DNA from: Ignavibacterium sp.
GTDB taxonomy: Bacteria; Bacteroidota; Ignavibacteria; Ignavibacteriales; Ignavibacteriaceae
Reading direction: 5' to 3'
NCBI GenBank assembly: GCA_025056745.1
Contig: JANWVQ010000155.1
Span: 1 to 58,409 of the forward strand
Length of the DNA: 58,409 nt
Shown here: in pieces, positions 1 through 58,409 of the stretch
Position numbering within the stretch: the stretch's first letter is position 1
Layout: each line of letters begins with the position of its first letter
Position numbers and translations under genes: made by a program
The notes under the pieces: model-generated
The model's input: the letters and a program-made list of their open reading frames with translations, nothing else
The model's database searches: none
What the model was told of the DNA's origin: nothing

Positions 1-1
1 T

Positions 2-2359
2 AATACGATAAGTGATGGAATTAGCTCTGAACAAATTAAAAAAAGCAATGATGCCTCCACAAGTGAAGCATTAAGAAGAATTCCAGGAGTTACATTACTT
101 GATAACAAATTTATTTTTGTTAGAGGAACGAGCGAAAGATATAGTAATGCTCAACTTAATAATGCTAGCCTTTCAAGTACAGAACCAGAGAAAAAATCCT
201 TTGCTTTTGATTTGATACCGACCAATTTGGTTAGTAATACAGTTGTTGTGAAATCTTTCACGCCAGATATTGCCGGAGATTTTGCTGGTGGAACTGTACA
301 AGTTAATACAATAGATTTTCCTGATAAACTAAGAATAAATTTAAGCTATTCATCATCAATTACTGAAAAAACTACTTTTAAGGACTTTAATACTTATAAA
401 GGTGGAGGAAGTTTTTGGGGGTTTGGAAATGGTGAGAGAAAACTTCCGGATGGTTTCCCTTCAAATTTAACAAGTGAAAATTACTCTCGAGAAGAAATCA
501 ATTCTTTTGCAAGAAGCTTTAAGAATATTTGGGCGCCTTCAACCAAGAAAGCACCTAATAATAATAATTTCTCCCTTTCAATTGGGGATATGTTTACAAT
601 CTTTGATCATCAAATTGGTTTTGTAACTGCTTTTTCGTTTAGAAATAGCTATAAAAATTCTACAGTAGAAAGAAACGAATATGAATCCTCTGGTGCACCA
701 AGATTTTCATTCAAAGGCACTCAATCAACTTATTCAACGATGATGGGCGGATTATTCAATTTATCTTATAAAATTTCTGAATTACATAAAATTAGTTCTA
801 AAAATACTTACAATCACACTAGTGATGATGAAGTTTCTGTCCTAAATGGTGCAAATTTTTCAGATGCAGGAAAGGACCAAATTCAATATGCATTGAGATT
901 TGTCGAAAGAGAAGTTCTATCAAGTCAGTTAACTGGAGAACATTCTTTTCCAACATTATACAATTTAAAATTAGAGTGGAAGGGATTTTATTCTAATTCT
1001 ACTAGAGATGAACCCGATTATAGAAGAGTGATATATGGAAGAGACTTAGGAACAAATGACCCATTTTCTGCAATCTTAGGATTTCAACCAAACTTGAAAA
1101 ATGGTGGAAGGTTTTTCTCACATCTATTTGATAAAACTAAAGGATTTTCAATAGACTTATCGTTAAATGCTCCATACGCAAAATACAAATTCGGCTCCTA
1201 TTTGGAGAAAAAAGACAGAAACTTTTCTTCAAGATTAATAAGTGTAATAATTAATGCGCCCGGAAATGGATTTACAGATTTTAGCCTATTATATCTACCT
1301 CTGGATAAAATTTTCAGTCCAGAGAATTTCAGAAGAAACGGTTTTTCGATGGATGAATATCAAAATGGTACGAATAATTATAACGCCAAACACGAAATAG
1401 TAGCTGCTTATGGTATGATTGAAATGCCATTAAGAATTTTAGGTGAAGATGTTACCATTATATCTGGAGCACGTTTTGAGAATTCATTGCAACAAATAAA
1501 TTCTTTTGATCTAAGTGGTAGAATTCCACTTTCTTTTCAGTTGAAAAAAGTTGATATACTACCTTCTTTTCATTTAATTCATAAAATAACAGAAATAACC
1601 AATATAAGATTATCATATTCACAAACTGTAAATAGGCCAGAGCTTCGTGAATTAGCACCATTTTCTTATTATGATTTTGCGACTCAAACATCATTGACAG
1701 GAAATCCAAATTTAAAAAGAGCTTTAGTCAGAAATTATGACTTTAGAGTAGAGACCTTCCCTGGTTTAGGCGAATTGCTTTCTTTCAGTGCATTTTATAA
1801 ATCAATTTCAGATGCTATTGAAAAAGTGGTAGTTAGTGGAGTCGCATTAGGTTCAGAGCGAACATTCACTAATTCAGATTTTGCAAAGATTTATGGATTT
1901 GAATTAGAAGCAAGATTAAATTTAGACTTTTTAGGTGGATACTTTAAGAATTTTTCATTGAATGGAAATTATAGTTGGATAAAATCAATTGTAGATGTAA
2001 AAGGGACTGAAACAACAATACCAAGAAACAAAAGACCACTTCAAGGACAATCTCCTTACGTAGTTAATTTGGGATTTTTCTTCACAGAGCCAAGTTTAGG
2101 AACTTCATTGAATATTATGTATAACAGAATCGGTGAAAGAATTGTTGAGGTAGCTACTGCTTATGATGAGGACGTTATCGAACAACCAAGAGATTTAATT
2201 GATTTAACGATTACGCAACCTATATTATCAAATTTTGAAATAAAGTTTGGAGTTAAAGATTTATTATCGAAAGACCAAGTTTTTACACAAGGTGATAAAA
2301 GGTCTCGTGTAAATTCAGCAAGTAGAAGTTTTTCTTTAGGAATTTCTTATAAATTCTAA
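2..2359 (+). CDS. TonB-dependent outer-membrane receptor, N-terminus missing
   Basis: The reading frame is open from the first bases of the window, so the true start lies upstream. The first methionine-like codon inside the frame (position 212) is not the start, because the residues before it are a normal plug domain (SEALRRIPGV, then VRGTSERY). The plug is followed by a long run of alternating beta-strand segments and a C-terminal strand ending in Phe (SFSLGISYKF), as in 22-strand TonB-dependent barrels. The family imports siderophores, vitamins, glycans or other nutrients using ExbBD-TonB energy; the substrate cannot be read from sequence. A secreted beta-helix protein follows 71 bases downstream, and a PstS-like protein lies further on, so uptake of a phosphate-containing compound is possible but only inferred. 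Confidence 0.93.
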   Translation, partial: NTISDGISSEQIKKSNDASTSEALRRIPGVTLLDNKFIFVRGTSERYSNAQLNNASLSSTEPEKKSFAFDLIPTNLVSNTVVVKSFTPDIAGDFAGGTVQVNTIDFPDKLRINLSYSSSITEKTTFKDFNTYKGGGSFWGFGNGERKLPDGFPSNLTSENYSREEINSFARSFKNIWAPSTKKAPNNNNFSLSIGDMFTIFDHQIGFVTAFSFRNSYKNSTVERNEYESSGAPRFSFKGTQSTYSTMMGGLFNLSYKISELHKISSKNTYNHTSDDEVSVLNGANFSDAGKDQIQYALRFVEREVLSSQLTGEHSFPTLYNLKLEWKGFYSNSTRDEPDYRRVIYGRDLGTNDPFSAILGFQPNLKNGGRFFSHLFDKTKGFSIDLSLNAPYAKYKFGSYLEKKDRNFSSRLISVIINAPGNGFTDFSLLYLPLDKIFSPENFRRNGFSMDEYQNGTNNYNAKHEIVAAYGMIEMPLRILGEDVTIISGARFENSLQQINSFDLSGRIPLSFQLKKVDILPSFHLIHKITEITNIRLSYSQTVNRPELRELAPFSYYDFATQTSLTGNPNLKRALVRNYDFRVETFPGLGELLSFSAFYKSISDAIEKVVVSGVALGSERTFTNSDFAKIYGFELEARLNLDFLGGYFKNFSLNGNYSWIKSIVDVKGTETTIPRNKRPLQGQSPYVVNLGFFFTEPSLGTSLNIMYNRIGERIVEVATAYDEDVIEQPRDLIDLTITQPILSNFEIKFGVKDLLSKDQVFTQGDKRSRVNSASRSFSLGISYKF

Positions 2360-2430
2360 AGATCATAATTGGGAGAGAGGAAAGAGTTTGATCACAATGA
2401 TAATCACACAAACAAATCAAAGGAGAAAAA

Positions 2431-4068
2431 ATGAAAATAATTAACAAAGTTCTTTTTACAACTGTTTTAATTTCTTTATTCTTTATTGCAGATATTTTCG
2501 CTCAACTCGCTCCCGTTGATAGTGTTATTGAAGGAAACATCAACACAAGCGCATTCTTAACAAAGAACAAAAGATATTTGTTAAGAGGCTTTGTGAATGT
2601 AAACCCACCGGCTACTTTAACTATTGAAGCTGGAACAATCATTTATGGAGAAAAATCATCAAAAGGAACATTGATCATTAACAGGGGTGCAAGATTAATA
2701 GCAAACGGAACTGCTCAAAGCCCGATCGTTTTCACAAGTCAGCAACCTATCGGACAAAGAGGACCTGGTGATTGGGGTGGAATAATCATTGCAGGAAATG
2801 CTACCATTAATGTACCCGGTGGAACAGCAATTATTGAAGGCGGAACAGGAACAGTTTATGGTGGTGGAGCAAATCCAAATGACAATGATAATAGTGGAAT
2901 TTTAAGATATGTTAGAATTGAATTCCCCGGAATCGCATTCTTGCCAGATAATGAAATAAATGGTCTAACTTTAGGTGGTGTTGGAAGAGGAACCACAATT
3001 GAATATGTTCAAGTTAGTTTCTGTGGTGATGATTCCTTTGAATGGTTCGGCGGAACTGTTGATGCTAAGTATTTAATTTCATTCAAAGGTATCGATGATG
3101 ATTTTGATATGGATCTTGGTTATAGAGGAAATCTTCAATTTGGATTCGGTTTAAGAGATCCTAATTTAGGTGATATAAGTGGAAGTAATGGATTTGAAAT
3201 TGATAATGATGGTACAGGATCATTTAATGTTCCAAGAACATTGCCGGTAATCTCAAACTTCACAGTCGTTGGACCTATGCCAGATACTTCAACAACTGGT
3301 TATAACCCAAATTTCAGAAGAGGTGCTCATTTGAGAAGAGCAACACAATCTTCGATCTACAATTCAATTGTTATGGGATTTCCAACAGGTTTATTACTTG
3401 ATGGTTCAGCTGTTGCCAATGCTGCAACTGGTGATACTTTACAAATAAGAAATAGTATTTGGGCAGGTCTAAGAGTAAATAATGGAATCACAACAAACGT
3501 CAGTGGTTTCAATGCTACAAACTGGTTCAATACTGCAACTTATGGAAACAGAACTTTTGTTCAACCCTCTGGAGTTGGATTAACTGCGCCTTTCAACTTA
3601 ACAAATCCAAATCCACTTCCTGCAACTGGTTCGGCTGCATTGAGTGGTGCAAGTTTTGCAAATCCACGTCTCGGAAGTTTCTTTACTCAAACAACTTATG
3701 TCGGAGCATTTGGAACCACAAGATGGGATTTACCTTGGGCAAACTATGATCCGCAAAACACAAATTATACCTCTGTTAAAGAAGATTTAATAGATGTTAA
3801 TCCAACTGACTTCTATTTAAGCCAGAATTATCCAAATCCTTTTAATCCTTCAACAAAGATTATGTATTCTGTAGCAAAGCCATCGAAAGTTAAATTATAC
3901 GTAACAAATGTAATCGGCCAAGTAGTTGAAGTTTTAGTTGACGAGTTCAAAGATGCAGGGACTTATGAGTTGACCTTCAATGCTGAGAATCTTGCAACCG
4001 GACTTTATATCTATACTTTAGAAGCTGACAATGTAAAGTTATCAAAGAAAATGACATTAGTTAAATAA
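2431..4068 (+). CDS. Secreted beta-helix-like protein with T9SS type A sorting domain
   Basis: 545 residues. A signal peptide (hydrophobic residues about 6-20) is cut before Gln at ...IFA-QLAP. The body is rich in Gly, Asn and Thr with repeating short strands and the GDWGGIIIAGNA-type motif seen in Bacteroidota extracellular right-handed beta-helix proteins. The last ~80 residues form a type IX secretion C-terminal domain: the YPNPFNPSTK motif, then a small beta-sandwich ending KKMTLVK. It should therefore be exported by Sec, pass the outer membrane by T9SS and stay on the surface or be released. The start is supported by AAAGGAG seven bases upstream. It sits directly behind a TonB receptor, a pairing common in this group, and may capture the receptor's substrate. 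Its base composition is visibly higher in GC than its neighbours', suggesting strong expression. Confidence 0.88.
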   Translation: MKIINKVLFTTVLISLFFIADIFAQLAPVDSVIEGNINTSAFLTKNKRYLLRGFVNVNPPATLTIEAGTIIYGEKSSKGTLIINRGARLIANGTAQSPIVFTSQQPIGQRGPGDWGGIIIAGNATINVPGGTAIIEGGTGTVYGGGANPNDNDNSGILRYVRIEFPGIAFLPDNEINGLTLGGVGRGTTIEYVQVSFCGDDSFEWFGGTVDAKYLISFKGIDDDFDMDLGYRGNLQFGFGLRDPNLGDISGSNGFEIDNDGTGSFNVPRTLPVISNFTVVGPMPDTSTTGYNPNFRRGAHLRRATQSSIYNSIVMGFPTGLLLDGSAVANAATGDTLQIRNSIWAGLRVNNGITTNVSGFNATNWFNTATYGNRTFVQPSGVGLTAPFNLTNPNPLPATGSAALSGASFANPRLGSFFTQTTYVGAFGTTRWDLPWANYDPQNTNYTSVKEDLIDVNPTDFYLSQNYPNPFNPSTKIMYSVAKPSKVKLYVTNVIGQVVEVLVDEFKDAGTYELTFNAENLATGLYIYTLEADNVKLSKKMTLVK

Positions 4069-4089
4069 GTTCTCCTCTCTCCTTCGACA

Positions 4090-4122
4090 AAGGGCGTTGC
4101 TTATGGCGACGTCCTTTTTTAT
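4090..4122 (+). terminator. Rho-independent terminator after the beta-helix gene
   Basis: A stem of 11 pairs (two G-U) joins 4090-4100 to 4106-4116 around a short loop and runs into six T residues. It ends the receptor/beta-helix unit. A TTG that could start the next gene at 4097 lies inside this stem, one reason to place that gene's start at 4148. Confidence 0.85.
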
Positions 4123-4147
4123 TTTAAACAAAATTTCAAAGAGAATT

Positions 4148-5782
4148 ATGATAATTCTGATAATCTATATTTTTATTTTGATTCAGATAATGACATTTCC
4201 TCAGTCCTCAAGCAATTACTTTTATGCGTTAAATAGTATCAATGGTGACTCAATAAAAAAGCATTTGTTTTACCTTGCAAGTGATGAATTACAAGGAAGA
4301 GGACTTGGAAGCATAGGAAGTGAGTTAGCATCAAATTATATTTCAAATTATTTCTCTCAACTTAGATTAAAAAAAATTCCAAACAAAAACAGCTATTTTC
4401 AAGAAATACCAATGCACGGAAGTAAACCATTGGTATCTTCTGAGCTTATTGTTGTAGTAGATTCTTCAGAGAAAAGATTAGACTATGGATTAGATTATTT
4501 TCTATTTAAATCTGGTCAACAAACATTTATACCTCAACCATTAGAAATAATTTTTGTGGGATATGGTATCGTTGCTCCAGAATTTGATTATAATGATTAT
4601 CAATCAGTTGATGTTGAAGGCAAAGTTGTAATTTATCTTGACGGAGAGCCTTATTCCGAAGATCCAGAATTTTTTAATGGCAAAAAATACACGAGATATA
4701 GTTCTGTAGAATTGAAAAGAAGAACTGCAATTTCAAGAGGTGCAGCAGGAACTATACTTATTCCAATGGAAAATTACACAAATTGGGCTGATGTAAAAAG
4801 AGATTTTGATATTGAGGATGTAAATTTAGCTTATGATTTATCAAGCAATTTAAGTCTGATTATTAATCCAAAGTCGCTAGAAATATTTTTCGAAGGTTCT
4901 GATTATTCCTATGATGATTTGATTAAAATGCACTTAAAAAATAGAATCCATTCTTTTAAGTTAAAATCGAAATTGAAGTTTAAAGGAGCTTTCAAAGAGA
5001 GAAGTTTTATTGAGAGAAATGTAATTGGAATTCTATCAGGAACAGATAAAAAACTAAAAGATTCTTATTTAATTGTTTCAGCCCATTATGATCATTTGGG
5101 AATAGGCAAAAGTATTGATGGTGATTCAATATATAATGGAGCATTAGACAACGCTATTGGTGTGGCAGTAATGTTAGAATTAGCAAGGGTTCTAAGTCAA
5201 TTAGAATTAAAAAGAACAATAATTTTTATTGCTACTACTGGAGAAGAACGGGGTTTATTGGGTGCAAAATATTACACTGAAAATCCCTTATTTCCACTTT
5301 ATAAAACAGTTGCAAACTTGAATATTGATGGAATTGCTTTATTCAGGGATTTCAATTCTTTAATAGTCTTGGGTAAGGAATTTTCTAATTTAGGTTTATT
5401 TGCTGAACAAACTGCAAAACGTTTTGGATTAAAAATAGAAGATATTCAAGATGAAATAATGAATTTTGGAGTGTTCTCTAACAGTGATCATTTTGCTTTT
5501 GCACAAGCAGGTATTCCATCTGTAATTATTATTGAAGGTTTTGAAAATAAATCTTTAACAAGAGATGAAGTAAAACAAGAATTTATGAATTACTATGAAA
5601 ATTATTATCATACCCCAAAGGATGATCTGAAACAAAATATAGATTTAATAGCTGCAGAGCGGCACGCAAAGATATTATTTGATTTTATCTATAACTTAGC
5701 TTCATCAATTGAAGCTCCAGAATGGTTTTCTGATTCTCCATTTTTACAGAATTATTTGCGAAATCTTGCTGAGAAAAAATGA
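4148..5782 (+). CDS. Secreted M28-family zinc aminopeptidase with PA-like insert
   Basis: 544 residues from the chosen ATG. The frame stays open back to a TTG at 4097, but that lies within the upstream terminator, and the ATG at 4148 puts a hydrophobic signal segment (residues 1-16) at the N-terminus, cut before Gln (TFP-QSSS). Residues about 130-240 resemble a protease-associated domain (EIIFVGYGI, GKVVIYLDGEP). Residues ~290-540 are the M28 catalytic core with all expected metal and catalytic residues: His313 in SAHYDHLG, Asp334 in GALDNAIG, Glu366-Glu367 in TTGEERG, Asp394 in NIDG, and a late His in YYHTPKDD. It probably trims peptides in the periplasm or outside the cell. Because both metal sites are complete, an aminopeptidase is more likely than a glutaminyl cyclase, which shares the fold. 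It overlaps the next gene by four bases. Confidence 0.9.
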   Translation: MIILIIYIFILIQIMTFPQSSSNYFYALNSINGDSIKKHLFYLASDELQGRGLGSIGSELASNYISNYFSQLRLKKIPNKNSYFQEIPMHGSKPLVSSELIVVVDSSEKRLDYGLDYFLFKSGQQTFIPQPLEIIFVGYGIVAPEFDYNDYQSVDVEGKVVIYLDGEPYSEDPEFFNGKKYTRYSSVELKRRTAISRGAAGTILIPMENYTNWADVKRDFDIEDVNLAYDLSSNLSLIINPKSLEIFFEGSDYSYDDLIKMHLKNRIHSFKLKSKLKFKGAFKERSFIERNVIGILSGTDKKLKDSYLIVSAHYDHLGIGKSIDGDSIYNGALDNAIGVAVMLELARVLSQLELKRTIIFIATTGEERGLLGAKYYTENPLFPLYKTVANLNIDGIALFRDFNSLIVLGKEFSNLGLFAEQTAKRFGLKIEDIQDEIMNFGVFSNSDHFAFAQAGIPSVIIIEGFENKSLTRDEVKQEFMNYYENYYHTPKDDLKQNIDLIAAERHAKILFDFIYNLASSIEAPEWFSDSPFLQNYLRNLAEKK

Positions 5783-6612
5783 AAATAAAATTTATTATAT
5801 CTGTAATTTCATTATCATTAATTCTAAATAACTGTTCTTATGTAAACATTGCAGAAAATATTATCATTATTTCTGGTTCAGACACAATGTTGGAATTAAA
5901 TGAGAACTTAGCTAAAGAATTTATGAAGAATCATCCTGATATATCTATTTATGTTAAAGGTGGAGGGACAAGAGTAGGAATAAATGATTTAATCAACAAT
6001 AGATGCGATATTGCTGCTTCATCAAGAAATTTATTACCAGAAGAATCAATGTTACTGGCAAAATATTATGGCTCATTAGCTTTAGTTTATTTAATAGCAA
6101 AAGATGGATTGAGTCTTTATGTCCATCCTCACAACATTGTAAACGACCTTTCATTAATTCAAGTTAAAGATATTTTCACTGGCAGGGTAAAAAATTGGAA
6201 AGATGTTGGGGGAGAGGATAAGGAGATAATCTTAGTATCAAGAAATCCCAATTCTGGCACATATCAATTCTTCAAGGAGCATATTCTCGAAGGAGAGAAT
6301 TATTCTGAGAATTTGATAACTTTTAATTCCACAAAGGATATGATAAAATTTATAAAAAATAATGAGAATGCTATTGGTTTTGGTGGAATGGGATTTAATG
6401 ATGGAGTTGTTCAAATTCGAATAGAGGGGATTTATCCAAGTGAACAAAATATTAGAAATGATTCCTATCCTATAACGAGATATCTTCATTTTTTACTTCG
6501 AAAGTCACCAAGTGGTAATGTGAAAAAATTTTTAGATTGGGTCTTATCAGCTGCTGGACAAAATATAATTCGTAATTCAGGTTTTATATCACTTTGGGAA
6601 TATCGACTTTAA
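5779..6612 (+). CDS. PstS-like phosphate-binding lipoprotein
   Basis: 277 residues. A hydrophobic N-terminus ends in a Cys (LILNNCSY), so it is probably a lipoprotein with a relaxed lipobox. The body shows the PBP-like fold of PstS: IIISGSDTM near residue 30, GGTRVGINDLINNRCDIAAS near 60-80, VKDIFTGRVKNWKDVGG near 130, and SRNPNSGTYQFFKEHIL near 155. The family binds phosphate or a similar oxyanion. It starts with ATGA overlapping the stop of the M28 gene, so the two are translationally coupled. No PstC, PstA or PstB follows, which is unusual for a transport PstS and suggests a scavenging, sensing or outer-membrane partner role. Sulfate or tungstate binding remains possible. Confidence 0.85.
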   Translation: MKIKFIISVISLSLILNNCSYVNIAENIIIISGSDTMLELNENLAKEFMKNHPDISIYVKGGGTRVGINDLINNRCDIAASSRNLLPEESMLLAKYYGSLALVYLIAKDGLSLYVHPHNIVNDLSLIQVKDIFTGRVKNWKDVGGEDKEIILVSRNPNSGTYQFFKEHILEGENYSENLITFNSTKDMIKFIKNNENAIGFGGMGFNDGVVQIRIEGIYPSEQNIRNDSYPITRYLHFLLRKSPSGNVKKFLDWVLSAAGQNIIRNSGFISLWEYRL

Positions 6613-6663
6613 TTCTTCATATTTCATTAACAATTATATAATTTTCATTTAATAATGTATGTT

Positions 6664-6671
6664 TAGCTTTG
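6664..6671 (+). promoter_or_regulatory. Candidate Bacteroidota-type -7 element (TAGCTTTG)
   Basis: Perfect match to TAnnTTTG, 20 bases before the start of the small reading frame at 6692. No matching upstream TTG box is seen at the spacing used by the tRNA promoters, so support is partial. Confidence 0.35.
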
Positions 6672-6691
6672 ATTAAAATAATTGGTGAATT

Positions 6692-6871
6692 ATGTTATTG
6701 AGAAGAAAAAAAGAAGAGCTTTTTAGTATAAAAAAAATAAAAGATAATCCATTTAATAGTCTGAATGATTTATTATTTCACAAAGATAGATATTTAATTG
6801 AAATTAAAGAGAATAGGAAAGAGTGGGAATACGAATATCACCTGATTTATAATTCATATAACTACGAGTAG
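6692..6871 (+). CDS. Small hypothetical protein, 59 aa
   Basis: An ATG frame too short for standard gene finding. The product is highly charged: basic at the N-terminus (LLRRKKEELF), then mixed, ending in a Tyr-rich tail (YEYHLIYNSYNYE). A GGTGA stretch lies three bases before the ATG and a TAnnTTTG promoter match 20 bases before. It stops two bases before the convergent metallophosphoesterase gene, filling the gap exactly, which favours a real gene. No family recognised and no membrane segment or signal peptide; it could be a chance frame. Confidence 0.45.
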   Translation: MLLRRKKEELFSIKKIKDNPFNSLNDLLFHKDRYLIEIKENRKEWEYEYHLIYNSYNYE

Positions 6872-6873
6872 AA

Positions 6874-7806
6874 TTAAATCAAAATATCCTTTACTGATTT
6901 AATCCTTGAGAAAAGCTCTTCGACTTTTATCTCACCTGTTTTAGTGATTTTGTGAAGAGTGCATATAATATTTTTATTATTTATCTCTATAAAATTTACA
7001 CGAATAGACTGTCCAGAGTAGCCTTTAATTGAAGCTCCGCCATTTATGAAGTTTAGTCCTTTTCTTTCATAATGTTCATTGTAATGAATATGTCCGTGAA
7101 TAATTAAATCGACTTTGTATTTATTAAACAAATTAAAAAGTCTTTTCTTTTTTCTCAGTTTCATAGTTTGTTTTTCAATATTCTGCCAGATACCTGCAAT
7201 TGAGCGTTTCGTTTTTTTTATTTTATTAAAATGATGATGAATTGCAATAATCTTAACTTGATTCTCTTTACAATAGTTTTTTAATATTTGTTCAACTTCA
7301 AAAAATTGTTCAAGTTTTATTTCACCGTTTGATGCAAAAGTATTTTTACTTAAAGAATATTCGATGATCGAATTTAGACCAATTATAACGACTTCATCGT
7401 TTAATTCTTTCAAAAAAGGGTAGTTGTTATCCGAAGAGATATAAATGCAATCTTCGAAAGTCTCTTGAAAGTATTTGTTGAATGAAGATAATTTCTCCTT
7501 AAAATTTACTTTTCTACATCTTGATGGAAAATCAAAAATATCTTCTGCTCTTTGAGGTCCTCCAAAAATATCGTGATTACCGGGAATAATGGTTAAACTT
7601 TTAGAGTTAAGTAGTCTTCTTTTGTATAAATGATTTCTAAGTAATAACAAATCACTTTCGTCAGCGTTATCTACTAAATCTCCAGTAATAACTAAATGAT
7701 CTGTTCTTTTTTCAATTATATAGTCAAGTAGTCTCTCAATTTTTTTGATGTTTGAATCAGTCAAAAGAGTATTCAGATGAAGATCTGAAAGATGAGCTAT
7801 TAACAT
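6874..7806 (-). CDS. Calcineurin-like metallophosphoesterase
   Basis: 310 residues, cytoplasmic. The five metallophosphatase motifs occur in order: HLSDLHL (residues ~5-11), ITGDLVDNAD (~40), IPGNHDIFGG (~75), a His cluster AIHHHFNK (~190), and HGHIHYNEHY (~237). These bind two metal ions and hydrolyse phosphomonoesters or diesters. Substrate unknown: UDP-diacylglucosamine hydrolases (LpxH/LpxG type) and cyclic nucleotide phosphodiesterases share the layout. It lies two bases after the stop of the aminolipid acyltransferase gene and is likely cotranscribed, which fits a lipid-related role, but this is inference. Confidence 0.88.
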   Translation of the reverse strand: MLIAHLSDLHLNTLLTDSNIKKIERLLDYIIEKRTDHLVITGDLVDNADESDLLLLRNHLYKRRLLNSKSLTIIPGNHDIFGGPQRAEDIFDFPSRCRKVNFKEKLSSFNKYFQETFEDCIYISSDNNYPFLKELNDEVVIIGLNSIIEYSLSKNTFASNGEIKLEQFFEVEQILKNYCKENQVKIIAIHHHFNKIKKTKRSIAGIWQNIEKQTMKLRKKKRLFNLFNKYKVDLIIHGHIHYNEHYERKGLNFINGGASIKGYSGQSIRVNFIEINNKNIICTLHKITKTGEIKVEELFSRIKSVKDILI

Positions 7807-7808
7807 AC

Positions 7809-9557
7809 TTATGCTATTTTTTCTTTTACAAAATTTGTGTTGCTAAGATATCTCGATTTTTTTGATTCTTTAATAAAATTCAAATCTAAAATTATAAATG
7901 CATCTACGCAGTTATTAAAATCAGGATCTATATTAAAATCTACAAAATTTACTCCTTCTCTATAACAAATATCAGAATATTGTTTAAATAAAACAGGTAC
8001 TGAGAAGCCTAATATTTTAAGTCTGGACTTTAGAATTTTTAGTTCTTGTTCGTAATTATCCAAATTAAAAATTGATTCAAGTTCCGAAATTCTTTTATCA
8101 GAAAGATTAAACTTGTTTTTTGAAAAAACTAGATTATTATTTTTTGAAAACCACTTTTTGAAAAAATAAACTATTAAATTTTTTGCTTCTTCTGAGTAAT
8201 TATTGCTAATGCTTACAGGTCCAAAAAGATATCGAATTTCTGGATTAATAATAAGAACTTTACCTATTCCTTGCCATAAATAATCAAGCGCCATTGAGTT
8301 CCAATACTTTGATTGAATGAAACTTCTTCCTAATTCAATAGACTTTGGTAAGATTCTCAAAAAATCATCTGAGAATTCAAATAATGAATATGTATAAAAA
8401 CCATCTTTTCCATAGTTGGAAAGAACTTGCTCACCAAAAGCGAAACGATAAGCACCAACAATTTCTAAATAATCATCATCCCACAGGATTAGGTGTTTGT
8501 AATGTTTATCATAATTATCGAAATCTTTACTCTTACCTGTGCCTTCACCAACTTTTCTAAAAGTAATTTCCCGCAGCCTTGAAATTTCTCTGACTACATC
8601 TTTTCCTAATTGATAATCTACTAAATAAATTTTTTTACCGTCATTTGTAGTCCCAATACAATCATTATTGTTTAGTTGAAGTTTAATTTTCTGTTTATCA
8701 ACTGGTTGAATAACAGTTGATTCAGTTTCAAATATTCCTGGTTTATCTTTTGCGATTTTGTATAGGTGTTTTCTCAATGATTTTGAAAGATGTTCTGGAT
8801 TATAATATTTAGTTGAAAATGCTTTAGGGGAAATTAAGTTTCCAATTTTTATTTCAATATTTTTTTTCTCTTTATTCATTAACTCGTATGGAAGCAAAAA
8901 CATCGATAATTTTTTTGATATCAATGATACAAAGTAAAATAAAAGTGAATTTCTTCCTTTAATAAAAATAGGTAGAACAGGTGCTTGAAATTTGTCTGCA
9001 AAATGTATTACACCCTTTTTCCATTTTGAATCTTTTATACCAATTAACTTTAGTCTTGAAACTTCACCAGCTGGGAAAATTATTAGTGCTGACTCTTCGT
9101 TCAAGGCTTTGGTTATTGCTTGATAATTTTCTCTAAATTTATTATTTGAGAATAGATCAAAGGGGAGGAAATGCTCTTTCAAATTTGTAATATTCAACAG
9201 AACATCATTAACAATTACTTTAACATCATTACGAATTGATAACAATAATTTTAACAATATCATTCCATCTAATCCACCAAAGGGATGATTGGCGACTACA
9301 ATGACTCTTCCTTCTGAAGGAATTTTGTCTCTATCTCTTTGAGAAATTAGATAACTAATATCAAAAGAATCAAAGAATTCATCGATAAAATCTAGTCCTT
9401 GTTTTTCATTATGCTTTTCTATGAATTGATTAATTTTTTTTATCAACAGAATTCGCTCTAAGAAAGCAATTAAAAATTTTCTTATGAAATTGGGAAACTT
9501 TGTTTCAAATGTGGGTAATTTCGATATGATAATCTTTTTAATATCAATTTTTTCCAT
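7809..9557 (-). CDS. OlsF-like bifunctional acyltransferase for aminolipids
   Basis: 582 residues with two acyltransferase halves. Residues ~70-260 are a PlsC-type glycerophosphate/lyso-lipid O-acyltransferase: ANHPFGGLDG (His-x5-Asp) near 90, FPAGEVSRL near 160, and PVLPIFIKGRNS near 195. Residues ~320-480 match the OlsB/GNAT-like 'hemolysin' fold: REISRLREITFRKVGEGTG, then IVGAYRFAFG, ELGRSFIQSKYW and YLFGPVSISNNY. This order (O-acyltransferase then N-acyltransferase) is that of OlsF, which makes ornithine lipid in two steps in some Bacteroidota; glycine or other amino acids are possible acceptors in this group. It is followed two bases later by a metallophosphoesterase gene; a di-iron hydroxylase lies 90 bases upstream. 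The head-group amino acid cannot be decided here. Confidence 0.82.
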   Translation of the reverse strand: MEKIDIKKIIISKLPTFETKFPNFIRKFLIAFLERILLIKKINQFIEKHNEKQGLDFIDEFFDSFDISYLISQRDRDKIPSEGRVIVVANHPFGGLDGMILLKLLLSIRNDVKVIVNDVLLNITNLKEHFLPFDLFSNNKFRENYQAITKALNEESALIIFPAGEVSRLKLIGIKDSKWKKGVIHFADKFQAPVLPIFIKGRNSLLFYFVSLISKKLSMFLLPYELMNKEKKNIEIKIGNLISPKAFSTKYYNPEHLSKSLRKHLYKIAKDKPGIFETESTVIQPVDKQKIKLQLNNNDCIGTTNDGKKIYLVDYQLGKDVVREISRLREITFRKVGEGTGKSKDFDNYDKHYKHLILWDDDYLEIVGAYRFAFGEQVLSNYGKDGFYTYSLFEFSDDFLRILPKSIELGRSFIQSKYWNSMALDYLWQGIGKVLIINPEIRYLFGPVSISNNYSEEAKNLIVYFFKKWFSKNNNLVFSKNKFNLSDKRISELESIFNLDNYEQELKILKSRLKILGFSVPVLFKQYSDICYREGVNFVDFNIDPDFNNCVDAFIILDLNFIKESKKSRYLSNTNFVKEKIA

Positions 9558-9617
9558 AATTGAATTGATTTTATTTGCAAAGTATGGTTGGAATATTATC
9601 GGAAGTTTATCTTAATG

Positions 9618-9639
9618 TTAAAACAAAATTAAGTTTTAA
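9618..9639 (-). terminator. Weak AT-rich hairpin between hydroxylase and acyltransferase genes
   Basis: Perfect 7-base inverted repeat (TTAAAAC / GTTTTAA, 8-base loop) just after the stop of the hydroxylase gene. No clear T run follows on the minus strand, so it may only weaken readthrough or protect the transcript. Confidence 0.25.
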
Positions 9640-9647
9640 TTATTCAA

Positions 9648-10469
9648 TTATTTTTTCTTATTAAATCTGCGAAACGCAAATAAAGTTTGGCTGAAGTAAT
9701 TTTTGGGGAAGAAAGTTTTAAGTCCATATTCATCAGGCTTATTGTCTGGAAGATATGCAGTTCCAAACAACCAATCCCAAATAGCAAGTTTGGTTGCAAA
9801 ATTTCTATTTCTACCTTTTCCTGTTGAATGATGCCAACGATGCATCTCAGGACCGTTTATGATTTTTTGCAACCAACCAGTTTTTACATCGATGTTTGAG
9901 TGTATATACATTCCCCAAACCGCACTAATAAGTCCTTTATAAGCTACTACTTCCGGTGGAGAGCCAAGAAGAATTATAGGTGCAAATTCAACAGTTTGAT
10001 TGATTAAAATTTCCAATGCGTGAGAACGAGAACCTGAAAGCCAATCAACTTTTTTGGGTGAGTGATGAGCTTCGTGAATTCGCCATAACCATTTGTTGCT
10101 GTGTTGCCATCTATGCATAAAATAAATATATAAGTCGTGAGTAACTGTAAAGAAAATCAATTGTATCCAAACAGGAACATCAGAAAAAAGCTTTAATCTC
10201 GATAAGCCTGTTGAATTATCTATAAATGTAATAATATATCCAAAGATTAAAATTGAAAGAATATAACTTTGAGCAATTGTATATAGAGCTAAATCATCAA
10301 AAAATCCTTCGCGAAAGATCTCCTGACCTTTTGTATATGGAAAAATTCTCTCCAAAATAATGAAAATAATGGCTGCACCAATGATTCCAAGCATTGAAAT
10401 CTTTTCATAGTAAGCTAAATTATTAATATAATTCGTAAACAATGAAATTATATCATTGAATAATTCCAT
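9648..10469 (-). CDS. Fatty acid hydroxylase / sterol desaturase superfamily membrane enzyme
   Basis: 273 residues with membrane segments near 25-40, 63-83 and 95-115. It carries the eight-His di-iron signature of this superfamily: His111-His119-His123 (HDLYIYFMHRWQH), His132-His135-His136 (HEAHH), His190, and His210-His213-His214 (HRWHHS). Such enzymes use O2 to hydroxylate or desaturate lipids; OlsE, which hydroxylates the ornithine of ornithine lipids, belongs here. The OlsF-like acyltransferase gene next door makes that role attractive. However, this gene starts only two bases after the neuB-like stop, so it is translationally tied to the sugar cassette instead. Other substrates (fatty acid or hydroxy-lipid) are equally open. 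Confidence 0.87.
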   Translation of the reverse strand: MELFNDIISLFTNYINNLAYYEKISMLGIIGAAIIFIILERIFPYTKGQEIFREGFFDDLALYTIAQSYILSILIFGYIITFIDNSTGLSRLKLFSDVPVWIQLIFFTVTHDLYIYFMHRWQHSNKWLWRIHEAHHSPKKVDWLSGSRSHALEILINQTVEFAPIILLGSPPEVVAYKGLISAVWGMYIHSNIDVKTGWLQKIINGPEMHRWHHSTGKGRNRNFATKLAIWDWLFGTAYLPDNKPDEYGLKTFFPKNYFSQTLFAFRRFNKKK

Positions 10470-10471
10470 TG

Positions 10472-11350
10472 TTATTTTACTCTCCTCAATTTTTTTAATG
10501 AAGCTAATTCACTTTCATAAACTCTTTTAATACCATCACCAAGAGCTAATTCAATATCACGAATATTAGAAACTAACCTTTGGACACCACCAATTTCAAC
10601 TGATGCAGCTTGATCTGTTCCCCACATAGCGCGGTCAAGAGTAATATGTCTTTCAACGAAATTTGCACCTAGCGCAACAGCAGCCCAGGTTGGAGCTAAT
10701 CCAACTTCGTGTCCAGAATAACCTATTGGAATATCAGGATATTTTTCTCTGAGAGTTGTTATCATTTTCAAATTTAATTCTTCAAGCTTACAAGGATAAG
10801 TTGATGTAGCGTGAGCCAATAACAAATTTTCTTTACCAAAAAATTCAACAGCTTGTTCTATTTGTTCCATTGTTGACATTCCGGTTGACATCATAACTGG
10901 TTTATTAAGCTTCTTATGTTTATCCAAAAGTTCAAAATCTGTTAATGCTGCAGAAGGAGTTTTGTATAGCGGAGGATTAAATTGTTCAATGAAATCAACA
11001 GATGGTTCATCCCAACAAGAAGCAAACCAAATTATATCAAGTTGTTTACAAAACTTGTCCAGTTCTTCATATTCTTTTTGACCGAATTCAACTTTATGGC
11101 GATAATCAATGTAAGTCATCCTGCCCCAAGGGGTATCACGTTCAATGTGCCATTGATCTTTTGGCACACAGAGTTCAGGAGTTCTTTTTTGAAATTTTAC
11201 TGCATCACAACCAGCGAACTTTGCTCCAACAATCATTTTCTTAGCAATTTCTATATCGCCATTGTGATTTATTCCAATTTCTGCTATTATAAAAACCGGA
11301 TGATTATCTCCAATTTTTTTATTTCCAACTTTGATTTCTCTTTTATTCAT
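10472..11350 (-). CDS. NeuB-family ulosonic acid synthase lacking the SAF domain
   Basis: 292 residues. TIM-barrel sialic acid synthase core: IIAEIGINHNGD near residue 20, CDAVKFQKR near 50, KTPSAALTDFELL near 130, MMSTGMSTMEQI near 155, IGYSGHEVGL near 210 and VERHITLDRAMWGTDQAAS near 235. The family condenses phosphoenolpyruvate with a sugar (N-acetylmannosamine, a bacillosamine-derived hexose, or a phosphorylated relative) to form a nine-carbon ulosonic acid. Typical NeuB proteins are 330-350 residues with a C-terminal antifreeze-like (SAF) domain that shapes the partner active site; this one stops right after the barrel. Its start overlaps the phosphatase stop by four bases. Gene order implies use of the sugar built by the neighbouring SDR and aminotransferase. 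Confidence 0.88.
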   Translation of the reverse strand: MNKREIKVGNKKIGDNHPVFIIAEIGINHNGDIEIAKKMIVGAKFAGCDAVKFQKRTPELCVPKDQWHIERDTPWGRMTYIDYRHKVEFGQKEYEELDKFCKQLDIIWFASCWDEPSVDFIEQFNPPLYKTPSAALTDFELLDKHKKLNKPVMMSTGMSTMEQIEQAVEFFGKENLLLAHATSTYPCKLEELNLKMITTLREKYPDIPIGYSGHEVGLAPTWAAVALGANFVERHITLDRAMWGTDQAASVEIGGVQRLVSNIRDIELALGDGIKRVYESELASLKKLRRVK

Positions 11351-11892
11351 TTTTCATTCTTTAGTTTTAATGAAATAATTAATTCAGCTACTTCTCTAAA
11401 AGCACCATAGCCCCCTTTAGCCTCACAGACATAATCAGCGATCTCTTTAATAAAACTCATTCCATCTGAGGGAGTAGCGGTGAAACCACATTTCCTCATA
11501 ATTTCATAATCATTTGAGTCATCACCAATATAAGCGATGTTTTCTTCCGATAAATGATTTTTTCCCTTAACTAATTCAAGTATTTCAACTTTGTTTTTAA
11601 CTCCAAGATAGAATTCATTTATCTTAAGTTTTGCCGCTCTGCTTTTAACTGTACCAGAATTTTCACCAGTTATGATTATTGTTTCAATACCTAATAAATC
11701 TCTCAACCGTTCAACACCCATTCCATCTCTAATAGAAAATCTTTTTATTATTTCTCCTTCAGGAGAGTAATAAATTCCAGTGTCAGTAAGCACGCCATCA
11801 ACATCTGTAATTACAAGTTTAATGTTTTTTATTTTATCTGCGAGATGTTGATTTTTTTGAGCTAAAGAATTATCAATTACCACGCTGTCCAT
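11347..11892 (-). CDS. KdsC/NeuA-type HAD phosphatase
   Basis: 181 residues, the usual size of KdsC-like phosphatases, which have a minimal cap and act as tetramers. Motif I is DVDGVLTDTGIYYS (residues ~31-44), motif II IITGENSG (~75), motif III with Lys in the central part, motif IV YIGDDSNDYEIM (~121-132). The family removes the phosphate from KDO-8-phosphate or acylneuraminate-9-phosphate right after the NeuB/KdsA condensation. Sitting directly before the NeuB-like gene, with a 4-base overlap, it suggests that the condensation product is phosphorylated. It overlaps the upstream SDR gene by 16 bases. Confidence 0.87.
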   Translation of the reverse strand: MDSVVIDNSLAQKNQHLADKIKNIKLVITDVDGVLTDTGIYYSPEGEIIKRFSIRDGMGVERLRDLLGIETIIITGENSGTVKSRAAKLKINEFYLGVKNKVEILELVKGKNHLSEENIAYIGDDSNDYEIMRKCGFTATPSDGMSFIKEIADYVCEAKGGYGAFREVAELIISLKLKNEK

Positions 11893-12692
11893 CCTCCATC
11901 AACAACTAAATTAGCACCAGTCATATAAGCGGAGGCATCACTAGCCAGAAAAACAATAGCACCTTTATAATCATCGGGCTTTGCCATTCGTCCAAGCATA
12001 GTTTTTTTTGAGTAATTTTTAATAAAGAATTCATCTTGATTATTTTCAACTCCCCCGGGAGATAAAGTATTCACTCTAACATTATCTTTTCCCCAGTAAG
12101 ATGCAAGAAATCGAGTCAAATTTATTACAGCACTTTTTGTAGCAGGGTAGGAAGGAGATTTATAAAAATCTTGGGTTCCATCAGGCTTTTCATAAAGTGA
12201 TTGATCTGGTGCAACCATTCCATAAGTTGAAGCAATATTAATTATAGAACCACTTTTTCTTTTAGCCATCTCTTTCCCAATTATCTGACTACAAAGAAAA
12301 ACTCCGGTTAGATTAACATCGATAGATTTTTGCCACATTTCCAAAGGATAATTTTCAAATTTTGATAACTCACCAGCACTTATTGGATTTTCGAACATAT
12401 CATTAATTGCTGCATTATTAACTAAAACATCAATTTTTCCAAATTTTCCTAAAACAATTTTCACTAAATTATGAATAGAATCTCTATCAGTAACATCAAG
12501 ATATACTCCGATGGATTCAGTTGGTAATTCCTGAGCGAGAAGGTTACATTCTTCTTCAAATATATCAGCTACAACAACATTTGAACCAGCTTCTGAAAGA
12601 GCAAAACAATGATGTTTACCTATAAGTCCCAATGCACCAGTTACAACTGAAACTTTTCCTTTTAATGAAAATAATTGGTTAATTCCATTCAT
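11877..12692 (-). CDS. SDR-family oxidoreductase of the ulosonic acid cassette
   Basis: 271 residues, a classical short-chain dehydrogenase. NAD(P)-binding TGALGLIG is at residues ~18-25, an acidic residue after the second strand (VADIFEEE) points to NAD, NNAA is near 92, the catalytic Ser lies in INIASTYG, and Tyr-x3-Lys in SYPATKSAV near 178-182, followed by NTLSPGGV. The family oxidises or reduces a sugar alcohol/ketone. Relatives such as PtmA occur in flagellin nonulosonate clusters. Together with the aminotransferase just upstream (two bases), oxidation of a hydroxyl to a ketone followed by amination is a reasonable proposal; the substrate is unknown. Confidence 0.85.
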   Translation of the reverse strand: MNGINQLFSLKGKVSVVTGALGLIGKHHCFALSEAGSNVVVADIFEEECNLLAQELPTESIGVYLDVTDRDSIHNLVKIVLGKFGKIDVLVNNAAINDMFENPISAGELSKFENYPLEMWQKSIDVNLTGVFLCSQIIGKEMAKRKSGSIINIASTYGMVAPDQSLYEKPDGTQDFYKSPSYPATKSAVINLTRFLASYWGKDNVRVNTLSPGGVENNQDEFFIKNYSKKTMLGRMAKPDDYKGAIVFLASDASAYMTGANLVVDGGWTAW

Positions 12693-12694
12693 AA

Positions 12695-14035
12695 TTATTT
12701 ATTCTTAGGTTTAGTGTTAAAATTGGTAGTTTTTCTAAAAACAGGTTCAACGGGTTCACCACGGAGGTATTTTCTTATATTTTTTTCTTCAACTGCACTT
12801 TTAAGTATTGGTAAAACATCCTTATATGCTTTTAATGTATATTCAACATCTTCATCGGAATGAGAGAAAGAAATATTGTGAAATCCACCCCAAAGAATTC
12901 CTCGTTTAATCATTTCTTGTTGAACTAAGGATTTCATTTCTAATGGATTACATCCAGATTTTTCGCCATCAAATGTTATAATCGTTCGACAGTCAAAGCC
13001 AAAACATTTAGTGTAGTCAATTCCAAGTTCATTTGCGATTTGATTATAACCATCTCTAAGTTTTTTGCCTTGTTTTGCTAGATATTCAGGAACATTTTTA
13101 TCAATTAATTCTTCGATGGTAGCTTTTGCTGCAGCAAGGGAGAGAGCCTCTCCACCGAAGGTTGTAAAAAAGAAAACATCCTTTTCCAAAAGACTCATAA
13201 CATCTTTTCTACCTGTGAGTATTCCAATAGGCATTCCATTAGCAACCGCTTTTGAAAATGTCGCTAAATCTGCTTTAATACCAAAATATTCTTGAGCACC
13301 TCCAATTGCTATCCTAAAACCTGTCCACATTTCATCGAAAATAAGTAAAGTTCCATTTTCATAACAAACTCTACGTAATTCTTGTAAAAAGTTTTCTTTA
13401 GGTTCTTCAAAAACAAAGGGTTCAAGAATTACACACGCGGTATCCTCATCGATTGAATCTATGAGTGACTGAATATCATTGTAGTTAAATGTAAAAGTTA
13501 AATCTTGAATGACTTTTGGAATACCTTTATTTCTATCTGTAACACTTATATACCAATCGTGCCAACCGTGATAACCACAACATAAAACTTTATCTCTGCC
13601 AGTAAAAGCACGTGACAAACGCACGGCAGCAGAGGTAACATCAGCACCTGTTTTACTATATCTTATTGACTCTGCATTTGGAACAATTTTATTGATTAAC
13701 TGTGCCACTTCAACTTCTAAAGGATGCATTAAAGAAAAAGTAATTCCATCATTTAATTGTCTTCGAATTGCTTCATCAACTTTATCATAACAATATCCAA
13801 GAGAAAGTGGCCCAACTGCCATTGTATAATCAATGAATTCATTTCCATCTACATCCCAAACGTGTGAACCTTTACCACGTTGAAGATATTTGGGAGCGAC
13901 CCCTTTTATATTTTGACTCGGACCTTTGGCAAGAGTTTGAGTCTGAGCAGGAATTAGTTCTAAAGCAATTTTATAGAGCTCATCAGATTTTTGAATTATT
14001 GGGTAATCATTATTAAAACAAACAGAGTTAGGCAT
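12695..14035 (-). CDS. Class-III PLP aminotransferase, glutamate-1-semialdehyde aminomutase-like
   Basis: 446 residues. Fold-type I aminotransferase of class III: GKGSHVWDVDGNEFIDYTM near residue 55, CGYHGWHDW near 155, the PLP-binding Asp in IFDEMWTGFR near 235, and the Schiff-base Lys in ATFSKAVANG near 265. It is most like HemL-type enzymes, but its place between an SDR and an SpsF-like cytidylyltransferase points to sugar amination rather than tetrapyrrole synthesis. The C-terminal ~25 residues (RGEPVEPVFRK...) go beyond the normal family end and contain a GEPVEP stretch resembling peptides encoded by dispersed palindromic repeats in several bacterial genomes. A true HemL is less likely because of context. 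Confidence 0.85.
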   Translation of the reverse strand: MPNSVCFNNDYPIIQKSDELYKIALELIPAQTQTLAKGPSQNIKGVAPKYLQRGKGSHVWDVDGNEFIDYTMAVGPLSLGYCYDKVDEAIRRQLNDGITFSLMHPLEVEVAQLINKIVPNAESIRYSKTGADVTSAAVRLSRAFTGRDKVLCCGYHGWHDWYISVTDRNKGIPKVIQDLTFTFNYNDIQSLIDSIDEDTACVILEPFVFEEPKENFLQELRRVCYENGTLLIFDEMWTGFRIAIGGAQEYFGIKADLATFSKAVANGMPIGILTGRKDVMSLLEKDVFFFTTFGGEALSLAAAKATIEELIDKNVPEYLAKQGKKLRDGYNQIANELGIDYTKCFGFDCRTIITFDGEKSGCNPLEMKSLVQQEMIKRGILWGGFHNISFSHSDEDVEYTLKAYKDVLPILKSAVEEKNIRKYLRGEPVEPVFRKTTNFNTKPKNK

Positions 14036-14041
14036 ATTTCC

Positions 14042-14839
14042 TCAAATGATTTTAGTTTGATTTGGTGAAATAGTTTTTAATTCATTTAAATGATTTCGAT
14101 ACCAATTTACTCCAAAATATTTTTCATTTATTTTTTTTATATCTGGTTCATCTTCTAATAAATTCAATATATCTTCCAACGAAAAATATGGATTATTAGG
14201 ATATAATTTTTCGTAAACTGTTTTGATAAATTGATAATCTTCCGGATAATCGATTGTAAATCTGTGTGACATTGAATAATCTTTTCCAGTTTCCCATTCG
14301 ACATTTCCAATTCGAAAAATATCAGGATTTTCCCATATAAATGGAGTTGTGTGTTCTCTTTCGAAATCTTTTTTAGCTTCTTTCCAAGCCTTTTCAAGAA
14401 TTTTGAAATGCATAATTTCAACATCATTACCATCAGGGTAAGTTGCGGGATGTAAATTGCTTACGTAGTCATACTTAAATTGATTTTCAACAAAGAATTC
14501 AATTACTTTATCTATAATTCTAAAATCGATTAGAGGGCAGTCAGATGGGATTTTTACAACTGCATCAGCATTAAATAATTTGCCGACCTGATAGTGTCGA
14601 TCTAAAAGGTCAGTAAGACTACCACGATAACACAATATTTTGTTTTCATTACAAATTTTTTCGACAATATCATCAGATTTTTCTTCGGATGTGGCTACAA
14701 CAATGGTTCCAACTAATTTTGAATAAGATATTCTCTCTATTTGTCTTAGCAATAATTCCTTACCTAAAATTGGTAAAAGAATTTTATTTGGTAATCTTGA
14801 AGAGCTACAACGCGCTTGAACTACTGTTACAATTTTCAT
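14042..14839 (-). CDS. SpsF/NeuA-type cytidylyltransferase
   Basis: 265 residues. GT-A nucleotidyltransferase with the N-terminal signature VQARCSSSRLPNKILLPI (residues 6-23) of the SpsF / acylneuraminate cytidylyltransferase family, and IPSDCPLID near 97-105 carrying the metal-binding Asp. The C-terminal half has FTIDYPEDYQFI, also typical of SpsF. The reaction expected is CTP + ulosonic acid giving the CMP-sugar donor. It lies six bases upstream of the aminotransferase gene on the same strand. SpsF proteins often sit beside a HemL-like aminotransferase and a NeuB, as here; the exact sugar is not established from sequence. Confidence 0.85.
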   Translation of the reverse strand: MKIVTVVQARCSSSRLPNKILLPILGKELLLRQIERISYSKLVGTIVVATSEEKSDDIVEKICNENKILCYRGSLTDLLDRHYQVGKLFNADAVVKIPSDCPLIDFRIIDKVIEFFVENQFKYDYVSNLHPATYPDGNDVEIMHFKILEKAWKEAKKDFEREHTTPFIWENPDIFRIGNVEWETGKDYSMSHRFTIDYPEDYQFIKTVYEKLYPNNPYFSLEDILNLLEDEPDIKKINEKYFGVNWYRNHLNELKTISPNQTKII

Positions 14840-14878
14840 CTTTGGAGATTTAGCTTATAATTAAGAACAACAGAAAGA

Positions 14879-15916
14879 TTAAGATTTTGAATCAAGCAAT
14901 TTTTTCCTTCGAAAGGTTTTCCAAAATGGAACATAATAAGAAACTTTCACTTTTGGATATGCAAATTCTAATAATTTTCTTCCTTCTTCTGCAATTAATT
15001 TAGCTGAAGTCCCATCATTTTGAATTGGCATTAATTTTTTCAAAGTCTCTGAATCAATATCAGAATATACTTCTTTCCCTAAAGCTAAAGCAAGATAAAC
15101 AACTGATGAGTATCGGGTAATTAAAACATCACAATGAGCGATCATTGGTTCAATAGGAACTCCATAGTAAACAAGTGCCTCAGGTGCATATTTTTTTATT
15201 TCTGCTTCACGCTTTTGAAATTTTTCATTTGGATGAAGTTTAAAGATCAATTTTCGACCATTAGCAATTTCTTGTGCTTTCCGAATCAATTTTTTTCTGT
15301 TTTCATACTTAAAAGTTTCTCTCATATCTGAAGTAGCCACAAGAACATAGTTTTTGTGCTCAAAATCCAGATTTAATATTTCTTTAACATTGTCAAAGTT
15401 TGGAATTCCTGTTACTCTTATTTTTTCTTCTTTAACACCTTTTTTTATAAATAATTCTTTATAACCATCAGAGGCAACACAAAAAACATCGTATAGATCA
15501 GATAATCCTGTCATTGAAGTGCTTGCAGCCCAGCGAGGTAAACCTGTGTTTTTAACAATTTTATACCATAAATTCTCAGGATCTGTCATTCCTTCTTGAA
15601 CAAGAATTACACGAGAGTTTCTGATATTTTTAGGTATTATTAAGTCCTGACAAGTAAAAACTAAATCATAATACCTTGATTTGCCTTCATAATCAATTTG
15701 AAGATTATTTTTTTGAAGATATTCTAAAGTTTTCCTTTTGAATTCTCCACCGAGAACAGTAAAATCAAGAATGCCTAAATTTGTTAAAAATTTCAAAAAT
15801 CCGTCTGCGTAATATGGAGTAAAAAATAGATTATAGTCTGACAAATGCTGTGATATTTTGTGCATTTGTATAGTTTGGTTCAATGAACCGCAAATAAATA
15901 AAATATTTTCTTTCAT
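14879..15916 (-). CDS. CDP-glycerol/GT-B-like glycosyltransferase
   Basis: 345 residues, no signal peptide. Starts ENILFICGSLNQTIQMHKI as in GT-B enzymes that bind the donor in the C-terminal half; later FCVASDGYKELF, VTGIPNFDNVKEI, VLVATSDMRETF, IFKLHPNEKF and DVLITRYSSVVYLALALGK resemble the CDP-glycerol glycerophosphotransferase and polysialyltransferase-type superfamily. It is the first gene of the minus-strand sugar run and probably transfers the CMP-activated sugar made by the downstream genes. Acceptor and linkage are unknown; a lone capsule or lipopolysaccharide transferase is also possible. Confidence 0.75.
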   Translation of the reverse strand: MKENILFICGSLNQTIQMHKISQHLSDYNLFFTPYYADGFLKFLTNLGILDFTVLGGEFKRKTLEYLQKNNLQIDYEGKSRYYDLVFTCQDLIIPKNIRNSRVILVQEGMTDPENLWYKIVKNTGLPRWAASTSMTGLSDLYDVFCVASDGYKELFIKKGVKEEKIRVTGIPNFDNVKEILNLDFEHKNYVLVATSDMRETFKYENRKKLIRKAQEIANGRKLIFKLHPNEKFQKREAEIKKYAPEALVYYGVPIEPMIAHCDVLITRYSSVVYLALALGKEVYSDIDSETLKKLMPIQNDGTSAKLIAEEGRKLLEFAYPKVKVSYYVPFWKTFRRKKLLDSKS

Positions 15917-15998
15917 ACAGAAAAGTCAGTAATTTTTTGTTCAAATATCAATTATTAAAATTTAATAATCAAAGAAAATTATATTAACCTTAGGTAAA

Positions 15999-16020
15999 TT
16001 AAACATTAAGTCAATGTTAA
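15999..16020. promoter_or_regulatory. Inverted repeat in divergent control region
   Basis: AACATT (16002-16007) and AATGTT (16013-16018) form a perfect 6-base dyad with further partial symmetry outside. It is in the 177-base divergent gap between the sugar cassette and the LD-carboxypeptidase gene, close to a second quasi-palindrome ACCTTAGGT at 15988-15996. Could be an operator; no regulator gene is nearby. Confidence 0.3.
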
Positions 16021-16093
16021 ATGGAAAAAGGATAAAAAACTTTTTACTTAAAATAAAAATTCTTCTATATTCGCAAGAAAAAGAGATAATTTT

Positions 16094-17035
16094 ATGACGA
16101 CTATCAAACCTCCAGCATTAAAAAAGGGAGATTTAATTGGGCTTATCTCACCAGCTTCATCACCTGATGATCTATCAAGAATTGAAAAATCTGTAAAATA
16201 TTTTGAAAATTTAGGATATAATGTCATAGTTGGTAAAAATGTTGGAAAATTCAGAGGTTATTTAGCTGGTACTGATGAAGAAAGATTGGAAGATTTACAT
16301 TATATGTTCTCAGATAAAAAAGTAAAAGCAATATTTTGCTTAAGAGGAGGATATGGTGCAATCAGATTATTGGATAAAATAAATTACAGACTTATTAAGG
16401 CAAATCCTAAAATTTTTGTTGGATACAGTGAAATAACATCTTTACAATTAGCAATTTTTGCAAAAACTGGTTTAATTACTTTTGCAGGGCCTATGCCTGC
16501 AGTAGATTTTATAAATGAAATAAGTTCATTCACAGAAGAATTTTTTTGGAATTTAGTAACTACTAAAAAGAAATTAGGTAAAATTAAATATCCCTCGGAA
16601 CCTCAGCCTCTATTCTTAAGAAAGGGGATAGTTGTTGGTCAAATTCTAGGAGGAAATCTTGCGGTTTTAACTGCTATGACAGGCACAAAATATTTCCCCA
16701 ATATGCGTAACAAAATCCTGCTTTTGGAAGATATAAATGAAACTCCGTACAAAGTAGATCGACTGTTAAATCAACTTAGATTAAATAATATTTTATCAAT
16801 GATTAATGGAATCATTTTAGGAAGATTTGTTGATTGTTATGAGGATGATGCTAACAAAAAGACTTTAACTTTAGGAGAAGTTATTGATGATTACATTCGA
16901 CCGTTAAAAATACCTTCAATTTATGTTTTCCCTCACGGACATATAAAGGATTTTGTTACAATTCCGTGGGGATTGAAGATTAAGTTAGACGCTGGAAAAA
17001 CTTCAGTTGAGTTTCTTGAACCTGCAGTTAGTTAG
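16094..17035 (+). CDS. ldcA: LD-carboxypeptidase (peptidase S66)
   Basis: 313 residues, the normal size. It begins with KKGDLIGLISPASSPDDL, typical of S66 enzymes. The nucleophile Ser lies in VGYSEITSL (~residue 116), the Glu in LLEDINETPYKVDRLLNQL (~216) and the His in FPHGHIKDF (~285), giving the Ser-Glu-His triad. The enzyme removes the terminal D-alanine from L,D-linked muropeptides during peptidoglycan recycling; it acts in the cytoplasm, and no signal peptide is seen. It is transcribed alone, divergent from the sugar cassette, and its last eight bases overlap the convergent ispE gene. A possible promoter is TATATTCG at 16066-16073, one mismatch from TAnnTTTG. Confidence 0.9.
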   Translation: MTTIKPPALKKGDLIGLISPASSPDDLSRIEKSVKYFENLGYNVIVGKNVGKFRGYLAGTDEERLEDLHYMFSDKKVKAIFCLRGGYGAIRLLDKINYRLIKANPKIFVGYSEITSLQLAIFAKTGLITFAGPMPAVDFINEISSFTEEFFWNLVTTKKKLGKIKYPSEPQPLFLRKGIVVGQILGGNLAVLTAMTGTKYFPNMRNKILLLEDINETPYKVDRLLNQLRLNNILSMINGIILGRFVDCYEDDANKKTLTLGEVIDDYIRPLKIPSIYVFPHGHIKDFVTIPWGLKIKLDAGKTSVEFLEPAVS

Positions 17036-17867
17036 GATATTCGATATAGGTGAAATAATTTTTTTCTTCAAAATATTTTTTTGCAGAATATAAATTTTCG
17101 TTATCGCTAAAAATTGCAAAGAATGTTGAGCCGCTTCCACTCATTTTATAAAAATCTGCTCCAAATTCTGAAAGTAAATTTTGTAAATCTTTTATTTCGT
17201 TAAATTCTTCAATTACAATTTGTTCGAAATCATTATTTATTAGCTCTTGCCAGACCTTATAATTAGTAGGATATTTTTCTATTACCTCTTCAAGATTGAT
17301 TTCAGATTTTTTGGGTGAAATTTTTGAAAATGCCCACTTAGTAGAAATATGAATACCGGGATTTATAATCAAAATCGGATGTTTTACTTTCAAATTTATT
17401 TTTTTAAGCTTTTCACCACGAGATTCTGCGTATGCAGGTAAATCACTTAAAAATAGGGGAACATCGGAACCGAGAGTTAGGGCAAGTTCTTTTAATTTTT
17501 CCATCGAAATTTTTAATTCAAAAAGTTCATTAATGGCTTTTAATGTAAAAGCAGCATTTGAACTTCCACCACCTAAACCTGCTCCAATTGGAATATTCTT
17601 TTCTAAAAAAATTTCAACATTAAATAACTCTCCTGTATAATTTTCAAGTAACTCAATTGCTTTTATAATTAGATTATTTTTCTCCGAATTTAACAAATCT
17701 GAATTTGAAAAGAATTTTAATTCTTTTGATTTTCTAAAAGTAATTTTGTCAGCCAAAGATATAGGATAAAAAATTGTTTGTAGATTATGATAACCATCTT
17801 CACGTTTTGATATAATGTTTAATCCTATATTGATTTTGCAAAATGATTTAACAACTATTTCTTGCAT
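17028..17867 (-). CDS. ispE: 4-diphosphocytidyl-2-C-methyl-D-erythritol kinase
   Basis: 279 residues, GHMP kinase. FCKINIGLNIISKREDGYH at the N-terminus is the IspE signature, with the catalytic Lys; the ATP loop is PIGAGLGGGSSNAAF (~residues 91-105); the third motif is KMSGSGSTFFAIF near 250. It phosphorylates CDP-methylerythritol in the MEP isoprenoid pathway, so this organism makes isoprenoids by the non-mevalonate route. The start overlaps the end of the homocysteine methyltransferase frame by 20 bases, so the two are cotranscribed in the polA run. Confidence 0.93.
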   Translation of the reverse strand: MQEIVVKSFCKINIGLNIISKREDGYHNLQTIFYPISLADKITFRKSKELKFFSNSDLLNSEKNNLIIKAIELLENYTGELFNVEIFLEKNIPIGAGLGGGSSNAAFTLKAINELFELKISMEKLKELALTLGSDVPLFLSDLPAYAESRGEKLKKINLKVKHPILIINPGIHISTKWAFSKISPKKSEINLEEVIEKYPTNYKVWQELINNDFEQIVIEEFNEIKDLQNLLSEFGADFYKMSGSGSTFFAIFSDNENLYSAKKYFEEKNYFTYIEYPN

Positions 17868-18747
17868 CTAAAAACTCTTTAATTGTTCTAATATCATCAG
17901 GGTTAGAACCACAACAAGCCCCAACAAAACTCGGATTCAATTTTATCTTATCCTTAATTAACTCAGCATAAGTTGAAAATGGTTTCTCTGAAAAGATGTT
18001 TAGGTAGAAGCCCCAGGTAGAGTTCAAGTTCAAGATCAAGTTTAGGTTCAAGTTCAGGTTCGAGGTTGAGAGTGAGAAAAGGTTATTTATTGTTTGATTA
18101 TTAATGCAATTAAAACTAATACTCAATGGATTAAAATTATCAATCATTCTGATTACATCTAAAACATTTTCGCCACTGAGTAATTTAAGATTATCATCAA
18201 AGTAAAGACTAATGACAAAAGGGATTCTATTTTTTGAGCAAAATTCACAAATAATTTTTATTTCATCTAAATGACTTTGGGTTTCATTTAATATAAAATT
18301 GCATCCATTTTCAAATAAAGTTTCAATGTGATAACAATGATTTAATTCTAATTCCTTTGGAGTTGCTTTTCTTGAACTTTGATAACAATCTTCTGCAGGA
18401 GGATTTGAACCAGCAATCAATATTGGATTGTTTTCAACTGAAGTTTTAGCGAGCTCCAATGCTCTTTTTACATAAATTTTATAATTATCAATTCCAGCTC
18501 GTTTTAGTGCATAAGGATTTGTTCTAAAAGTATTAGTAGTAATAATATCTGCTCCAGCATTGATATAATCTTTATAAATTTTTATAATTTCTTCTGGATG
18601 TGAAAAATTTATTTTCGCAGACCAAGTGCCATCTTTGTTTGTTAGGCCTCTTTGCTCAAGAAGACTTCCCATCGCACCATCTAAAATCAAAGGACGTTTT
18701 ATCTTATTTGAAAATTTGAATATGTTAAATTCGTTTAGAAAACTCAT
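17848..18747 (-). CDS. Homocysteine S-methyltransferase family protein
   Basis: 299 residues, Pfam-type S-methyl-transferase barrel. LILDGAMGSLLEQRG (~20-34) and ADIITTNTFRTNPYAL (~65-80) are typical; the Zn-binding cysteines are the one in SISFNCINN and the pair in VGACCGSNPDD near the C-terminus. It should move a methyl group (from S-methylmethionine or a similar donor) to homocysteine, giving methionine. Between the two zinc sites, residues ~227-243 are an alternating Leu-Asn run encoded by a hexamer repeat (18021-18068), which is not a family feature and sits in a likely loop. Overlaps neighbours on both sides, so within an operon. Confidence 0.87.
   Translation of the reverse strand: MSFLNEFNIFKFSNKIKRPLILDGAMGSLLEQRGLTNKDGTWSAKINFSHPEEIIKIYKDYINAGADIITTNTFRTNPYALKRAGIDNYKIYVKRALELAKTSVENNPILIAGSNPPAEDCYQSSRKATPKELELNHCYHIETLFENGCNFILNETQSHLDEIKIICEFCSKNRIPFVISLYFDDNLKLLSGENVLDVIRMIDNFNPLSISFNCINNQTINNLFSLSTSNLNLNLNLILNLNSTWGFYLNIFSEKPFSTYAELIKDKIKLNPSFVGACCGSNPDDIRTIKEFLDARNSC
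18021..18068. repeat. Hexanucleotide tandem repeat inside coding sequence
   Basis: About eight imperfect copies of a 6-base unit (AGTTCA / GGTTCA on the plus strand) encode alternating Asn-Leu in the methyltransferase gene. The unit keeps the reading frame whatever the copy number. It may expand or contract by slippage. Confidence 0.85.
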
Positions 18748-19825
18748 TGTATATTGATAAATGTTTTATTAGAAATGGTTCAAATTTATTCCATACTTCA
18801 TTAAATGTAATATTGTTTAAAGTTGGTTCTTCAGTAATTACACAATCAAAATCAGTATTGTAGGGACTCCAAATCAATTCGTTGAGTTTATATTTTACAT
18901 ACAAACCAAAAACTGGAATTCTATCAACCGCTGCCAAATGAACTGCAGATGTATCCGGTGAAAAAAGCATATTTAATTTTTTAATTACCGCTCCATAAAA
19001 GTTAAAATCATTTGTTGTATCAATAATAAATTTTGAATCTATAATGCTTTCAGCTTTTTTATAATCTTTTTTGTGGCAAATTAGAATAACATTTAAATCG
19101 AATTTTTTTAACTTTTCTATAAGTAATTTGTATCTATCTGTTCCCCAAAAACGCGCGTCGCTACCAGCTGAAATGTTTATTCCTAAAATAAATTTTTGCT
19201 CTACAAAAAGACTTTTTATTAAATCGTCAGCTTCTTTGATCGAGGATTGATTCGGATTATAAATAATTTTTACTTGCTCTTTGTCATAGTCAAATCCTAG
19301 AATTTCAGAGAAACTGCATAATCTTTCAACAATGTGAAATTTGTTTGGATCTGGACGTTTAATTGTATGAGTAAAAATATTTTTATTTGACTTTTCAAAA
19401 CCAAGTTTGAAATTGGATTTGGACAAAGCTATTAAGAAACTCACAGTCGTTGATACATCATCGTGCATATCTAATATTAAATCAAATTTATATGAATTTA
19501 TTTTTTTTACAATATAAAAGAAATTATTAAGTCCTTTTCTGAATACTATAATTTCTTTGATATCTTCATTGTTTTCGAATACAAAGTAATTCTTTTTATC
19601 AGCAAGAATATAAATTTCACAATTTATGGTTTTCTTCAAAATATTTATAAATGGAGTTGTTACTAAGGCATCCCCGATCCTATTAAGTCGAATTAACAAA
19701 ACTTTTGAGTTGGAGTTTAATTCTATTCTCTCATTAGGCTTTTTATTTCCTTTACTAATAAAACTTAATAATTTTAATAAAAGATTTTTTATTATGTATT
19801 CAATTCTTTTGAGCATTTTTCTCAA
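18725..19825 (-). CDS. GT9 (heptosyltransferase-like) glycosyltransferase
   Basis: 366 residues. GT9 fold: VLLIRLNRIGDALVTTPFI (~residues 44-62) is the N-terminal donor/acceptor motif, followed by FDLILDMHDDVSTTVSFL and FSPDTSAVHLAAVDRIPVFGLY (~290-312), where the Asp-Thr-Ser motif binds the sugar nucleotide. GT9 enzymes add heptose or related sugars to the lipid A core. The gene overlaps its neighbours by 23 and 26 bases and is paired with another GT9 gene just upstream, suggesting consecutive steps of core assembly. Donor not known. Confidence 0.87.
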   Translation of the reverse strand: MRKMLKRIEYIIKNLLLKLLSFISKGNKKPNERIELNSNSKVLLIRLNRIGDALVTTPFINILKKTINCEIYILADKKNYFVFENNEDIKEIIVFRKGLNNFFYIVKKINSYKFDLILDMHDDVSTTVSFLIALSKSNFKLGFEKSNKNIFTHTIKRPDPNKFHIVERLCSFSEILGFDYDKEQVKIIYNPNQSSIKEADDLIKSLFVEQKFILGINISAGSDARFWGTDRYKLLIEKLKKFDLNVILICHKKDYKKAESIIDSKFIIDTTNDFNFYGAVIKKLNMLFSPDTSAVHLAAVDRIPVFGLYVKYKLNELIWSPYNTDFDCVITEEPTLNNITFNEVWNKFEPFLIKHLSIYNEFSKRI

Positions 19826-20825
19826 GAAGTTTTTCAGATTTAATCAAAATTTCATCAATTGACATTTCATAAAAGCATTCTTTATTATAAGGACATTCTA
19901 ATTTATTACATATTATACAATGTAAATCTTTTTTAATAGCATAATCGGAAAACTCAGAAAAAGGTCCGTGTTTCTCTGGATCTGTAGGGCCAAATAATCC
20001 TAAAGTGGGAACTTGCAAAGCTGCTGCTATGTGCATTGGGCCTGAATCATTAGCAATTATTAAATCACATTTTTCCATAATTGCTGCAAGTTCTCTCAAA
20101 TTTGTTTTAGGAGCTAAAAGAATATCTTCATTCATCTTGGTTTTTATATAATCAACTTCAGTCTTATCATCAGGTCCCCAAAGAAGTAATATTTTACAAG
20201 TGAATTTTTCAAGTAATGATTTTATAATTTCAATCCATTTATCTGGAGGACATCTTTTTGAATCCCATCCACCTGAGGGAATAATACCTACAACTCTTTG
20301 ATTTGATAAAGAATTTTTTTTAATAAAGTCATTGGCAAATAATTTTTCTTCTTCACTCAAATAAAAATGAATTTTTTTTGAAATTATCTTTATATCCAAA
20401 GGCTTTAATAATTCTAGATTATGAAATGCTGAATGATAATTTCCACGCTCTGAAGTTCCCAAAATATTATAAGCATAACTTCTTCCTTTGTAATTATATC
20501 CAACTCTATACTTAGCGCCAGAAAAAAAAGTGATTTGAGCAGTTTTAGGGTTTGACCATAAGTCAAAGATTAAATCGTATTTCTTTTTTCTAACTTTCAA
20601 AATTGTCTTGAGTATAAATTCAGATTTAGAGAAAGTTATTACTTCGTTCAAGTAAGGATTGTGTTTCAAAACATCTTTTGCAAATTCTTCTACGAGGTAA
20701 TCAATCTTGGTATTTGGAAAATGATTTAATAAATTTTCAAGGACAATAGTTGATAATACAATATCCCCGATACCACGTGGTTTAATAATTAATATTTTTT
20801 TTATTTCTTCAGCGGTGATTTTCAT
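19800..20825 (-). CDS. GT9 heptosyltransferase (WaaC/WaaF-like)
   Basis: 341 residues. Motifs are closer to true heptosyltransferases than in the neighbour: ILIIKPRGIGDIVLSTIVL (~12-30), IIPSGGWDSKRCPPDKW (~180-196), and LIIANDSGPMHIAAALQVPTLGLFG (~258-282, with the DSGPMH motif), then GPTDPEKHGPF. The C-terminus has four Cys in CIICNKLECPYNKECF, a feature common in lipopolysaccharide heptosyltransferases of this group. Likely adds a heptose to the inner core, in the cytoplasm at the membrane. Cotranscribed with the GT9 gene downstream and with polA upstream (12-base gap). Confidence 0.88.
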   Translation of the reverse strand: MKITAEEIKKILIIKPRGIGDIVLSTIVLENLLNHFPNTKIDYLVEEFAKDVLKHNPYLNEVITFSKSEFILKTILKVRKKKYDLIFDLWSNPKTAQITFFSGAKYRVGYNYKGRSYAYNILGTSERGNYHSAFHNLELLKPLDIKIISKKIHFYLSEEEKLFANDFIKKNSLSNQRVVGIIPSGGWDSKRCPPDKWIEIIKSLLEKFTCKILLLWGPDDKTEVDYIKTKMNEDILLAPKTNLRELAAIMEKCDLIIANDSGPMHIAAALQVPTLGLFGPTDPEKHGPFSEFSDYAIKKDLHCIICNKLECPYNKECFYEMSIDEILIKSEKLLEKNAQKN

Positions 20826-20837
20826 TATTTAATTTAA

Positions 20838-23675
20838 TTAATGAGCATCAAGCCAATTATCTCCAATTCCAACATCAACAACGACAGGAACCTTCAATGG
20901 ATAAGCAGTCTCCATCAAATATTTTATTAAATCCTTCATCTCATCAATTTCTGATTTATGAGCATCGAAAACTAATTCATCGTGAACTTGTAAAATCATT
21001 TTAGTTTTGGCATTTCTTTTTTCTAGTTCATTATGAATTTTAATCATAGCAAGTTTAATCATATCTGCGGCAGTTCCTTGAATAGGCATATTTATAGCAG
21101 CGCGCTCTTCAAATTGTTTTACATTTCTATTGCTGCTATTTATGTTTCTTAAATATCTTCTTCTTCCAAGTAAAGTTTCTGCATATCCTTTTTGTTGAGC
21201 TTTCAGAATAGAATTATCCATATAAGTCTTAACTTTCGTAAACGTTTTGAAATAATTATCTATAATTTCTTTTGCGTGTGATTGAGAAATTCCTAATCTT
21301 GTTTTTAATCCAAAAGGACCAATACCATATAAAATTCCAAAATTCACTTCTTTGGCTTTTCTTCTCATTTCTGGTGTGACTTCATTCGGTGCTACTTGAA
21401 ATACTAAAGCAGCCGTGCTTCTATGAATGTCTTCATTATTATTAAATGCTTTGATTAAATTTTCATCTTCACAAATTGAAGCCATAATTCTTAGTTCAAT
21501 TTGACTGTAATCGGCACTCAAAATCAAATAATCTTTGTCACGAGGGACAAAAGCTTTTCTTATTTCTTTACCTAATTCTGTCCGAATAGGAATGTTCTGT
21601 AGGTTTGGGTCATTTGATGCTAATCTTCCCGTAGATGCAACTGCTTGATTGAATGAAGTATGAAGCCTTTTTGTAATTGGATTAATCATTTTAGGAAGTG
21701 AATCAGTATATGTCGATTTAAGTTTTGAAACCTGACGATAATTTAATATTAAATCAATTACCTCGTGTTCACCACGTAAATTTTCTAAAGATCGAGCATC
21801 TGTAGAAAAACCTGTTTTTGTTTTTCTTCCAGTAGATAATTTCAACTTATCATATAGTATTTCTTGAAGCTGTTTTGTTGAATTTACATTGAATTCTTGA
21901 CCAACAAGTCTATAAATCTCTTGCTGATAATTTAACAGTAGTATCTCTAAATCCTTACTAAGGCTATTAAGGACATCAATATCAATTTTAACTCCTTCAT
22001 ATTCCATTTTTTCAAGGACTTTAACAAGAGGAAATTCTATTTCGTAAGCAACATTCTGTAAGTTTTCTTTTTTCAAAATATCATCCAATTTTTCATAAAG
22101 TTGAAAAGTTATATCTGCATCTTCACAAGTGTATTTGAATAATAATTCATCATTTGCATTTTCTATTTCAGCAGGATTTTTTTTATCAGGGATTAGCTCC
22201 GTTATTTTGATGGGTGAGTAGTTAAGATATTTCTCAGCGAGGTCATCCATTCCATTTTTCTGATCGGGATCAATAACATAAGCTGCAAGCATAGTATCAA
22301 AATGAAAGTTTGCCACATTAATTCCAACCATTCTTAATATTGCTATATCGAATTTCCCATTTTGACAAATTACTTTGATATCCTTGTTTTCAAAAATTTC
22401 TTTAAAGTGTTTAATAAAATTTTGAAGCGAAATAGAATTTTCTCTTAATTCAGGTTCATTTGTGGATTTTTTCCCTTTGGTATATGAGTCAAAGAGATTA
22501 TCAGAAACAATATTATCTTTAATTTTATCTCTGTCATCAAATATTCTAAAAAAATATGCTTCTTTTGGTTTAATACTAAATGAACAGGCAATAAGTTTTG
22601 CTTTCCAAGGATTTAAATCAGTTGTTTCAGTATCAAAAACAAAAAGTTTTTTTTCGATTAATAATTTTTTTAGCTCTATTAATTCTTTTTCTGTTTTCAA
22701 ATAATGATATCTAACTGAATTAATATCTAAAATTTCTTTATTAGATTTTATTTCATTAAAACTTTCAGGAATAGAAATTTTTTTATTAAAAGAATTGTCA
22801 TATAGTTTTATGAACTTTGAATAGAGGGTCTTGAATTCTAATTCAATGAAAATATTCTTTAAATCATCAAGGTTGGGTAATTCAAAAATAGTTGATTGAA
22901 AGTCGATTTTTAGTGGAACATCTTTTCTAATAGTGGTTAATTTTTTAGAAAGAAAAGCAAGATCTCGATTTTCTTTGAGTTTTTTCTTAATAGAAGATTT
23001 TTCAATTTTATCAAGATTTTGATATATATTTTCAATTGATCCGAACTTTTGAATTAAAGGAATAGCTGACTTTTCACCAATTCCGGGAACACCTGGAATA
23101 TCATCACTTTTATCTCCAATTAAAGCTAAATAATCTATCATTAATTTTGGCTCAAAACCAAATTCTTCTGTGAACTTTTTATAGTCATATACCACTGCTT
23201 CATCAGTTGATTTACCAGGTCTGATAATTTTTGTTTTATCTGTAATAAGTTGAAAATAATCTTTATCTGGAGTAACTGCAAATCCGTTAAAACCTAACAT
23301 TTCAGCTTGATATAAAGCAGTTCCAATTATATCATCTGCTTCGTAACCAGGGACTATATAGAGAGGAATTTTTAATATTTCAATTATTTGATTTATTCTT
23401 TGTAACTGTGGAATCATATCATCAGGCATAACCTGACGAGAGGATTTGTATTTAGGATACAAGTCGTGTCTAAAAGTTTTCTCTTTTGAGTCAGTTGCAA
23501 TTGCAATATAATCTGGTTTTTGCTCTTCAAGCACACGAAGTAATTGAGACAAAAATCCATAAACTGCAGAAGTTGGTTCGCCTTTGCTTGTTCTAAGTGG
23601 TCTGCTTATAAACGCAAAATAGCCTTTATAAGCCAGAGCCATAGCATCTATGAATATTAGTGTTTTATTTTCCAT
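20838..23675 (-). CDS. polA: DNA polymerase I with proofreading
   Basis: 945 residues, full length. Residues ~1-290 are the 5'-3' exonuclease (FIDAMALAYKGYFAF at the start, GYEADDIIG, TPDKDYFQL, GDKSDDIPGVPGIG). Residues ~330-530 are the 3'-5' exonuclease with an intact active site: VFDTETTDLNPW carries the Asp-Glu pair. Residues ~560-945 are the polymerase: SADYSQIELRI (motif A), RRKAKEVNFGILYGIGPFG (O-helix/motif B) and LQVHDELVFD (motif C). It fills gaps and removes RNA primers. It is the first gene of the minus-strand run that continues through two GT9 genes to ispE. Confidence 0.97.
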   Translation of the reverse strand: MENKTLIFIDAMALAYKGYFAFISRPLRTSKGEPTSAVYGFLSQLLRVLEEQKPDYIAIATDSKEKTFRHDLYPKYKSSRQVMPDDMIPQLQRINQIIEILKIPLYIVPGYEADDIIGTALYQAEMLGFNGFAVTPDKDYFQLITDKTKIIRPGKSTDEAVVYDYKKFTEEFGFEPKLMIDYLALIGDKSDDIPGVPGIGEKSAIPLIQKFGSIENIYQNLDKIEKSSIKKKLKENRDLAFLSKKLTTIRKDVPLKIDFQSTIFELPNLDDLKNIFIELEFKTLYSKFIKLYDNSFNKKISIPESFNEIKSNKEILDINSVRYHYLKTEKELIELKKLLIEKKLFVFDTETTDLNPWKAKLIACSFSIKPKEAYFFRIFDDRDKIKDNIVSDNLFDSYTKGKKSTNEPELRENSISLQNFIKHFKEIFENKDIKVICQNGKFDIAILRMVGINVANFHFDTMLAAYVIDPDQKNGMDDLAEKYLNYSPIKITELIPDKKNPAEIENANDELLFKYTCEDADITFQLYEKLDDILKKENLQNVAYEIEFPLVKVLEKMEYEGVKIDIDVLNSLSKDLEILLLNYQQEIYRLVGQEFNVNSTKQLQEILYDKLKLSTGRKTKTGFSTDARSLENLRGEHEVIDLILNYRQVSKLKSTYTDSLPKMINPITKRLHTSFNQAVASTGRLASNDPNLQNIPIRTELGKEIRKAFVPRDKDYLILSADYSQIELRIMASICEDENLIKAFNNNEDIHRSTAALVFQVAPNEVTPEMRRKAKEVNFGILYGIGPFGLKTRLGISQSHAKEIIDNYFKTFTKVKTYMDNSILKAQQKGYAETLLGRRRYLRNINSSNRNVKQFEERAAINMPIQGTAADMIKLAMIKIHNELEKRNAKTKMILQVHDELVFDAHKSEIDEMKDLIKYLMETAYPLKVPVVVDVGIGDNWLDAH

Positions 23676-23753
23676 ATTTTATTAATTTTATTTCACAAAA
23701 TAAAAATATTACAAGTTTTTCTTAAATTGTTAAAAATCTCAGAATCTTTCTTA

Positions 23754-24602
23754 ATGATTAAAAATAATTTTACATATAATTCAATTAAGGCAAATAAAAT
23801 AAATATTGATTTTTTCTTCAATTCAGAGTCCGAATGTAGATGTTTAATAATTTTAGTTCACGGCTTCAAAGGATTTAAGGATTGGGGATTTTTCCCGTTT
23901 ACTGCTGAGTATTTAGTTAAAAATGGATTCAATGTTGTTTCATTTAATTTCTCACACAATGGTGTTGGTAAGTCCTTGACAGAATTTGATGAATTAGAAA
24001 AATTTGAAAAAAACACAATATCCTTAGAACTTGAAGAGCTTAATGAAATTATTAATATTTCAAAAGATGGATACTTTAACAACTTCAAACCTGATTATAT
24101 TGGTCTTTTAGGTCATAGTAGGGGAGCATCAGTTAGTATTCTTGCTGCCTCAATAAATAATTTTGTAAACTCACTTTGTTGCTGGGCACCAGTTTCAAAA
24201 TTTGATAGATATACAGAAAGACAAAAATCAATTTGGAAAGAAGTCGGATATTTCGAAGTATTAAATACAAGAACAAATCAGTTGATGCGAATGTCTGTAG
24301 ATTTATTGAATGATATTGAATTGAATAAAGACGAAAAGCTTAGTATTGAAAAAGCGGTTAAAAAACTTAATATTCCATTTTTAATTATTCACGGTGACCA
24401 AGATTTAACAGTTCCAGTCAGAGAATCTGAGCTAATTTATCAATGGTCTAATAAAAATCAGACTAAATTTGAAATTATTGAATCAACTGGTCATACTTTT
24501 GATATTGTTCATCCATTTTCCGGCTCTAATAAAAAATTTGATAGAGTATTAAACTTAACAGTAGATTTTTTCATAAATTCATTAAATTGTAATAAAAAAT
24601 AG
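23754..24602 (+). CDS. Alpha/beta hydrolase (dienelactone hydrolase-like)
   Basis: 282 residues. A TTG nine codons upstream keeps the frame open, but the ATG at 23754 matches the family N-terminus better. The oxyanion motif HGFKGFKDWG is near residue 35, the nucleophile elbow GHSRGAS near 122, the acidic residue in HGDQDLTVPV near 215 and the catalytic His in STGHTFD near 245. No signal peptide, so it is cytoplasmic. It should hydrolyse an ester, thioester or small peptide; the substrate cannot be told. It starts 79 bases from the divergent polA start and leads into the iron-sulfur oxidoreductase gene eight bases after its stop. Confidence 0.85.
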   Translation: MIKNNFTYNSIKANKINIDFFFNSESECRCLIILVHGFKGFKDWGFFPFTAEYLVKNGFNVVSFNFSHNGVGKSLTEFDELEKFEKNTISLELEELNEIINISKDGYFNNFKPDYIGLLGHSRGASVSILAASINNFVNSLCCWAPVSKFDRYTERQKSIWKEVGYFEVLNTRTNQLMRMSVDLLNDIELNKDEKLSIEKAVKKLNIPFLIIHGDQDLTVPVRESELIYQWSNKNQTKFEIIESTGHTFDIVHPFSGSNKKFDRVLNLTVDFFINSLNCNKK

Positions 24603-24610
24603 AAAAAAAT

Positions 24611-26626
24611 ATGGAATTCAGAGTTTACATTTTTCCTATAATACTTTTAATTAGCATTGCCATTTTTATTTATAGCACCCGCCGATTATTTAATTTTATG
24701 AAACTCGCCCAAAAGCCCGATAATAGATTTGATAATTTTCAAGAAAGAATTAAAAAAGTTTTAACTATTGCATTTGCACAAACAAAGTTATTGAGAGATC
24801 CGGTTGCTGGAATTTTACATTTATTAATTTTTTGGACTTTCATTGTATTTGGTTTCGCTGTTATAGAATCTGTTGTTCAAGGTTTTTATCCATCTTTTAG
24901 TTTGGCTTTTCTGGGATGGTTTTATACTTTAATAACATTCTTAAAGGATATTTTAGGATTATTTGTTATAATCTCTGTATTAATTTCACTTTATAGAAGA
25001 TTTATTCAAAAAATACCACGCTTGAATGTTGACAAATCTGGAAAACTTGATGCTGCTTTTATACTAATAATGATATTATTTGTAGCAATTTCGATGTATG
25101 GTTATAATTCAGCCTCTTATGCCAACAACGGATTTAATTATCATCAATACGAATATCGCCCCATAACTGCTACTATCGCAAGTTTTGTTTTTAGTAGTGG
25201 TGATTTTAATTTCAAAATAATTTACGAGATATTTTGGTGGTTACATATTTTGATAATTTTTGCTTTTTTGAACTATCTACCTTATTCAAAACATCTTCAC
25301 GTTATTACTTCAATTCCAAATGTATTTTTCGCTAATCTTGAGCCTAAAAGAAATACTATAAAACCACTGAATTTGGAAGATGAAAATGCTGAAACTTTTG
25401 GAACATCAGATATAGAACAATTATCTTGGAAACAAATTTTAGATGGATATTCCTGTACCGAATGTGGTAGATGTAGCTATTCCTGTCCAGCGCATACAGT
25501 TGGTAAATCTTTATCTCCACGAGAAATAATCGTAAATATTCGAAAAAGAGCCGAGGAGAAAGGAAAACTGATTTTATCCGGTGTTAATGAACACGAATTA
25601 TTGAATAAAAAATTAGTTCACGATTACGTAAAAGATATAGAACTATGGGAATGCACCACTTGTATGGCTTGCGTACAAGAATGTCCAGTAATGATTGAAC
25701 ATCTTGATGCAATTATTGATATGAGAAGATATTTAGTATTAACAGAATCAGAATTTCCATCAAATCTAAATAATGTTTTTAAAAGTCTTGAAACAAATTT
25801 TACTCCTTGGGCTTTTAGTCAATCTGAAAGAGCTTCTTGGGCTGAAGGGATGGACATTAAAACTATGGCTGAGGATAGTAATGGTGAAATTCTTTTCTGG
25901 GTCGGATGTGCAGGTTCTTTCGATGATAGATATAAAAAAGTCACTAAAGCATTTGCTACTATTATGAAAGAAGCCGGAGTTGACTTCAGAATTTTAGGAA
26001 CAGAGGAAAAATGTAATGGTGATACCGCTAGAAGGTTAGGTAATGAGTATCTCGCGCAAATGCTTATGCAGGAAAATATTCAAACTCTAAATTCATACAA
26101 TGTAAAAAAGATTGTTACTGCTTGTCCACATTGTTATCACTCCTTAAAGAATGAATATCCACAATTTGGCGGAAATTTCGAAGTAAAGCATCATTCAGAA
26201 TTTATAAGTGATTTGATAAATAATGGTAGATTAAAATTAAAAGATAATTCGGATGTTAAAAAAGTTACTTACCACGATTCCTGTTATCTAGGACGTTACA
26301 ATAATATTTTTGATGAACCTCGAAATGTGATTGAAAAATCCGGGAAATTTGATATAATTGAGATGCAAAGAAATAAAAGTAAAGGATTTTGTTGTGGGGC
26401 AGGAGGTGGACGTATGTTCCTTGAAGATGAGGAAGGTGGGAGAATAAATTTAGAAAGAACTCGTGAAGCAATTTCTACAGGTGCTCAAACAGTTGCTTCT
26501 GCTTGCCCTTTTTGTATGACAATGCTAAATGATGGTATCAAGCATTTTCAAAAACAAGAAGAAATTCAAGTTAAAGATATAGCAGAAATCGTATTAGATA
26601 ACCTATTAATTAACAAAAATCAATAA
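24611..26626 (+). CDS. Membrane heterodisulfide reductase-like (Fe-S) oxidoreductase
   Basis: 671 residues. The first ~230 residues hold five or six membrane helices of the NarI/HdrE type (first at 4-22, then near 70-130, 150-165 and 205-222) and probably bind heme b. Two 4Fe-4S clusters follow: CTECGRCSYSCP (~285) and CTTCMACVQECP (~350). The C-terminal ~270 residues are two CCG domains: EEKCNGD, TACPHCYHSL, then HDSCYLGRYN, GFCCGAGGGRMF and ASACPFCMTML. Such fusions pass electrons between a soluble donor (often electron-transfer flavoprotein) and menaquinone. No etfAB is in the window. Expression probably continues into the histone-like gene 11 bases later. Confidence 0.88.
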   Translation: MEFRVYIFPIILLISIAIFIYSTRRLFNFMKLAQKPDNRFDNFQERIKKVLTIAFAQTKLLRDPVAGILHLLIFWTFIVFGFAVIESVVQGFYPSFSLAFLGWFYTLITFLKDILGLFVIISVLISLYRRFIQKIPRLNVDKSGKLDAAFILIMILFVAISMYGYNSASYANNGFNYHQYEYRPITATIASFVFSSGDFNFKIIYEIFWWLHILIIFAFLNYLPYSKHLHVITSIPNVFFANLEPKRNTIKPLNLEDENAETFGTSDIEQLSWKQILDGYSCTECGRCSYSCPAHTVGKSLSPREIIVNIRKRAEEKGKLILSGVNEHELLNKKLVHDYVKDIELWECTTCMACVQECPVMIEHLDAIIDMRRYLVLTESEFPSNLNNVFKSLETNFTPWAFSQSERASWAEGMDIKTMAEDSNGEILFWVGCAGSFDDRYKKVTKAFATIMKEAGVDFRILGTEEKCNGDTARRLGNEYLAQMLMQENIQTLNSYNVKKIVTACPHCYHSLKNEYPQFGGNFEVKHHSEFISDLINNGRLKLKDNSDVKKVTYHDSCYLGRYNNIFDEPRNVIEKSGKFDIIEMQRNKSKGFCCGAGGGRMFLEDEEGGRINLERTREAISTGAQTVASACPFCMTMLNDGIKHFQKQEEIQVKDIAEIVLDNLLINKNQ

Positions 26627-26637
26627 AAGGAGGAACT

Positions 26638-26838
26638 ATGGATCAATTTCAAAGACTAGTAGATTTCGTCAAAAGCCTTGAGACTGACTTTCAAAAATTT
26701 TATGAAAAAGGTCAGGCTGCCGCCGGCACTCGTGTTCGTAAAGGTTTAAGCGATTTGAGAAGATTAGCTCAAGAGATTAGAAATGACATCCAGTCAATTA
26801 AAATGAAAAGAAAAGAAGAAAAAAAGAAGTCTGAATAG
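26638..26838 (+). CDS. Histone H1-like (Hc1-type) DNA-binding protein
   Basis: 66 residues. Helical N-terminal half (QRLVDFVKSLETDFQKFYEK), a basic middle (AAGTRVRKGLSDLRRLAQE) and a Lys-rich tail (KMKRKEEKKKSE), as in the small histone H1-like proteins of Bacteroidota and Chlamydia. It probably coats or compacts DNA. It has one of the best ribosome binding sites in the window, AAAGGAGG at 26627-26634 with ideal spacing, so strong translation is expected although it lies downstream of a membrane oxidoreductase. A strong hairpin terminator follows. Confidence 0.82.
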   Translation: MDQFQRLVDFVKSLETDFQKFYEKGQAAAGTRVRKGLSDLRRLAQEIRNDIQSIKMKRKEEKKKSE

Positions 26839-26851
26839 TATTCAAATTTTT

Positions 26852-26914
26852 AAGCTGCCTCGTCAATAAATAAAAGATTCTGAATTTTTTTTTGATTAAG
26901 AGGCAGCTTTTACT
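26852..26914 (+). terminator. Terminator after the histone-like gene
   Basis: Perfect 10-base stem AAGCTGCCTC / GAGGCAGCTT (26852-26861 with 26900-26909) with a 38-base loop, followed by TTTTA. The loop itself has a run of nine T residues. Ends the unit that starts with the hydrolase gene. Confidence 0.75.
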
Positions 26915-26997
26915 TCTCGATTGCAGTTTGAAAATAATTTTTATTAATTAAAAATCTTTATCATTTACAAAATCAAGTGGTTGAGTGAATAATTAAA

Positions 26998-27037
26998 TCG
27001 GCCTTTAGAAAATTTTTTAATATTCTCTAAAAGCCGA
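26998..27037 (-). terminator. Hairpin after the divergent Spy-like gene
   Basis: 12-base stem with one mismatch (26998-27009 with 27026-27037; TCGGC...AGA paired with TCT...GCCGA). On the minus strand it lies 15 bases past the stop of the 157-residue periplasmic protein and is followed by a T-rich stretch (TTTAATTATT). Confidence 0.6.
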
Positions 27038-27052
27038 GAGATTATACTCAAC

Positions 27053-27526
27053 TTACCAGCATAGGTTTTTCCATTTTCTGAAAAATCTTTTTCCTCTTTC
27101 AAAATCTCCAAATCCCAAGGGACGATTCTCGTGCCAAATCTTTCTTTGAGTATCATCAAGTAACTCATATATATCCATTTGATGATTTGCACGAGCTAAA
27201 GCAATTTTATTTCGAATTTCGTTTATTTCTTTTGTCAAAGCAATAACTTTGCTTCTCGATATGTTCTCGCTTGAACGATATTTTTTCATTTCAAGTAATT
27301 TCTGCCACAATTCTGACCTTAATGCAATCATTTCTTTTTGATAGTTATAGCGTAAATCCTCTAACTTATTTTTCTGAGCTTCTGTTAATTTTAGTTGCTC
27401 GATTAAATAAGGAGGTGGTGGTGGAAAATCGTCATCATCGTCGAATTTTCTTTGAGCTTCGACTTCTGTTATAAAAATTAACCCAAGAAGAATAATTAAC
27501 AACGAATAAAATATTTTTGATTTCAT
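27053..27526 (-). CDS. Spy/CpxP-like periplasmic protein (LTxxQ family)
   Basis: 157 residues. Signal peptide (hydrophobic 7-21) cut before Gln at EVEA-QRKF, then an acidic-proline linker (DDDDDFPPPPP). The mature part is nearly all helix with heptad spacing and an LTxxQ motif, LKLTEAQKNKLEDL. Proteins of this type (Spy, CpxP, CnrX, ZraP) act as ATP-independent chaperones or as metal/stress sensors that control an ECF sigma factor or a kinase. The gene points away from the ECF sigma gene; its promoter is the mirror image of the sigma gene's promoter, so both are likely read by the same sigma factor. Confidence 0.82.
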   Translation of the reverse strand: MKSKIFYSLLIILLGLIFITEVEAQRKFDDDDDFPPPPPYLIEQLKLTEAQKNKLEDLRYNYQKEMIALRSELWQKLLEMKKYRSSENISRSKVIALTKEINEIRNKIALARANHQMDIYELLDDTQRKIWHENRPLGFGDFERGKRFFRKWKNLCW

Positions 27527-27565
27527 ATTTTCACCTTATGTTTTGTTTTAGCTAAATTCTGTGTA

Positions 27566-27636
27566 TTTGACAGAGGCCATTAAATTTAGGTTTAAATAAA
27601 TTTTTATTAAACTTGAAACCGAATTTTATTGTCAAA
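27566..27636. promoter_or_regulatory. Mirror-image promoter pair of the ECF module
   Basis: Plus strand: TTTGACA (27566-27572), 17 bases, GTTTAA (27590-27595). Minus strand: TTTGACA (27636-27630), 17 bases, GTTTAA (27612-27607). The two are exactly symmetric about position 27601, so transcripts to the sigma gene (27653) and the Spy-like gene (27526) start near the same point and run through each other's promoter. The spacing differs from the TTG-N20-TATTTTTG form found at two tRNA genes, which suggests a different sigma factor, most simply the adjacent ECF protein. Confidence 0.65.
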
Positions 27637-27652
27637 AGGTTAAAAAAATTAT

Positions 27653-28207
27653 ATGTCGGATAAGCAGAAAGATTTTGAACTAATTGAAAAATTCTTAAAT
27701 GGTGATGAATCTGCTTTCAATCTTCTTGTGAAAAGACATCAGGAAAAAATATATATGGTAGCTAGAAGGATGCTTGGAAATCATTTAGATGCTGATGAGG
27801 TTGTTCAGGAGGTTTTATTAGTTTTATACAAGAAACTCAATACCTTTAAATTTGAATCAGCTTTTTCAACTTGGCTATACAGAATTACAATGACTAGAAG
27901 TATTAATTTTCTAAAGAAACGTGCGATAAAAAATTTATTGTCAATTTTTGATTTGAAAAAAGAAAGATCTTATAATCAAAATCCAGCAGAAATTATTGAA
28001 GGAAAAGATCAGTTTGAATTAGTAGAAAAACTTTTGAAAAAACTTCCGCCAAAACAAAGAGAAGTATTTATTTTGAAGAATTTTGAAAACTTAAAGTATG
28101 AAGAAATAAGCGAAATAACCGGAAAATCTATTGGTACATTAAAAGCAAATTATTTTCACTCAGTAAATAAACTAAAAGAACTTTTGGAAAAGCATTATGA
28201 AAATTAA
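27653..28207 (+). CDS. ECF RNA polymerase sigma factor (RpoE-like)
   Basis: 184 residues. Region 2 is residues ~20-90: FNLLVKRHQEKIYMVARRML, LDADEVVQEVLLVLYKKL and FSTWLYRITMTRSINFLKK. Region 4 is ~125-180: LPPKQREVFILKNFENLKY, EEISEITGKSIGTLKANYFHSV (helix-turn-helix). No extra C-terminal domain. Its stop overlaps the next gene (membrane anti-sigma candidate) by 11 bases, the classic arrangement for cotranslated sigma/anti-sigma pairs. It likely responds to an envelope stress reported by the Spy-like proteins on both sides, and probably activates its own gene through the promoter at 27566-27595. Confidence 0.93.
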   Translation: MSDKQKDFELIEKFLNGDESAFNLLVKRHQEKIYMVARRMLGNHLDADEVVQEVLLVLYKKLNTFKFESAFSTWLYRITMTRSINFLKKRAIKNLLSIFDLKKERSYNQNPAEIIEGKDQFELVEKLLKKLPPKQREVFILKNFENLKYEEISEITGKSIGTLKANYFHSVNKLKELLEKHYEN

Positions 28208-28757
28208 AAATCAAAAAATAATAGATTTCTTTGAGGGCAATCTCTCTGAAGAAGAGAAAACTGATCTCCTTAAAGAAGTTAATTCTAATTTAGAGCTCAA
28301 AAAAGAATTTGAGAGTTTTAAGAAACTTTATTCATCGATAGATGGTTCTAAAAATGTTAAAATTAGTGATGATTACTATGAATCAATCTTGTTGAGATTT
28401 CGAAATAGAAATCATAAAGTAAGCTTTTTATTAAAACCTGTATTTGTTACGATTTCAGTTATTCTTTTAACTTCATCTTTAATTTTATTTTTATTGACTA
28501 GGACATCTCAAGATGACTTTAACCAAAATAATGATTTTGTTGAGATTAATGGTTACGACTTTGAAAACGTCGAACAGATGTATAAGCTAGTTAATGAAGA
28601 TAAAATAATTGATTTATTATTTGATGAACTCATTAATAAAGAGGAAAACATTATCGCTGTTAAAAAGTATCTACAAATTGAAGATAGTTATTATGAAATT
28701 CCAGAATCCGATGCAGAAGATATCTATCAAGAATTATTAAATAAAAAAATTCTTTGA
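28197..28757 (+). CDS. Probable transmembrane anti-sigma factor
   Basis: 186 residues. The cytoplasmic N-terminal part (1-75) is charged and helical, starting IIDFFEGNLSEEEKTDLLKE, similar to the zinc-finger-less anti-sigma domains of Bacteroidota. One membrane helix at about 82-102 (VFVTISVILLTSSLILFLL) is followed by an acidic periplasmic tail of ~80 residues. No Cys/His zinc motif. Role is inferred from the 11-base overlap with the sigma gene and from topology: it would hold the sigma factor at the membrane until a periplasmic signal acts on the tail. Next comes a second Spy-like gene after seven bases. Confidence 0.75.
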   Translation: MKIKNQKIIDFFEGNLSEEEKTDLLKEVNSNLELKKEFESFKKLYSSIDGSKNVKISDDYYESILLRFRNRNHKVSFLLKPVFVTISVILLTSSLILFLLTRTSQDDFNQNNDFVEINGYDFENVEQMYKLVNEDKIIDLLFDELINKEENIIAVKKYLQIEDSYYEIPESDAEDIYQELLNKKIL

Positions 28758-28764
28758 GGTTAAA

Positions 28765-29229
28765 ATGAAATTATTATTGATTGTTTTTATTTCACTAATA
28801 ATATTTAATCAAACCTATCCACAGGATGGCAGGCGAGGCGATTGGCCAAGAATGCATAGAGTTGAGCAACTGGAAAGAGTAAAACTCATAGAATCTTTAA
28901 ATCTTTCAGAGGAACAAACATTAAGATTCTTTGCAAGAAGAAACGAACATAGAAAAGAAATTGAGAGTATCAACAAGAAAATTGATGAAATAATGGAAGA
29001 AATGTATAAAATTATTAACTCCGGAGAAGCAAAAGAATCAGCATTGAAAAAAATGAATGAAGAAATTCTTTCCTTAAGAGAGAAAATTGAATCAAAAAGA
29101 AAGCAGTTTATTCTTTCATTAAATGATATTTTAACAACAGAGCAAATTAGTAAACTACTTTTATTTGAAAGAAGATTTCACGAAGAAATTAGAGAATTAA
29201 TTATTAACAGAAGAAGACCCCCGAGATAA
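28765..29229 (+). CDS. Spy/CnrX-like periplasmic sensor or chaperone
   Basis: 154 residues. Signal peptide cut before Gln (QTYP-QDGRR). The mature protein is a long helical hairpin rich in Glu, Lys and Arg, with the degenerate LTxxQ element LNLSEEQTLRFFARR and a second at LTTEQISKLLLF. It is the third gene of the sigma/anti-sigma operon, as CnrX is in the CnrYXH metal-response system. It probably senses misfolded protein or metal in the periplasm and feeds back on the anti-sigma factor. It has no clear metal site: few His and no Cys remain after the signal peptide, which argues for a protein-folding cue. Confidence 0.8.
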   Translation: MKLLLIVFISLIIFNQTYPQDGRRGDWPRMHRVEQLERVKLIESLNLSEEQTLRFFARRNEHRKEIESINKKIDEIMEEMYKIINSGEAKESALKKMNEEILSLREKIESKRKQFILSLNDILTTEQISKLLLFERRFHEEIRELIINRRRPPR

Positions 29230-29265
29230 AGCAATTAATTCAATTAAAATTCAATTAAAAAAGTA

Positions 29266-29296
29266 TTGTTTTTAATCTCTCGTAAAAGTATTTTTG
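29266..29296 (+). promoter_or_regulatory. Promoter of tRNA-Leu (TTG-N20-TATTTTTG)
   Basis: TTG at 29266-29268 and TATTTTTG at 29289-29296 match the Bacteroidota housekeeping promoter and lie 13 bases before the tRNA. Three direct copies of CAATTAA (29232, 29241, 29252) sit just upstream and may act as an A/T-rich enhancer. Confidence 0.8.
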
Positions 29297-29309
29297 GCAC
29301 GATTTTTTT

Positions 29310-29392
29310 GCGGAAGTGGTGGAACTGGTAGACACACCATCTTGAGGGGGTGGCGCCGCGTAGGCGTGCGGGTTCAAGTCCCGCCTTCCGCA
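29310..29392 (+). tRNA. tRNA-Leu (anticodon GAG)
   Basis: 83-base class II tRNA: acceptor GCGGAAG/CTTCCGC, discriminator A, anticodon stem CCATC/GGTGG with loop TTGAGGG, long variable arm (GGCGCCGCGTAGGCGT region) and T-loop GTTCAAGTC. The CCA end is not encoded. Confidence 0.97.
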
Positions 29393-29441
29393 CTTCCTAA
29401 TTACTAATTAAAACAATTTTCAACAATTACAAGGGTTAGAT

Positions 29442-30200
29442 ATGAAATATTTTTTTGCTTTCAATGTCATTTTTGTTTTGATTTTTGTTAAAGTTTTATT
29501 TTCCCAAGAGATGAATCCAGAAGCTGGCAAACTTTACAATGAAGGAAATGCCTTGCTTAAAGCAGGAAATTATAATGGTGCCATTCAAAAATATGATGAA
29601 GCACTAAAAATTTCTCGAGATTATAGAATTTTATATCAAAAAGGTTTGGCATTACGCAAAGCAGATAAATTGAATGAAGCTAAAACTGTATTAGAAGAAT
29701 CACTTCAACTTAGTCCCAATAATGAAGCAGCATTAAATGCTTTGGGTGGTGTATTTTTTGCAATGAAAGATTTCCAAAAATCAATAGAGACTTTCGAAAA
29801 AGTTTTATCTGTTTCAAAAAATAATTCTTTCAAAGAAAAAGTTAAGAAAAATATGGCTCTTGCTTACACTCAATTAGGCAATGATGCAATGAAAAGTGGA
29901 AACGGTCAAAAAGCTCTTGAATATCTCAATAAAGCAGTTGAATTAGATAAATATGATTCAGCATTCTTACTTTTAGCGCAATTAAATGTTGAATTAGGAA
30001 ATTATGACGCCGCAATTAAAGCTGCTGAAGATGCATTGAAATACAGAAATAAAATAAGTAAAGGAGGTCCAAATTATTACATTGGATTGGCCTACAAAAA
30101 CAAAGGTGATATTGCAAAAGCAAAAGAATACCTTAACCTCGCTAAAGCTGATCCTTCCTATAAGAGCACGGCTGAATATCAATTGAATTTAATAAAGTAA
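29442..30200 (+). CDS. Secreted TPR protein
   Basis: 252 residues. Signal peptide (hydrophobic 4-20) cut before Gln at VLFS-QEMN. The rest is about six tetratricopeptide repeats: AGKLYNEGNALLKAGNYNGA, a second near DYRILYQKGLALRKADKLNEA, then EAALNALGGVFFAMKDFQKS, NMALAYTQLGNDAMKSGNG, LLLAQLNVELGNYDAA and YYIGLAYKNKGDIAKAKEY. It should be a periplasmic or outer-membrane scaffold for protein contacts. It is alone between tRNA-Leu and a strong terminator, so independently expressed. No partner can be named. Confidence 0.88.
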   Translation: MKYFFAFNVIFVLIFVKVLFSQEMNPEAGKLYNEGNALLKAGNYNGAIQKYDEALKISRDYRILYQKGLALRKADKLNEAKTVLEESLQLSPNNEAALNALGGVFFAMKDFQKSIETFEKVLSVSKNNSFKEKVKKNMALAYTQLGNDAMKSGNGQKALEYLNKAVELDKYDSAFLLLAQLNVELGNYDAAIKAAEDALKYRNKISKGGPNYYIGLAYKNKGDIAKAKEYLNLAKADPSYKSTAEYQLNLIK

Positions 30201-30219
30201 TTCATCAAAAATTTAATTA

Positions 30220-30260
30220 AAGTCTGCTCTAAAGTTATTTTTGGAGCAGACTTTTTTTTT
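30220..30260 (+). terminator. Strong rho-independent terminator
   Basis: Perfect 10-base stem AAGTCTGCTC / GAGCAGACTT (30220-30229 with 30244-30253), 14-base loop, then a run of T to 30260. Separates the TPR gene from the Ton/Tol-like operon. Confidence 0.95.
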
Positions 30261-30329
30261 AATTATGCGTCAAATAGATAAAGTTTTTTAATATTAATAA
30301 ATCTTTAACACTCTTTAATTGGGAATAAA

Positions 30330-33296
30330 ATGATAAGGATAATTTTAGTTTTAATACTCATTAATAACATTTTGTTTTCTCAAGTTACCTCAGACCTTTA
30401 TTCAGAAGCATTGAAAGCCTACAATGATGGGCAATTCGCTGAAGCATCAGTTTTGTTTTCAGAATTCTTCAAAGGATACAACATTGTTGATGAGAAGTAT
30501 GCATCAGCAAAATATTATCTTGCAAAATCTTTACTAAAATTAAATCGCTTTGATGAGGCTGCAATAATATTCTCTTTTTTATCAGATAATTTTCATTGGA
30601 CAAATTACAGAAGTCATTCTTTATTTGAGTTAGGTCTGATTTATTACAATTTAAAAGATTACAACAACTCTCGTTCAAGAATGGCTCAATTATTAGATGA
30701 TTATCCCGAAAGTGAATATGTTGGAAGTGCACTTTATTGGATTGGAGAATCTTATGCTGCGGAAGGCAATATTCAAGATGCGATACTTTTTTTTGAAAAT
30801 GCTATCAATGATAAAAGAAGAAATAAATTTTTAGATTACTCTATCTACTCTCTTGCAAATTTGTATGAAAAAATCGGTGATTATCAAAGTGCTGTAGATT
30901 ATTACGATAGATTATTGACTTTTCATCCTAATTCTGAATTAATAACAAGTGCTCAAATAAGGATCGGTTTTTGCTATTTCAAGTTGAAAGATTATCAAAC
31001 TGCCATAATCGAATTAAATAATCCAACGCTTTTGAATATAGATGAAAAATCTAAAATTGAAGTTCTTTACATTTTAGCTCATTCATACTTTCGAATTGAG
31101 GATTATAAAAATGCTGAAACAAAATTCTCCGAAATAATTGAAAATTATCCCTCATCTGAATTTTATAGAGAGGCACTCTATGGTTTAGGATGGAGTTACT
31201 TTCAACAGAAAAAATACAATGATGCATTCAAAGTCTTTGACTTTGCTTCAAATGGTAATGATTCAATTGCAGTTAAGTCATTTTATTGGAAAGGTGAATC
31301 AAAAAGATATTCAGGAAAAGATGATGAGGCATTGCAAATTTTCAAATCGTTTCTTGAAAAATATCCTAATGAAAGATTATCTCAAGATGCTCAGTTTCAA
31401 ATTGGTATGATTTATCTTGCCAAAGGTAATACTGAATTAGCAAGTAGATTTTTACTGTCTGCAAATAACATTGAAAACAATGAAACAAGAGCTAAAGCTT
31501 TAACTTCTCTCGGTGAGATAGAATTAGAAAAATCATCTTTCAAGAACGCAATAAATTATTTCACAGAAGCTTTGAACATTAAATCCATTTCAAATGAAAC
31601 AAAATTACGCGCCCTACTTGGATTAGCAATTGGAAAATTTTGGACAAAAGACTACAATTCATCTTTAGCTTATTTGATTGAAATTGAAAAATCAAACCGA
31701 AACTTCGAAACCCAAAGAGTGAATTACTATTATGCAGAAAATTATTTTTCATTAGGAAATTACAGAGAAGCAATAAACAGATTCGATAGAGCCTTTGGGA
31801 ATGATGATAGAATTAATGAATTAAGTCTATATGGAAAGGCTTATAGTCATTTTAATATCGGAGATTATGAAAATTCTGCTGAGGCATTTTCTGAATTTGT
31901 TAAACAATTTAGAAATAGTAAATTCTTTAACGATGCTTATTTGAGACTTGCTGATAGTTACTTCGGTAGTAAAAATTTTCAACAAGCTAGTAAAATTTAT
32001 GAGCAAATTTTCAGAATTGGTGGCTCAAAGCTGAATAATGCTTATACTCGTTATCAATACGCTGAAGCATTATATAAATCAGGAAATCCTTCTGAAGCAA
32101 TAAAAGAATATGAAAAAATTATAGAACAATTTCCAAACTCAGAATATGCTCAGGCTTCATTATTTACTGTTGGATGGATCTTTTTTCAAAATGCTCAGTA
32201 TACAGATGCAATAAATAAATATAAAGAGATGTTTGTTAGATATCCGAAATCTGAATTTTTACCAAATGCATTGAATTCAATTGGCGATTCATATTTTAAT
32301 ATGGCTTTGTATGACTCATCTATTTTTTACTATGAAAGGGTTATAAATGAATTTCCAAATTCACCTTATGTTTTCGATGCAGTTAATGGAATTCAATTAA
32401 GTTACGTTGCTCAAGGAAGAATTCTTGACGCAGTTAATTATATAGACAATTTCGTTTTGAAATATCCTTTATTAAATTTTTCAGATCAGATCTTCTTCAA
32501 AAAAGGTGAAATATTCTATAGTGAAGGAATGTATTCTGAGTCTAAAGATGCTTTTAAGAATTTTATCGTTAGATATCCCAAAAGCAAACTAGTAGCTGAT
32601 GCTTATTATTGGATTGGAAAAAGTGCACAAAATCTAAATCAAAATGAAGAAGCAATAATAAATTTTTATAATGTATTCAATCTTTATAAAACATCCGAAT
32701 TTTCTGCTTCATCCATACTTGAAATAGGAGCAATTTATAGGAAGACTGGACAGTATCAAAAAGCATTTGAGGTTTATAATACTGGCATTAAAGAGTTACC
32801 TAATTCAATTAGGTTACCTGAAATTATGTTCAATAAATCTTTAACCTTACTTGAAATGAATAAATTAGATGAAGCTTATAATTCATTTAATGAAATTATT
32901 TCAAACTTTCCAAAAAGTATTTTTTCAGATAAATCAAGACTCGAAATAGGAATAATTGAAATCTCATTGAAAAAATATGATAAAGCCAATGAGATTCTTG
33001 GTAATTTATCTAAAAAAAGAACAGATGATATTGGAGCCAAAGCACAATATTATATTGGAGTTTCATTATTTGAACAAAAGAAATTTTCACAAGCAATTGA
33101 AGAATTAAATAAAGTTAGAAACTTTTTTTCAAGATATGAAGAATGGGTTATAAAATCTATTTTTCTAATAGGTGATTGCTATGCAGGGTTAAAAGATAAG
33201 AGAAAAGCAGAGGAAATGTATAGATTGATTATTACAAAGTATAAAGGGACTCAATATGCAAAACAAGCTCAAGACAAGATAAGGAAATTAAAATGA
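30330..33296 (+). CDS. Giant periplasmic TPR protein of the Ton/Tol-like operon
   Basis: 988 residues. Signal peptide cut before Gln (ILFS-QVTS), then more than twenty tetratricopeptide-like helix pairs with the YbgF/BamD-type consensus (for example YPESEYVGSALYWIGESYAA, FPNSEYAQASLFTVGWIFF and YPKSKLVADAYYWIGKSAQN). Many units are spaced ~36-37 residues apart, which gives a long superhelix. YbgF-like TPR proteins bind TolA and are encoded next to tol-pal genes; here exbBD-tonB homologues follow in the same operon. It may therefore be an extended periplasmic scaffold for this motor. It overlaps the next gene by four bases (ATGA). Confidence 0.85.
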   Translation: MIRIILVLILINNILFSQVTSDLYSEALKAYNDGQFAEASVLFSEFFKGYNIVDEKYASAKYYLAKSLLKLNRFDEAAIIFSFLSDNFHWTNYRSHSLFELGLIYYNLKDYNNSRSRMAQLLDDYPESEYVGSALYWIGESYAAEGNIQDAILFFENAINDKRRNKFLDYSIYSLANLYEKIGDYQSAVDYYDRLLTFHPNSELITSAQIRIGFCYFKLKDYQTAIIELNNPTLLNIDEKSKIEVLYILAHSYFRIEDYKNAETKFSEIIENYPSSEFYREALYGLGWSYFQQKKYNDAFKVFDFASNGNDSIAVKSFYWKGESKRYSGKDDEALQIFKSFLEKYPNERLSQDAQFQIGMIYLAKGNTELASRFLLSANNIENNETRAKALTSLGEIELEKSSFKNAINYFTEALNIKSISNETKLRALLGLAIGKFWTKDYNSSLAYLIEIEKSNRNFETQRVNYYYAENYFSLGNYREAINRFDRAFGNDDRINELSLYGKAYSHFNIGDYENSAEAFSEFVKQFRNSKFFNDAYLRLADSYFGSKNFQQASKIYEQIFRIGGSKLNNAYTRYQYAEALYKSGNPSEAIKEYEKIIEQFPNSEYAQASLFTVGWIFFQNAQYTDAINKYKEMFVRYPKSEFLPNALNSIGDSYFNMALYDSSIFYYERVINEFPNSPYVFDAVNGIQLSYVAQGRILDAVNYIDNFVLKYPLLNFSDQIFFKKGEIFYSEGMYSESKDAFKNFIVRYPKSKLVADAYYWIGKSAQNLNQNEEAIINFYNVFNLYKTSEFSASSILEIGAIYRKTGQYQKAFEVYNTGIKELPNSIRLPEIMFNKSLTLLEMNKLDEAYNSFNEIISNFPKSIFSDKSRLEIGIIEISLKKYDKANEILGNLSKKRTDDIGAKAQYYIGVSLFEQKKFSQAIEELNKVRNFFSRYEEWVIKSIFLIGDCYAGLKDKRKAEEMYRLIITKYKGTQYAKQAQDKIRKLK

Positions 33297-34888
33297 AGTC
33301 ATTAAAAGTTTTCATTATTTGTTTGTTGTTTTTTATTGATTTATTATCTCAGGAAGAACCTAAACAATCAACTGCAGTGGAATTACCTGATTTTATTATT
33401 ACAGGAAAAGATATAGTTAGAATAAAAAAGTCAGATAAGCAAACTCCTTTTTTCGTTGGTGCTCTAACTGAAAGTTTTATCCTTCCAAAATTCTCTCCTG
33501 AAGAAATTCCGACAAAAGAATTAATGGTTCCAATTAGAGAAGATCTAAAGATTTTTAATAACAATGAATTCTATAAAGGTTTTATTAGTGGTTCTTTAGG
33601 ATTTTATTCTTTACCTGATTTAAATGCTAATTATTCAACTCCTATTGAAAATGGAATTGTGCAAGCAAAATTTAGTGGAATTTACAATAGACCTTATTTA
33701 GAGAACACAGATAATTACAAAGTTTCTTTAGGAGGTAACTTAAATTATTGGTCTGATATCAATTCATCATTTTTACCTGGGACAAAATTCAAACTGAATG
33801 CAGATTTATCTACTAATGGTTATAAATTTTTTGGTTCTAATAATCCAACAATAAAAAGAAGTATTAATAATCTTTATGCTGACTTTGATATTTCTAATGA
33901 ATACAATCCATCATTTTTATTCAAAATACTTGGTAGTAATGATTTTATCTCTCTTTCTGGCGAAAACTTTAAAGCAAACCTGTTAGATCTTTCTTTATAC
34001 TCTCTAATCAGATTTTCATTTGTTAACATTGGCTTATATTCTAATTTTAAGAGTTCTTTCATAAATAATGATACATCAAACCATCCTGAAAGAAATTATG
34101 TGGTACTCAGACCAACGGCTGGATTCCAATTTACAGAATTAGTTAAAGGTTCATTTGGTTTTACAATTTCTCAAACCAAAGAAGATAAGTTCATAATGCC
34201 CTATGCAGAACTCGCTTTAAAGTTATCTCGTGGATTGGTTTTATTTGGTCAATTTTATCCTTCTACGTATTTTGTAACTCCATCTGATCTATTAAAAATA
34301 AATCCTTATTTATTTGTAAATAAGTCATCAAATTTTTTAATGAAAAAAAATCTTCAATACTCTATAGAAGTAAAGTTTGAAAATCGATTGGACTTCGAGG
34401 TAATTGGTGGATTTAAATATTTTTCATCTGATTCAGCATATTACTTTTACGAATCAGAAAGGGGAAAATATTCTATAGCATTTTCAGATGTAAAAAGTAT
34501 TACTCCTTTTGTTAATCTAAATATTTTCCCTAGTTCTTTTGGGTATTTCTTTGGAGCTTTAGAATTAAATGCTTCACAAAACGATACTGGCCAGACCATA
34601 CCATATTCACCTTCACTTAAATTAAACGCAGAATATGGATATACTTTCAATAACATTTTAACTACTGCTATTAAGTTATCTTATATTAGAAATTTCTACA
34701 CAGATATTATTAACTCGAAAAAAATTGAAAATTACATTGATTTGGGATTGTCACTATCATACAAATTTGATAATAGATTTGACATACAAGTAAGATTTGA
34801 AAACCTGATAAATAACAAAAATTATCTATGGAATAATTATCAAGAGAAACCTTTTGACATTATTCTTGGTGTAAAATATAAACTTTGA
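33293..34888 (+). CDS. Outer-membrane beta-barrel protein
   Basis: 531 residues. Signal peptide cut before Gln (LLS-QEEP), then a short segment AVELPDFIITGKDIVRIKK that resembles the start of TonB-linked outer-membrane proteins. From ~residue 90 on it is a run of alternating amphipathic strands with aromatic girdles (for example FISGSLGFYSLPDLNANYST, KVSLGGNLNYW) and ends FDIILGVKYKL, a beta-signal. No plug domain is recognised, so a TonB receptor is not supported; a porin-like or assembly barrel fits better. Coupled to the TPR gene upstream (4-base overlap) and 35 bases from the HU-SPOR gene, so part of the same envelope machine. Function unknown. Confidence 0.75.
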   Translation: MKSLKVFIICLLFFIDLLSQEEPKQSTAVELPDFIITGKDIVRIKKSDKQTPFFVGALTESFILPKFSPEEIPTKELMVPIREDLKIFNNNEFYKGFISGSLGFYSLPDLNANYSTPIENGIVQAKFSGIYNRPYLENTDNYKVSLGGNLNYWSDINSSFLPGTKFKLNADLSTNGYKFFGSNNPTIKRSINNLYADFDISNEYNPSFLFKILGSNDFISLSGENFKANLLDLSLYSLIRFSFVNIGLYSNFKSSFINNDTSNHPERNYVVLRPTAGFQFTELVKGSFGFTISQTKEDKFIMPYAELALKLSRGLVLFGQFYPSTYFVTPSDLLKINPYLFVNKSSNFLMKKNLQYSIEVKFENRLDFEVIGGFKYFSSDSAYYFYESERGKYSIAFSDVKSITPFVNLNIFPSSFGYFFGALELNASQNDTGQTIPYSPSLKLNAEYGYTFNNILTTAIKLSYIRNFYTDIINSKKIENYIDLGLSLSYKFDNRFDIQVRFENLINNKNYLWNNYQEKPFDIILGVKYKL

Positions 34889-34923
34889 TATTTATTTTAA
34901 CATAAAGATTTTGGATTAATTTG

Positions 34924-37002
34924 ATGAACAGAAATCAGATTGAAGAAAAACTAACTAAAATTTTAGGTGGACTCACTACAGATAAGCAAATTATCATAGA
35001 TAATTTTGTATCGGAACTCTATGAAATACTAAAACCTGGTCAACAAATTAAAATTGATGATTTAGGTTACTTCACAAAAATTAGCTATAGACTAATCAAT
35101 TCTAAACAATTTAAAGAAGATTCTTCATCAGAAAACGATTTTATATTAATCTTCTCTGAAAAAGAAAATATTGATACAATTGAAGAAGATCAAATATTTT
35201 GGAAACCAATTTACTTTGAACCTGATTTTAGTAGTAAAAATCGTTTACTCTCTCTTAGTATTGGAAAAGATTTTCTCTCTGAGAAGCTAATTAATTCAGG
35301 ACAGATAATACCAGCTTCTGTTGATGAATTATTAAATCTGCTCGATTCGAAAATTCAAAAGTTATTATCAACTTCAACAGTTTTTGATAAGTTCTCAGAA
35401 GAAATTCCTTGTCTTAAGATTGAATCAGAAAAATTAGAAAGAAATTTCACCGTTTCAACTAATTTAACTTCAAACTTGAACCAAGATTCAATCAAAACAA
35501 TATCAGAATTAAGTGACTCAACATCCGACCAAGAAATTGCATTGGATATACCTAAAGACTTTCTTAATGAATTTGATGAATTAAAAATAGATGATAACAA
35601 AATAGAAGAAGAACAGTCTTTTCTTAAAATATCAGACACCACTTCAACTTCAGATGAAGAAATTTCTTATGATACTTTAAATCAAATTGAATATCAACCA
35701 AGCGAATTTGATTTATTAAAAGATGAAAATTCTTTTCTTGAAGAAGATAAATCAATTTCAGAAATTCCAGAGGAAAGGGAGCAGCTAAATTTTTCAAACA
35801 CTTTTGAAAAAATAGAATCTCAAATTGATGAGGATTTATCAAATTCAGAGTCTTCAAACTTAAATTTCGAAGAAGAGGAAGAAATCATTGAAGACGATAT
35901 TTCTTGGGATAAGATTATTTCAGAAATAAAAATTGATGAAGATGATTTTAATGTCGAAGAGATAATAAAAGATGAACAGTCTCTACCAAATCAAGAAGAT
36001 GACAAGTCTGATTTTCAAAGTAGCTCTGAGATAATTTCCGAAATACAAGAACCAATAAATGAACCAGAAATTTTTGAAAAATCTGATGATGAATCTAAAA
36101 ATGAAATAATTGATAATATAATTACAGAGATCAAAAGTGAGGAAGAGTCAGATCTGATAGCTGAAATTGAAAACGAGACCTCAAATAAAGAGGATTTCGT
36201 AGATCAAATTTTAGATGAGACTATTGAAAACTTTGATAAAGAAGAGAACTCTGAAATTACTGAAGATGAAGAGATTTTTAATTCTCAAGATGAAATTGTT
36301 GATGAAAGTGAATTAGAAAAAGTTGAAGAAGAATTATTACAAAAATCAGAAGTTACTGAATCAATTCAAGAAGAAAAGAAAACAAATTCCGCAAAAATTA
36401 TCATTCTAGCTTCAGTACTGATTCTCATAATATCAGCAGCATTGGTTTATTATTTTTATCCACAATACTTTGAAATAATTAAACCAAAAGAAATAGTTAT
36501 AACTCCTTCAATAAATGATAAAGAAGCAGTTAGAATCGAGAGAGACTTTTTAATTCCAATTACATATCCATATCCACCTGCTGAAATTCAAAATGAAAGC
36601 CTATTATTAAACAATTTGAATAAAGATACTATCACAAAAATCGAAACAAAAACTTTATCGAGTTCGTCTGAAATAAAATCAGTTGAAGAGAAAAAAAATG
36701 TTCCATCAATTCAAGAAGTTGAAAAGAAAGATTTAAGAAATCAAACAACAGAACGAAGTGAAAAAATCTCAGAGACGATATCAATAGTAAATGGTGTAAT
36801 AATAGTGCAAGTTGCTTCATTCAAAAGTGAAGTAATAGCTAATAGGGAAGTAGAAAAATTAAAATCAAAAGGTTATTCTGCTTACGTTGAAAAAGCAGAC
36901 ATTCCCAATAGAGGGAGTTGGTATAGAATAAAAGTAAGAGGGTTTAAGTCAGTCGAAGAAGGTAAAATTTTTCAGTCAAAGTACAACAAAGGAGAAATAT
37001 GA
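34924..37002 (+). CDS. HU-domain / acidic linker / transmembrane / SPOR fusion protein
   Basis: 692 residues from the ATG at 34924 (a TTG codon just before it is unneeded). Residues ~1-65 look like an HU/CCDC81-type DNA-binding fold (IIDNFVSELYEILKPGQQIK, IDDLGYFTKI). Residues ~110-485 are extremely acidic, rich in Glu, Asp and Ser, and probably disordered. A single membrane helix spans ~491-514. The C-terminal ~65 residues (from ~624) are a SPOR domain (VIIVQVASFKSEVIANREVE, RGSWYRIKVRGF), which binds denuded peptidoglycan at division sites. Orientation would put the HU domain in the cytoplasm and SPOR in the periplasm. It overlaps exbB by four bases. HU plus SPOR proteins are known in Bacteroidota, but the function is unproven. 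Confidence 0.85.
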   Translation: MNRNQIEEKLTKILGGLTTDKQIIIDNFVSELYEILKPGQQIKIDDLGYFTKISYRLINSKQFKEDSSSENDFILIFSEKENIDTIEEDQIFWKPIYFEPDFSSKNRLLSLSIGKDFLSEKLINSGQIIPASVDELLNLLDSKIQKLLSTSTVFDKFSEEIPCLKIESEKLERNFTVSTNLTSNLNQDSIKTISELSDSTSDQEIALDIPKDFLNEFDELKIDDNKIEEEQSFLKISDTTSTSDEEISYDTLNQIEYQPSEFDLLKDENSFLEEDKSISEIPEEREQLNFSNTFEKIESQIDEDLSNSESSNLNFEEEEEIIEDDISWDKIISEIKIDEDDFNVEEIIKDEQSLPNQEDDKSDFQSSSEIISEIQEPINEPEIFEKSDDESKNEIIDNIITEIKSEEESDLIAEIENETSNKEDFVDQILDETIENFDKEENSEITEDEEIFNSQDEIVDESELEKVEEELLQKSEVTESIQEEKKTNSAKIIILASVLILIISAALVYYFYPQYFEIIKPKEIVITPSINDKEAVRIERDFLIPITYPYPPAEIQNESLLLNNLNKDTITKIETKTLSSSSEIKSVEEKKNVPSIQEVEKKDLRNQTTERSEKISETISIVNGVIIVQVASFKSEVIANREVEKLKSKGYSAYVEKADIPNRGSWYRIKVRGFKSVEEGKIFQSKYNKGEI

Positions 37003-37649
37003 ACTTATTGGAAATTTTCCTAAAAGGTGGATTCATAATGTGGTTAATCCTTATTTGTTCAATTATTGGATTAGCTGTAGTGATAGATCGATTTATTGTA
37101 TTACGAAAAGCTAAAATAAACATTCCTGCTTTTCTTGTAAGAATTAGAGGATATATTCAGCGAAGAGATATTTCTGGCGCAATAAGTTATTGTATGGAAG
37201 AAAAATCACCAGTTGCAAACGTAGTTAGAAAAGGATTGAAAAAATATAAGTATGGCCACGATCGTGTAAAAGAAGCAATTGAAAATGCTGGTAATCAAGA
37301 AATATCTAAATTGGAAAAAGGATTAACAGTTTTAGCAACTGTCGCAGGTATTGCTCCTTTATTAGGTTTTCTAGGAACAGTTACTGGTATGATACAAGCA
37401 TTTATGAGAATTGAGGATTTGGCTGGTGCCGCTAATCCAAGTGATCTCGCTGGAGGAATTTGGGAAGCTCTTGTTACAACTGCTTTTGGTTTGATAGTGG
37501 GAATTCCCGCATTAGCTTTTTATAATTACTTCTTAAGCGCTATTAAAAGATTAGTGGGCGAAATTGAAATTGTTGCAAATGATGTTGTAGAATTTATTCA
37601 AGATGAAAATTCATCAGTAAATGAAGTAGATGACGAAATAGAACTTTAA
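36999..37649 (+). CDS. ExbB/TolQ/MotA proton channel subunit
   Basis: 216 residues. Three membrane helices: ~12-30 (FIMWLILICSIIGLAVVIDR), ~105-125 within VLATVAGIAPLLGFLGTVTGM, and ~150-175 within ALVTTAFGLIVGIPALAFY. The polar residues and the Gly-rich TVAGIAPLLGFLGTVTGMI motif are the family signature. With ExbD/TolR it forms the pentameric proton-driven motor that moves TonB or TolA. The start has AAAGGAG seven bases before and overlaps the HU-SPOR stop (ATGA), so translation is coupled. ExbB versus TolQ cannot be told from sequence alone. Confidence 0.93.
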   Translation: MNLLEIFLKGGFIMWLILICSIIGLAVVIDRFIVLRKAKINIPAFLVRIRGYIQRRDISGAISYCMEEKSPVANVVRKGLKKYKYGHDRVKEAIENAGNQEISKLEKGLTVLATVAGIAPLLGFLGTVTGMIQAFMRIEDLAGAANPSDLAGGIWEALVTTAFGLIVGIPALAFYNYFLSAIKRLVGEIEIVANDVVEFIQDENSSVNEVDDEIEL

Positions 37650-37660
37650 TTGAGAGAAAT

Positions 37661-38065
37661 ATGAAATTTAAAACATCAAAAGAACCTTTGAGTATTTTTT
37701 CTTATTCATCTCTTACTGACATTGTGATGTTGCTTTTAATTTTCTTTTTATTGACTTCACAATTCGTTATTCAAACAGGAGTAAAAGTAAAACTACCCGG
37801 TTCAAAAACTAATGAACCAGCTCAGACTTCAAGACTAATAGTAACCATAACTCAAGCTGGTGCGGTTTACGCTGGTCAAGATGAGGTAAGTATTGATCTT
37901 CTTCCCTCAAAATTATCTGAGATGAAAGCAAACATACAAGATGATAACTTAATCATTCGGGCTGACAAATCAGTTCCGATAGAGTTAGTCATAAAAGTAA
38001 TTGATGCAGCAAAATTGGTTAATTTATCAAAATTCACAATAGAAACTGAAAAAGAAACTTTGTGA
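37661..38065 (+). CDS. ExbD/TolR biopolymer transport protein
   Basis: 134 residues. One N-terminal membrane helix (SLTDIVMLLLIFFLLTSQFV, residues ~17-36) with the essential Asp in LTDIV, followed by a small periplasmic domain (VKVKLPGS..., DDNLIIRADKSVPIELVIKV). This is the standard ExbD/TolR layout and size. The Asp carries the proton flow through the ExbB pore. Spaced 11 bases after exbB and one base before the tonB-like gene. Confidence 0.93.
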   Translation: MKFKTSKEPLSIFSYSSLTDIVMLLLIFFLLTSQFVIQTGVKVKLPGSKTNEPAQTSRLIVTITQAGAVYAGQDEVSIDLLPSKLSEMKANIQDDNLIIRADKSVPIELVIKVIDAAKLVNLSKFTIETEKETL

Positions 38066-38066
38066 A

Positions 38067-38771
38067 ATGAGATTGACAAACAAAAAAATAAATAATTTAT
38101 CATACTTGATATCTTTTGCAGCTCATCTACTATTATTGCTTTTTTTGTGGCTCATTAAATTCTCATTGGACTACAAACAAAATGAATTTATAGAATTATC
38201 ATTTGGAAATTCAGGACAAACTGGCTCCTCTGGTGCTATCGGTGATTTATTAAATAAAACCGAAGAGAATGCAAAACCTGTTGAAGAATTATTACAGCAG
38301 AATAAAAATCAGGAAATTAAGGATATTGATTTAGCAAAGGCAAAATCATTTGACGAAACAAATACAATTTTACCATCTGAAAAAGCTAAAGAAAACAAAA
38401 AGGAAAAAGGGAGTGAAAAGAATATAAAAGAAAACTCAAATTTAAACACAAAAGGACAGGGTAATCTTACAGATGGAAAGGGAAGTTTGGGGTTCGATAT
38501 AGATTGGGGGGGAATGGGGACAAGGAAAATCTATTCTTACATTCTTCCAGAATATCCTGAGGGAGTTCAAAAAGAAATAGATATCAAATTAAGATTCTCT
38601 ATTAAACCAGATGGTACAGTTGGATCAGTAACTCTTTTAACAAAAGCTGATACAAGATTAGAGCAAGCGGCTATAAATTCACTTTGGCAATGGAGATTCG
38701 AGCCATTACCTCAAAATGCTAAACAAGTTAATCAAACTGCTATTATTGTCTTTCCTTACCGTTTGAATTAA
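38067..38771 (+). CDS. TonB/TolA-family energy transducer
   Basis: 234 residues. An N-terminal helix (~12-33, LISFAAHLLLLLFLWLIK, with the Ser-x3-His of TonB proteins) is followed by a long flexible region rich in Lys, Glu, Gly and Asn (~60-150), then a TonB C-terminal domain at ~160-234 (ILPEYPEGVQKEIDIKLRFS, AAINSLWQWRFEPLPQNAKQ). It transmits motor force to an outer-membrane partner; the barrel at 33293-34888 and the giant TPR protein are candidates. Its last 29 bases overlap the end of a convergent minus-strand gene. TonB type is favoured over TolA because of the C-terminal domain. Confidence 0.9.
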   Translation: MRLTNKKINNLSYLISFAAHLLLLLFLWLIKFSLDYKQNEFIELSFGNSGQTGSSGAIGDLLNKTEENAKPVEELLQQNKNQEIKDIDLAKAKSFDETNTILPSEKAKENKKEKGSEKNIKENSNLNTKGQGNLTDGKGSLGFDIDWGGMGTRKIYSYILPEYPEGVQKEIDIKLRFSIKPDGTVGSVTLLTKADTRLEQAAINSLWQWRFEPLPQNAKQVNQTAIIVFPYRLN

Positions 38772-39042
38772 AATCTTCTTTGTAATAATATTTATAGAAA
38801 AAATACTCAGTTATTGAAAGGAAAATTAATGATAATGAATCTCTGTTTAATTCTAAACTGAATCCCTCAGGTTCTATAAAAATTTTTAATATCATTGACC
38901 AAATTGACCAGCCGATAGTGAAAAGAATAATAATAAGACTAACATTTAACAAAGCATTAACAATGTTTTCTTCTTGCCACTTTTTAGTGAAAATGTAAAG
39001 TATAAAAAAAATATGTCCGGCAAAAATTAAACCTGAAATCAT
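38743..39042 (-). CDS. Small membrane protein, unknown
   Basis: 99 residues with two membrane helices, ~2-18 (ISGLIFAGHIFFILYIF) and ~32-55 (NVSLIIILFTIGWSIWSMIL), then a charged Tyr/Lys-rich tail. No family recognised. Its start overlaps the stop of the next upstream gene by four bases (ATGA-type), so it is cotranslated with the 168-residue membrane protein, and its end overlaps the convergent tonB-like gene by 29 bases. Coupling and a continuous frame support it as real. Confidence 0.7.
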   Translation of the reverse strand: MISGLIFAGHIFFILYIFTKKWQEENIVNALLNVSLIIILFTIGWSIWSMILKIFIEPEGFSLELNRDSLSLIFLSITEYFFYKYYYKEDFNSNGKERQ

Positions 39043-39545
39043 AAATCAATTCTTTCAAGTTTTTTATTTAATAATCCCATTCCAACTATTCCACCAATTA
39101 TTCCCCAAAATACATTCGTTATAAAGTTTGATATGAATAATATGAAAGTATAAAACAAAGAAAAGCCATTATCTTTTATCTCCTGAGAGATGGATCTCAT
39201 TAATGCTAATGGCTCATCAGCAATTTTTCCTAAGTTTAATTCTTTAATTAGAATCTCTGATTGAGGTAGAGCTTCAACAAAATCATTAGTTCTTGTTGTG
39301 AATGTTATAATTATATCAAATCCGACAAAAAATAATGTTATGAAAAATCCAGTCAAAAATCCAAAATATATTGCTTTCGATAAAGTTATTTTTTCTAAAT
39401 TCCTATTTACTCTTATGTCTAGTAATAACGCGATTATAGTTGCTAACGGAACGAATAAGCAGCAACTAAAAGCTTTAATAACTGGAACAACAGATAAAAC
39501 CGCGGCTCCAAATCCTGAAATAACACTTGGTAAAATTTTTTTCAT
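39039..39545 (-). CDS. Membrane protein, DUF4199-like
   Basis: 168 residues, four membrane helices: ~8-25, 33-42, 60-82 and 135-160. Gly-rich ends (VISGFGAAVLSVVP, NVFWGIIGGIVGMGLL) suggest two-fold packing. A family such as DUF4199 is a possibility but is not certain. It is transcribed with a DUF2085 protein upstream (gap of two bases) and a small membrane protein downstream, all from the beta-propeller end. No function can be given. Confidence 0.7.
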   Translation of the reverse strand: MKKILPSVISGFGAAVLSVVPVIKAFSCCLFVPLATIIALLLDIRVNRNLEKITLSKAIYFGFLTGFFITLFFVGFDIIITFTTRTNDFVEALPQSEILIKELNLGKIADEPLALMRSISQEIKDNGFSLFYTFILFISNFITNVFWGIIGGIVGMGLLNKKLERIDL

Positions 39546-39547
39546 TG

Positions 39548-39988
39548 TTAATTCTTAAAAAATTCTTTTAATGTTGTAAAAATAAATAAGAGCAAAATTG
39601 CTCCGAAAATAAAGCCAGTTACAAATGCTATGGTTTTATTGTAACTATAAATTTTTAAGTTGTAAAAAATTACATCTAAAATAATAGGGAAAGTAGAGAT
39701 AATTAAAAATTTTTTATGAATATTAACTTTATTACTAAAAAAAATTATAATTGAGATTGCAATCATCCCAAAATAAATTCCAAAACATCGAGAACATACT
39801 AATAAATAAAGATTGTTATAAATAAAGCATTTATCTGGATTTTGATGACAGATTGGGTCATATATCATTTTAAGAATAAAATAAAAATCCAAATAATTAT
39901 AATTCAAATAGAACGGACTTAATATTCCTAAGAACCAAATTGAAATGGTTATTATGATAATTAACTTAATGGACAGTAAATTCTGCAT
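39548..39988 (-). CDS. DUF2085 membrane protein
   Basis: 146 residues, four membrane helices. It has the DUF2085 signature: a CHQ motif (IYDPICHQNPDKCFIYN, near residue 45) and CSRCFGIYFG near residue 70, at the membrane surface. Family members are small integral membrane proteins of unknown function found across Bacteria and Archaea; the conserved cysteines suggest a metal or redox role, which is inference. It lies 12 bases after the propeller gene, in the same minus-strand unit. Confidence 0.85.
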   Translation of the reverse strand: MQNLLSIKLIIIITISIWFLGILSPFYLNYNYLDFYFILKMIYDPICHQNPDKCFIYNNLYLLVCSRCFGIYFGMIAISIIIFFSNKVNIHKKFLIISTFPIILDVIFYNLKIYSYNKTIAFVTGFIFGAILLLFIFTTLKEFFKN

Positions 39989-40000
39989 AAAATTTATTAT

Positions 40001-40843
40001 TTATAAAATTCTGTAAACAAGAATCTTATTTGTTAAAAGAAGATAGAGTTTTTCATTATAAATAAAAGCTGATTTAATATCATTTAATATACTTTCTGGT
40101 ATATAAATACTATCAGATTTTATCGATTGGTTTTCAAAAGTTAATTTATTAATTGAATTTTTAGTAACAACTACATATTCATCGAAAATAATTCTTACAC
40201 TTCTTAATTCAGAATCGAAATTAACTCGATTTAGACCGTTGCCAAAATTATCATATATCATTAAAGATTTGCCATCTGCAACAAATAAAATCCCTTGTGA
40301 ATTTATTGCTAAAGAAACAGGTCTTCTTAATTTAAATTTTCCACCATCTATTCCTGCAAAACTAGTTAAAAAATTTCCAAACATATCAAATTTTAATATC
40401 CTAATATTTTCTCCATCGAGTATAAAAATGTCACCTTGATTTGATAATGCAACTGAAAGTGGAAAGCCAAAACTAAATTCATTATTATTTTCGTTTCGAT
40501 TTGAAAAAGAACCAACGAAATTAAGAAATCTATCAAACTGTTGAATTCTGTGATTTCCTTTGTCAGCAACAATTACTAATAATGGATTTGCAAAAACATC
40601 AATTGGTTGATCAAATAAACCATTTTGCCAACCAAATCCACCTATATCTTTTAATTTATTTCCCAAAGTGTCAAAGCTTATGATTTCATTCATTCCTAAA
40701 TCTGAAACATATATTATACCATTTGAAGAAATTGTAAAAGATGATGCTTTCGAGAAATCCCCAAATTCAAATAAATACTCGGTCTTAATTTGTGCAAATG
40801 ATATATAACTTAATAAAGATATAATTAATAATTTCATAAGCAT
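40001..40843 (-). CDS. Secreted six-bladed beta-propeller (NHL repeat) protein
   Basis: 280 residues. Signal peptide cut before Gln (ISFA-QIKT). The mature part has about five to six NHL/YncE-like blades, each with a strand pattern such as GIIYVSDLGMNEIISFDTLG, LVIVADKGNHRIQQFDRF, DIFILDGENIRILKFDMFGN and ILFVADGKSLMIYDNFGN. Propellers of this kind bind ligands or proteins in the periplasm or outside. No catalytic residues are apparent. It is the first gene of the unit with three small membrane proteins, so a role with them is possible. Confidence 0.85.
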   Translation of the reverse strand: MLMKLLIISLLSYISFAQIKTEYLFEFGDFSKASSFTISSNGIIYVSDLGMNEIISFDTLGNKLKDIGGFGWQNGLFDQPIDVFANPLLVIVADKGNHRIQQFDRFLNFVGSFSNRNENNNEFSFGFPLSVALSNQGDIFILDGENIRILKFDMFGNFLTSFAGIDGGKFKLRRPVSLAINSQGILFVADGKSLMIYDNFGNGLNRVNFDSELRSVRIIFDEYVVVTKNSINKLTFENQSIKSDSIYIPESILNDIKSAFIYNEKLYLLLTNKILVYRIL

Positions 40844-40873
40844 AAAAATTTTATTTCTAACATAAAAAGATGA

Positions 40874-40897
40874 CTAATTAAATCAAATGTTAATTAG
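40874..40897. promoter_or_regulatory. Inverted repeat between propeller gene and tRNA-Gln promoter
   Basis: CTAATTAA (40874-40881) and TTAATTAG (40890-40897), perfect 8-base dyad with an 8-base loop. It ends two bases before the TTG of the tRNA-Gln promoter, so it could be an operator or upstream element; being A/T-rich, it could also be chance. Confidence 0.3.
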
Positions 40898-40898
40898 A

Positions 40899-40929
40899 TT
40901 GATAATATAATTGAGGGTTCTTATTTTTG
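40899..40929 (+). promoter_or_regulatory. Promoter of tRNA-Gln (TTG-N20-TATTTTTG)
   Basis: TTG at 40899-40901 and TATTTTTG at 40922-40929, with exactly the same 20-base spacer and the same octamer as at tRNA-Leu; the tRNA begins 12 bases later. Confidence 0.8.
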
Positions 40930-40940
40930 TAGAAAGAAAA

Positions 40941-41014
40941 TGTCCCATGGTGTAATTGGTTAACACGTCTGACTCTGGATCAGAAGATTCCAGGTTCGAG
41001 TCCTGGTGGGACAA
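40941..41014 (+). tRNA. tRNA-Gln (anticodon CTG)
   Basis: 74 bases. Acceptor TGTCCCA/TGGGACA, discriminator A, anticodon stem TCTGA/TCAGA with loop CTCTGGA, T-stem CCAGG/CCTGG with loop TTCGAGT. CCA is not encoded. It ends five bases before the stop of the convergent glycosyltransferase gene. Confidence 0.97.
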
Positions 41015-41019
41015 CAATG

Positions 41020-42543
41020 TTAACTTCTCTCCAAAAGTTTTTCGATTTTACTTTTTATTTCCTTTGAATTTGAATTTAGTTCAAAAACTTTTGGAAATTT
41101 TTCTTCAATTTTATTAAAAATCTCTAAAGCTTTTCTAAGTTCATTCGATTTGATATAAAAAGAAGCTAAGTAAAATAAACAAGCTGGATCTTGTTCTATC
41201 AAGGATGAATTGTCTTCTAAAAATTTAATTGCATCAGTTAAATTATTTTCAGAATCATAAATTAAAGATAATCTTTTTATAAGCTCAGTATTGGTTGGGA
41301 ATTTTTTATGCAATTCATATATGATTTCTTTTTTGTTGTAGTGATCAAATGATTTATCAATCATCGAAAGAATCACATTCAGATTATGTTCATCGACAAC
41401 TTCAGTTAATAATTTTTTATCATTAATTATTAAATCTTTTCTAAAAAAAGAATTAAATATCTCCTTAAAGGCTTTAGATTTATTTGATGAGGATTTATCC
41501 AAATATTTTATTAACTCATTAGAATAGAATTTTAGATTATTAAAGTCATTGACTTTAAATGAAAGCTCAATGATGTTTAGTAGAGTTTCATATTCATTAA
41601 TATAAACAATTTGAAGATTATCACTCATAATTTTTGAAGATGATGAACTCAGATTATATGATTTTATCAATGATTTCAAAGCTTCATTAAATTGTTTTTT
41701 TCTTTGTAAAATTTTTGAGTAAAGATAATGATAATAAGGTTGGTTTGAATTAATTGATATAGCTTTTAAAATATATTTTTCTGACTTGTCAATATCGTAA
41801 TTAAAGTGACCGATTTGTGAAATATAAAAGAAACTCTCTGCTCGAAAATATTTTGATAAATTTTTAGTATTTAACGCAAGATTAAAAAACTTTTCAGCCT
41901 CAATAAAATTTTCAAGAACAAAATAAGATTGTCCAATTTGAAAGTATTTGTATCCATCTGATAACTTTGAATTATCGCTTAAAAGTAACTTTAAATTTCT
42001 TTCTGCTTTTTTCTTTTTTTCTTCTTTGGAAATGTTATAACCATAATGAATTATCTCAACTGATGAATTTTTAATTTTATATCCATTTTCAATTAAAGAT
42101 TCTGTTATCTGTTCGTGAGCTTTACCTCTGAATTCGATATTTTCAGAATTTTTAAATAATCGAACATACTTGATGGAATTTTTTTGATTACTAAAGTCAT
42201 CAATGCTTGTGATTGTGCAAATGTATCCGACTTTTTCATTTATTCTTGTCAGATCTTTAACTTCTTTTTTAGATTTTGAAGATAGAATTTCATCTGCATC
42301 TAGATAAAGAATGTAATCACCCGAAGAATTTTTTAGTGCAAAATTTCTTGCTGAAGAGAAATCATCAGACCAGTTGAATGAAAAAATTTTAGCGTTAAAA
42401 CTTTTTGCTACTTCGATTGTGTTATCAGTAGAACCGGTATCAACAATTATAATTTCATCAACAATATCTTTAACAGAATCTAAGCAACGATTTAGAGTAG
42501 ATTCTTCATTTTTAACTATCATAGATAGACTAATTTTGGACAA
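41020..42543 (-). CDS. GT2 glycosyltransferase with C-terminal TPR region
   Basis: 507 residues. The first ~250 are GT-A family 2: ISLSMIVKNEESTLNRCL, EIIIVDTGSTDNTIEVAKSF and the DxD-type motif LYLDADEIL (~80-90), then KNSENIEFRGKAHEQI, as in the SunS/LgtA-like group that also has TPRs. The C-terminal ~250 residues are helical tetratricopeptide-like repeats (YFQIGQSYFVLENFIEAEKF, FYLASFYIKSNELRKALEIF). Such fusions glycosylate proteins or elongate glycans, the repeats probably binding the acceptor. It overlaps the giant transferase gene by 14 bases. Confidence 0.85.
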   Translation of the reverse strand: MSKISLSMIVKNEESTLNRCLDSVKDIVDEIIIVDTGSTDNTIEVAKSFNAKIFSFNWSDDFSSARNFALKNSSGDYILYLDADEILSSKSKKEVKDLTRINEKVGYICTITSIDDFSNQKNSIKYVRLFKNSENIEFRGKAHEQITESLIENGYKIKNSSVEIIHYGYNISKEEKKKKAERNLKLLLSDNSKLSDGYKYFQIGQSYFVLENFIEAEKFFNLALNTKNLSKYFRAESFFYISQIGHFNYDIDKSEKYILKAISINSNQPYYHYLYSKILQRKKQFNEALKSLIKSYNLSSSSSKIMSDNLQIVYINEYETLLNIIELSFKVNDFNNLKFYSNELIKYLDKSSSNKSKAFKEIFNSFFRKDLIINDKKLLTEVVDEHNLNVILSMIDKSFDHYNKKEIIYELHKKFPTNTELIKRLSLIYDSENNLTDAIKFLEDNSSLIEQDPACLFYLASFYIKSNELRKALEIFNKIEEKFPKVFELNSNSKEIKSKIEKLLERS

Positions 42544-45500
42544 ATTGCATCTCCAACAAAGAATTATGATTTAAATCTAAGCCAAGTTTTTGATTTACCT
42601 CCTGCAAAGCATTTAACGCACTAAGATTGTTACTATTGTTTTTTACAGCCCATTCAAACATTGTCTTGGCAGCTTGTAGTTCATTTTGAAAATAAAATAT
42701 TTTACCAAGTCCAAAACAAGCATTTGAGGAATTTGGTGATAATTTTAATTCGAGTTCAAAATATTCTTTAGCTTTTTCAAAATTATTAGTTGAAAGGAAA
42801 AGATTTCCTGCTAAATCCAATAAATCATCTTTCGCTATAATAGAGGCATCTCCTGGTTTATAATTTTTGATTGCTTCTTCAACATCTTTTTGAGCTAAAT
42901 ATATTTCATTGTCTGCTAAGTGAATTCTGATTCTTCTGAAATATTGAAGAAATAGATTGTTATCAATAGGGAAAATAATTTGTCGAGGTTTGATTTGGTA
43001 ATTTTTTAACCATATTTCATCTGGAGTAGCCCCCCATTTCTCAACAAAAATTTTTTCATTTGTTTTTAATCTTTCTAAGTAAGCTTTCTCACCATTTGCT
43101 TTAAATGACTTCGAGCCAAAGTGATGTATGAAAGCATCTTTGACAATGACAGTTTTGAAACCAGCAAGTTGAGCACGCAAACAAAAGTCATCATCTTCAT
43201 AATTACCAGGTGAAAATCGTTCATCAAGTCCACCTATTTTTTCAATAACTGCTTTTTTTATTAATGTACATAAGAATGCAACTCGAGGGAAATATAGAAT
43301 TTGGTTTTTATTTTTTTCTTTAACTTCTTCAGCATACTTAAACATATCTTCAATTTTTTCATATTTTGCGTTTGGGTCTTTTTGCAAGCCACTTACTTCG
43401 TTGCTTATTGGACCAACTATTCCAATTTTTTCATCAGATTGAATAACTTCGAGCAATCTTTCGACTAATCCATTTGTTAATATTGTATCATTGTTGAGGA
43501 TTAAAATATTATCACCATCAGCTTCTCTAATCCCTTGATTAATTGCATAAGGAAACCCGTGATTCATTTCGTTAAGTATTATTTTAACATTATTTTTTGT
43601 CCTATAATAATCTTGTAGCCAACTCTTCGTTAAGTCTTGACTATTATTATCAACGATAATTATTTGATAATTTAACTTAACAGACCTATCTATTGATTCT
43701 AAACATTTTTGGGTGTATTCAAATCCATTATATGTAACTAATACTATTGAAATTTGATAATCATTTAACTTCATAAGAGAATGTTTTATGTCTAGAAGAA
43801 CTTTTCGAGGTGACCAATTTTTTTCTACGATTTCTTTTGAATTCTTTGATAACTTATTCCAAAGGTTTTTATCATTATATAATCGGATTATCTCATTAGC
43901 AAAAGAAATTGGATCATCTGCAATCAGAACATTTTCATTGTGTGTTAAATTCATTCCTTCTGCACCTATAGAAGTTGTAATAACAGGCAAACCCCAAGAA
44001 AGAGCTTCTCCAACTTTACCTTTCATACCAGCACCGAATCTTAAAGGAGCGATAGAAATTCTTGCATCCATTAAATATGGAGCAGTATCTTTTACATAGC
44101 CTAAAAATTTAATTTTTTCATTTGAGAATCTCATCAATTCTTTCGGGACATTATCACCTATAATGTTTAATTTCACATCCTTTATTTGTTTTTCAACTAT
44201 TGGGAAAATTTCTGTTACGAAATAATTTATTGCATCTACATTAGGATTGTGCCAAAAATTTCCGATGAAAAGTAGATCTCGAGTGTTTTCAAATTTCTTT
44301 TCAAAATTAATTTCTTGATGAATATTAGTTACAATTGATACTTTTAGTTTTTTTGATATATGATCTTTAACTGCTTCTAAATCTTTTTCAGTGATTACCC
44401 ATAATGCATCAGCTTCATTATAAATTTTAATTTCTCTTAATTTATTTAATTGAGCCTCTTCAAGTAATTTTCTATCATTTAGAATCTCGGCCTCCCTTAT
44501 TTTTCTCAGAAAAACTATATCAACTGAATCGACTATAATTTTTGAATTAGGAGAATGTTTTCTAATCAACGGTAGATAGTATTCTGCATTATCCCAAAAT
44601 GCGATGATAACTTTTTCGAAGAAAGTTTCTTTAATTATTCTAATGAAATCGAAATCTTGAGTAATAAATATTTTTGATATTTTTTCAATAGCTTTTGCAT
44701 CACCTGCATAGGTTTCAATTCCTAATTGTTGTAGTATCGGCACATAATAGTCGTAATAATTATCATACTTCGATAAAAAAGTAACATTATAACCAAGGTC
44801 TATGAGACTTTTTAAGATATGAAAAGCACGTAATGAACCTGAAGCACGATCAAAATATGGTAAGAATAAATCTATAACTAAAATATTTTTCTTATTTGAT
44901 TTGATGTTGAAATTAGAGGTTATTTTTTCCTTTTTTACTTTTGAACTTAAATAAGAATTTTTTTCTTCGACAATACCTTTAATTTTATAAGCATAAAATA
45001 ACCACCAATAAAATGTATGAAGTGCTGTAATTCCATTTTCAAATTCCTTCTTAAACTGTTCAGAATCTAGAAAAGACTTTAAATTTTCATATTGTATTCT
45101 TTGTTCTTTGGTTAAATTTTTTGAGAGCTCAAGATTGTTAACTAAACTTTTAACTTTTTCAGCTTCACTTATTTGTTTATCCACTTCCAGAAAATCATTA
45201 TAAAAATTTTCAAGTCTATCTTTTATGCTTTTCCATTTTTCTTCAGCATAAATTACCTGTGTCCACTCTTGAACAGGTTTATCTTTATGCAATAAACTAA
45301 AATAAAACTGAGACCTCCCTTGACGTTCAATCCTTCTTTTAAAGTCATCAAAAGTAATTGGTCTAATCATATATGATTTTGCTTTTTTATTAAAAACTAC
45401 TTTTAGACCATATTTAGATAATCTATAACCCAATTCAATATCTTCGCAACCAAATCTGAATGTTTGATTAAAAATTCCGTATTTTATTAAAAAAGATCTT

Positions 45501-46018
45501 TTACAAGATGAGCGGCCTCCCCAGAAGAAAGTATAATCTAAAATTTCACCATCACTTATATTTTTGTAAGAAAACAATAACTGTCCTACATCAGTTATGT
45601 AATGCATCAAATGAGATATGTTTAATCTTCTATCCCACTCAGTGTAACCTAATACTGCAATTTCCTCATTAGGATATTGATTATGAGTGTTCAAATGTTC
45701 CTTTAGAAGATTTTTATCGGCAATATCATCATCATCAAAGAATAATAAAATTGGTGATTGCGCTACTAATATTCCTAAGTTTTTAGCTGTTGAAATTCCT
45801 GAATTGTTTTGATAAAAATATCTTAAGTTAATTTCTTTATGGAATTTTTTACACAACTGTTGAGTGTTATCTGTTGATCCGTCGTCAATAATAATTACTT
45901 CATATTTATCTTTATCAAGAGTTTGATCAACTAAACTTTCAATAGATTCTTTAAGGTAATGAGCACGATTGAAGGTCGGAATAATTACACTTAATAATTT
46001 ATTGCTTTTTGTTTCCAT
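42530..46018 (-). CDS. Three-domain glycosyltransferase (GT2-GT4-GT2) with TPR tail
   Basis: 1162 residues. Domain 1 (~8-260) is GT2: LSVIIPTFNRAHYLKES, IIIDDGSTDNT and LLFFDDDDIADK. A helical linker is followed by a GT-B domain (~375-745) of GT4 type: FIGNFWHNPNVDAINYF, FLGYVKDTAPYLMDARISI and APLRFGAGMKGKVGEALSWG. Domain 3 (~755-1010) is a second GT2: SIVLVTYNGFEYTQKCLESI, IIIVDNNSQD and ILILNNDTIL. Residues ~1060-1150 are TPRs. A single chain could therefore add three sugars in sequence. It sits between two other glycosyltransferase genes, overlapping one by 14 bases and following the other after four bases, so is part of one assembly. Confidence 0.88.
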   Translation of the reverse strand: METKSNKLLSVIIPTFNRAHYLKESIESLVDQTLDKDKYEVIIIDDGSTDNTQQLCKKFHKEINLRYFYQNNSGISTAKNLGILVAQSPILLFFDDDDIADKNLLKEHLNTHNQYPNEEIAVLGYTEWDRRLNISHLMHYITDVGQLLFSYKNISDGEILDYTFFWGGRSSCKRSFLIKYGIFNQTFRFGCEDIELGYRLSKYGLKVVFNKKAKSYMIRPITFDDFKRRIERQGRSQFYFSLLHKDKPVQEWTQVIYAEEKWKSIKDRLENFYNDFLEVDKQISEAEKVKSLVNNLELSKNLTKEQRIQYENLKSFLDSEQFKKEFENGITALHTFYWWLFYAYKIKGIVEEKNSYLSSKVKKEKITSNFNIKSNKKNILVIDLFLPYFDRASGSLRAFHILKSLIDLGYNVTFLSKYDNYYDYYVPILQQLGIETYAGDAKAIEKISKIFITQDFDFIRIIKETFFEKVIIAFWDNAEYYLPLIRKHSPNSKIIVDSVDIVFLRKIREAEILNDRKLLEEAQLNKLREIKIYNEADALWVITEKDLEAVKDHISKKLKVSIVTNIHQEINFEKKFENTRDLLFIGNFWHNPNVDAINYFVTEIFPIVEKQIKDVKLNIIGDNVPKELMRFSNEKIKFLGYVKDTAPYLMDARISIAPLRFGAGMKGKVGEALSWGLPVITTSIGAEGMNLTHNENVLIADDPISFANEIIRLYNDKNLWNKLSKNSKEIVEKNWSPRKVLLDIKHSLMKLNDYQISIVLVTYNGFEYTQKCLESIDRSVKLNYQIIIVDNNSQDLTKSWLQDYYRTKNNVKIILNEMNHGFPYAINQGIREADGDNILILNNDTILTNGLVERLLEVIQSDEKIGIVGPISNEVSGLQKDPNAKYEKIEDMFKYAEEVKEKNKNQILYFPRVAFLCTLIKKAVIEKIGGLDERFSPGNYEDDDFCLRAQLAGFKTVIVKDAFIHHFGSKSFKANGEKAYLERLKTNEKIFVEKWGATPDEIWLKNYQIKPRQIIFPIDNNLFLQYFRRIRIHLADNEIYLAQKDVEEAIKNYKPGDASIIAKDDLLDLAGNLFLSTNNFEKAKEYFELELKLSPNSSNACFGLGKIFYFQNELQAAKTMFEWAVKNNSNNLSALNALQEVNQKLGLDLNHNSLLEMQFVQN

Positions 46019-46022
46019 ATAA

Positions 46023-47384
46023 TTAAATAACTTTTGAATATACTTCTGTTGTTAAAAAATTAACATTAATATTTGAAATTGAAGTTTGACTAACTTTAGT
46101 TTTATAAGATATATCTTTGATAATTTCGTGACCTTCATAATGAATAGGTAATGCATCAATTATTCCAATCTTTGGCCTTTCATTTTTGAAAATTTCAGGG
46201 AAATAGAATTTTTCTTCATAAGATAAAATATCATTAAAATCATTTTCTAATAAATCAAGAAAAAATTTCTTTCTAATTACTAAAAAAGGATTTGTCGAGA
46301 AGAAATTTATTTTTCTGGCAATTATTCCATTAGCTTTTTGCAGCAGGGGATTGGATATAAATGAATTAGTAGTTCTTGCAGGCAGAGCGATGTCAAAATT
46401 CAATTTAAAGATCAACTCTATGAAAATATTCAAATAATTTTCAGAAAACATTATAGAATCTTTTATTAATATCAAATAATCAACATCATCATCAATAAAT
46501 TCTAACAATTCTGCCTTAAAATTGGCTTTATCTAAATTTTCTAAGTCAATAATTTTTTTTTGAGTTTTAAACTTTAAATTTTCAATCCTTGATGTTATAT
46601 AATCTAAATTATTTAATTCGTGATTTGAGTGTAGTATTAGAATTAGAAATTTTGACAAGTAATTATCGATGTATTTGATTTCAAAATTATCATTTTTTTC
46701 AGAGTCTAAAGAAAATTTACTTTGATTATAAACAAAATTTGATGCTGGTTGATACCAGATTTCAAAATTGTTTTTATTCAAATAGTTCGAAATTTCTAAT
46801 AGTAATTCATTAAAATTTATGTCTTGATATAGATATGTCTCAAAAAATTTAAGCAAGAGTTCTCTATATAAACAGATTAAATATTGTGAACCAAAATCTA
46901 TTTTAGTTACATAGTTGTATTTGGGATTATCTTGATTTTCTAAAAATCCATATTGAATAATTTGTTCATTTTCTTTGAAAGAAAATCCTGCTTCAAAAAT
47001 TAAATTGTTCTCTTCCAAGATCTTACCAGTTATAGATGAGGATTTATTTTTATTTTCTAATAGATTAAGAATCATTACATCCCAATCTGGTAAAAACAAA
47101 AGATTCGGATCTGCTAAAACTACTAGTTCTGAATTTAATCTCGAGATATAATTAAAAAGAGCAAGCGGAATATTGAATGAATCAGCAAAAGAATAATCAA
47201 TATTATATTCTCTTAGTTTTGGTAATTGCCATTCAATTAAATAATTTTTATTAAAGAATAATATATTAAACTTGGTTATTTCATTTTTTGAATTCAATAT
47301 TGATTCATAAATATAATTTCTAAAAATATAACTTGAATTGAAGAATGGAATTATAACTTGAATTCTTTTATTATTCATAATCAT
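46023..47384 (-). CDS. Divergent GT2-like glycosyltransferase
   Basis: 453 residues. Residues ~1-220 have a GT-A shape: RIQVIIPFFNSSYIFRNYI at the start and SELVVLADPNLLFLPDWDV (~90-108), where the family's DxD is replaced by ADPN. Residues ~240-450 look like a second, weaker copy: FLILILHSNHELN, VDYLILIKDSIMFSENYL, FDIALPARTTNSF. Missing canonical metal motifs make catalysis uncertain; it may be a partner protein. It lies between the giant transferase and the 1044-residue protein in the same run. The first Met or the third residue (Met) could be the start. Confidence 0.65.
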   Translation of the reverse strand: MIMNNKRIQVIIPFFNSSYIFRNYIYESILNSKNEITKFNILFFNKNYLIEWQLPKLREYNIDYSFADSFNIPLALFNYISRLNSELVVLADPNLLFLPDWDVMILNLLENKNKSSSITGKILEENNLIFEAGFSFKENEQIIQYGFLENQDNPKYNYVTKIDFGSQYLICLYRELLLKFFETYLYQDINFNELLLEISNYLNKNNFEIWYQPASNFVYNQSKFSLDSEKNDNFEIKYIDNYLSKFLILILHSNHELNNLDYITSRIENLKFKTQKKIIDLENLDKANFKAELLEFIDDDVDYLILIKDSIMFSENYLNIFIELIFKLNFDIALPARTTNSFISNPLLQKANGIIARKINFFSTNPFLVIRKKFFLDLLENDFNDILSYEEKFYFPEIFKNERPKIGIIDALPIHYEGHEIIKDISYKTKVSQTSISNINVNFLTTEVYSKVI

Positions 47385-47392
47385 TTCCAGAG

Positions 47393-50300
47393 TTATGATT
47401 TATATAAGAAAGTGGCTATCCCGCCATTTATTAGCTCGTGAATTAATTCTAATTTATCAGCTTTACTATCGGTGAACAATTTAATTTGATTATACCATTT
47501 AACAGGGACTTCCTTGTGAGTTTGCCAGTCTTGCAAAATAATTAAAGTTTTATTTGGAATAAAAAATTGCTCAAGAGAGGAAAACCAGGTTTCATTAACT
47601 TCAAAATTTCTACCACAATCAATAAAAGCCAATTCAATTCTGCCGTTATTCCATTTGAAAGGCTTAACATTTTCGTTACCATCATAAATATTAAACCTAA
47701 CTTGATCAACTTCAAGAAATTCTCTAATTGGAAAAGTAAATTTCTCAAATAAATGTAAAAATGAATTATGATTAAGAGGTCGGTCAGGTTGGTTGTAATA
47801 CGAATCCATCCAAGAGGATCGCCAAATGAAATCGTCAAAAACAAAAAATTTATTCTTGAAATTAGGGTTTTTCTTCAATCCATCGACAATATATGAAGTT
47901 GAACAACCTAACCAAGGTCCTAATTCAATAGCGGCTCCAATACCTGAATAAAATTTGGTTATAAATTGATAATATTTTTTCTCTTCTAATTCTATCATTC
48001 CGGGTATTTCAAAATTTGGAACTTCATAATTCAACCAAGGAGATTCTGGATCCAAAATGTGTTTTTTAAGTGGTTCGTTGTCATAAGATAATCTAATGAT
48101 CTTGAGTGGATTTTCTTTTGAAATTTCTTTTCTAAAATTTTCTTCTGTTTTGATGCTTAAACTCACAAAGTATTGATTCAAATCATTCCAAACATAAGAT
48201 GGTAATCTAAGTCCTAATATCTTATTTATTGCATTTTTTAGATCATCTAAATTCACTCCTGTATAATATTTTTCATTATTGTTATCTGTAAACAGATTTA
48301 AATGGTTATTATTCGAAATTTCTTTGATATAATTAAGATTATCTAATGCGACTTGATTACTTGGGTCAATTGATAGAGCTAATTCCAAAAGCTCTTTAGA
48401 ATTTTTATAATTCTCTTTTATGGTTTCTACCACTGACAAATCAATTAATGCATCTAAGTTATTTTCATTTTCTAAAATTATTTCGTTCAAAACCTTTTGA
48501 GCATTAAATAAATCATTTTTTTGAATTAATTCTTCAGCTTTTGTTAGTTCATCTAAATTCATAAAATGTTCTGCAGCATCAATTGCTATTTCATTATATG
48601 GATCATTTGCGATAATATTTAGAATTTGAATCTTGTCTTTCAATTTATCAAAAATATTTAAACTTGACTTTGTTATTTCAAATAATTTATTCAATTTATC
48701 ATTGAATTGTTTCAATTCATTTATGGAATTGCTATATAAAGAAACAGCCGCATCGTAGTTTTTCTGCAATAAATTAAAAAGAATTAACGAGAGTTTTATT
48801 CTGTTATCTTGTATCGAGTTAGTTTTATTTAAAATAGAATTATATACTCCAAAATTCACACTTAAAAAGTTTATTAAATAAGGTTTATTTTCAAAAATAG
48901 TTAAAAGTTTTTCAGATTCAGAAATTACTAATTCAACGAAGTCACTCAGTTTTAACATTTTGTTTTGAGTATGATCTTTTAATAGAAAAATTATCTCATC
49001 ATTATCAAGAATGTAATCACCAACTATATTAAATTCATCGTCAACTAAAATATTTTCAACAAATAACTCTCTTGATCCAATGAAATTTTTTAAGAAATTA
49101 AGTTTTTCAAGAACTTCAGAATCAAAAGAAAGAATAAATCTTATGATTTTACTAATACTAATAAATTTATTCAGCTCGTATTGATTAAATATTTTGTTAC
49201 TGAAAAGAATGTTTTTACTGTTTAATACTTTTACTTTAGGATTAATTGAAAAAGAAAAAGGGAAAAATGAAACTGGAATTTTTTTTAATAAACTTAGGCT
49301 ACTATTCAAATTTTTATAAAATTTATCTTTATCTATAAATATATTTCCTATCGTAGTAAAAAACTTAAAGTCTTGAAATGCAAATTCTTTGCTTTGCAAA
49401 AATGTTTGATTTTTTTTATAGAAAACTTCTAAACAAAAAATTTCATAACTTTTTTGGTTAAACAACTTTTCGATTTCATCAAACCAATTGCCCGAAAAAT
49501 TTATAAATTCAGATATAATAATGATTTTGCCATTATTTGAAATGGAAAAAATATTTTCTATTAAATGACCAATTGTATCAACACTAAAATCATAATATTT
49601 AACATTTTGATATGATTCTACGATTAGTTTCACTGAGTTTTTTTTACTGATATTTATTACATTCACTTCAAAATCAAATTTTGATAGATCATTTGAAAAT
49701 CTATCCAATGAACTAGCAAGTATATTTCCATTTCCTTGCGAAACAATATTGACAGTAAAATCTTTTTTTATTTTGTAATAATTCTCTTTCTTTTTTGTTT
49801 CAAATAAATAGCTTTTATTAAATAATGAATTATAATCAATTCTTTCAAAGACATTAAGATTGCCACCAATACTAGCATTTTTAATGATCTTTTTATCACT
49901 TTCAAATATTTCTCTGGATTTTCTATAACATTTTTCCATTCTCTCCCATTGAGGGATGTGCCAAATATATCCCTTTTTTATGTAGCCACTGATAAAATGG
50001 ATTTGTTCATTACCATCAGATTTCACAATGTTATTTTGTATTACTGAATTAGGAGAGATTTTGCCAGAATGATCAAATCCAATAAGATAAACTTCATCAA
50101 AACCTAAAAAATATGCTAATTGAATACATTGATATGTTACAGTACCACCAGCCCATAAACATTTGCTAGCATCTTTTGAGAAATGAGGAAAGTTATCATA
50201 ATCAGAATAATCAAGTAGTAAATTATACCAAATTGTATTTTCGCAATCTTTTAATATTGGCTTTAGATGATTACCAAAAAATTTTTTATTGACCTTATAG

Positions 50301-50527
50301 TTATTTATTTCATCAGCATTTTGTAGAGCAACTAATAAATCTTCAACGACGTAAAAATCTGGAATAAAATTTAATTTATCTTCTATCAAATAGATTCTGT
50401 TTGTTGCAAATGTATATTCATTTTTAAGATAGGAGAGATTGTGCTTTAATAAACTTGGTCCATTTCCTAAAATAAAAGCTCTCTCACCGGCGTAATGATT
50501 TTTTGCAAATTCAAATTTTTTTTTCAT
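47393..50527 (-). CDS. MptE/Maf-like - TPR - class I methyltransferase fusion
   Basis: 1044 residues. Residues ~1-235 match the DUF115 / MptE-like / Maf fold: RAFILGNGPSLLKHN, TFATNRIYLIEDKLNFIPD, and LWAGGTVTYQCIQLAYFLGF. Maf proteins attach nonulosonic acids to flagellin; MptE makes pterins. Residues ~255-480 are a weak GT-A-like region (TVNIVSQGNGNILASSL, KIIIISEFINF). Residues ~580-770 are helical repeats of TPR type. Residues ~830-1044 are an SAM-dependent methyltransferase: AIELGPWLGCSTSYIVDGLK, FVFDDFIWRSSWMD and LAFIDCGRNFEVNETWF. Starts after GAGGATTT. Fits glycan transfer plus methylation of the product; donor unknown. Confidence 0.78.
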   Translation of the reverse strand: MKKKFEFAKNHYAGERAFILGNGPSLLKHNLSYLKNEYTFATNRIYLIEDKLNFIPDFYVVEDLLVALQNADEINNYKVNKKFFGNHLKPILKDCENTIWYNLLLDYSDYDNFPHFSKDASKCLWAGGTVTYQCIQLAYFLGFDEVYLIGFDHSGKISPNSVIQNNIVKSDGNEQIHFISGYIKKGYIWHIPQWERMEKCYRKSREIFESDKKIIKNASIGGNLNVFERIDYNSLFNKSYLFETKKKENYYKIKKDFTVNIVSQGNGNILASSLDRFSNDLSKFDFEVNVINISKKNSVKLIVESYQNVKYYDFSVDTIGHLIENIFSISNNGKIIIISEFINFSGNWFDEIEKLFNQKSYEIFCLEVFYKKNQTFLQSKEFAFQDFKFFTTIGNIFIDKDKFYKNLNSSLSLLKKIPVSFFPFSFSINPKVKVLNSKNILFSNKIFNQYELNKFISISKIIRFILSFDSEVLEKLNFLKNFIGSRELFVENILVDDEFNIVGDYILDNDEIIFLLKDHTQNKMLKLSDFVELVISESEKLLTIFENKPYLINFLSVNFGVYNSILNKTNSIQDNRIKLSLILFNLLQKNYDAAVSLYSNSINELKQFNDKLNKLFEITKSSLNIFDKLKDKIQILNIIANDPYNEIAIDAAEHFMNLDELTKAEELIQKNDLFNAQKVLNEIILENENNLDALIDLSVVETIKENYKNSKELLELALSIDPSNQVALDNLNYIKEISNNNHLNLFTDNNNEKYYTGVNLDDLKNAINKILGLRLPSYVWNDLNQYFVSLSIKTEENFRKEISKENPLKIIRLSYDNEPLKKHILDPESPWLNYEVPNFEIPGMIELEEKKYYQFITKFYSGIGAAIELGPWLGCSTSYIVDGLKKNPNFKNKFFVFDDFIWRSSWMDSYYNQPDRPLNHNSFLHLFEKFTFPIREFLEVDQVRFNIYDGNENVKPFKWNNGRIELAFIDCGRNFEVNETWFSSLEQFFIPNKTLIILQDWQTHKEVPVKWYNQIKLFTDSKADKLELIHELINGGIATFLYKS

Positions 50528-50553
50528 AAATCCTCAATTTAATGGAAAAATTT

Positions 50554-51852
50554 TTAGAACATTCCGTACTTACTAACTAACTCACTAGTGTGAACCCCTT
50601 TTGCCACATCAATTAAAATCAATTTCTCATTCTGTAACTTTTGCAAAGCAGTATCTATTACTTGATGTTCATATTTTCTTGGAATTACAACAATTCCATC
50701 ACGATCTCCGAAAATCAAATCATCTTTGTGAATACTAATTCCATCTATTACAACGGTTTTATTTTTTGAAGTTACAATTCCGCGTTTACGAGTGTCTTTG
50801 CAATAATTCCCTTTTGAAAAAACTGGAAATCCCATATCAGCAGTTTCTCTTGTATCTCTTGTTACACCATCAATTATTGCTCCGGAAGCACCAGCACGAA
50901 GAGCAAGATTCGCATTTAATTCTCCAAAGAATGCATAATCTGGAATTTTATTTGCAACAACAATTACATCATTTGTAACAATGTGATCATAAAGATTAAG
51001 ACTATCATAAATTTTTTTGAAATCTTCATCATCAGGACATAAATCAATTTGAAGTGTTTTTGCTCTACCAAAAACTTTACTATTTGGTAAATTAACTTGA
51101 AAGTTACTTGATAATACTCCATTTACTCCTAAATCATCTAATATATCCGAAAGTAATGCACTTGTTAATAATAATTTTAAGTTATTGAACAATCTTCTTT
51201 CTTGTTCACGGATGCCAATAGCAATTAAATTTGCAAGTTCGAAATCATCAGGCCAATTAACATCAATGCTTTCAGTTGGATTTAATTCAAGCAAATAAGG
51301 ATTATCGCCAATTCTTCGTTTTGTTCTTAGTGCAGTTTCTCTTCTTACAATATATAAACCCATAGATTCAATTATTGTATCATCAAGATCAACACTATTT
51401 GGAATATGATTTATATCATAAACAGGTCTTCCATCTTTCCATAAATATTGTTTTTCTTTTCTTACAGCTACAACAGAATCATATTTATCATCATTCAATA
51501 AAATTTTTATTCCTTTTTCAATAGATGAAGCATTAATGAATGGACTGGTGCAAAGAAGTTGAACACAAATATCCGCATCTGTATTTAATACTTCATTATA
51601 GAAAAGTAAATTTCCATCGGTTTTATTAGAAGCTAAAGATGGATCTCTCTTTAAGATTTTACATTTTACTTCAGAGGCTAATTCCATTATCTCATAAGAC
51701 TCTGTATCGAGGTAAACTTCATCTATCAAACTTATGCTCATTAACTTTTTTAAGCTTCTAATAAATAAAGGCTCACCATCTAGAAGCATTATGTTTTTAT
51801 TTGGAATTCTATTGCTTGAGCCTTTTGCCGGCAAAAAAGCCGCAACTTTCAT
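50554..51852 (-). CDS. CMP-sugar synthetase fused to RraA-like aldolase domain
   Basis: 432 residues. The start is the ATG at 51852, preceded by GGAGG four bases upstream; the frame stays open further up but without support. Residues ~1-225 are a CMP-NeuAc/KDO synthetase: FLPAKGSSNRIPNKNIMLLD, ICVQLLCTSPFIN and IDVNWPDDFELA. Residues ~230-432 are RraA/class II pyruvate-aldolase type: GELNANLALRAGASGAIIDG, then VTRDTRETADMGFPVFSKG, the Arg-Asp-x3-Glu site that binds the metal and oxoacid. RraA-family enzymes cleave 4-hydroxy-4-methyl-2-oxoglutarate or decarboxylate oxaloacetate. Joined to a cytidylyltransferase, it might edit or build a ulosonic acid. First gene of the glycosylation run. Confidence 0.87.
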   Translation of the reverse strand: MKVAAFLPAKGSSNRIPNKNIMLLDGEPLFIRSLKKLMSISLIDEVYLDTESYEIMELASEVKCKILKRDPSLASNKTDGNLLFYNEVLNTDADICVQLLCTSPFINASSIEKGIKILLNDDKYDSVVAVRKEKQYLWKDGRPVYDINHIPNSVDLDDTIIESMGLYIVRRETALRTKRRIGDNPYLLELNPTESIDVNWPDDFELANLIAIGIREQERRLFNNLKLLLTSALLSDILDDLGVNGVLSSNFQVNLPNSKVFGRAKTLQIDLCPDDEDFKKIYDSLNLYDHIVTNDVIVVANKIPDYAFFGELNANLALRAGASGAIIDGVTRDTRETADMGFPVFSKGNYCKDTRKRGIVTSKNKTVVIDGISIHKDDLIFGDRDGIVVIPRKYEHQVIDTALQKLQNEKLILIDVAKGVHTSELVSKYGMF

Positions 51853-52024
51853 AATCCTCCATAAATTTTTTGAGATATAGGCAAATACCATTCCAAAATA
51901 AAATTACTAATTACTTAGATTTATTTGTAAAAATGAAAGAAAAGAAAGGATTTATACTCAAATAAAATATTTATTTAAAGTTCTATGTATAATATTAAGT
52001 AATTGGTTATTATTAGACAGACTT

Positions 52025-52918
52025 TTATAATTTAGTCGGCAGAAGATTTTCTTTGATCAAGATTTCTAAAACCTCTTCAACACTAAATACTGTCACTGCT
52101 CGTTCATCAAAATCCTGTCTATAAAAAAATTCTTTGAGTAGGGGAGAGATTAATTTTCTTTGAAGTCCATAATCATAAATTTCATTAGCACTCGTACAGA
52201 GAAAAAAAGTTAGACATCTAATATTCGACCCGAGAGCAAAATGCATTGGTAAACTATCACCACTAATTAATAATTTATGATTTCGGACATCAGAAAGATG
52301 CTCTAACATTGATGGTCTTTGTGGAAGAAAATTTACTATAAATCCTTTATCTCTTAGGATATTTGAAAGTTTATCAAAATAAGCCCAGTTTTTCATAGGC
52401 CAACGTTTTCCTGCTTTAGGAGAAATTGCGATATCTCCAATTAAATCAGTTACAGGTGTAGAAGGTAAGATGTATTTCTCACCCTTAAATTCATAACCAA
52501 GACTATTAAAAATTAATTCTTGAAATGATAATTTATTTTCAAACTTCAAATCGTCAGCTTTTTGTTTACCAAATCGGCTAATCAAACTCAAATCAAACCA
52601 CTTAGATGAATTTTCGGTATAAATTAATCTGTTATTCTCTAAATAACATCCAAACAATTCCTTGAACTTTATTTCAGATACTATTTGCGCAGATTCGAAA
52701 TTATCTTCAAGATTTATGACCAAATCATATTCCGGCATTTTTGCGAATTGTAATTTTTCAAAAAGAAAAATTTTTGATATAAATGGATTATCTTTAAGTA
52801 AAATCGAATTGTCACTCGATGTTATCCAATCCACTTCATCTTTTTTGAACAAATGCAGTAGAGTTGTTGTTCTGACAACATCACCTGCAGCACCAAGTTT
52901 TATTATCAATATTTTCAT
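52025..52918 (-). CDS. GT9-family glycosyltransferase
   Basis: 297 residues, shorter than most GT9 proteins. N-terminal KILIIKLGAAGDVVRTTTLL is the GT9 motif; SPKAGKRWPMKNWAYFDKL near 170 and ISGDSLPMHFALGSNIRCL near 215-240 correspond to the C-terminal sugar-nucleotide site, with SGDSLPMH in place of DSGPMH. It is separated from the next downstream gene by 172 bases and so is transcribed on its own. TACCTTTG just before the ATG suggests a nearly leaderless transcript. Probably adds a core or capsule sugar. Confidence 0.8.
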   Translation of the reverse strand: MKILIIKLGAAGDVVRTTTLLHLFKKDEVDWITSSDNSILLKDNPFISKIFLFEKLQFAKMPEYDLVINLEDNFESAQIVSEIKFKELFGCYLENNRLIYTENSSKWFDLSLISRFGKQKADDLKFENKLSFQELIFNSLGYEFKGEKYILPSTPVTDLIGDIAISPKAGKRWPMKNWAYFDKLSNILRDKGFIVNFLPQRPSMLEHLSDVRNHKLLISGDSLPMHFALGSNIRCLTFFLCTSANEIYDYGLQRKLISPLLKEFFYRQDFDERAVTVFSVEEVLEILIKENLLPTKL

Positions 52919-52922
52919 AATA

Positions 52923-52930
52923 CAAAGGTA
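52923..52930 (-). promoter_or_regulatory. Candidate promoter (TACCTTTG), nearly leaderless
   Basis: Perfect match to TAnnTTTG on the minus strand ending four bases before the ATG at 52918. If real, the transcript would begin at or near the start codon. No TTG box with 20-base spacing is present upstream. Confidence 0.45.
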
Positions 52931-52999
52931 ATAAAAATTTGAAAATGATTTATTTTATTTTCTAAATTAACATTAAGAAAAAATAACATTGAGGTTGAA

Positions 53000-53479
53000 A
53001 TGTATTTTCTCAAATCTTTAATTCTTTTATTTACATTATGTAGTTCTAGTTTAATCGGACAGTTATCAGTATCTAATTTTATCAATGAAAGTTATGATAA
53101 TGATATTTCTACAATAAAAGAATCTCTCAAAGAAAAAAAATATGAAGAAAAAGAGGGAAAGAACGGTAAGTCAATAACCTATTATGATTGGCTAAATCCA
53201 ATATCTGTCAAAGTTGGTTATATATTTGATAAAGAAGGGAAGCAACGAGGTAGGATGTTGTTGAATGGTAAAGAGACAGAAACTGAATCAAAAAAAGCAT
53301 TCGAAATTTTCAAAAGAGAGATGATTAAGATTTACGGAAACGACTTTTCAGAAATGAATATGCTCGGAGCTACAGTTATTCAATGGAAGAACATTAAGGA
53401 CTTTAAGATTTTAGTCTCGCGTAAAGATGACAAAGCAGCATTGTTTGTAATGAGAGAAAAAGATGGAAATAAAAAGTAA
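53000..53479 (+). CDS. Small secreted protein, unknown
   Basis: 159 residues. Signal peptide (FLKSLILLFTLCSSSLIG) cut before Gln (IG-QLSV). The mature part is charged, with a YEEKEGKNGKSITYYDWLNP turn and a C-terminal strand pair (FKILVSRKDDKAALFVMREK). Overall it resembles small periplasmic proteins with a mixed alpha/beta fold, but no family is recognised. It is alone, divergent from the GT9 gene and convergent with tRNA-Ser, whose 3' end lies 28 bases past its stop. No terminator hairpin is evident. Confidence 0.75.
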   Translation: MYFLKSLILLFTLCSSSLIGQLSVSNFINESYDNDISTIKESLKEKKYEEKEGKNGKSITYYDWLNPISVKVGYIFDKEGKQRGRMLLNGKETETESKKAFEIFKREMIKIYGNDFSEMNMLGATVIQWKNIKDFKILVSRKDDKAALFVMREKDGNKK

Positions 53480-53507
53480 ATTATGAAAGTTTCTATAACC
53501 GATTTTG

Positions 53508-53594
53508 CGGAAAGGGAGGGATTCGAACCCTCGGTACCCGTTAGGGTACACACGCTCTCCAGGCGTGCCAGTTAAACCACTCCTGCACCTTTCC
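53508..53594 (-). tRNA. tRNA-Ser (anticodon GGA)
   Basis: 87-base class II tRNA on the minus strand. Acceptor GGAAAGG/CCTTTCC, discriminator G, anticodon stem CACGC/GCGTG with loop CTGGAGA, long variable arm (TGTACCC/GGGTACC hairpin), T-arm GAGGGTTCGAATCCCTC. CCA is not encoded. Confidence 0.97.
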
Positions 53595-53743
53595 TCGAAA
53601 AAAAAATCAAAATTTCTCTGCTAATATATTGTATATAAAAAAGTCATCAAAGTTTTAGAGAAATTTCTTGTTGGTTTGTGCTTAAACATTATCCCAAATT
53701 TTAACTTGATTTATATCGAAATATTTATTTAATTAGTGCTCAA

Positions 53744-55438
53744 ATGAACACTAATTTTATAAATACCGGTTGGCAAAATAATCATACATTATGCTACAGT
53801 CCGCCAAAGCAATGGCTGGACAGCAGCAAGATAAAACGAATTTTTCCGCCGATCAACCGAAACGTAGAGAAACTCGGGTTCGACATCTACGACTTCGAAA
53901 TGCTCTTTAATGATAAAAAGACAAATGAGTTGATAAGAACCGGAAGAACGATTGGGTGTTTTTATATTGAATCGCCAGGTATGCGAGCACTTTTAAGAAA
54001 GCTTGACTGTCACACTTTTGAAATGTTGACAGCTGCAAGCTCGATCATTCGACCAGGAGTTGCAGAGAGCGGAATGATGCAAGAATTTATAGCTCGCCAT
54101 AAAGATCCAGCACGAAGAAATTATTTCATCCCACAGCTTGGTGAGTTACTTGCAGAAACTTATGGCGTTATGGTTTATCAAGAAGATGTAATTAAGGTTG
54201 CCCATCACATTGCTGGATTGAGTCTTGAAGAAGCTGACTTATTGCGCCGCGCAATGAGTGGTAAAATGCGCTCTCACGAAGCAATGAAAAAAATCTCCGA
54301 TAAATTTTTCAGTAGCTGCGAAAAACAAGGATTGACTGATGAACAATCAATCGAACTTTGGAGACAAATTGAATCATTCGCCGGATACTCGTTTTGTAAG
54401 GCACACAGCGCATCGTTTGCATTGCTTTCTTATCAGGTTGCATTTCTGAAAGCACACTACCCGGCAGAATTCCTTGCAAGCGTCCTAAGTAACGGAGGAG
54501 GATTCTACTCTGCTGCGGTTTACATCTGGGAAGCGAAAAGACTCGGACTCAACATTCTCTTACCCTCAATTAATCACAGTGAATATGAATATATCGGCTC
54601 AGGAAAAGAAATCAGAATTGGACTTATGGCAATTAAGAATTTGTCTTATAACTCCGCTCAAAAAATAATCCTCGAACGGAAAAGAAACGGAGATTACAAA
54701 TCGCTCGCAGATTTTCTAGTCAGAACGAAAATTGGTTTTGAAGAAACATCAATTTTAATAAAATGTGGAGCGATGGGCTGTTTCAAGAAAACGAGACCTG
54801 AATTATTACGACTTCTTGATATTTACGTGCATAAAAGAAAATTACTGGATGAAAACTACAATGATCTGTTTTTGAACGAGTCTTTCCATTTGGAAAATGA
54901 AATAAAGACCCATCAGAACTTTTCTGTCGAAGAGATTTGTAAAGTTGAATTTGAGACATTTGGTTATATGGTAACTAAACATCCGCTCTATTTCTTCAAA
55001 GAATTTGTCGATGACAAATCAATCACAAAAGCGAATCAACTTCCAATTAAAACCGGGAAATATGTTAAAATGATCGGATGGTTTATGACTTCAAAACGCG
55101 TTCGAACAAGTAAGGGCGAGATAATGAAATTTCTATCGCTCGAAGATTTGACAGGAACTTTCGAGGCTGTAATATTTCCCGATGTTTATCAAAAGTATGC
55201 AGAAATGACCCTATCTATGGGACCTTACTTAGTTGAGGGAACTGTTGACAGAAATGATCATAATAATTTAATTGTAAAAAAAATGAGCATTTTATCCAAC
55301 GTAATGATTAAGAACAGTATTGAGAAAGATTCAACAGAAAATACTTACTTCGGAGATGTTGAAGAGTTCCCTGAAATTGAATTTGATTATGCCTCAAAGA
55401 TTGATAAAAATAAGATGTTGTTAGCTTATGCGAGTTAA
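53744..55438 (+). pseudogene. N-terminally truncated DNA polymerase III alpha (DnaE-like)
   Basis: The 564-residue frame corresponds only to the C-terminal half of an alpha subunit of the type found as a second DnaE in Bacteroidota. Kept: FDIYDFEMLFNDKKTNELI followed by TIGCFYIESPGMRALLRKL (~65-90), SSIIRPGVAESGMMQEF, YGVMVYQEDVIKVAHHIAG, LLRRAMSGKMRSHEAM, FAGYSFCKAHSASFALLSY, a helix-hairpin-helix region (~300-370) and an OB-fold (~440-510, KYVKMIGWFMTSKRVRT...). Missing: the PHP domain, the palm with its three catalytic Asp, and the thumb. It cannot polymerise by itself. The frame is intact and has a start codon. Residues 1-30 do not match the family and mark a junction near 53795, where GC content rises to about 40%. 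Confidence 0.7.
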
Positions 55439-55495
55439 TGATGAGGTATTTTCATAATTCTTCAAAATCAAAATAAATAAATTTTTCAGCATTAA

Positions 55496-56371
55496 TCATT
55501 TGAACTCTAAATTTTTCTTAGCGTTAATCTGAGTGAGTCCAGAGATAATAGTTTTTATCGTTACAGCAGTAATTATAATTAATCCACCAACCATAGCATT
55601 AAACTTTGGAATTTCTCCATAGCCAAGAAAAACCCAAATAGGATTTAATACTGGTTCAAACATCGATATAATTGATGCTTCAACTGCTTTAATTCTTTGG
55701 ATCCCATAGTTAAAAAGAGCATAAGGTATTGCAATTTGAAATACTCCAAGAAAAGAGACCATAGCCAAATCAGAACTATTTAATGATTTTAACTCAAAAA
55801 CAAATGGAATGCAAAATAGACTTACCAATACATTTCCATAGAAAATAGACGCCTCTCCAAATTTCCCCTCATTTTTCTTCATACCAAGGAAAAACGCGGC
55901 AAATGCAATTCCTGCTAATAAAGCTGCAATGTTTCCCTTTATATCACCAGGGGATAATTCACCAATAAAAAATAAAATCATTCCAATAAAGCAAACTGAT
56001 ATGGTAATAACGTTAATTTTTTCATACTTTGTTTTAGTTAAAATGGGTTCGAAAATTAAAACATATATAGGAGCAGTAGATTGAAGAAAAATTGCATTCG
56101 CTGCTGTTGTGGTTTTAGTCGCATAAACGAACAAAATTAAAACTATTGCATAAGAAAAAGAATTTAGTAAAGCCAACGGATTTAATTTGAGAACTTTTGA
56201 TTTGTAAATTATCAAAAACACTAATGCAGCAATCAAGCAACGAAAAAAAGATATTTGCATTGGAGAAAGAGTAATTAATTTTATGAATAATCCTCCTGAA
56301 CTCCAAAGAACAGCAGTTAGAAATACTGCAAGAATTCCTTTGATATGTTCAGGAGAATTTTTCATATTCAA
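55496..56371 (-). CDS. EamA/DMT-family transporter
   Basis: 291 residues, ten membrane helices in two EamA repeats of five (for example ILAVFLTAVLWSSGGLFIKL at the N-terminus and VASIISMFEPVLNPIWVFLG near 225). The DMT superfamily includes exporters of amino acids, nucleotides and sugars. No substrate can be told. It follows the subtilase gene on the minus strand by only a base, so is likely cotranscribed, but no functional link is obvious. Confidence 0.87.
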   Translation of the reverse strand: MNMKNSPEHIKGILAVFLTAVLWSSGGLFIKLITLSPMQISFFRCLIAALVFLIIYKSKVLKLNPLALLNSFSYAIVLILFVYATKTTTAANAIFLQSTAPIYVLIFEPILTKTKYEKINVITISVCFIGMILFFIGELSPGDIKGNIAALLAGIAFAAFFLGMKKNEGKFGEASIFYGNVLVSLFCIPFVFELKSLNSSDLAMVSFLGVFQIAIPYALFNYGIQRIKAVEASIISMFEPVLNPIWVFLGYGEIPKFNAMVGGLIIITAVTIKTIISGLTQINAKKNLEFK

Positions 56372-58409
56372 TTAACGAAGCAGGATCATTTTTTTTGTAT
56401 CAACGAAATCACCAGTTCGTAATTGATAGAAATAAATTCCGGATGGTAATGTAGAATTTATAATGTATAATTTAGAATGAATTCCTGCTTCGAATAGACC
56501 TTCTATAATCGTATCAACTTCTTCACCTAATGCATTGAATAGCTTAATTGAAACAAAAGCATTTTCTGGTTGATGCCAAGTTATCTTGGTAGATGGGTTG
56601 AATGGATTAGGATAGTTTTGCTCTAATTTGAAATATTTTGGTAGATTAATAGGTTCCGATTCAACATCGGTTATTATTTGTTGATACTTTATTCTTGCAT
56701 TTTGAATCGCAGCATCTAAAATCTGTTTATTCATTCCTCCAGCAATTGCAAATGCAACTCTGACACTATCAGCTGGATTTATGGTATAAGGTCCAGATGA
56801 AACAACTTGAGAAACATCTCCCGGTCCAGCATTTTGCTTACTTACTCCACTTGAAATAGCAATCCATTTTTCGTGATCAGCAAAGCCATCGTAGATACCA
56901 AATCCACCATCACCACTATCATTTTTAATAGCATAAAATCCAAAATTCTGAGCAGAGATTAGTCCAACTCCAACCCAATTCAAAGTCTGATTAGTGGTAT
57001 TTCTTGTAATACCATATCTCAGATTTGCATCCCAATTTGTAATATCCCCATTACCATCCACCATATCCCAATCGAAAAATAAACCTGCGTATAGATTGTT
57101 TATTTGTGAATTAGTGTTATTTATTAAAGTGTAATCAAGAATTATAAAATCTTCATAAGGACTTTGCGAAAATGAATATGAATTTAATTTAGTGGTTATT
57201 CCAATTTTATTTGTACCAGCATTATTATCATTAAAGATAGTAATACCTTCTACATCTGCAATATTTCCAGGGATTCTTAAAGTGAAAGGTTGAACAACTG
57301 CAAAGTCACTATTTTGTACTGATTGATTTGCTCCACGAGCTGCATCAGATATTCTCTGTGCCGAAGTTCCGAGAATTAATGCCCCCTCAAAAAGTTGATT
57401 GTTGGAGTTCTGATATCTGAATCCTTGTCCTTGTGTGTTATTTGGATAATCGTTAAATGCCAAAGTACCTTTTGAAGTTATTGTAAGTTTTATATTGTTT
57501 CCAACTTGATTTCCATAAGTCGGATTTGCAATAACTTCTATCCACTGAAAATCAGAATAACTTCCATCAGTATACCTTAATAGAAAAGTTAATAAAGAAT
57601 TTTGCGGTGTTGAATTAGAAATCTGAAAAGTGAATTTATTATTGAAATTATTAAACTGTTGTAATGTATTTATAACTCCGAAATTTACATTTCCATTTTG
57701 TACTGTTGAAAATGAAGTCCTTGGCTCCAATTGAATTGAAAGATTGGAAGTAGGGGACAGATAATTCATAAAAACTGCTGAAACAGTGATTACTTCCCCG
57801 GATTGAAAAATTCCATCTCCATTTCCGCCTGGTTGTTCATCTGAGAAATTAACTTGAATTGCTCTGACAGACTTTGAATTTATATTATTCAAAGATTTAA
57901 ATGCATTTATTCTTCCTGTTCCTAAGAGAAATTGAAAGTTTGTATTCACACTATTGATGTTGTCCGTATTTACTCTGATTTGTTCGCCAACTTGAAGTCC
58001 ATTAAAATTAGGGAAGCGAGCTTTTACTAATCCAGCTAAACCAGCCACGAGTGGTGATGCCATTGATGTTCCACTTAGTGTTGAGTAAGTATTATTTTGC
58101 CAAGTGTTATAGATACTACTTCCTGGAGAACTTACATCAATTGTTCGACCGTAATTTGAGAAAGAGGATTTGGCATCTGTATTTGTGGTTGATGCAACTG
58201 AAAAAGCACCATTATAGGCAGCAGGATAAAACGGTTCTATGGAATTACTATTTCCAGCTGCACAAACAACTAATGCACCTTTTGATATTGCAAAGTTTAT
58301 TATTTCTTGTCCATAAATTGAATATGCTCCTCCACCCCAACTACAATTAATAACTTTAGCACCATTATTTGCTGCATAAACTATTCCTTCATAACCGAAA
58401 ATTATATAA
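56372..58409 (-). CDS. T9SS-sorted subtilase, N-terminus beyond window
   Basis: The minus-strand frame stays open to the last bases of the window, so the N-terminus is missing; the first Met inside the frame (58063) is not the start, because it is the Met of the catalytic GTSMASP motif. Visible subtilisin features, reading N to C: GAKVINCSWGGGA, VVCAAGNSNS (oxyanion Asn), YPAAYNGAFSVAST, FSNYG and LSGTSMASPLVAGLAGLVKA (catalytic Ser). The Asp and His lie off the window. After ~50 more residues comes a long beta-rich region, then the sorting domain (YPNPFNPSTK ... KKMILLR). Thus a cell-surface or secreted serine protease delivered by type IX secretion. Confidence 0.93.
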   Translation of the reverse strand, partial: YIIFGYEGIVYAANNGAKVINCSWGGGAYSIYGQEIINFAISKGALVVCAAGNSNSIEPFYPAAYNGAFSVASTTNTDAKSSFSNYGRTIDVSSPGSSIYNTWQNNTYSTLSGTSMASPLVAGLAGLVKARFPNFNGLQVGEQIRVNTDNINSVNTNFQFLLGTGRINAFKSLNNINSKSVRAIQVNFSDEQPGGNGDGIFQSGEVITVSAVFMNYLSPTSNLSIQLEPRTSFSTVQNGNVNFGVINTLQQFNNFNNKFTFQISNSTPQNSLLTFLLRYTDGSYSDFQWIEVIANPTYGNQVGNNIKLTITSKGTLAFNDYPNNTQGQGFRYQNSNNQLFEGALILGTSAQRISDAARGANQSVQNSDFAVVQPFTLRIPGNIADVEGITIFNDNNAGTNKIGITTKLNSYSFSQSPYEDFIILDYTLINNTNSQINNLYAGLFFDWDMVDGNGDITNWDANLRYGITRNTTNQTLNWVGVGLISAQNFGFYAIKNDSGDGGFGIYDGFADHEKWIAISSGVSKQNAGPGDVSQVVSSGPYTINPADSVRVAFAIAGGMNKQILDAAIQNARIKYQQIITDVESEPINLPKYFKLEQNYPNPFNPSTKITWHQPENAFVSIKLFNALGEEVDTIIEGLFEAGIHSKLYIINSTLPSGIYFYQLRTGDFVDTKKMILLR

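Follow-up and report, generated by a model that had tools for sequence, protein, structure and literature searches.

Bacteroidota have no evident Tol-Pal system, which raises the question of how their outer membrane is held in place and constricted. A six-gene operon bears on it; the operon lies in the window, the whole 58,409-nucleotide stretch of Ignavibacterium sp. DNA analyzed here. No tol-pal loci have been reported in Bacteroidetes, and PorE has been proposed as a tether between the outer membrane and peptidoglycan (PMC12204202). The operon provides a concrete and genetically tractable candidate for the missing Tol-Pal role. PorE is also a candidate for it, but is a single lipoprotein with an OmpA-like domain and has no motor operon (PMC12204202).

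Positions 30330-38771 hold six densely packed open reading frames, all on the forward strand, with intergenic distances of -4, +35, -4, +11 and +1 bp in the 5' to 3' direction. The first gene (30330-33296) encodes a giant TPR protein of 988 aa that carries a signal peptide without a lipobox and 15 stretches matching Pfam TPR_6, and the second (33293-34888) encodes an outer-membrane barrel of 531 aa. The third (34924-37002) encodes an HU-like/TM/SPOR protein, hereafter HU-SPOR, of 692 aa counted from the ATG used here, where the list of open reading frames has a TTG one codon earlier. Then follow an ExbB/TolQ-type proton-channel subunit (36999-37649, 216 aa, MotA_ExbB E=2e-36), an ExbD/TolR-type subunit with its transmembrane aspartate present (37661-38065, 134 aa, ExbD E=7e-27) and a dedicated TonB (38067-38771, 234 aa, TonB_C E=4e-10). 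A strong intrinsic terminator on the same strand (30219-30254), consisting of a 16-bp stem and a T run, lies between an upstream gene for a 252-aa TPR protein and the operon; it ends the upstream gene, and the operon thus begins at the giant TPR gene. The coupling of six genes claimed in a preliminary description of this DNA is borne out by these positions, the Pfam domains and the tight spacing. Likewise supported is its portrayal of a proton-driven ExbB-ExbD-TonB operon equipped with a membrane SPOR protein, with the giant TPR protein as the periplasmic and the barrel as the outer-membrane component.

The barrel matches no Pfam family, Plug included; its nature was read from structure prediction and profile searches. 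An AlphaFold2 (AF2) model built from 30 sequences (pLDDT 82.6) contains 22 strands by count, with low confidence for residues 19-91. Foldseek searches with the barrel model alone returned, among the matches listed, TonB-dependent transporters (TBDTs) throughout, BtuB (1nqe) being best with E=1.2e-14, and the sequence profile matched only TBDT barrels in the PDB (E=6e-12). In the model, the signal peptide and the first strand are only some 75 residues apart, and these are of low confidence. As modeled, the barrel is of TBDT type without a plug domain. Having lost the plug and apparently kept a TonB of its own, such a TBDT barrel would have moved away from import, in the direction of mechanical work or export.

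Inspection of the barrel N-terminus reveals what this TonB may contact. Shortly after the signal peptide lies the invariant sequence VELPDFVITG(K), the most conserved part of the N-terminus, which in the window reads VELPDFIITGK (33374-33406, forward strand, barrel residues about 28-39) and resembles a TonB box. Were it the TonB box of the operon's machinery, the motif would be expected to disappear where TonB disappears. Motif and TonB are both missing from the locus in G037 (L058), in G107 and G285 of a single genus (L143, L200) and in G204 (L223), and a recognizable motif is present in every barrel of the class or order whose N-terminus is complete and whose locus or genome contains a TonB. 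A regular expression missed four of 62 TonB-bearing loci, three of which carry the motif by eye (L141, L145, L151), the fourth being a truncated reading frame (L043). Run over whole genomes, a profile of the operon TonB gave one full match in each tested genome that bears TonB; it had no match in G037 or G204, and in G107 and G285 nothing beyond weak generic ones (24-26 bits). Three further genomes keep the motif with no TonB downstream (G385, G093, G212), and there the TonB lies on another contig or further upstream. The three independent losses, few as they are, all point the same way with no counterexample, and support a predicted coupling between the dedicated TonB and the barrel. G037 retains 14 plugged TBDTs and four TonB_C matches and has nevertheless lost the motif, so the box seems to read the operon TonB.

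These losses also bear on whether the locus is an ordinary nutrient-uptake Ton system that stands beside TPR and SPOR genes by chance. The ExbB, ExbD and TonB proteins are canonical, and the genome contains 19 Plug matches. Against this, three other TonB_C matches in the genome fit the Pfam model better (61-79 bits versus 43), a second ExbB-ExbD-ExbD motor is present (L182, 7376-10079), and the operon TonB is lost together with the barrel motif rather than with TBDTs. We regard a chance association as quite improbable. The operon shares with Ton/TBDT systems ExbB, ExbD, the TonB C-terminal domain, a 22-strand TBDT barrel and, by prediction, the TonB-box-like motif; it differs in its plugless barrel, dedicated TonB and fixed TPR and SPOR partners. 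The second motor is followed by a conserved set of genes for proteins of about 160, 173, 780 and 496 aa, whose order is kept across L182-L185, and a plugged TonB-dependent receptor occupies the start of the window (20-2359, Plug match 20-292).

Residues expected of a working motor are conserved. All 54 ExbD copies checked (seven of them by eye) retain the transmembrane aspartate, S16 and H20 of TonB are invariant in 29 orthologues, and structures of E. coli TonB are matched by the TonB profile. The operon ExbB and ExbD do match the equivalog models of tolQ and tolR, at scores well short of the cut-offs (116 of 221 and 50 of 127 bits, respectively). Seven loci of family f1 lack ExbB-ExbD and retain TonB, and L043 has ExbB without ExbD. 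Most of these genomes encode a stand-alone ExbB-ExbD pair elsewhere, usually with a TonB-like gene, so that the motor can perhaps be supplied in trans.

To what extent this arrangement is shared was evaluated from single proteins and from whole loci. With HU-SPOR as the query, matches were obtained in 43 of 59 relatives, and a scan with the TPR protein was confined essentially to Ignavibacteriales (Ignavibacterium, Melioribacter, Stygiobacter), plus one weak match. The order TPR-barrel-HU/SPOR-ExbB-ExbD-TonB recurs in the loci fetched from the same family and order, so that the six-gene order is conserved in Ignavibacteriales. A barrel profile matched 301 of 395 genomes sampled across the phylum, some weak matches being ordinary transporters; those in families f26 and f24 look like plugged TBDTs and were set aside. 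We judged 103 barrel loci to be true (36 from the order, 33 from other families of the class and 34 from the rest of the phylum), and as they were picked from profile matches, their counts describe a sample rather than the phylum. Of these 103 barrel genes, 96 are preceded by a TPR gene and 86 are followed by one for a SPOR protein, while ExbB, ExbD and TonB fall within the locus in 55, 54 and 74, respectively, with detection sensitivity dropping outside the class. The shared gene order far exceeds chance expectation across Ignavibacteriales and partly across the phylum, and the best explanation is an ancient operon ancestral to Bacteroidota. The machine is not universal, since several families outside the class, f30 and f34-f36 among them, have TPR and barrel genes with no SPOR or motor gene close by, and only ordinary TBDTs were seen in f26 and f24. 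SPOR similarity is weak in f37, and two phylum-wide TPR alignments contained no stretch conserved enough to scan named genomes. Several genomes outside the class have a FolC-like gene after the operon (L154, L155, L162, L165); dedD, a SPOR gene of E. coli, likewise adjoins folC.

This distribution speaks to a motor for surface motility or adhesion of the Glt/Agl type, systems that likewise combine an ExbB/D-like motor with TonB-like proteins, TPR proteins and barrels. A weak C-terminal match to AgmX/PglI fits such a role, which is nonetheless the most improbable of those considered: the operon is phylum-wide and adjoins apparent housekeeping genes outside the class, and Glt models score well under cut-off.

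The third gene is the origin of a different proposal, advanced in the preliminary description, that the operon links the nucleoid to the septum, the HU-like domain holding DNA while SPOR holds the septal wall. The protein consists of an HU-like domain (residues ~1-98), an acidic linker (~100-490), one transmembrane helix (~490-508), a periplasmic linker and a SPOR domain (~626-687; 40.3 bits against a curated cut-off of 21, E=4e-10), in agreement with the single helix and SPOR domain described at the outset. The long acidic stretch is also real, although the figure of ~375 acidic residues requires correction: the linker spans ~390 residues, of which 118 are D or E, for a net charge of -86. A transmembrane helix with a periplasmic SPOR domain is likewise found in FtsN, DamX and DedD, from which the window protein differs by its cytoplasmic HU-like domain and its place within a TonB motor operon.

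The DNA-binding-like character of the N-terminus holds only in part. Similarity to HU is present at the level of the family, with 28 of 29 orthologues matching Bac_DNA_binding (best 1e-9), even though the single sequence matches weakly (E=0.98 for the full protein, 0.027 for the domain alone). The domain is not basic, however: its net charge averages -0.8 over 29 orthologues, and five real HUs of the same genomes range from +8 to +16. In whole-genome searches only the first 55 of the 90 positions in the HU profile align, and the DNA-gripping GRNPxTG arm is lacking, the arm region being variable or missing across orthologues. Foldseek and VIA found no significant match for the model of the domain; several HU chains reached Z ~2, tied with unrelated folds. 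In the other families of the class, a SPOR protein was detected in 28 of the 33 loci and an HU-like domain in three. As most other families of the class thus keep a TM-SPOR protein without HU, and the domain is near neutral and lacks the arms, DNA binding is unlikely to be its conserved function, and a dimerization or docking module appears more likely than a DNA clamp. The three loci with the domain (L143, L200, L223) belong to the TonB-less lineages G107, G285 and G204, whereas the TonB-bearing families have TM-SPOR without HU; this restriction could reflect phylogeny or a functional trade-off.

Separation of HU-SPOR from the motor genes also occurs in some relatives, which goes part of the way towards refuting the nucleoid proposal on its own terms. 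Eight of the 36 loci of the order have HU-SPOR but lack ExbB, seven of these keeping TonB, and in G037, G107 and G285 the protein has no adjoining motor or TonB gene. Second copies in relatives (L068-L071, L055, L056, L059) have no HU domain and match through SPOR only.

Counterparts from Bacteroidia offer the nucleoid proposal its other support. Assigned by Pfam domain types and kinship labels, they are HU-CCDC81 proteins with SPOR (Pfam HU-CCDC81_bac_1/2) and share with the window protein the operon slot, an HU-like N-terminus, one transmembrane helix and a C-terminal SPOR domain; the window protein differs in having one HU-like domain, scores below the HU-CCDC81 cut-offs and a very long acidic linker. 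HU-CCDC81_bac domain 2 matches six of 29 HU-SPOR orthologues below cut-off (best E=0.0045). Outside the class, the third gene of L165 matches HU-CCDC81_bac_2 (E=4e-18) and SPOR (5e-6), those of L159 and L162 are HU-CCDC81-like with no scored SPOR, and some further loci encode a single HU-like domain with SPOR. The HU-SPOR idea is therefore not new in outline, as these proteins occupy the same operon slot, and Burroughs et al. reportedly predicted in 2017 that HU-CCDC81 proteins of bacteroidetes act in chromosome partition. Given the charge, the long linker of net charge -86, the partial HU match, the missing arms and the failure to detect HU in 30 of the 33 other class loci, a nucleoid-to-septum link is improbable.

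What the genomes lack bears on a function at the septum. TolB_N was matched in none of 26 genomes, that of the window included, and no Pal exceeded the cut-off in these 26, which agrees with the absence of tol-pal loci reported for Bacteroidetes (PMC12204202); OmpA-domain proteins occur outside the operon, and their counts, like those of the Pal profile, are too generic to reveal a Pal beyond this cut-off test. The control genome, Bacteroides ihuae, has a TolB_N match, which is at odds with both the zero of 26 and the reported absence from Bacteroidetes. With neither TolB nor Pal above cut-off, septal PMF-driven constriction of the outer membrane becomes the best guess. The functions of Tol-Pal may, however, be covered by fusions of TolB and Pal, of which PorE is an example.

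Computed gene order, folds, the missing plug, conserved motor residues, the joint loss of motif and TonB and the sub-threshold Tol-Pal scores together form the base of the model. Proton flow through ExbB-ExbD would power the dedicated TonB, which would grip the TonB-box-like motif on the free N-terminus of the plugless barrel, for which the giant TPR protein presumably serves as cap or scaffold. SPOR domains recognize the denuded glycan found at the septum (PMC6895207), and through such binding the SPOR membrane protein could recruit the motor to the division site, where the resulting force would draw the outer membrane inward during constriction, in the manner of Tol-Pal with other outer-membrane parts. 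We infer septal localization, complex formation, force on the outer membrane and a role in constriction, and put the probability of a proton-powered trans-envelope machine, in which TonB pulls a plugless barrel at the septum, at roughly 0.5. That this machine, with its dedicated TonB, plugless TBDT barrel and giant TPR protein, replaces Tol-Pal across Bacteroidota is a more tentative proposition. In common with Tol-Pal, the operon has a PMF motor of the TolQ/R-ExbB/D family, a TonB/TolA-like transducer and a periplasmic TPR protein with CpoB-like repeats, and it is likewise proposed to act on the outer membrane at the septum; it differs in having no TolB or Pal over cut-off, an integral plugless barrel as partner and a SPOR protein. 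No description of the complete machine was found in open-licence literature.

The main rival is TonB-powered export or outer-membrane biogenesis, in which the TPR superhelix would hand a substrate (a surface lipoprotein, a polysaccharide or another) to a TonB-gated barrel. The plugless 22-strand barrel, being wide, could equally be an export channel, the barrel and TPR genes are spread over the phylum with mostly one true copy per genome, and Slam, BcsC and PgaA are exporters that pair TPRs with a barrel. Yet no fixed synthase or substrate gene lies alongside, and the SPOR protein is third in most loci. The BcsC model scores far below cut-off, and the Slam TPR match is a generic repeat match. 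CpoB, SprE, PrsT and MamA models all fall below cut-off against the operon proteins, while the short tol_pal_ybgF and BamD models exceed theirs via repeats and were discounted. We consider export possible, though unlikely, and prefer the septal PMF-driven pull as the reading that would use all parts of the operon.

The surroundings of the operon add two minor observations. Upstream (27653-29229) lie genes for an RpoE-type sigma factor, a probable anti-sigma factor and a Spy/LTXXQ-like protein, which amount to an envelope-stress module; several relatives retain the sigma factor as well. Downstream, a gene for a DUF4199-like membrane protein on the reverse strand (39039-39545) is convergent with the 3' end of the operon.
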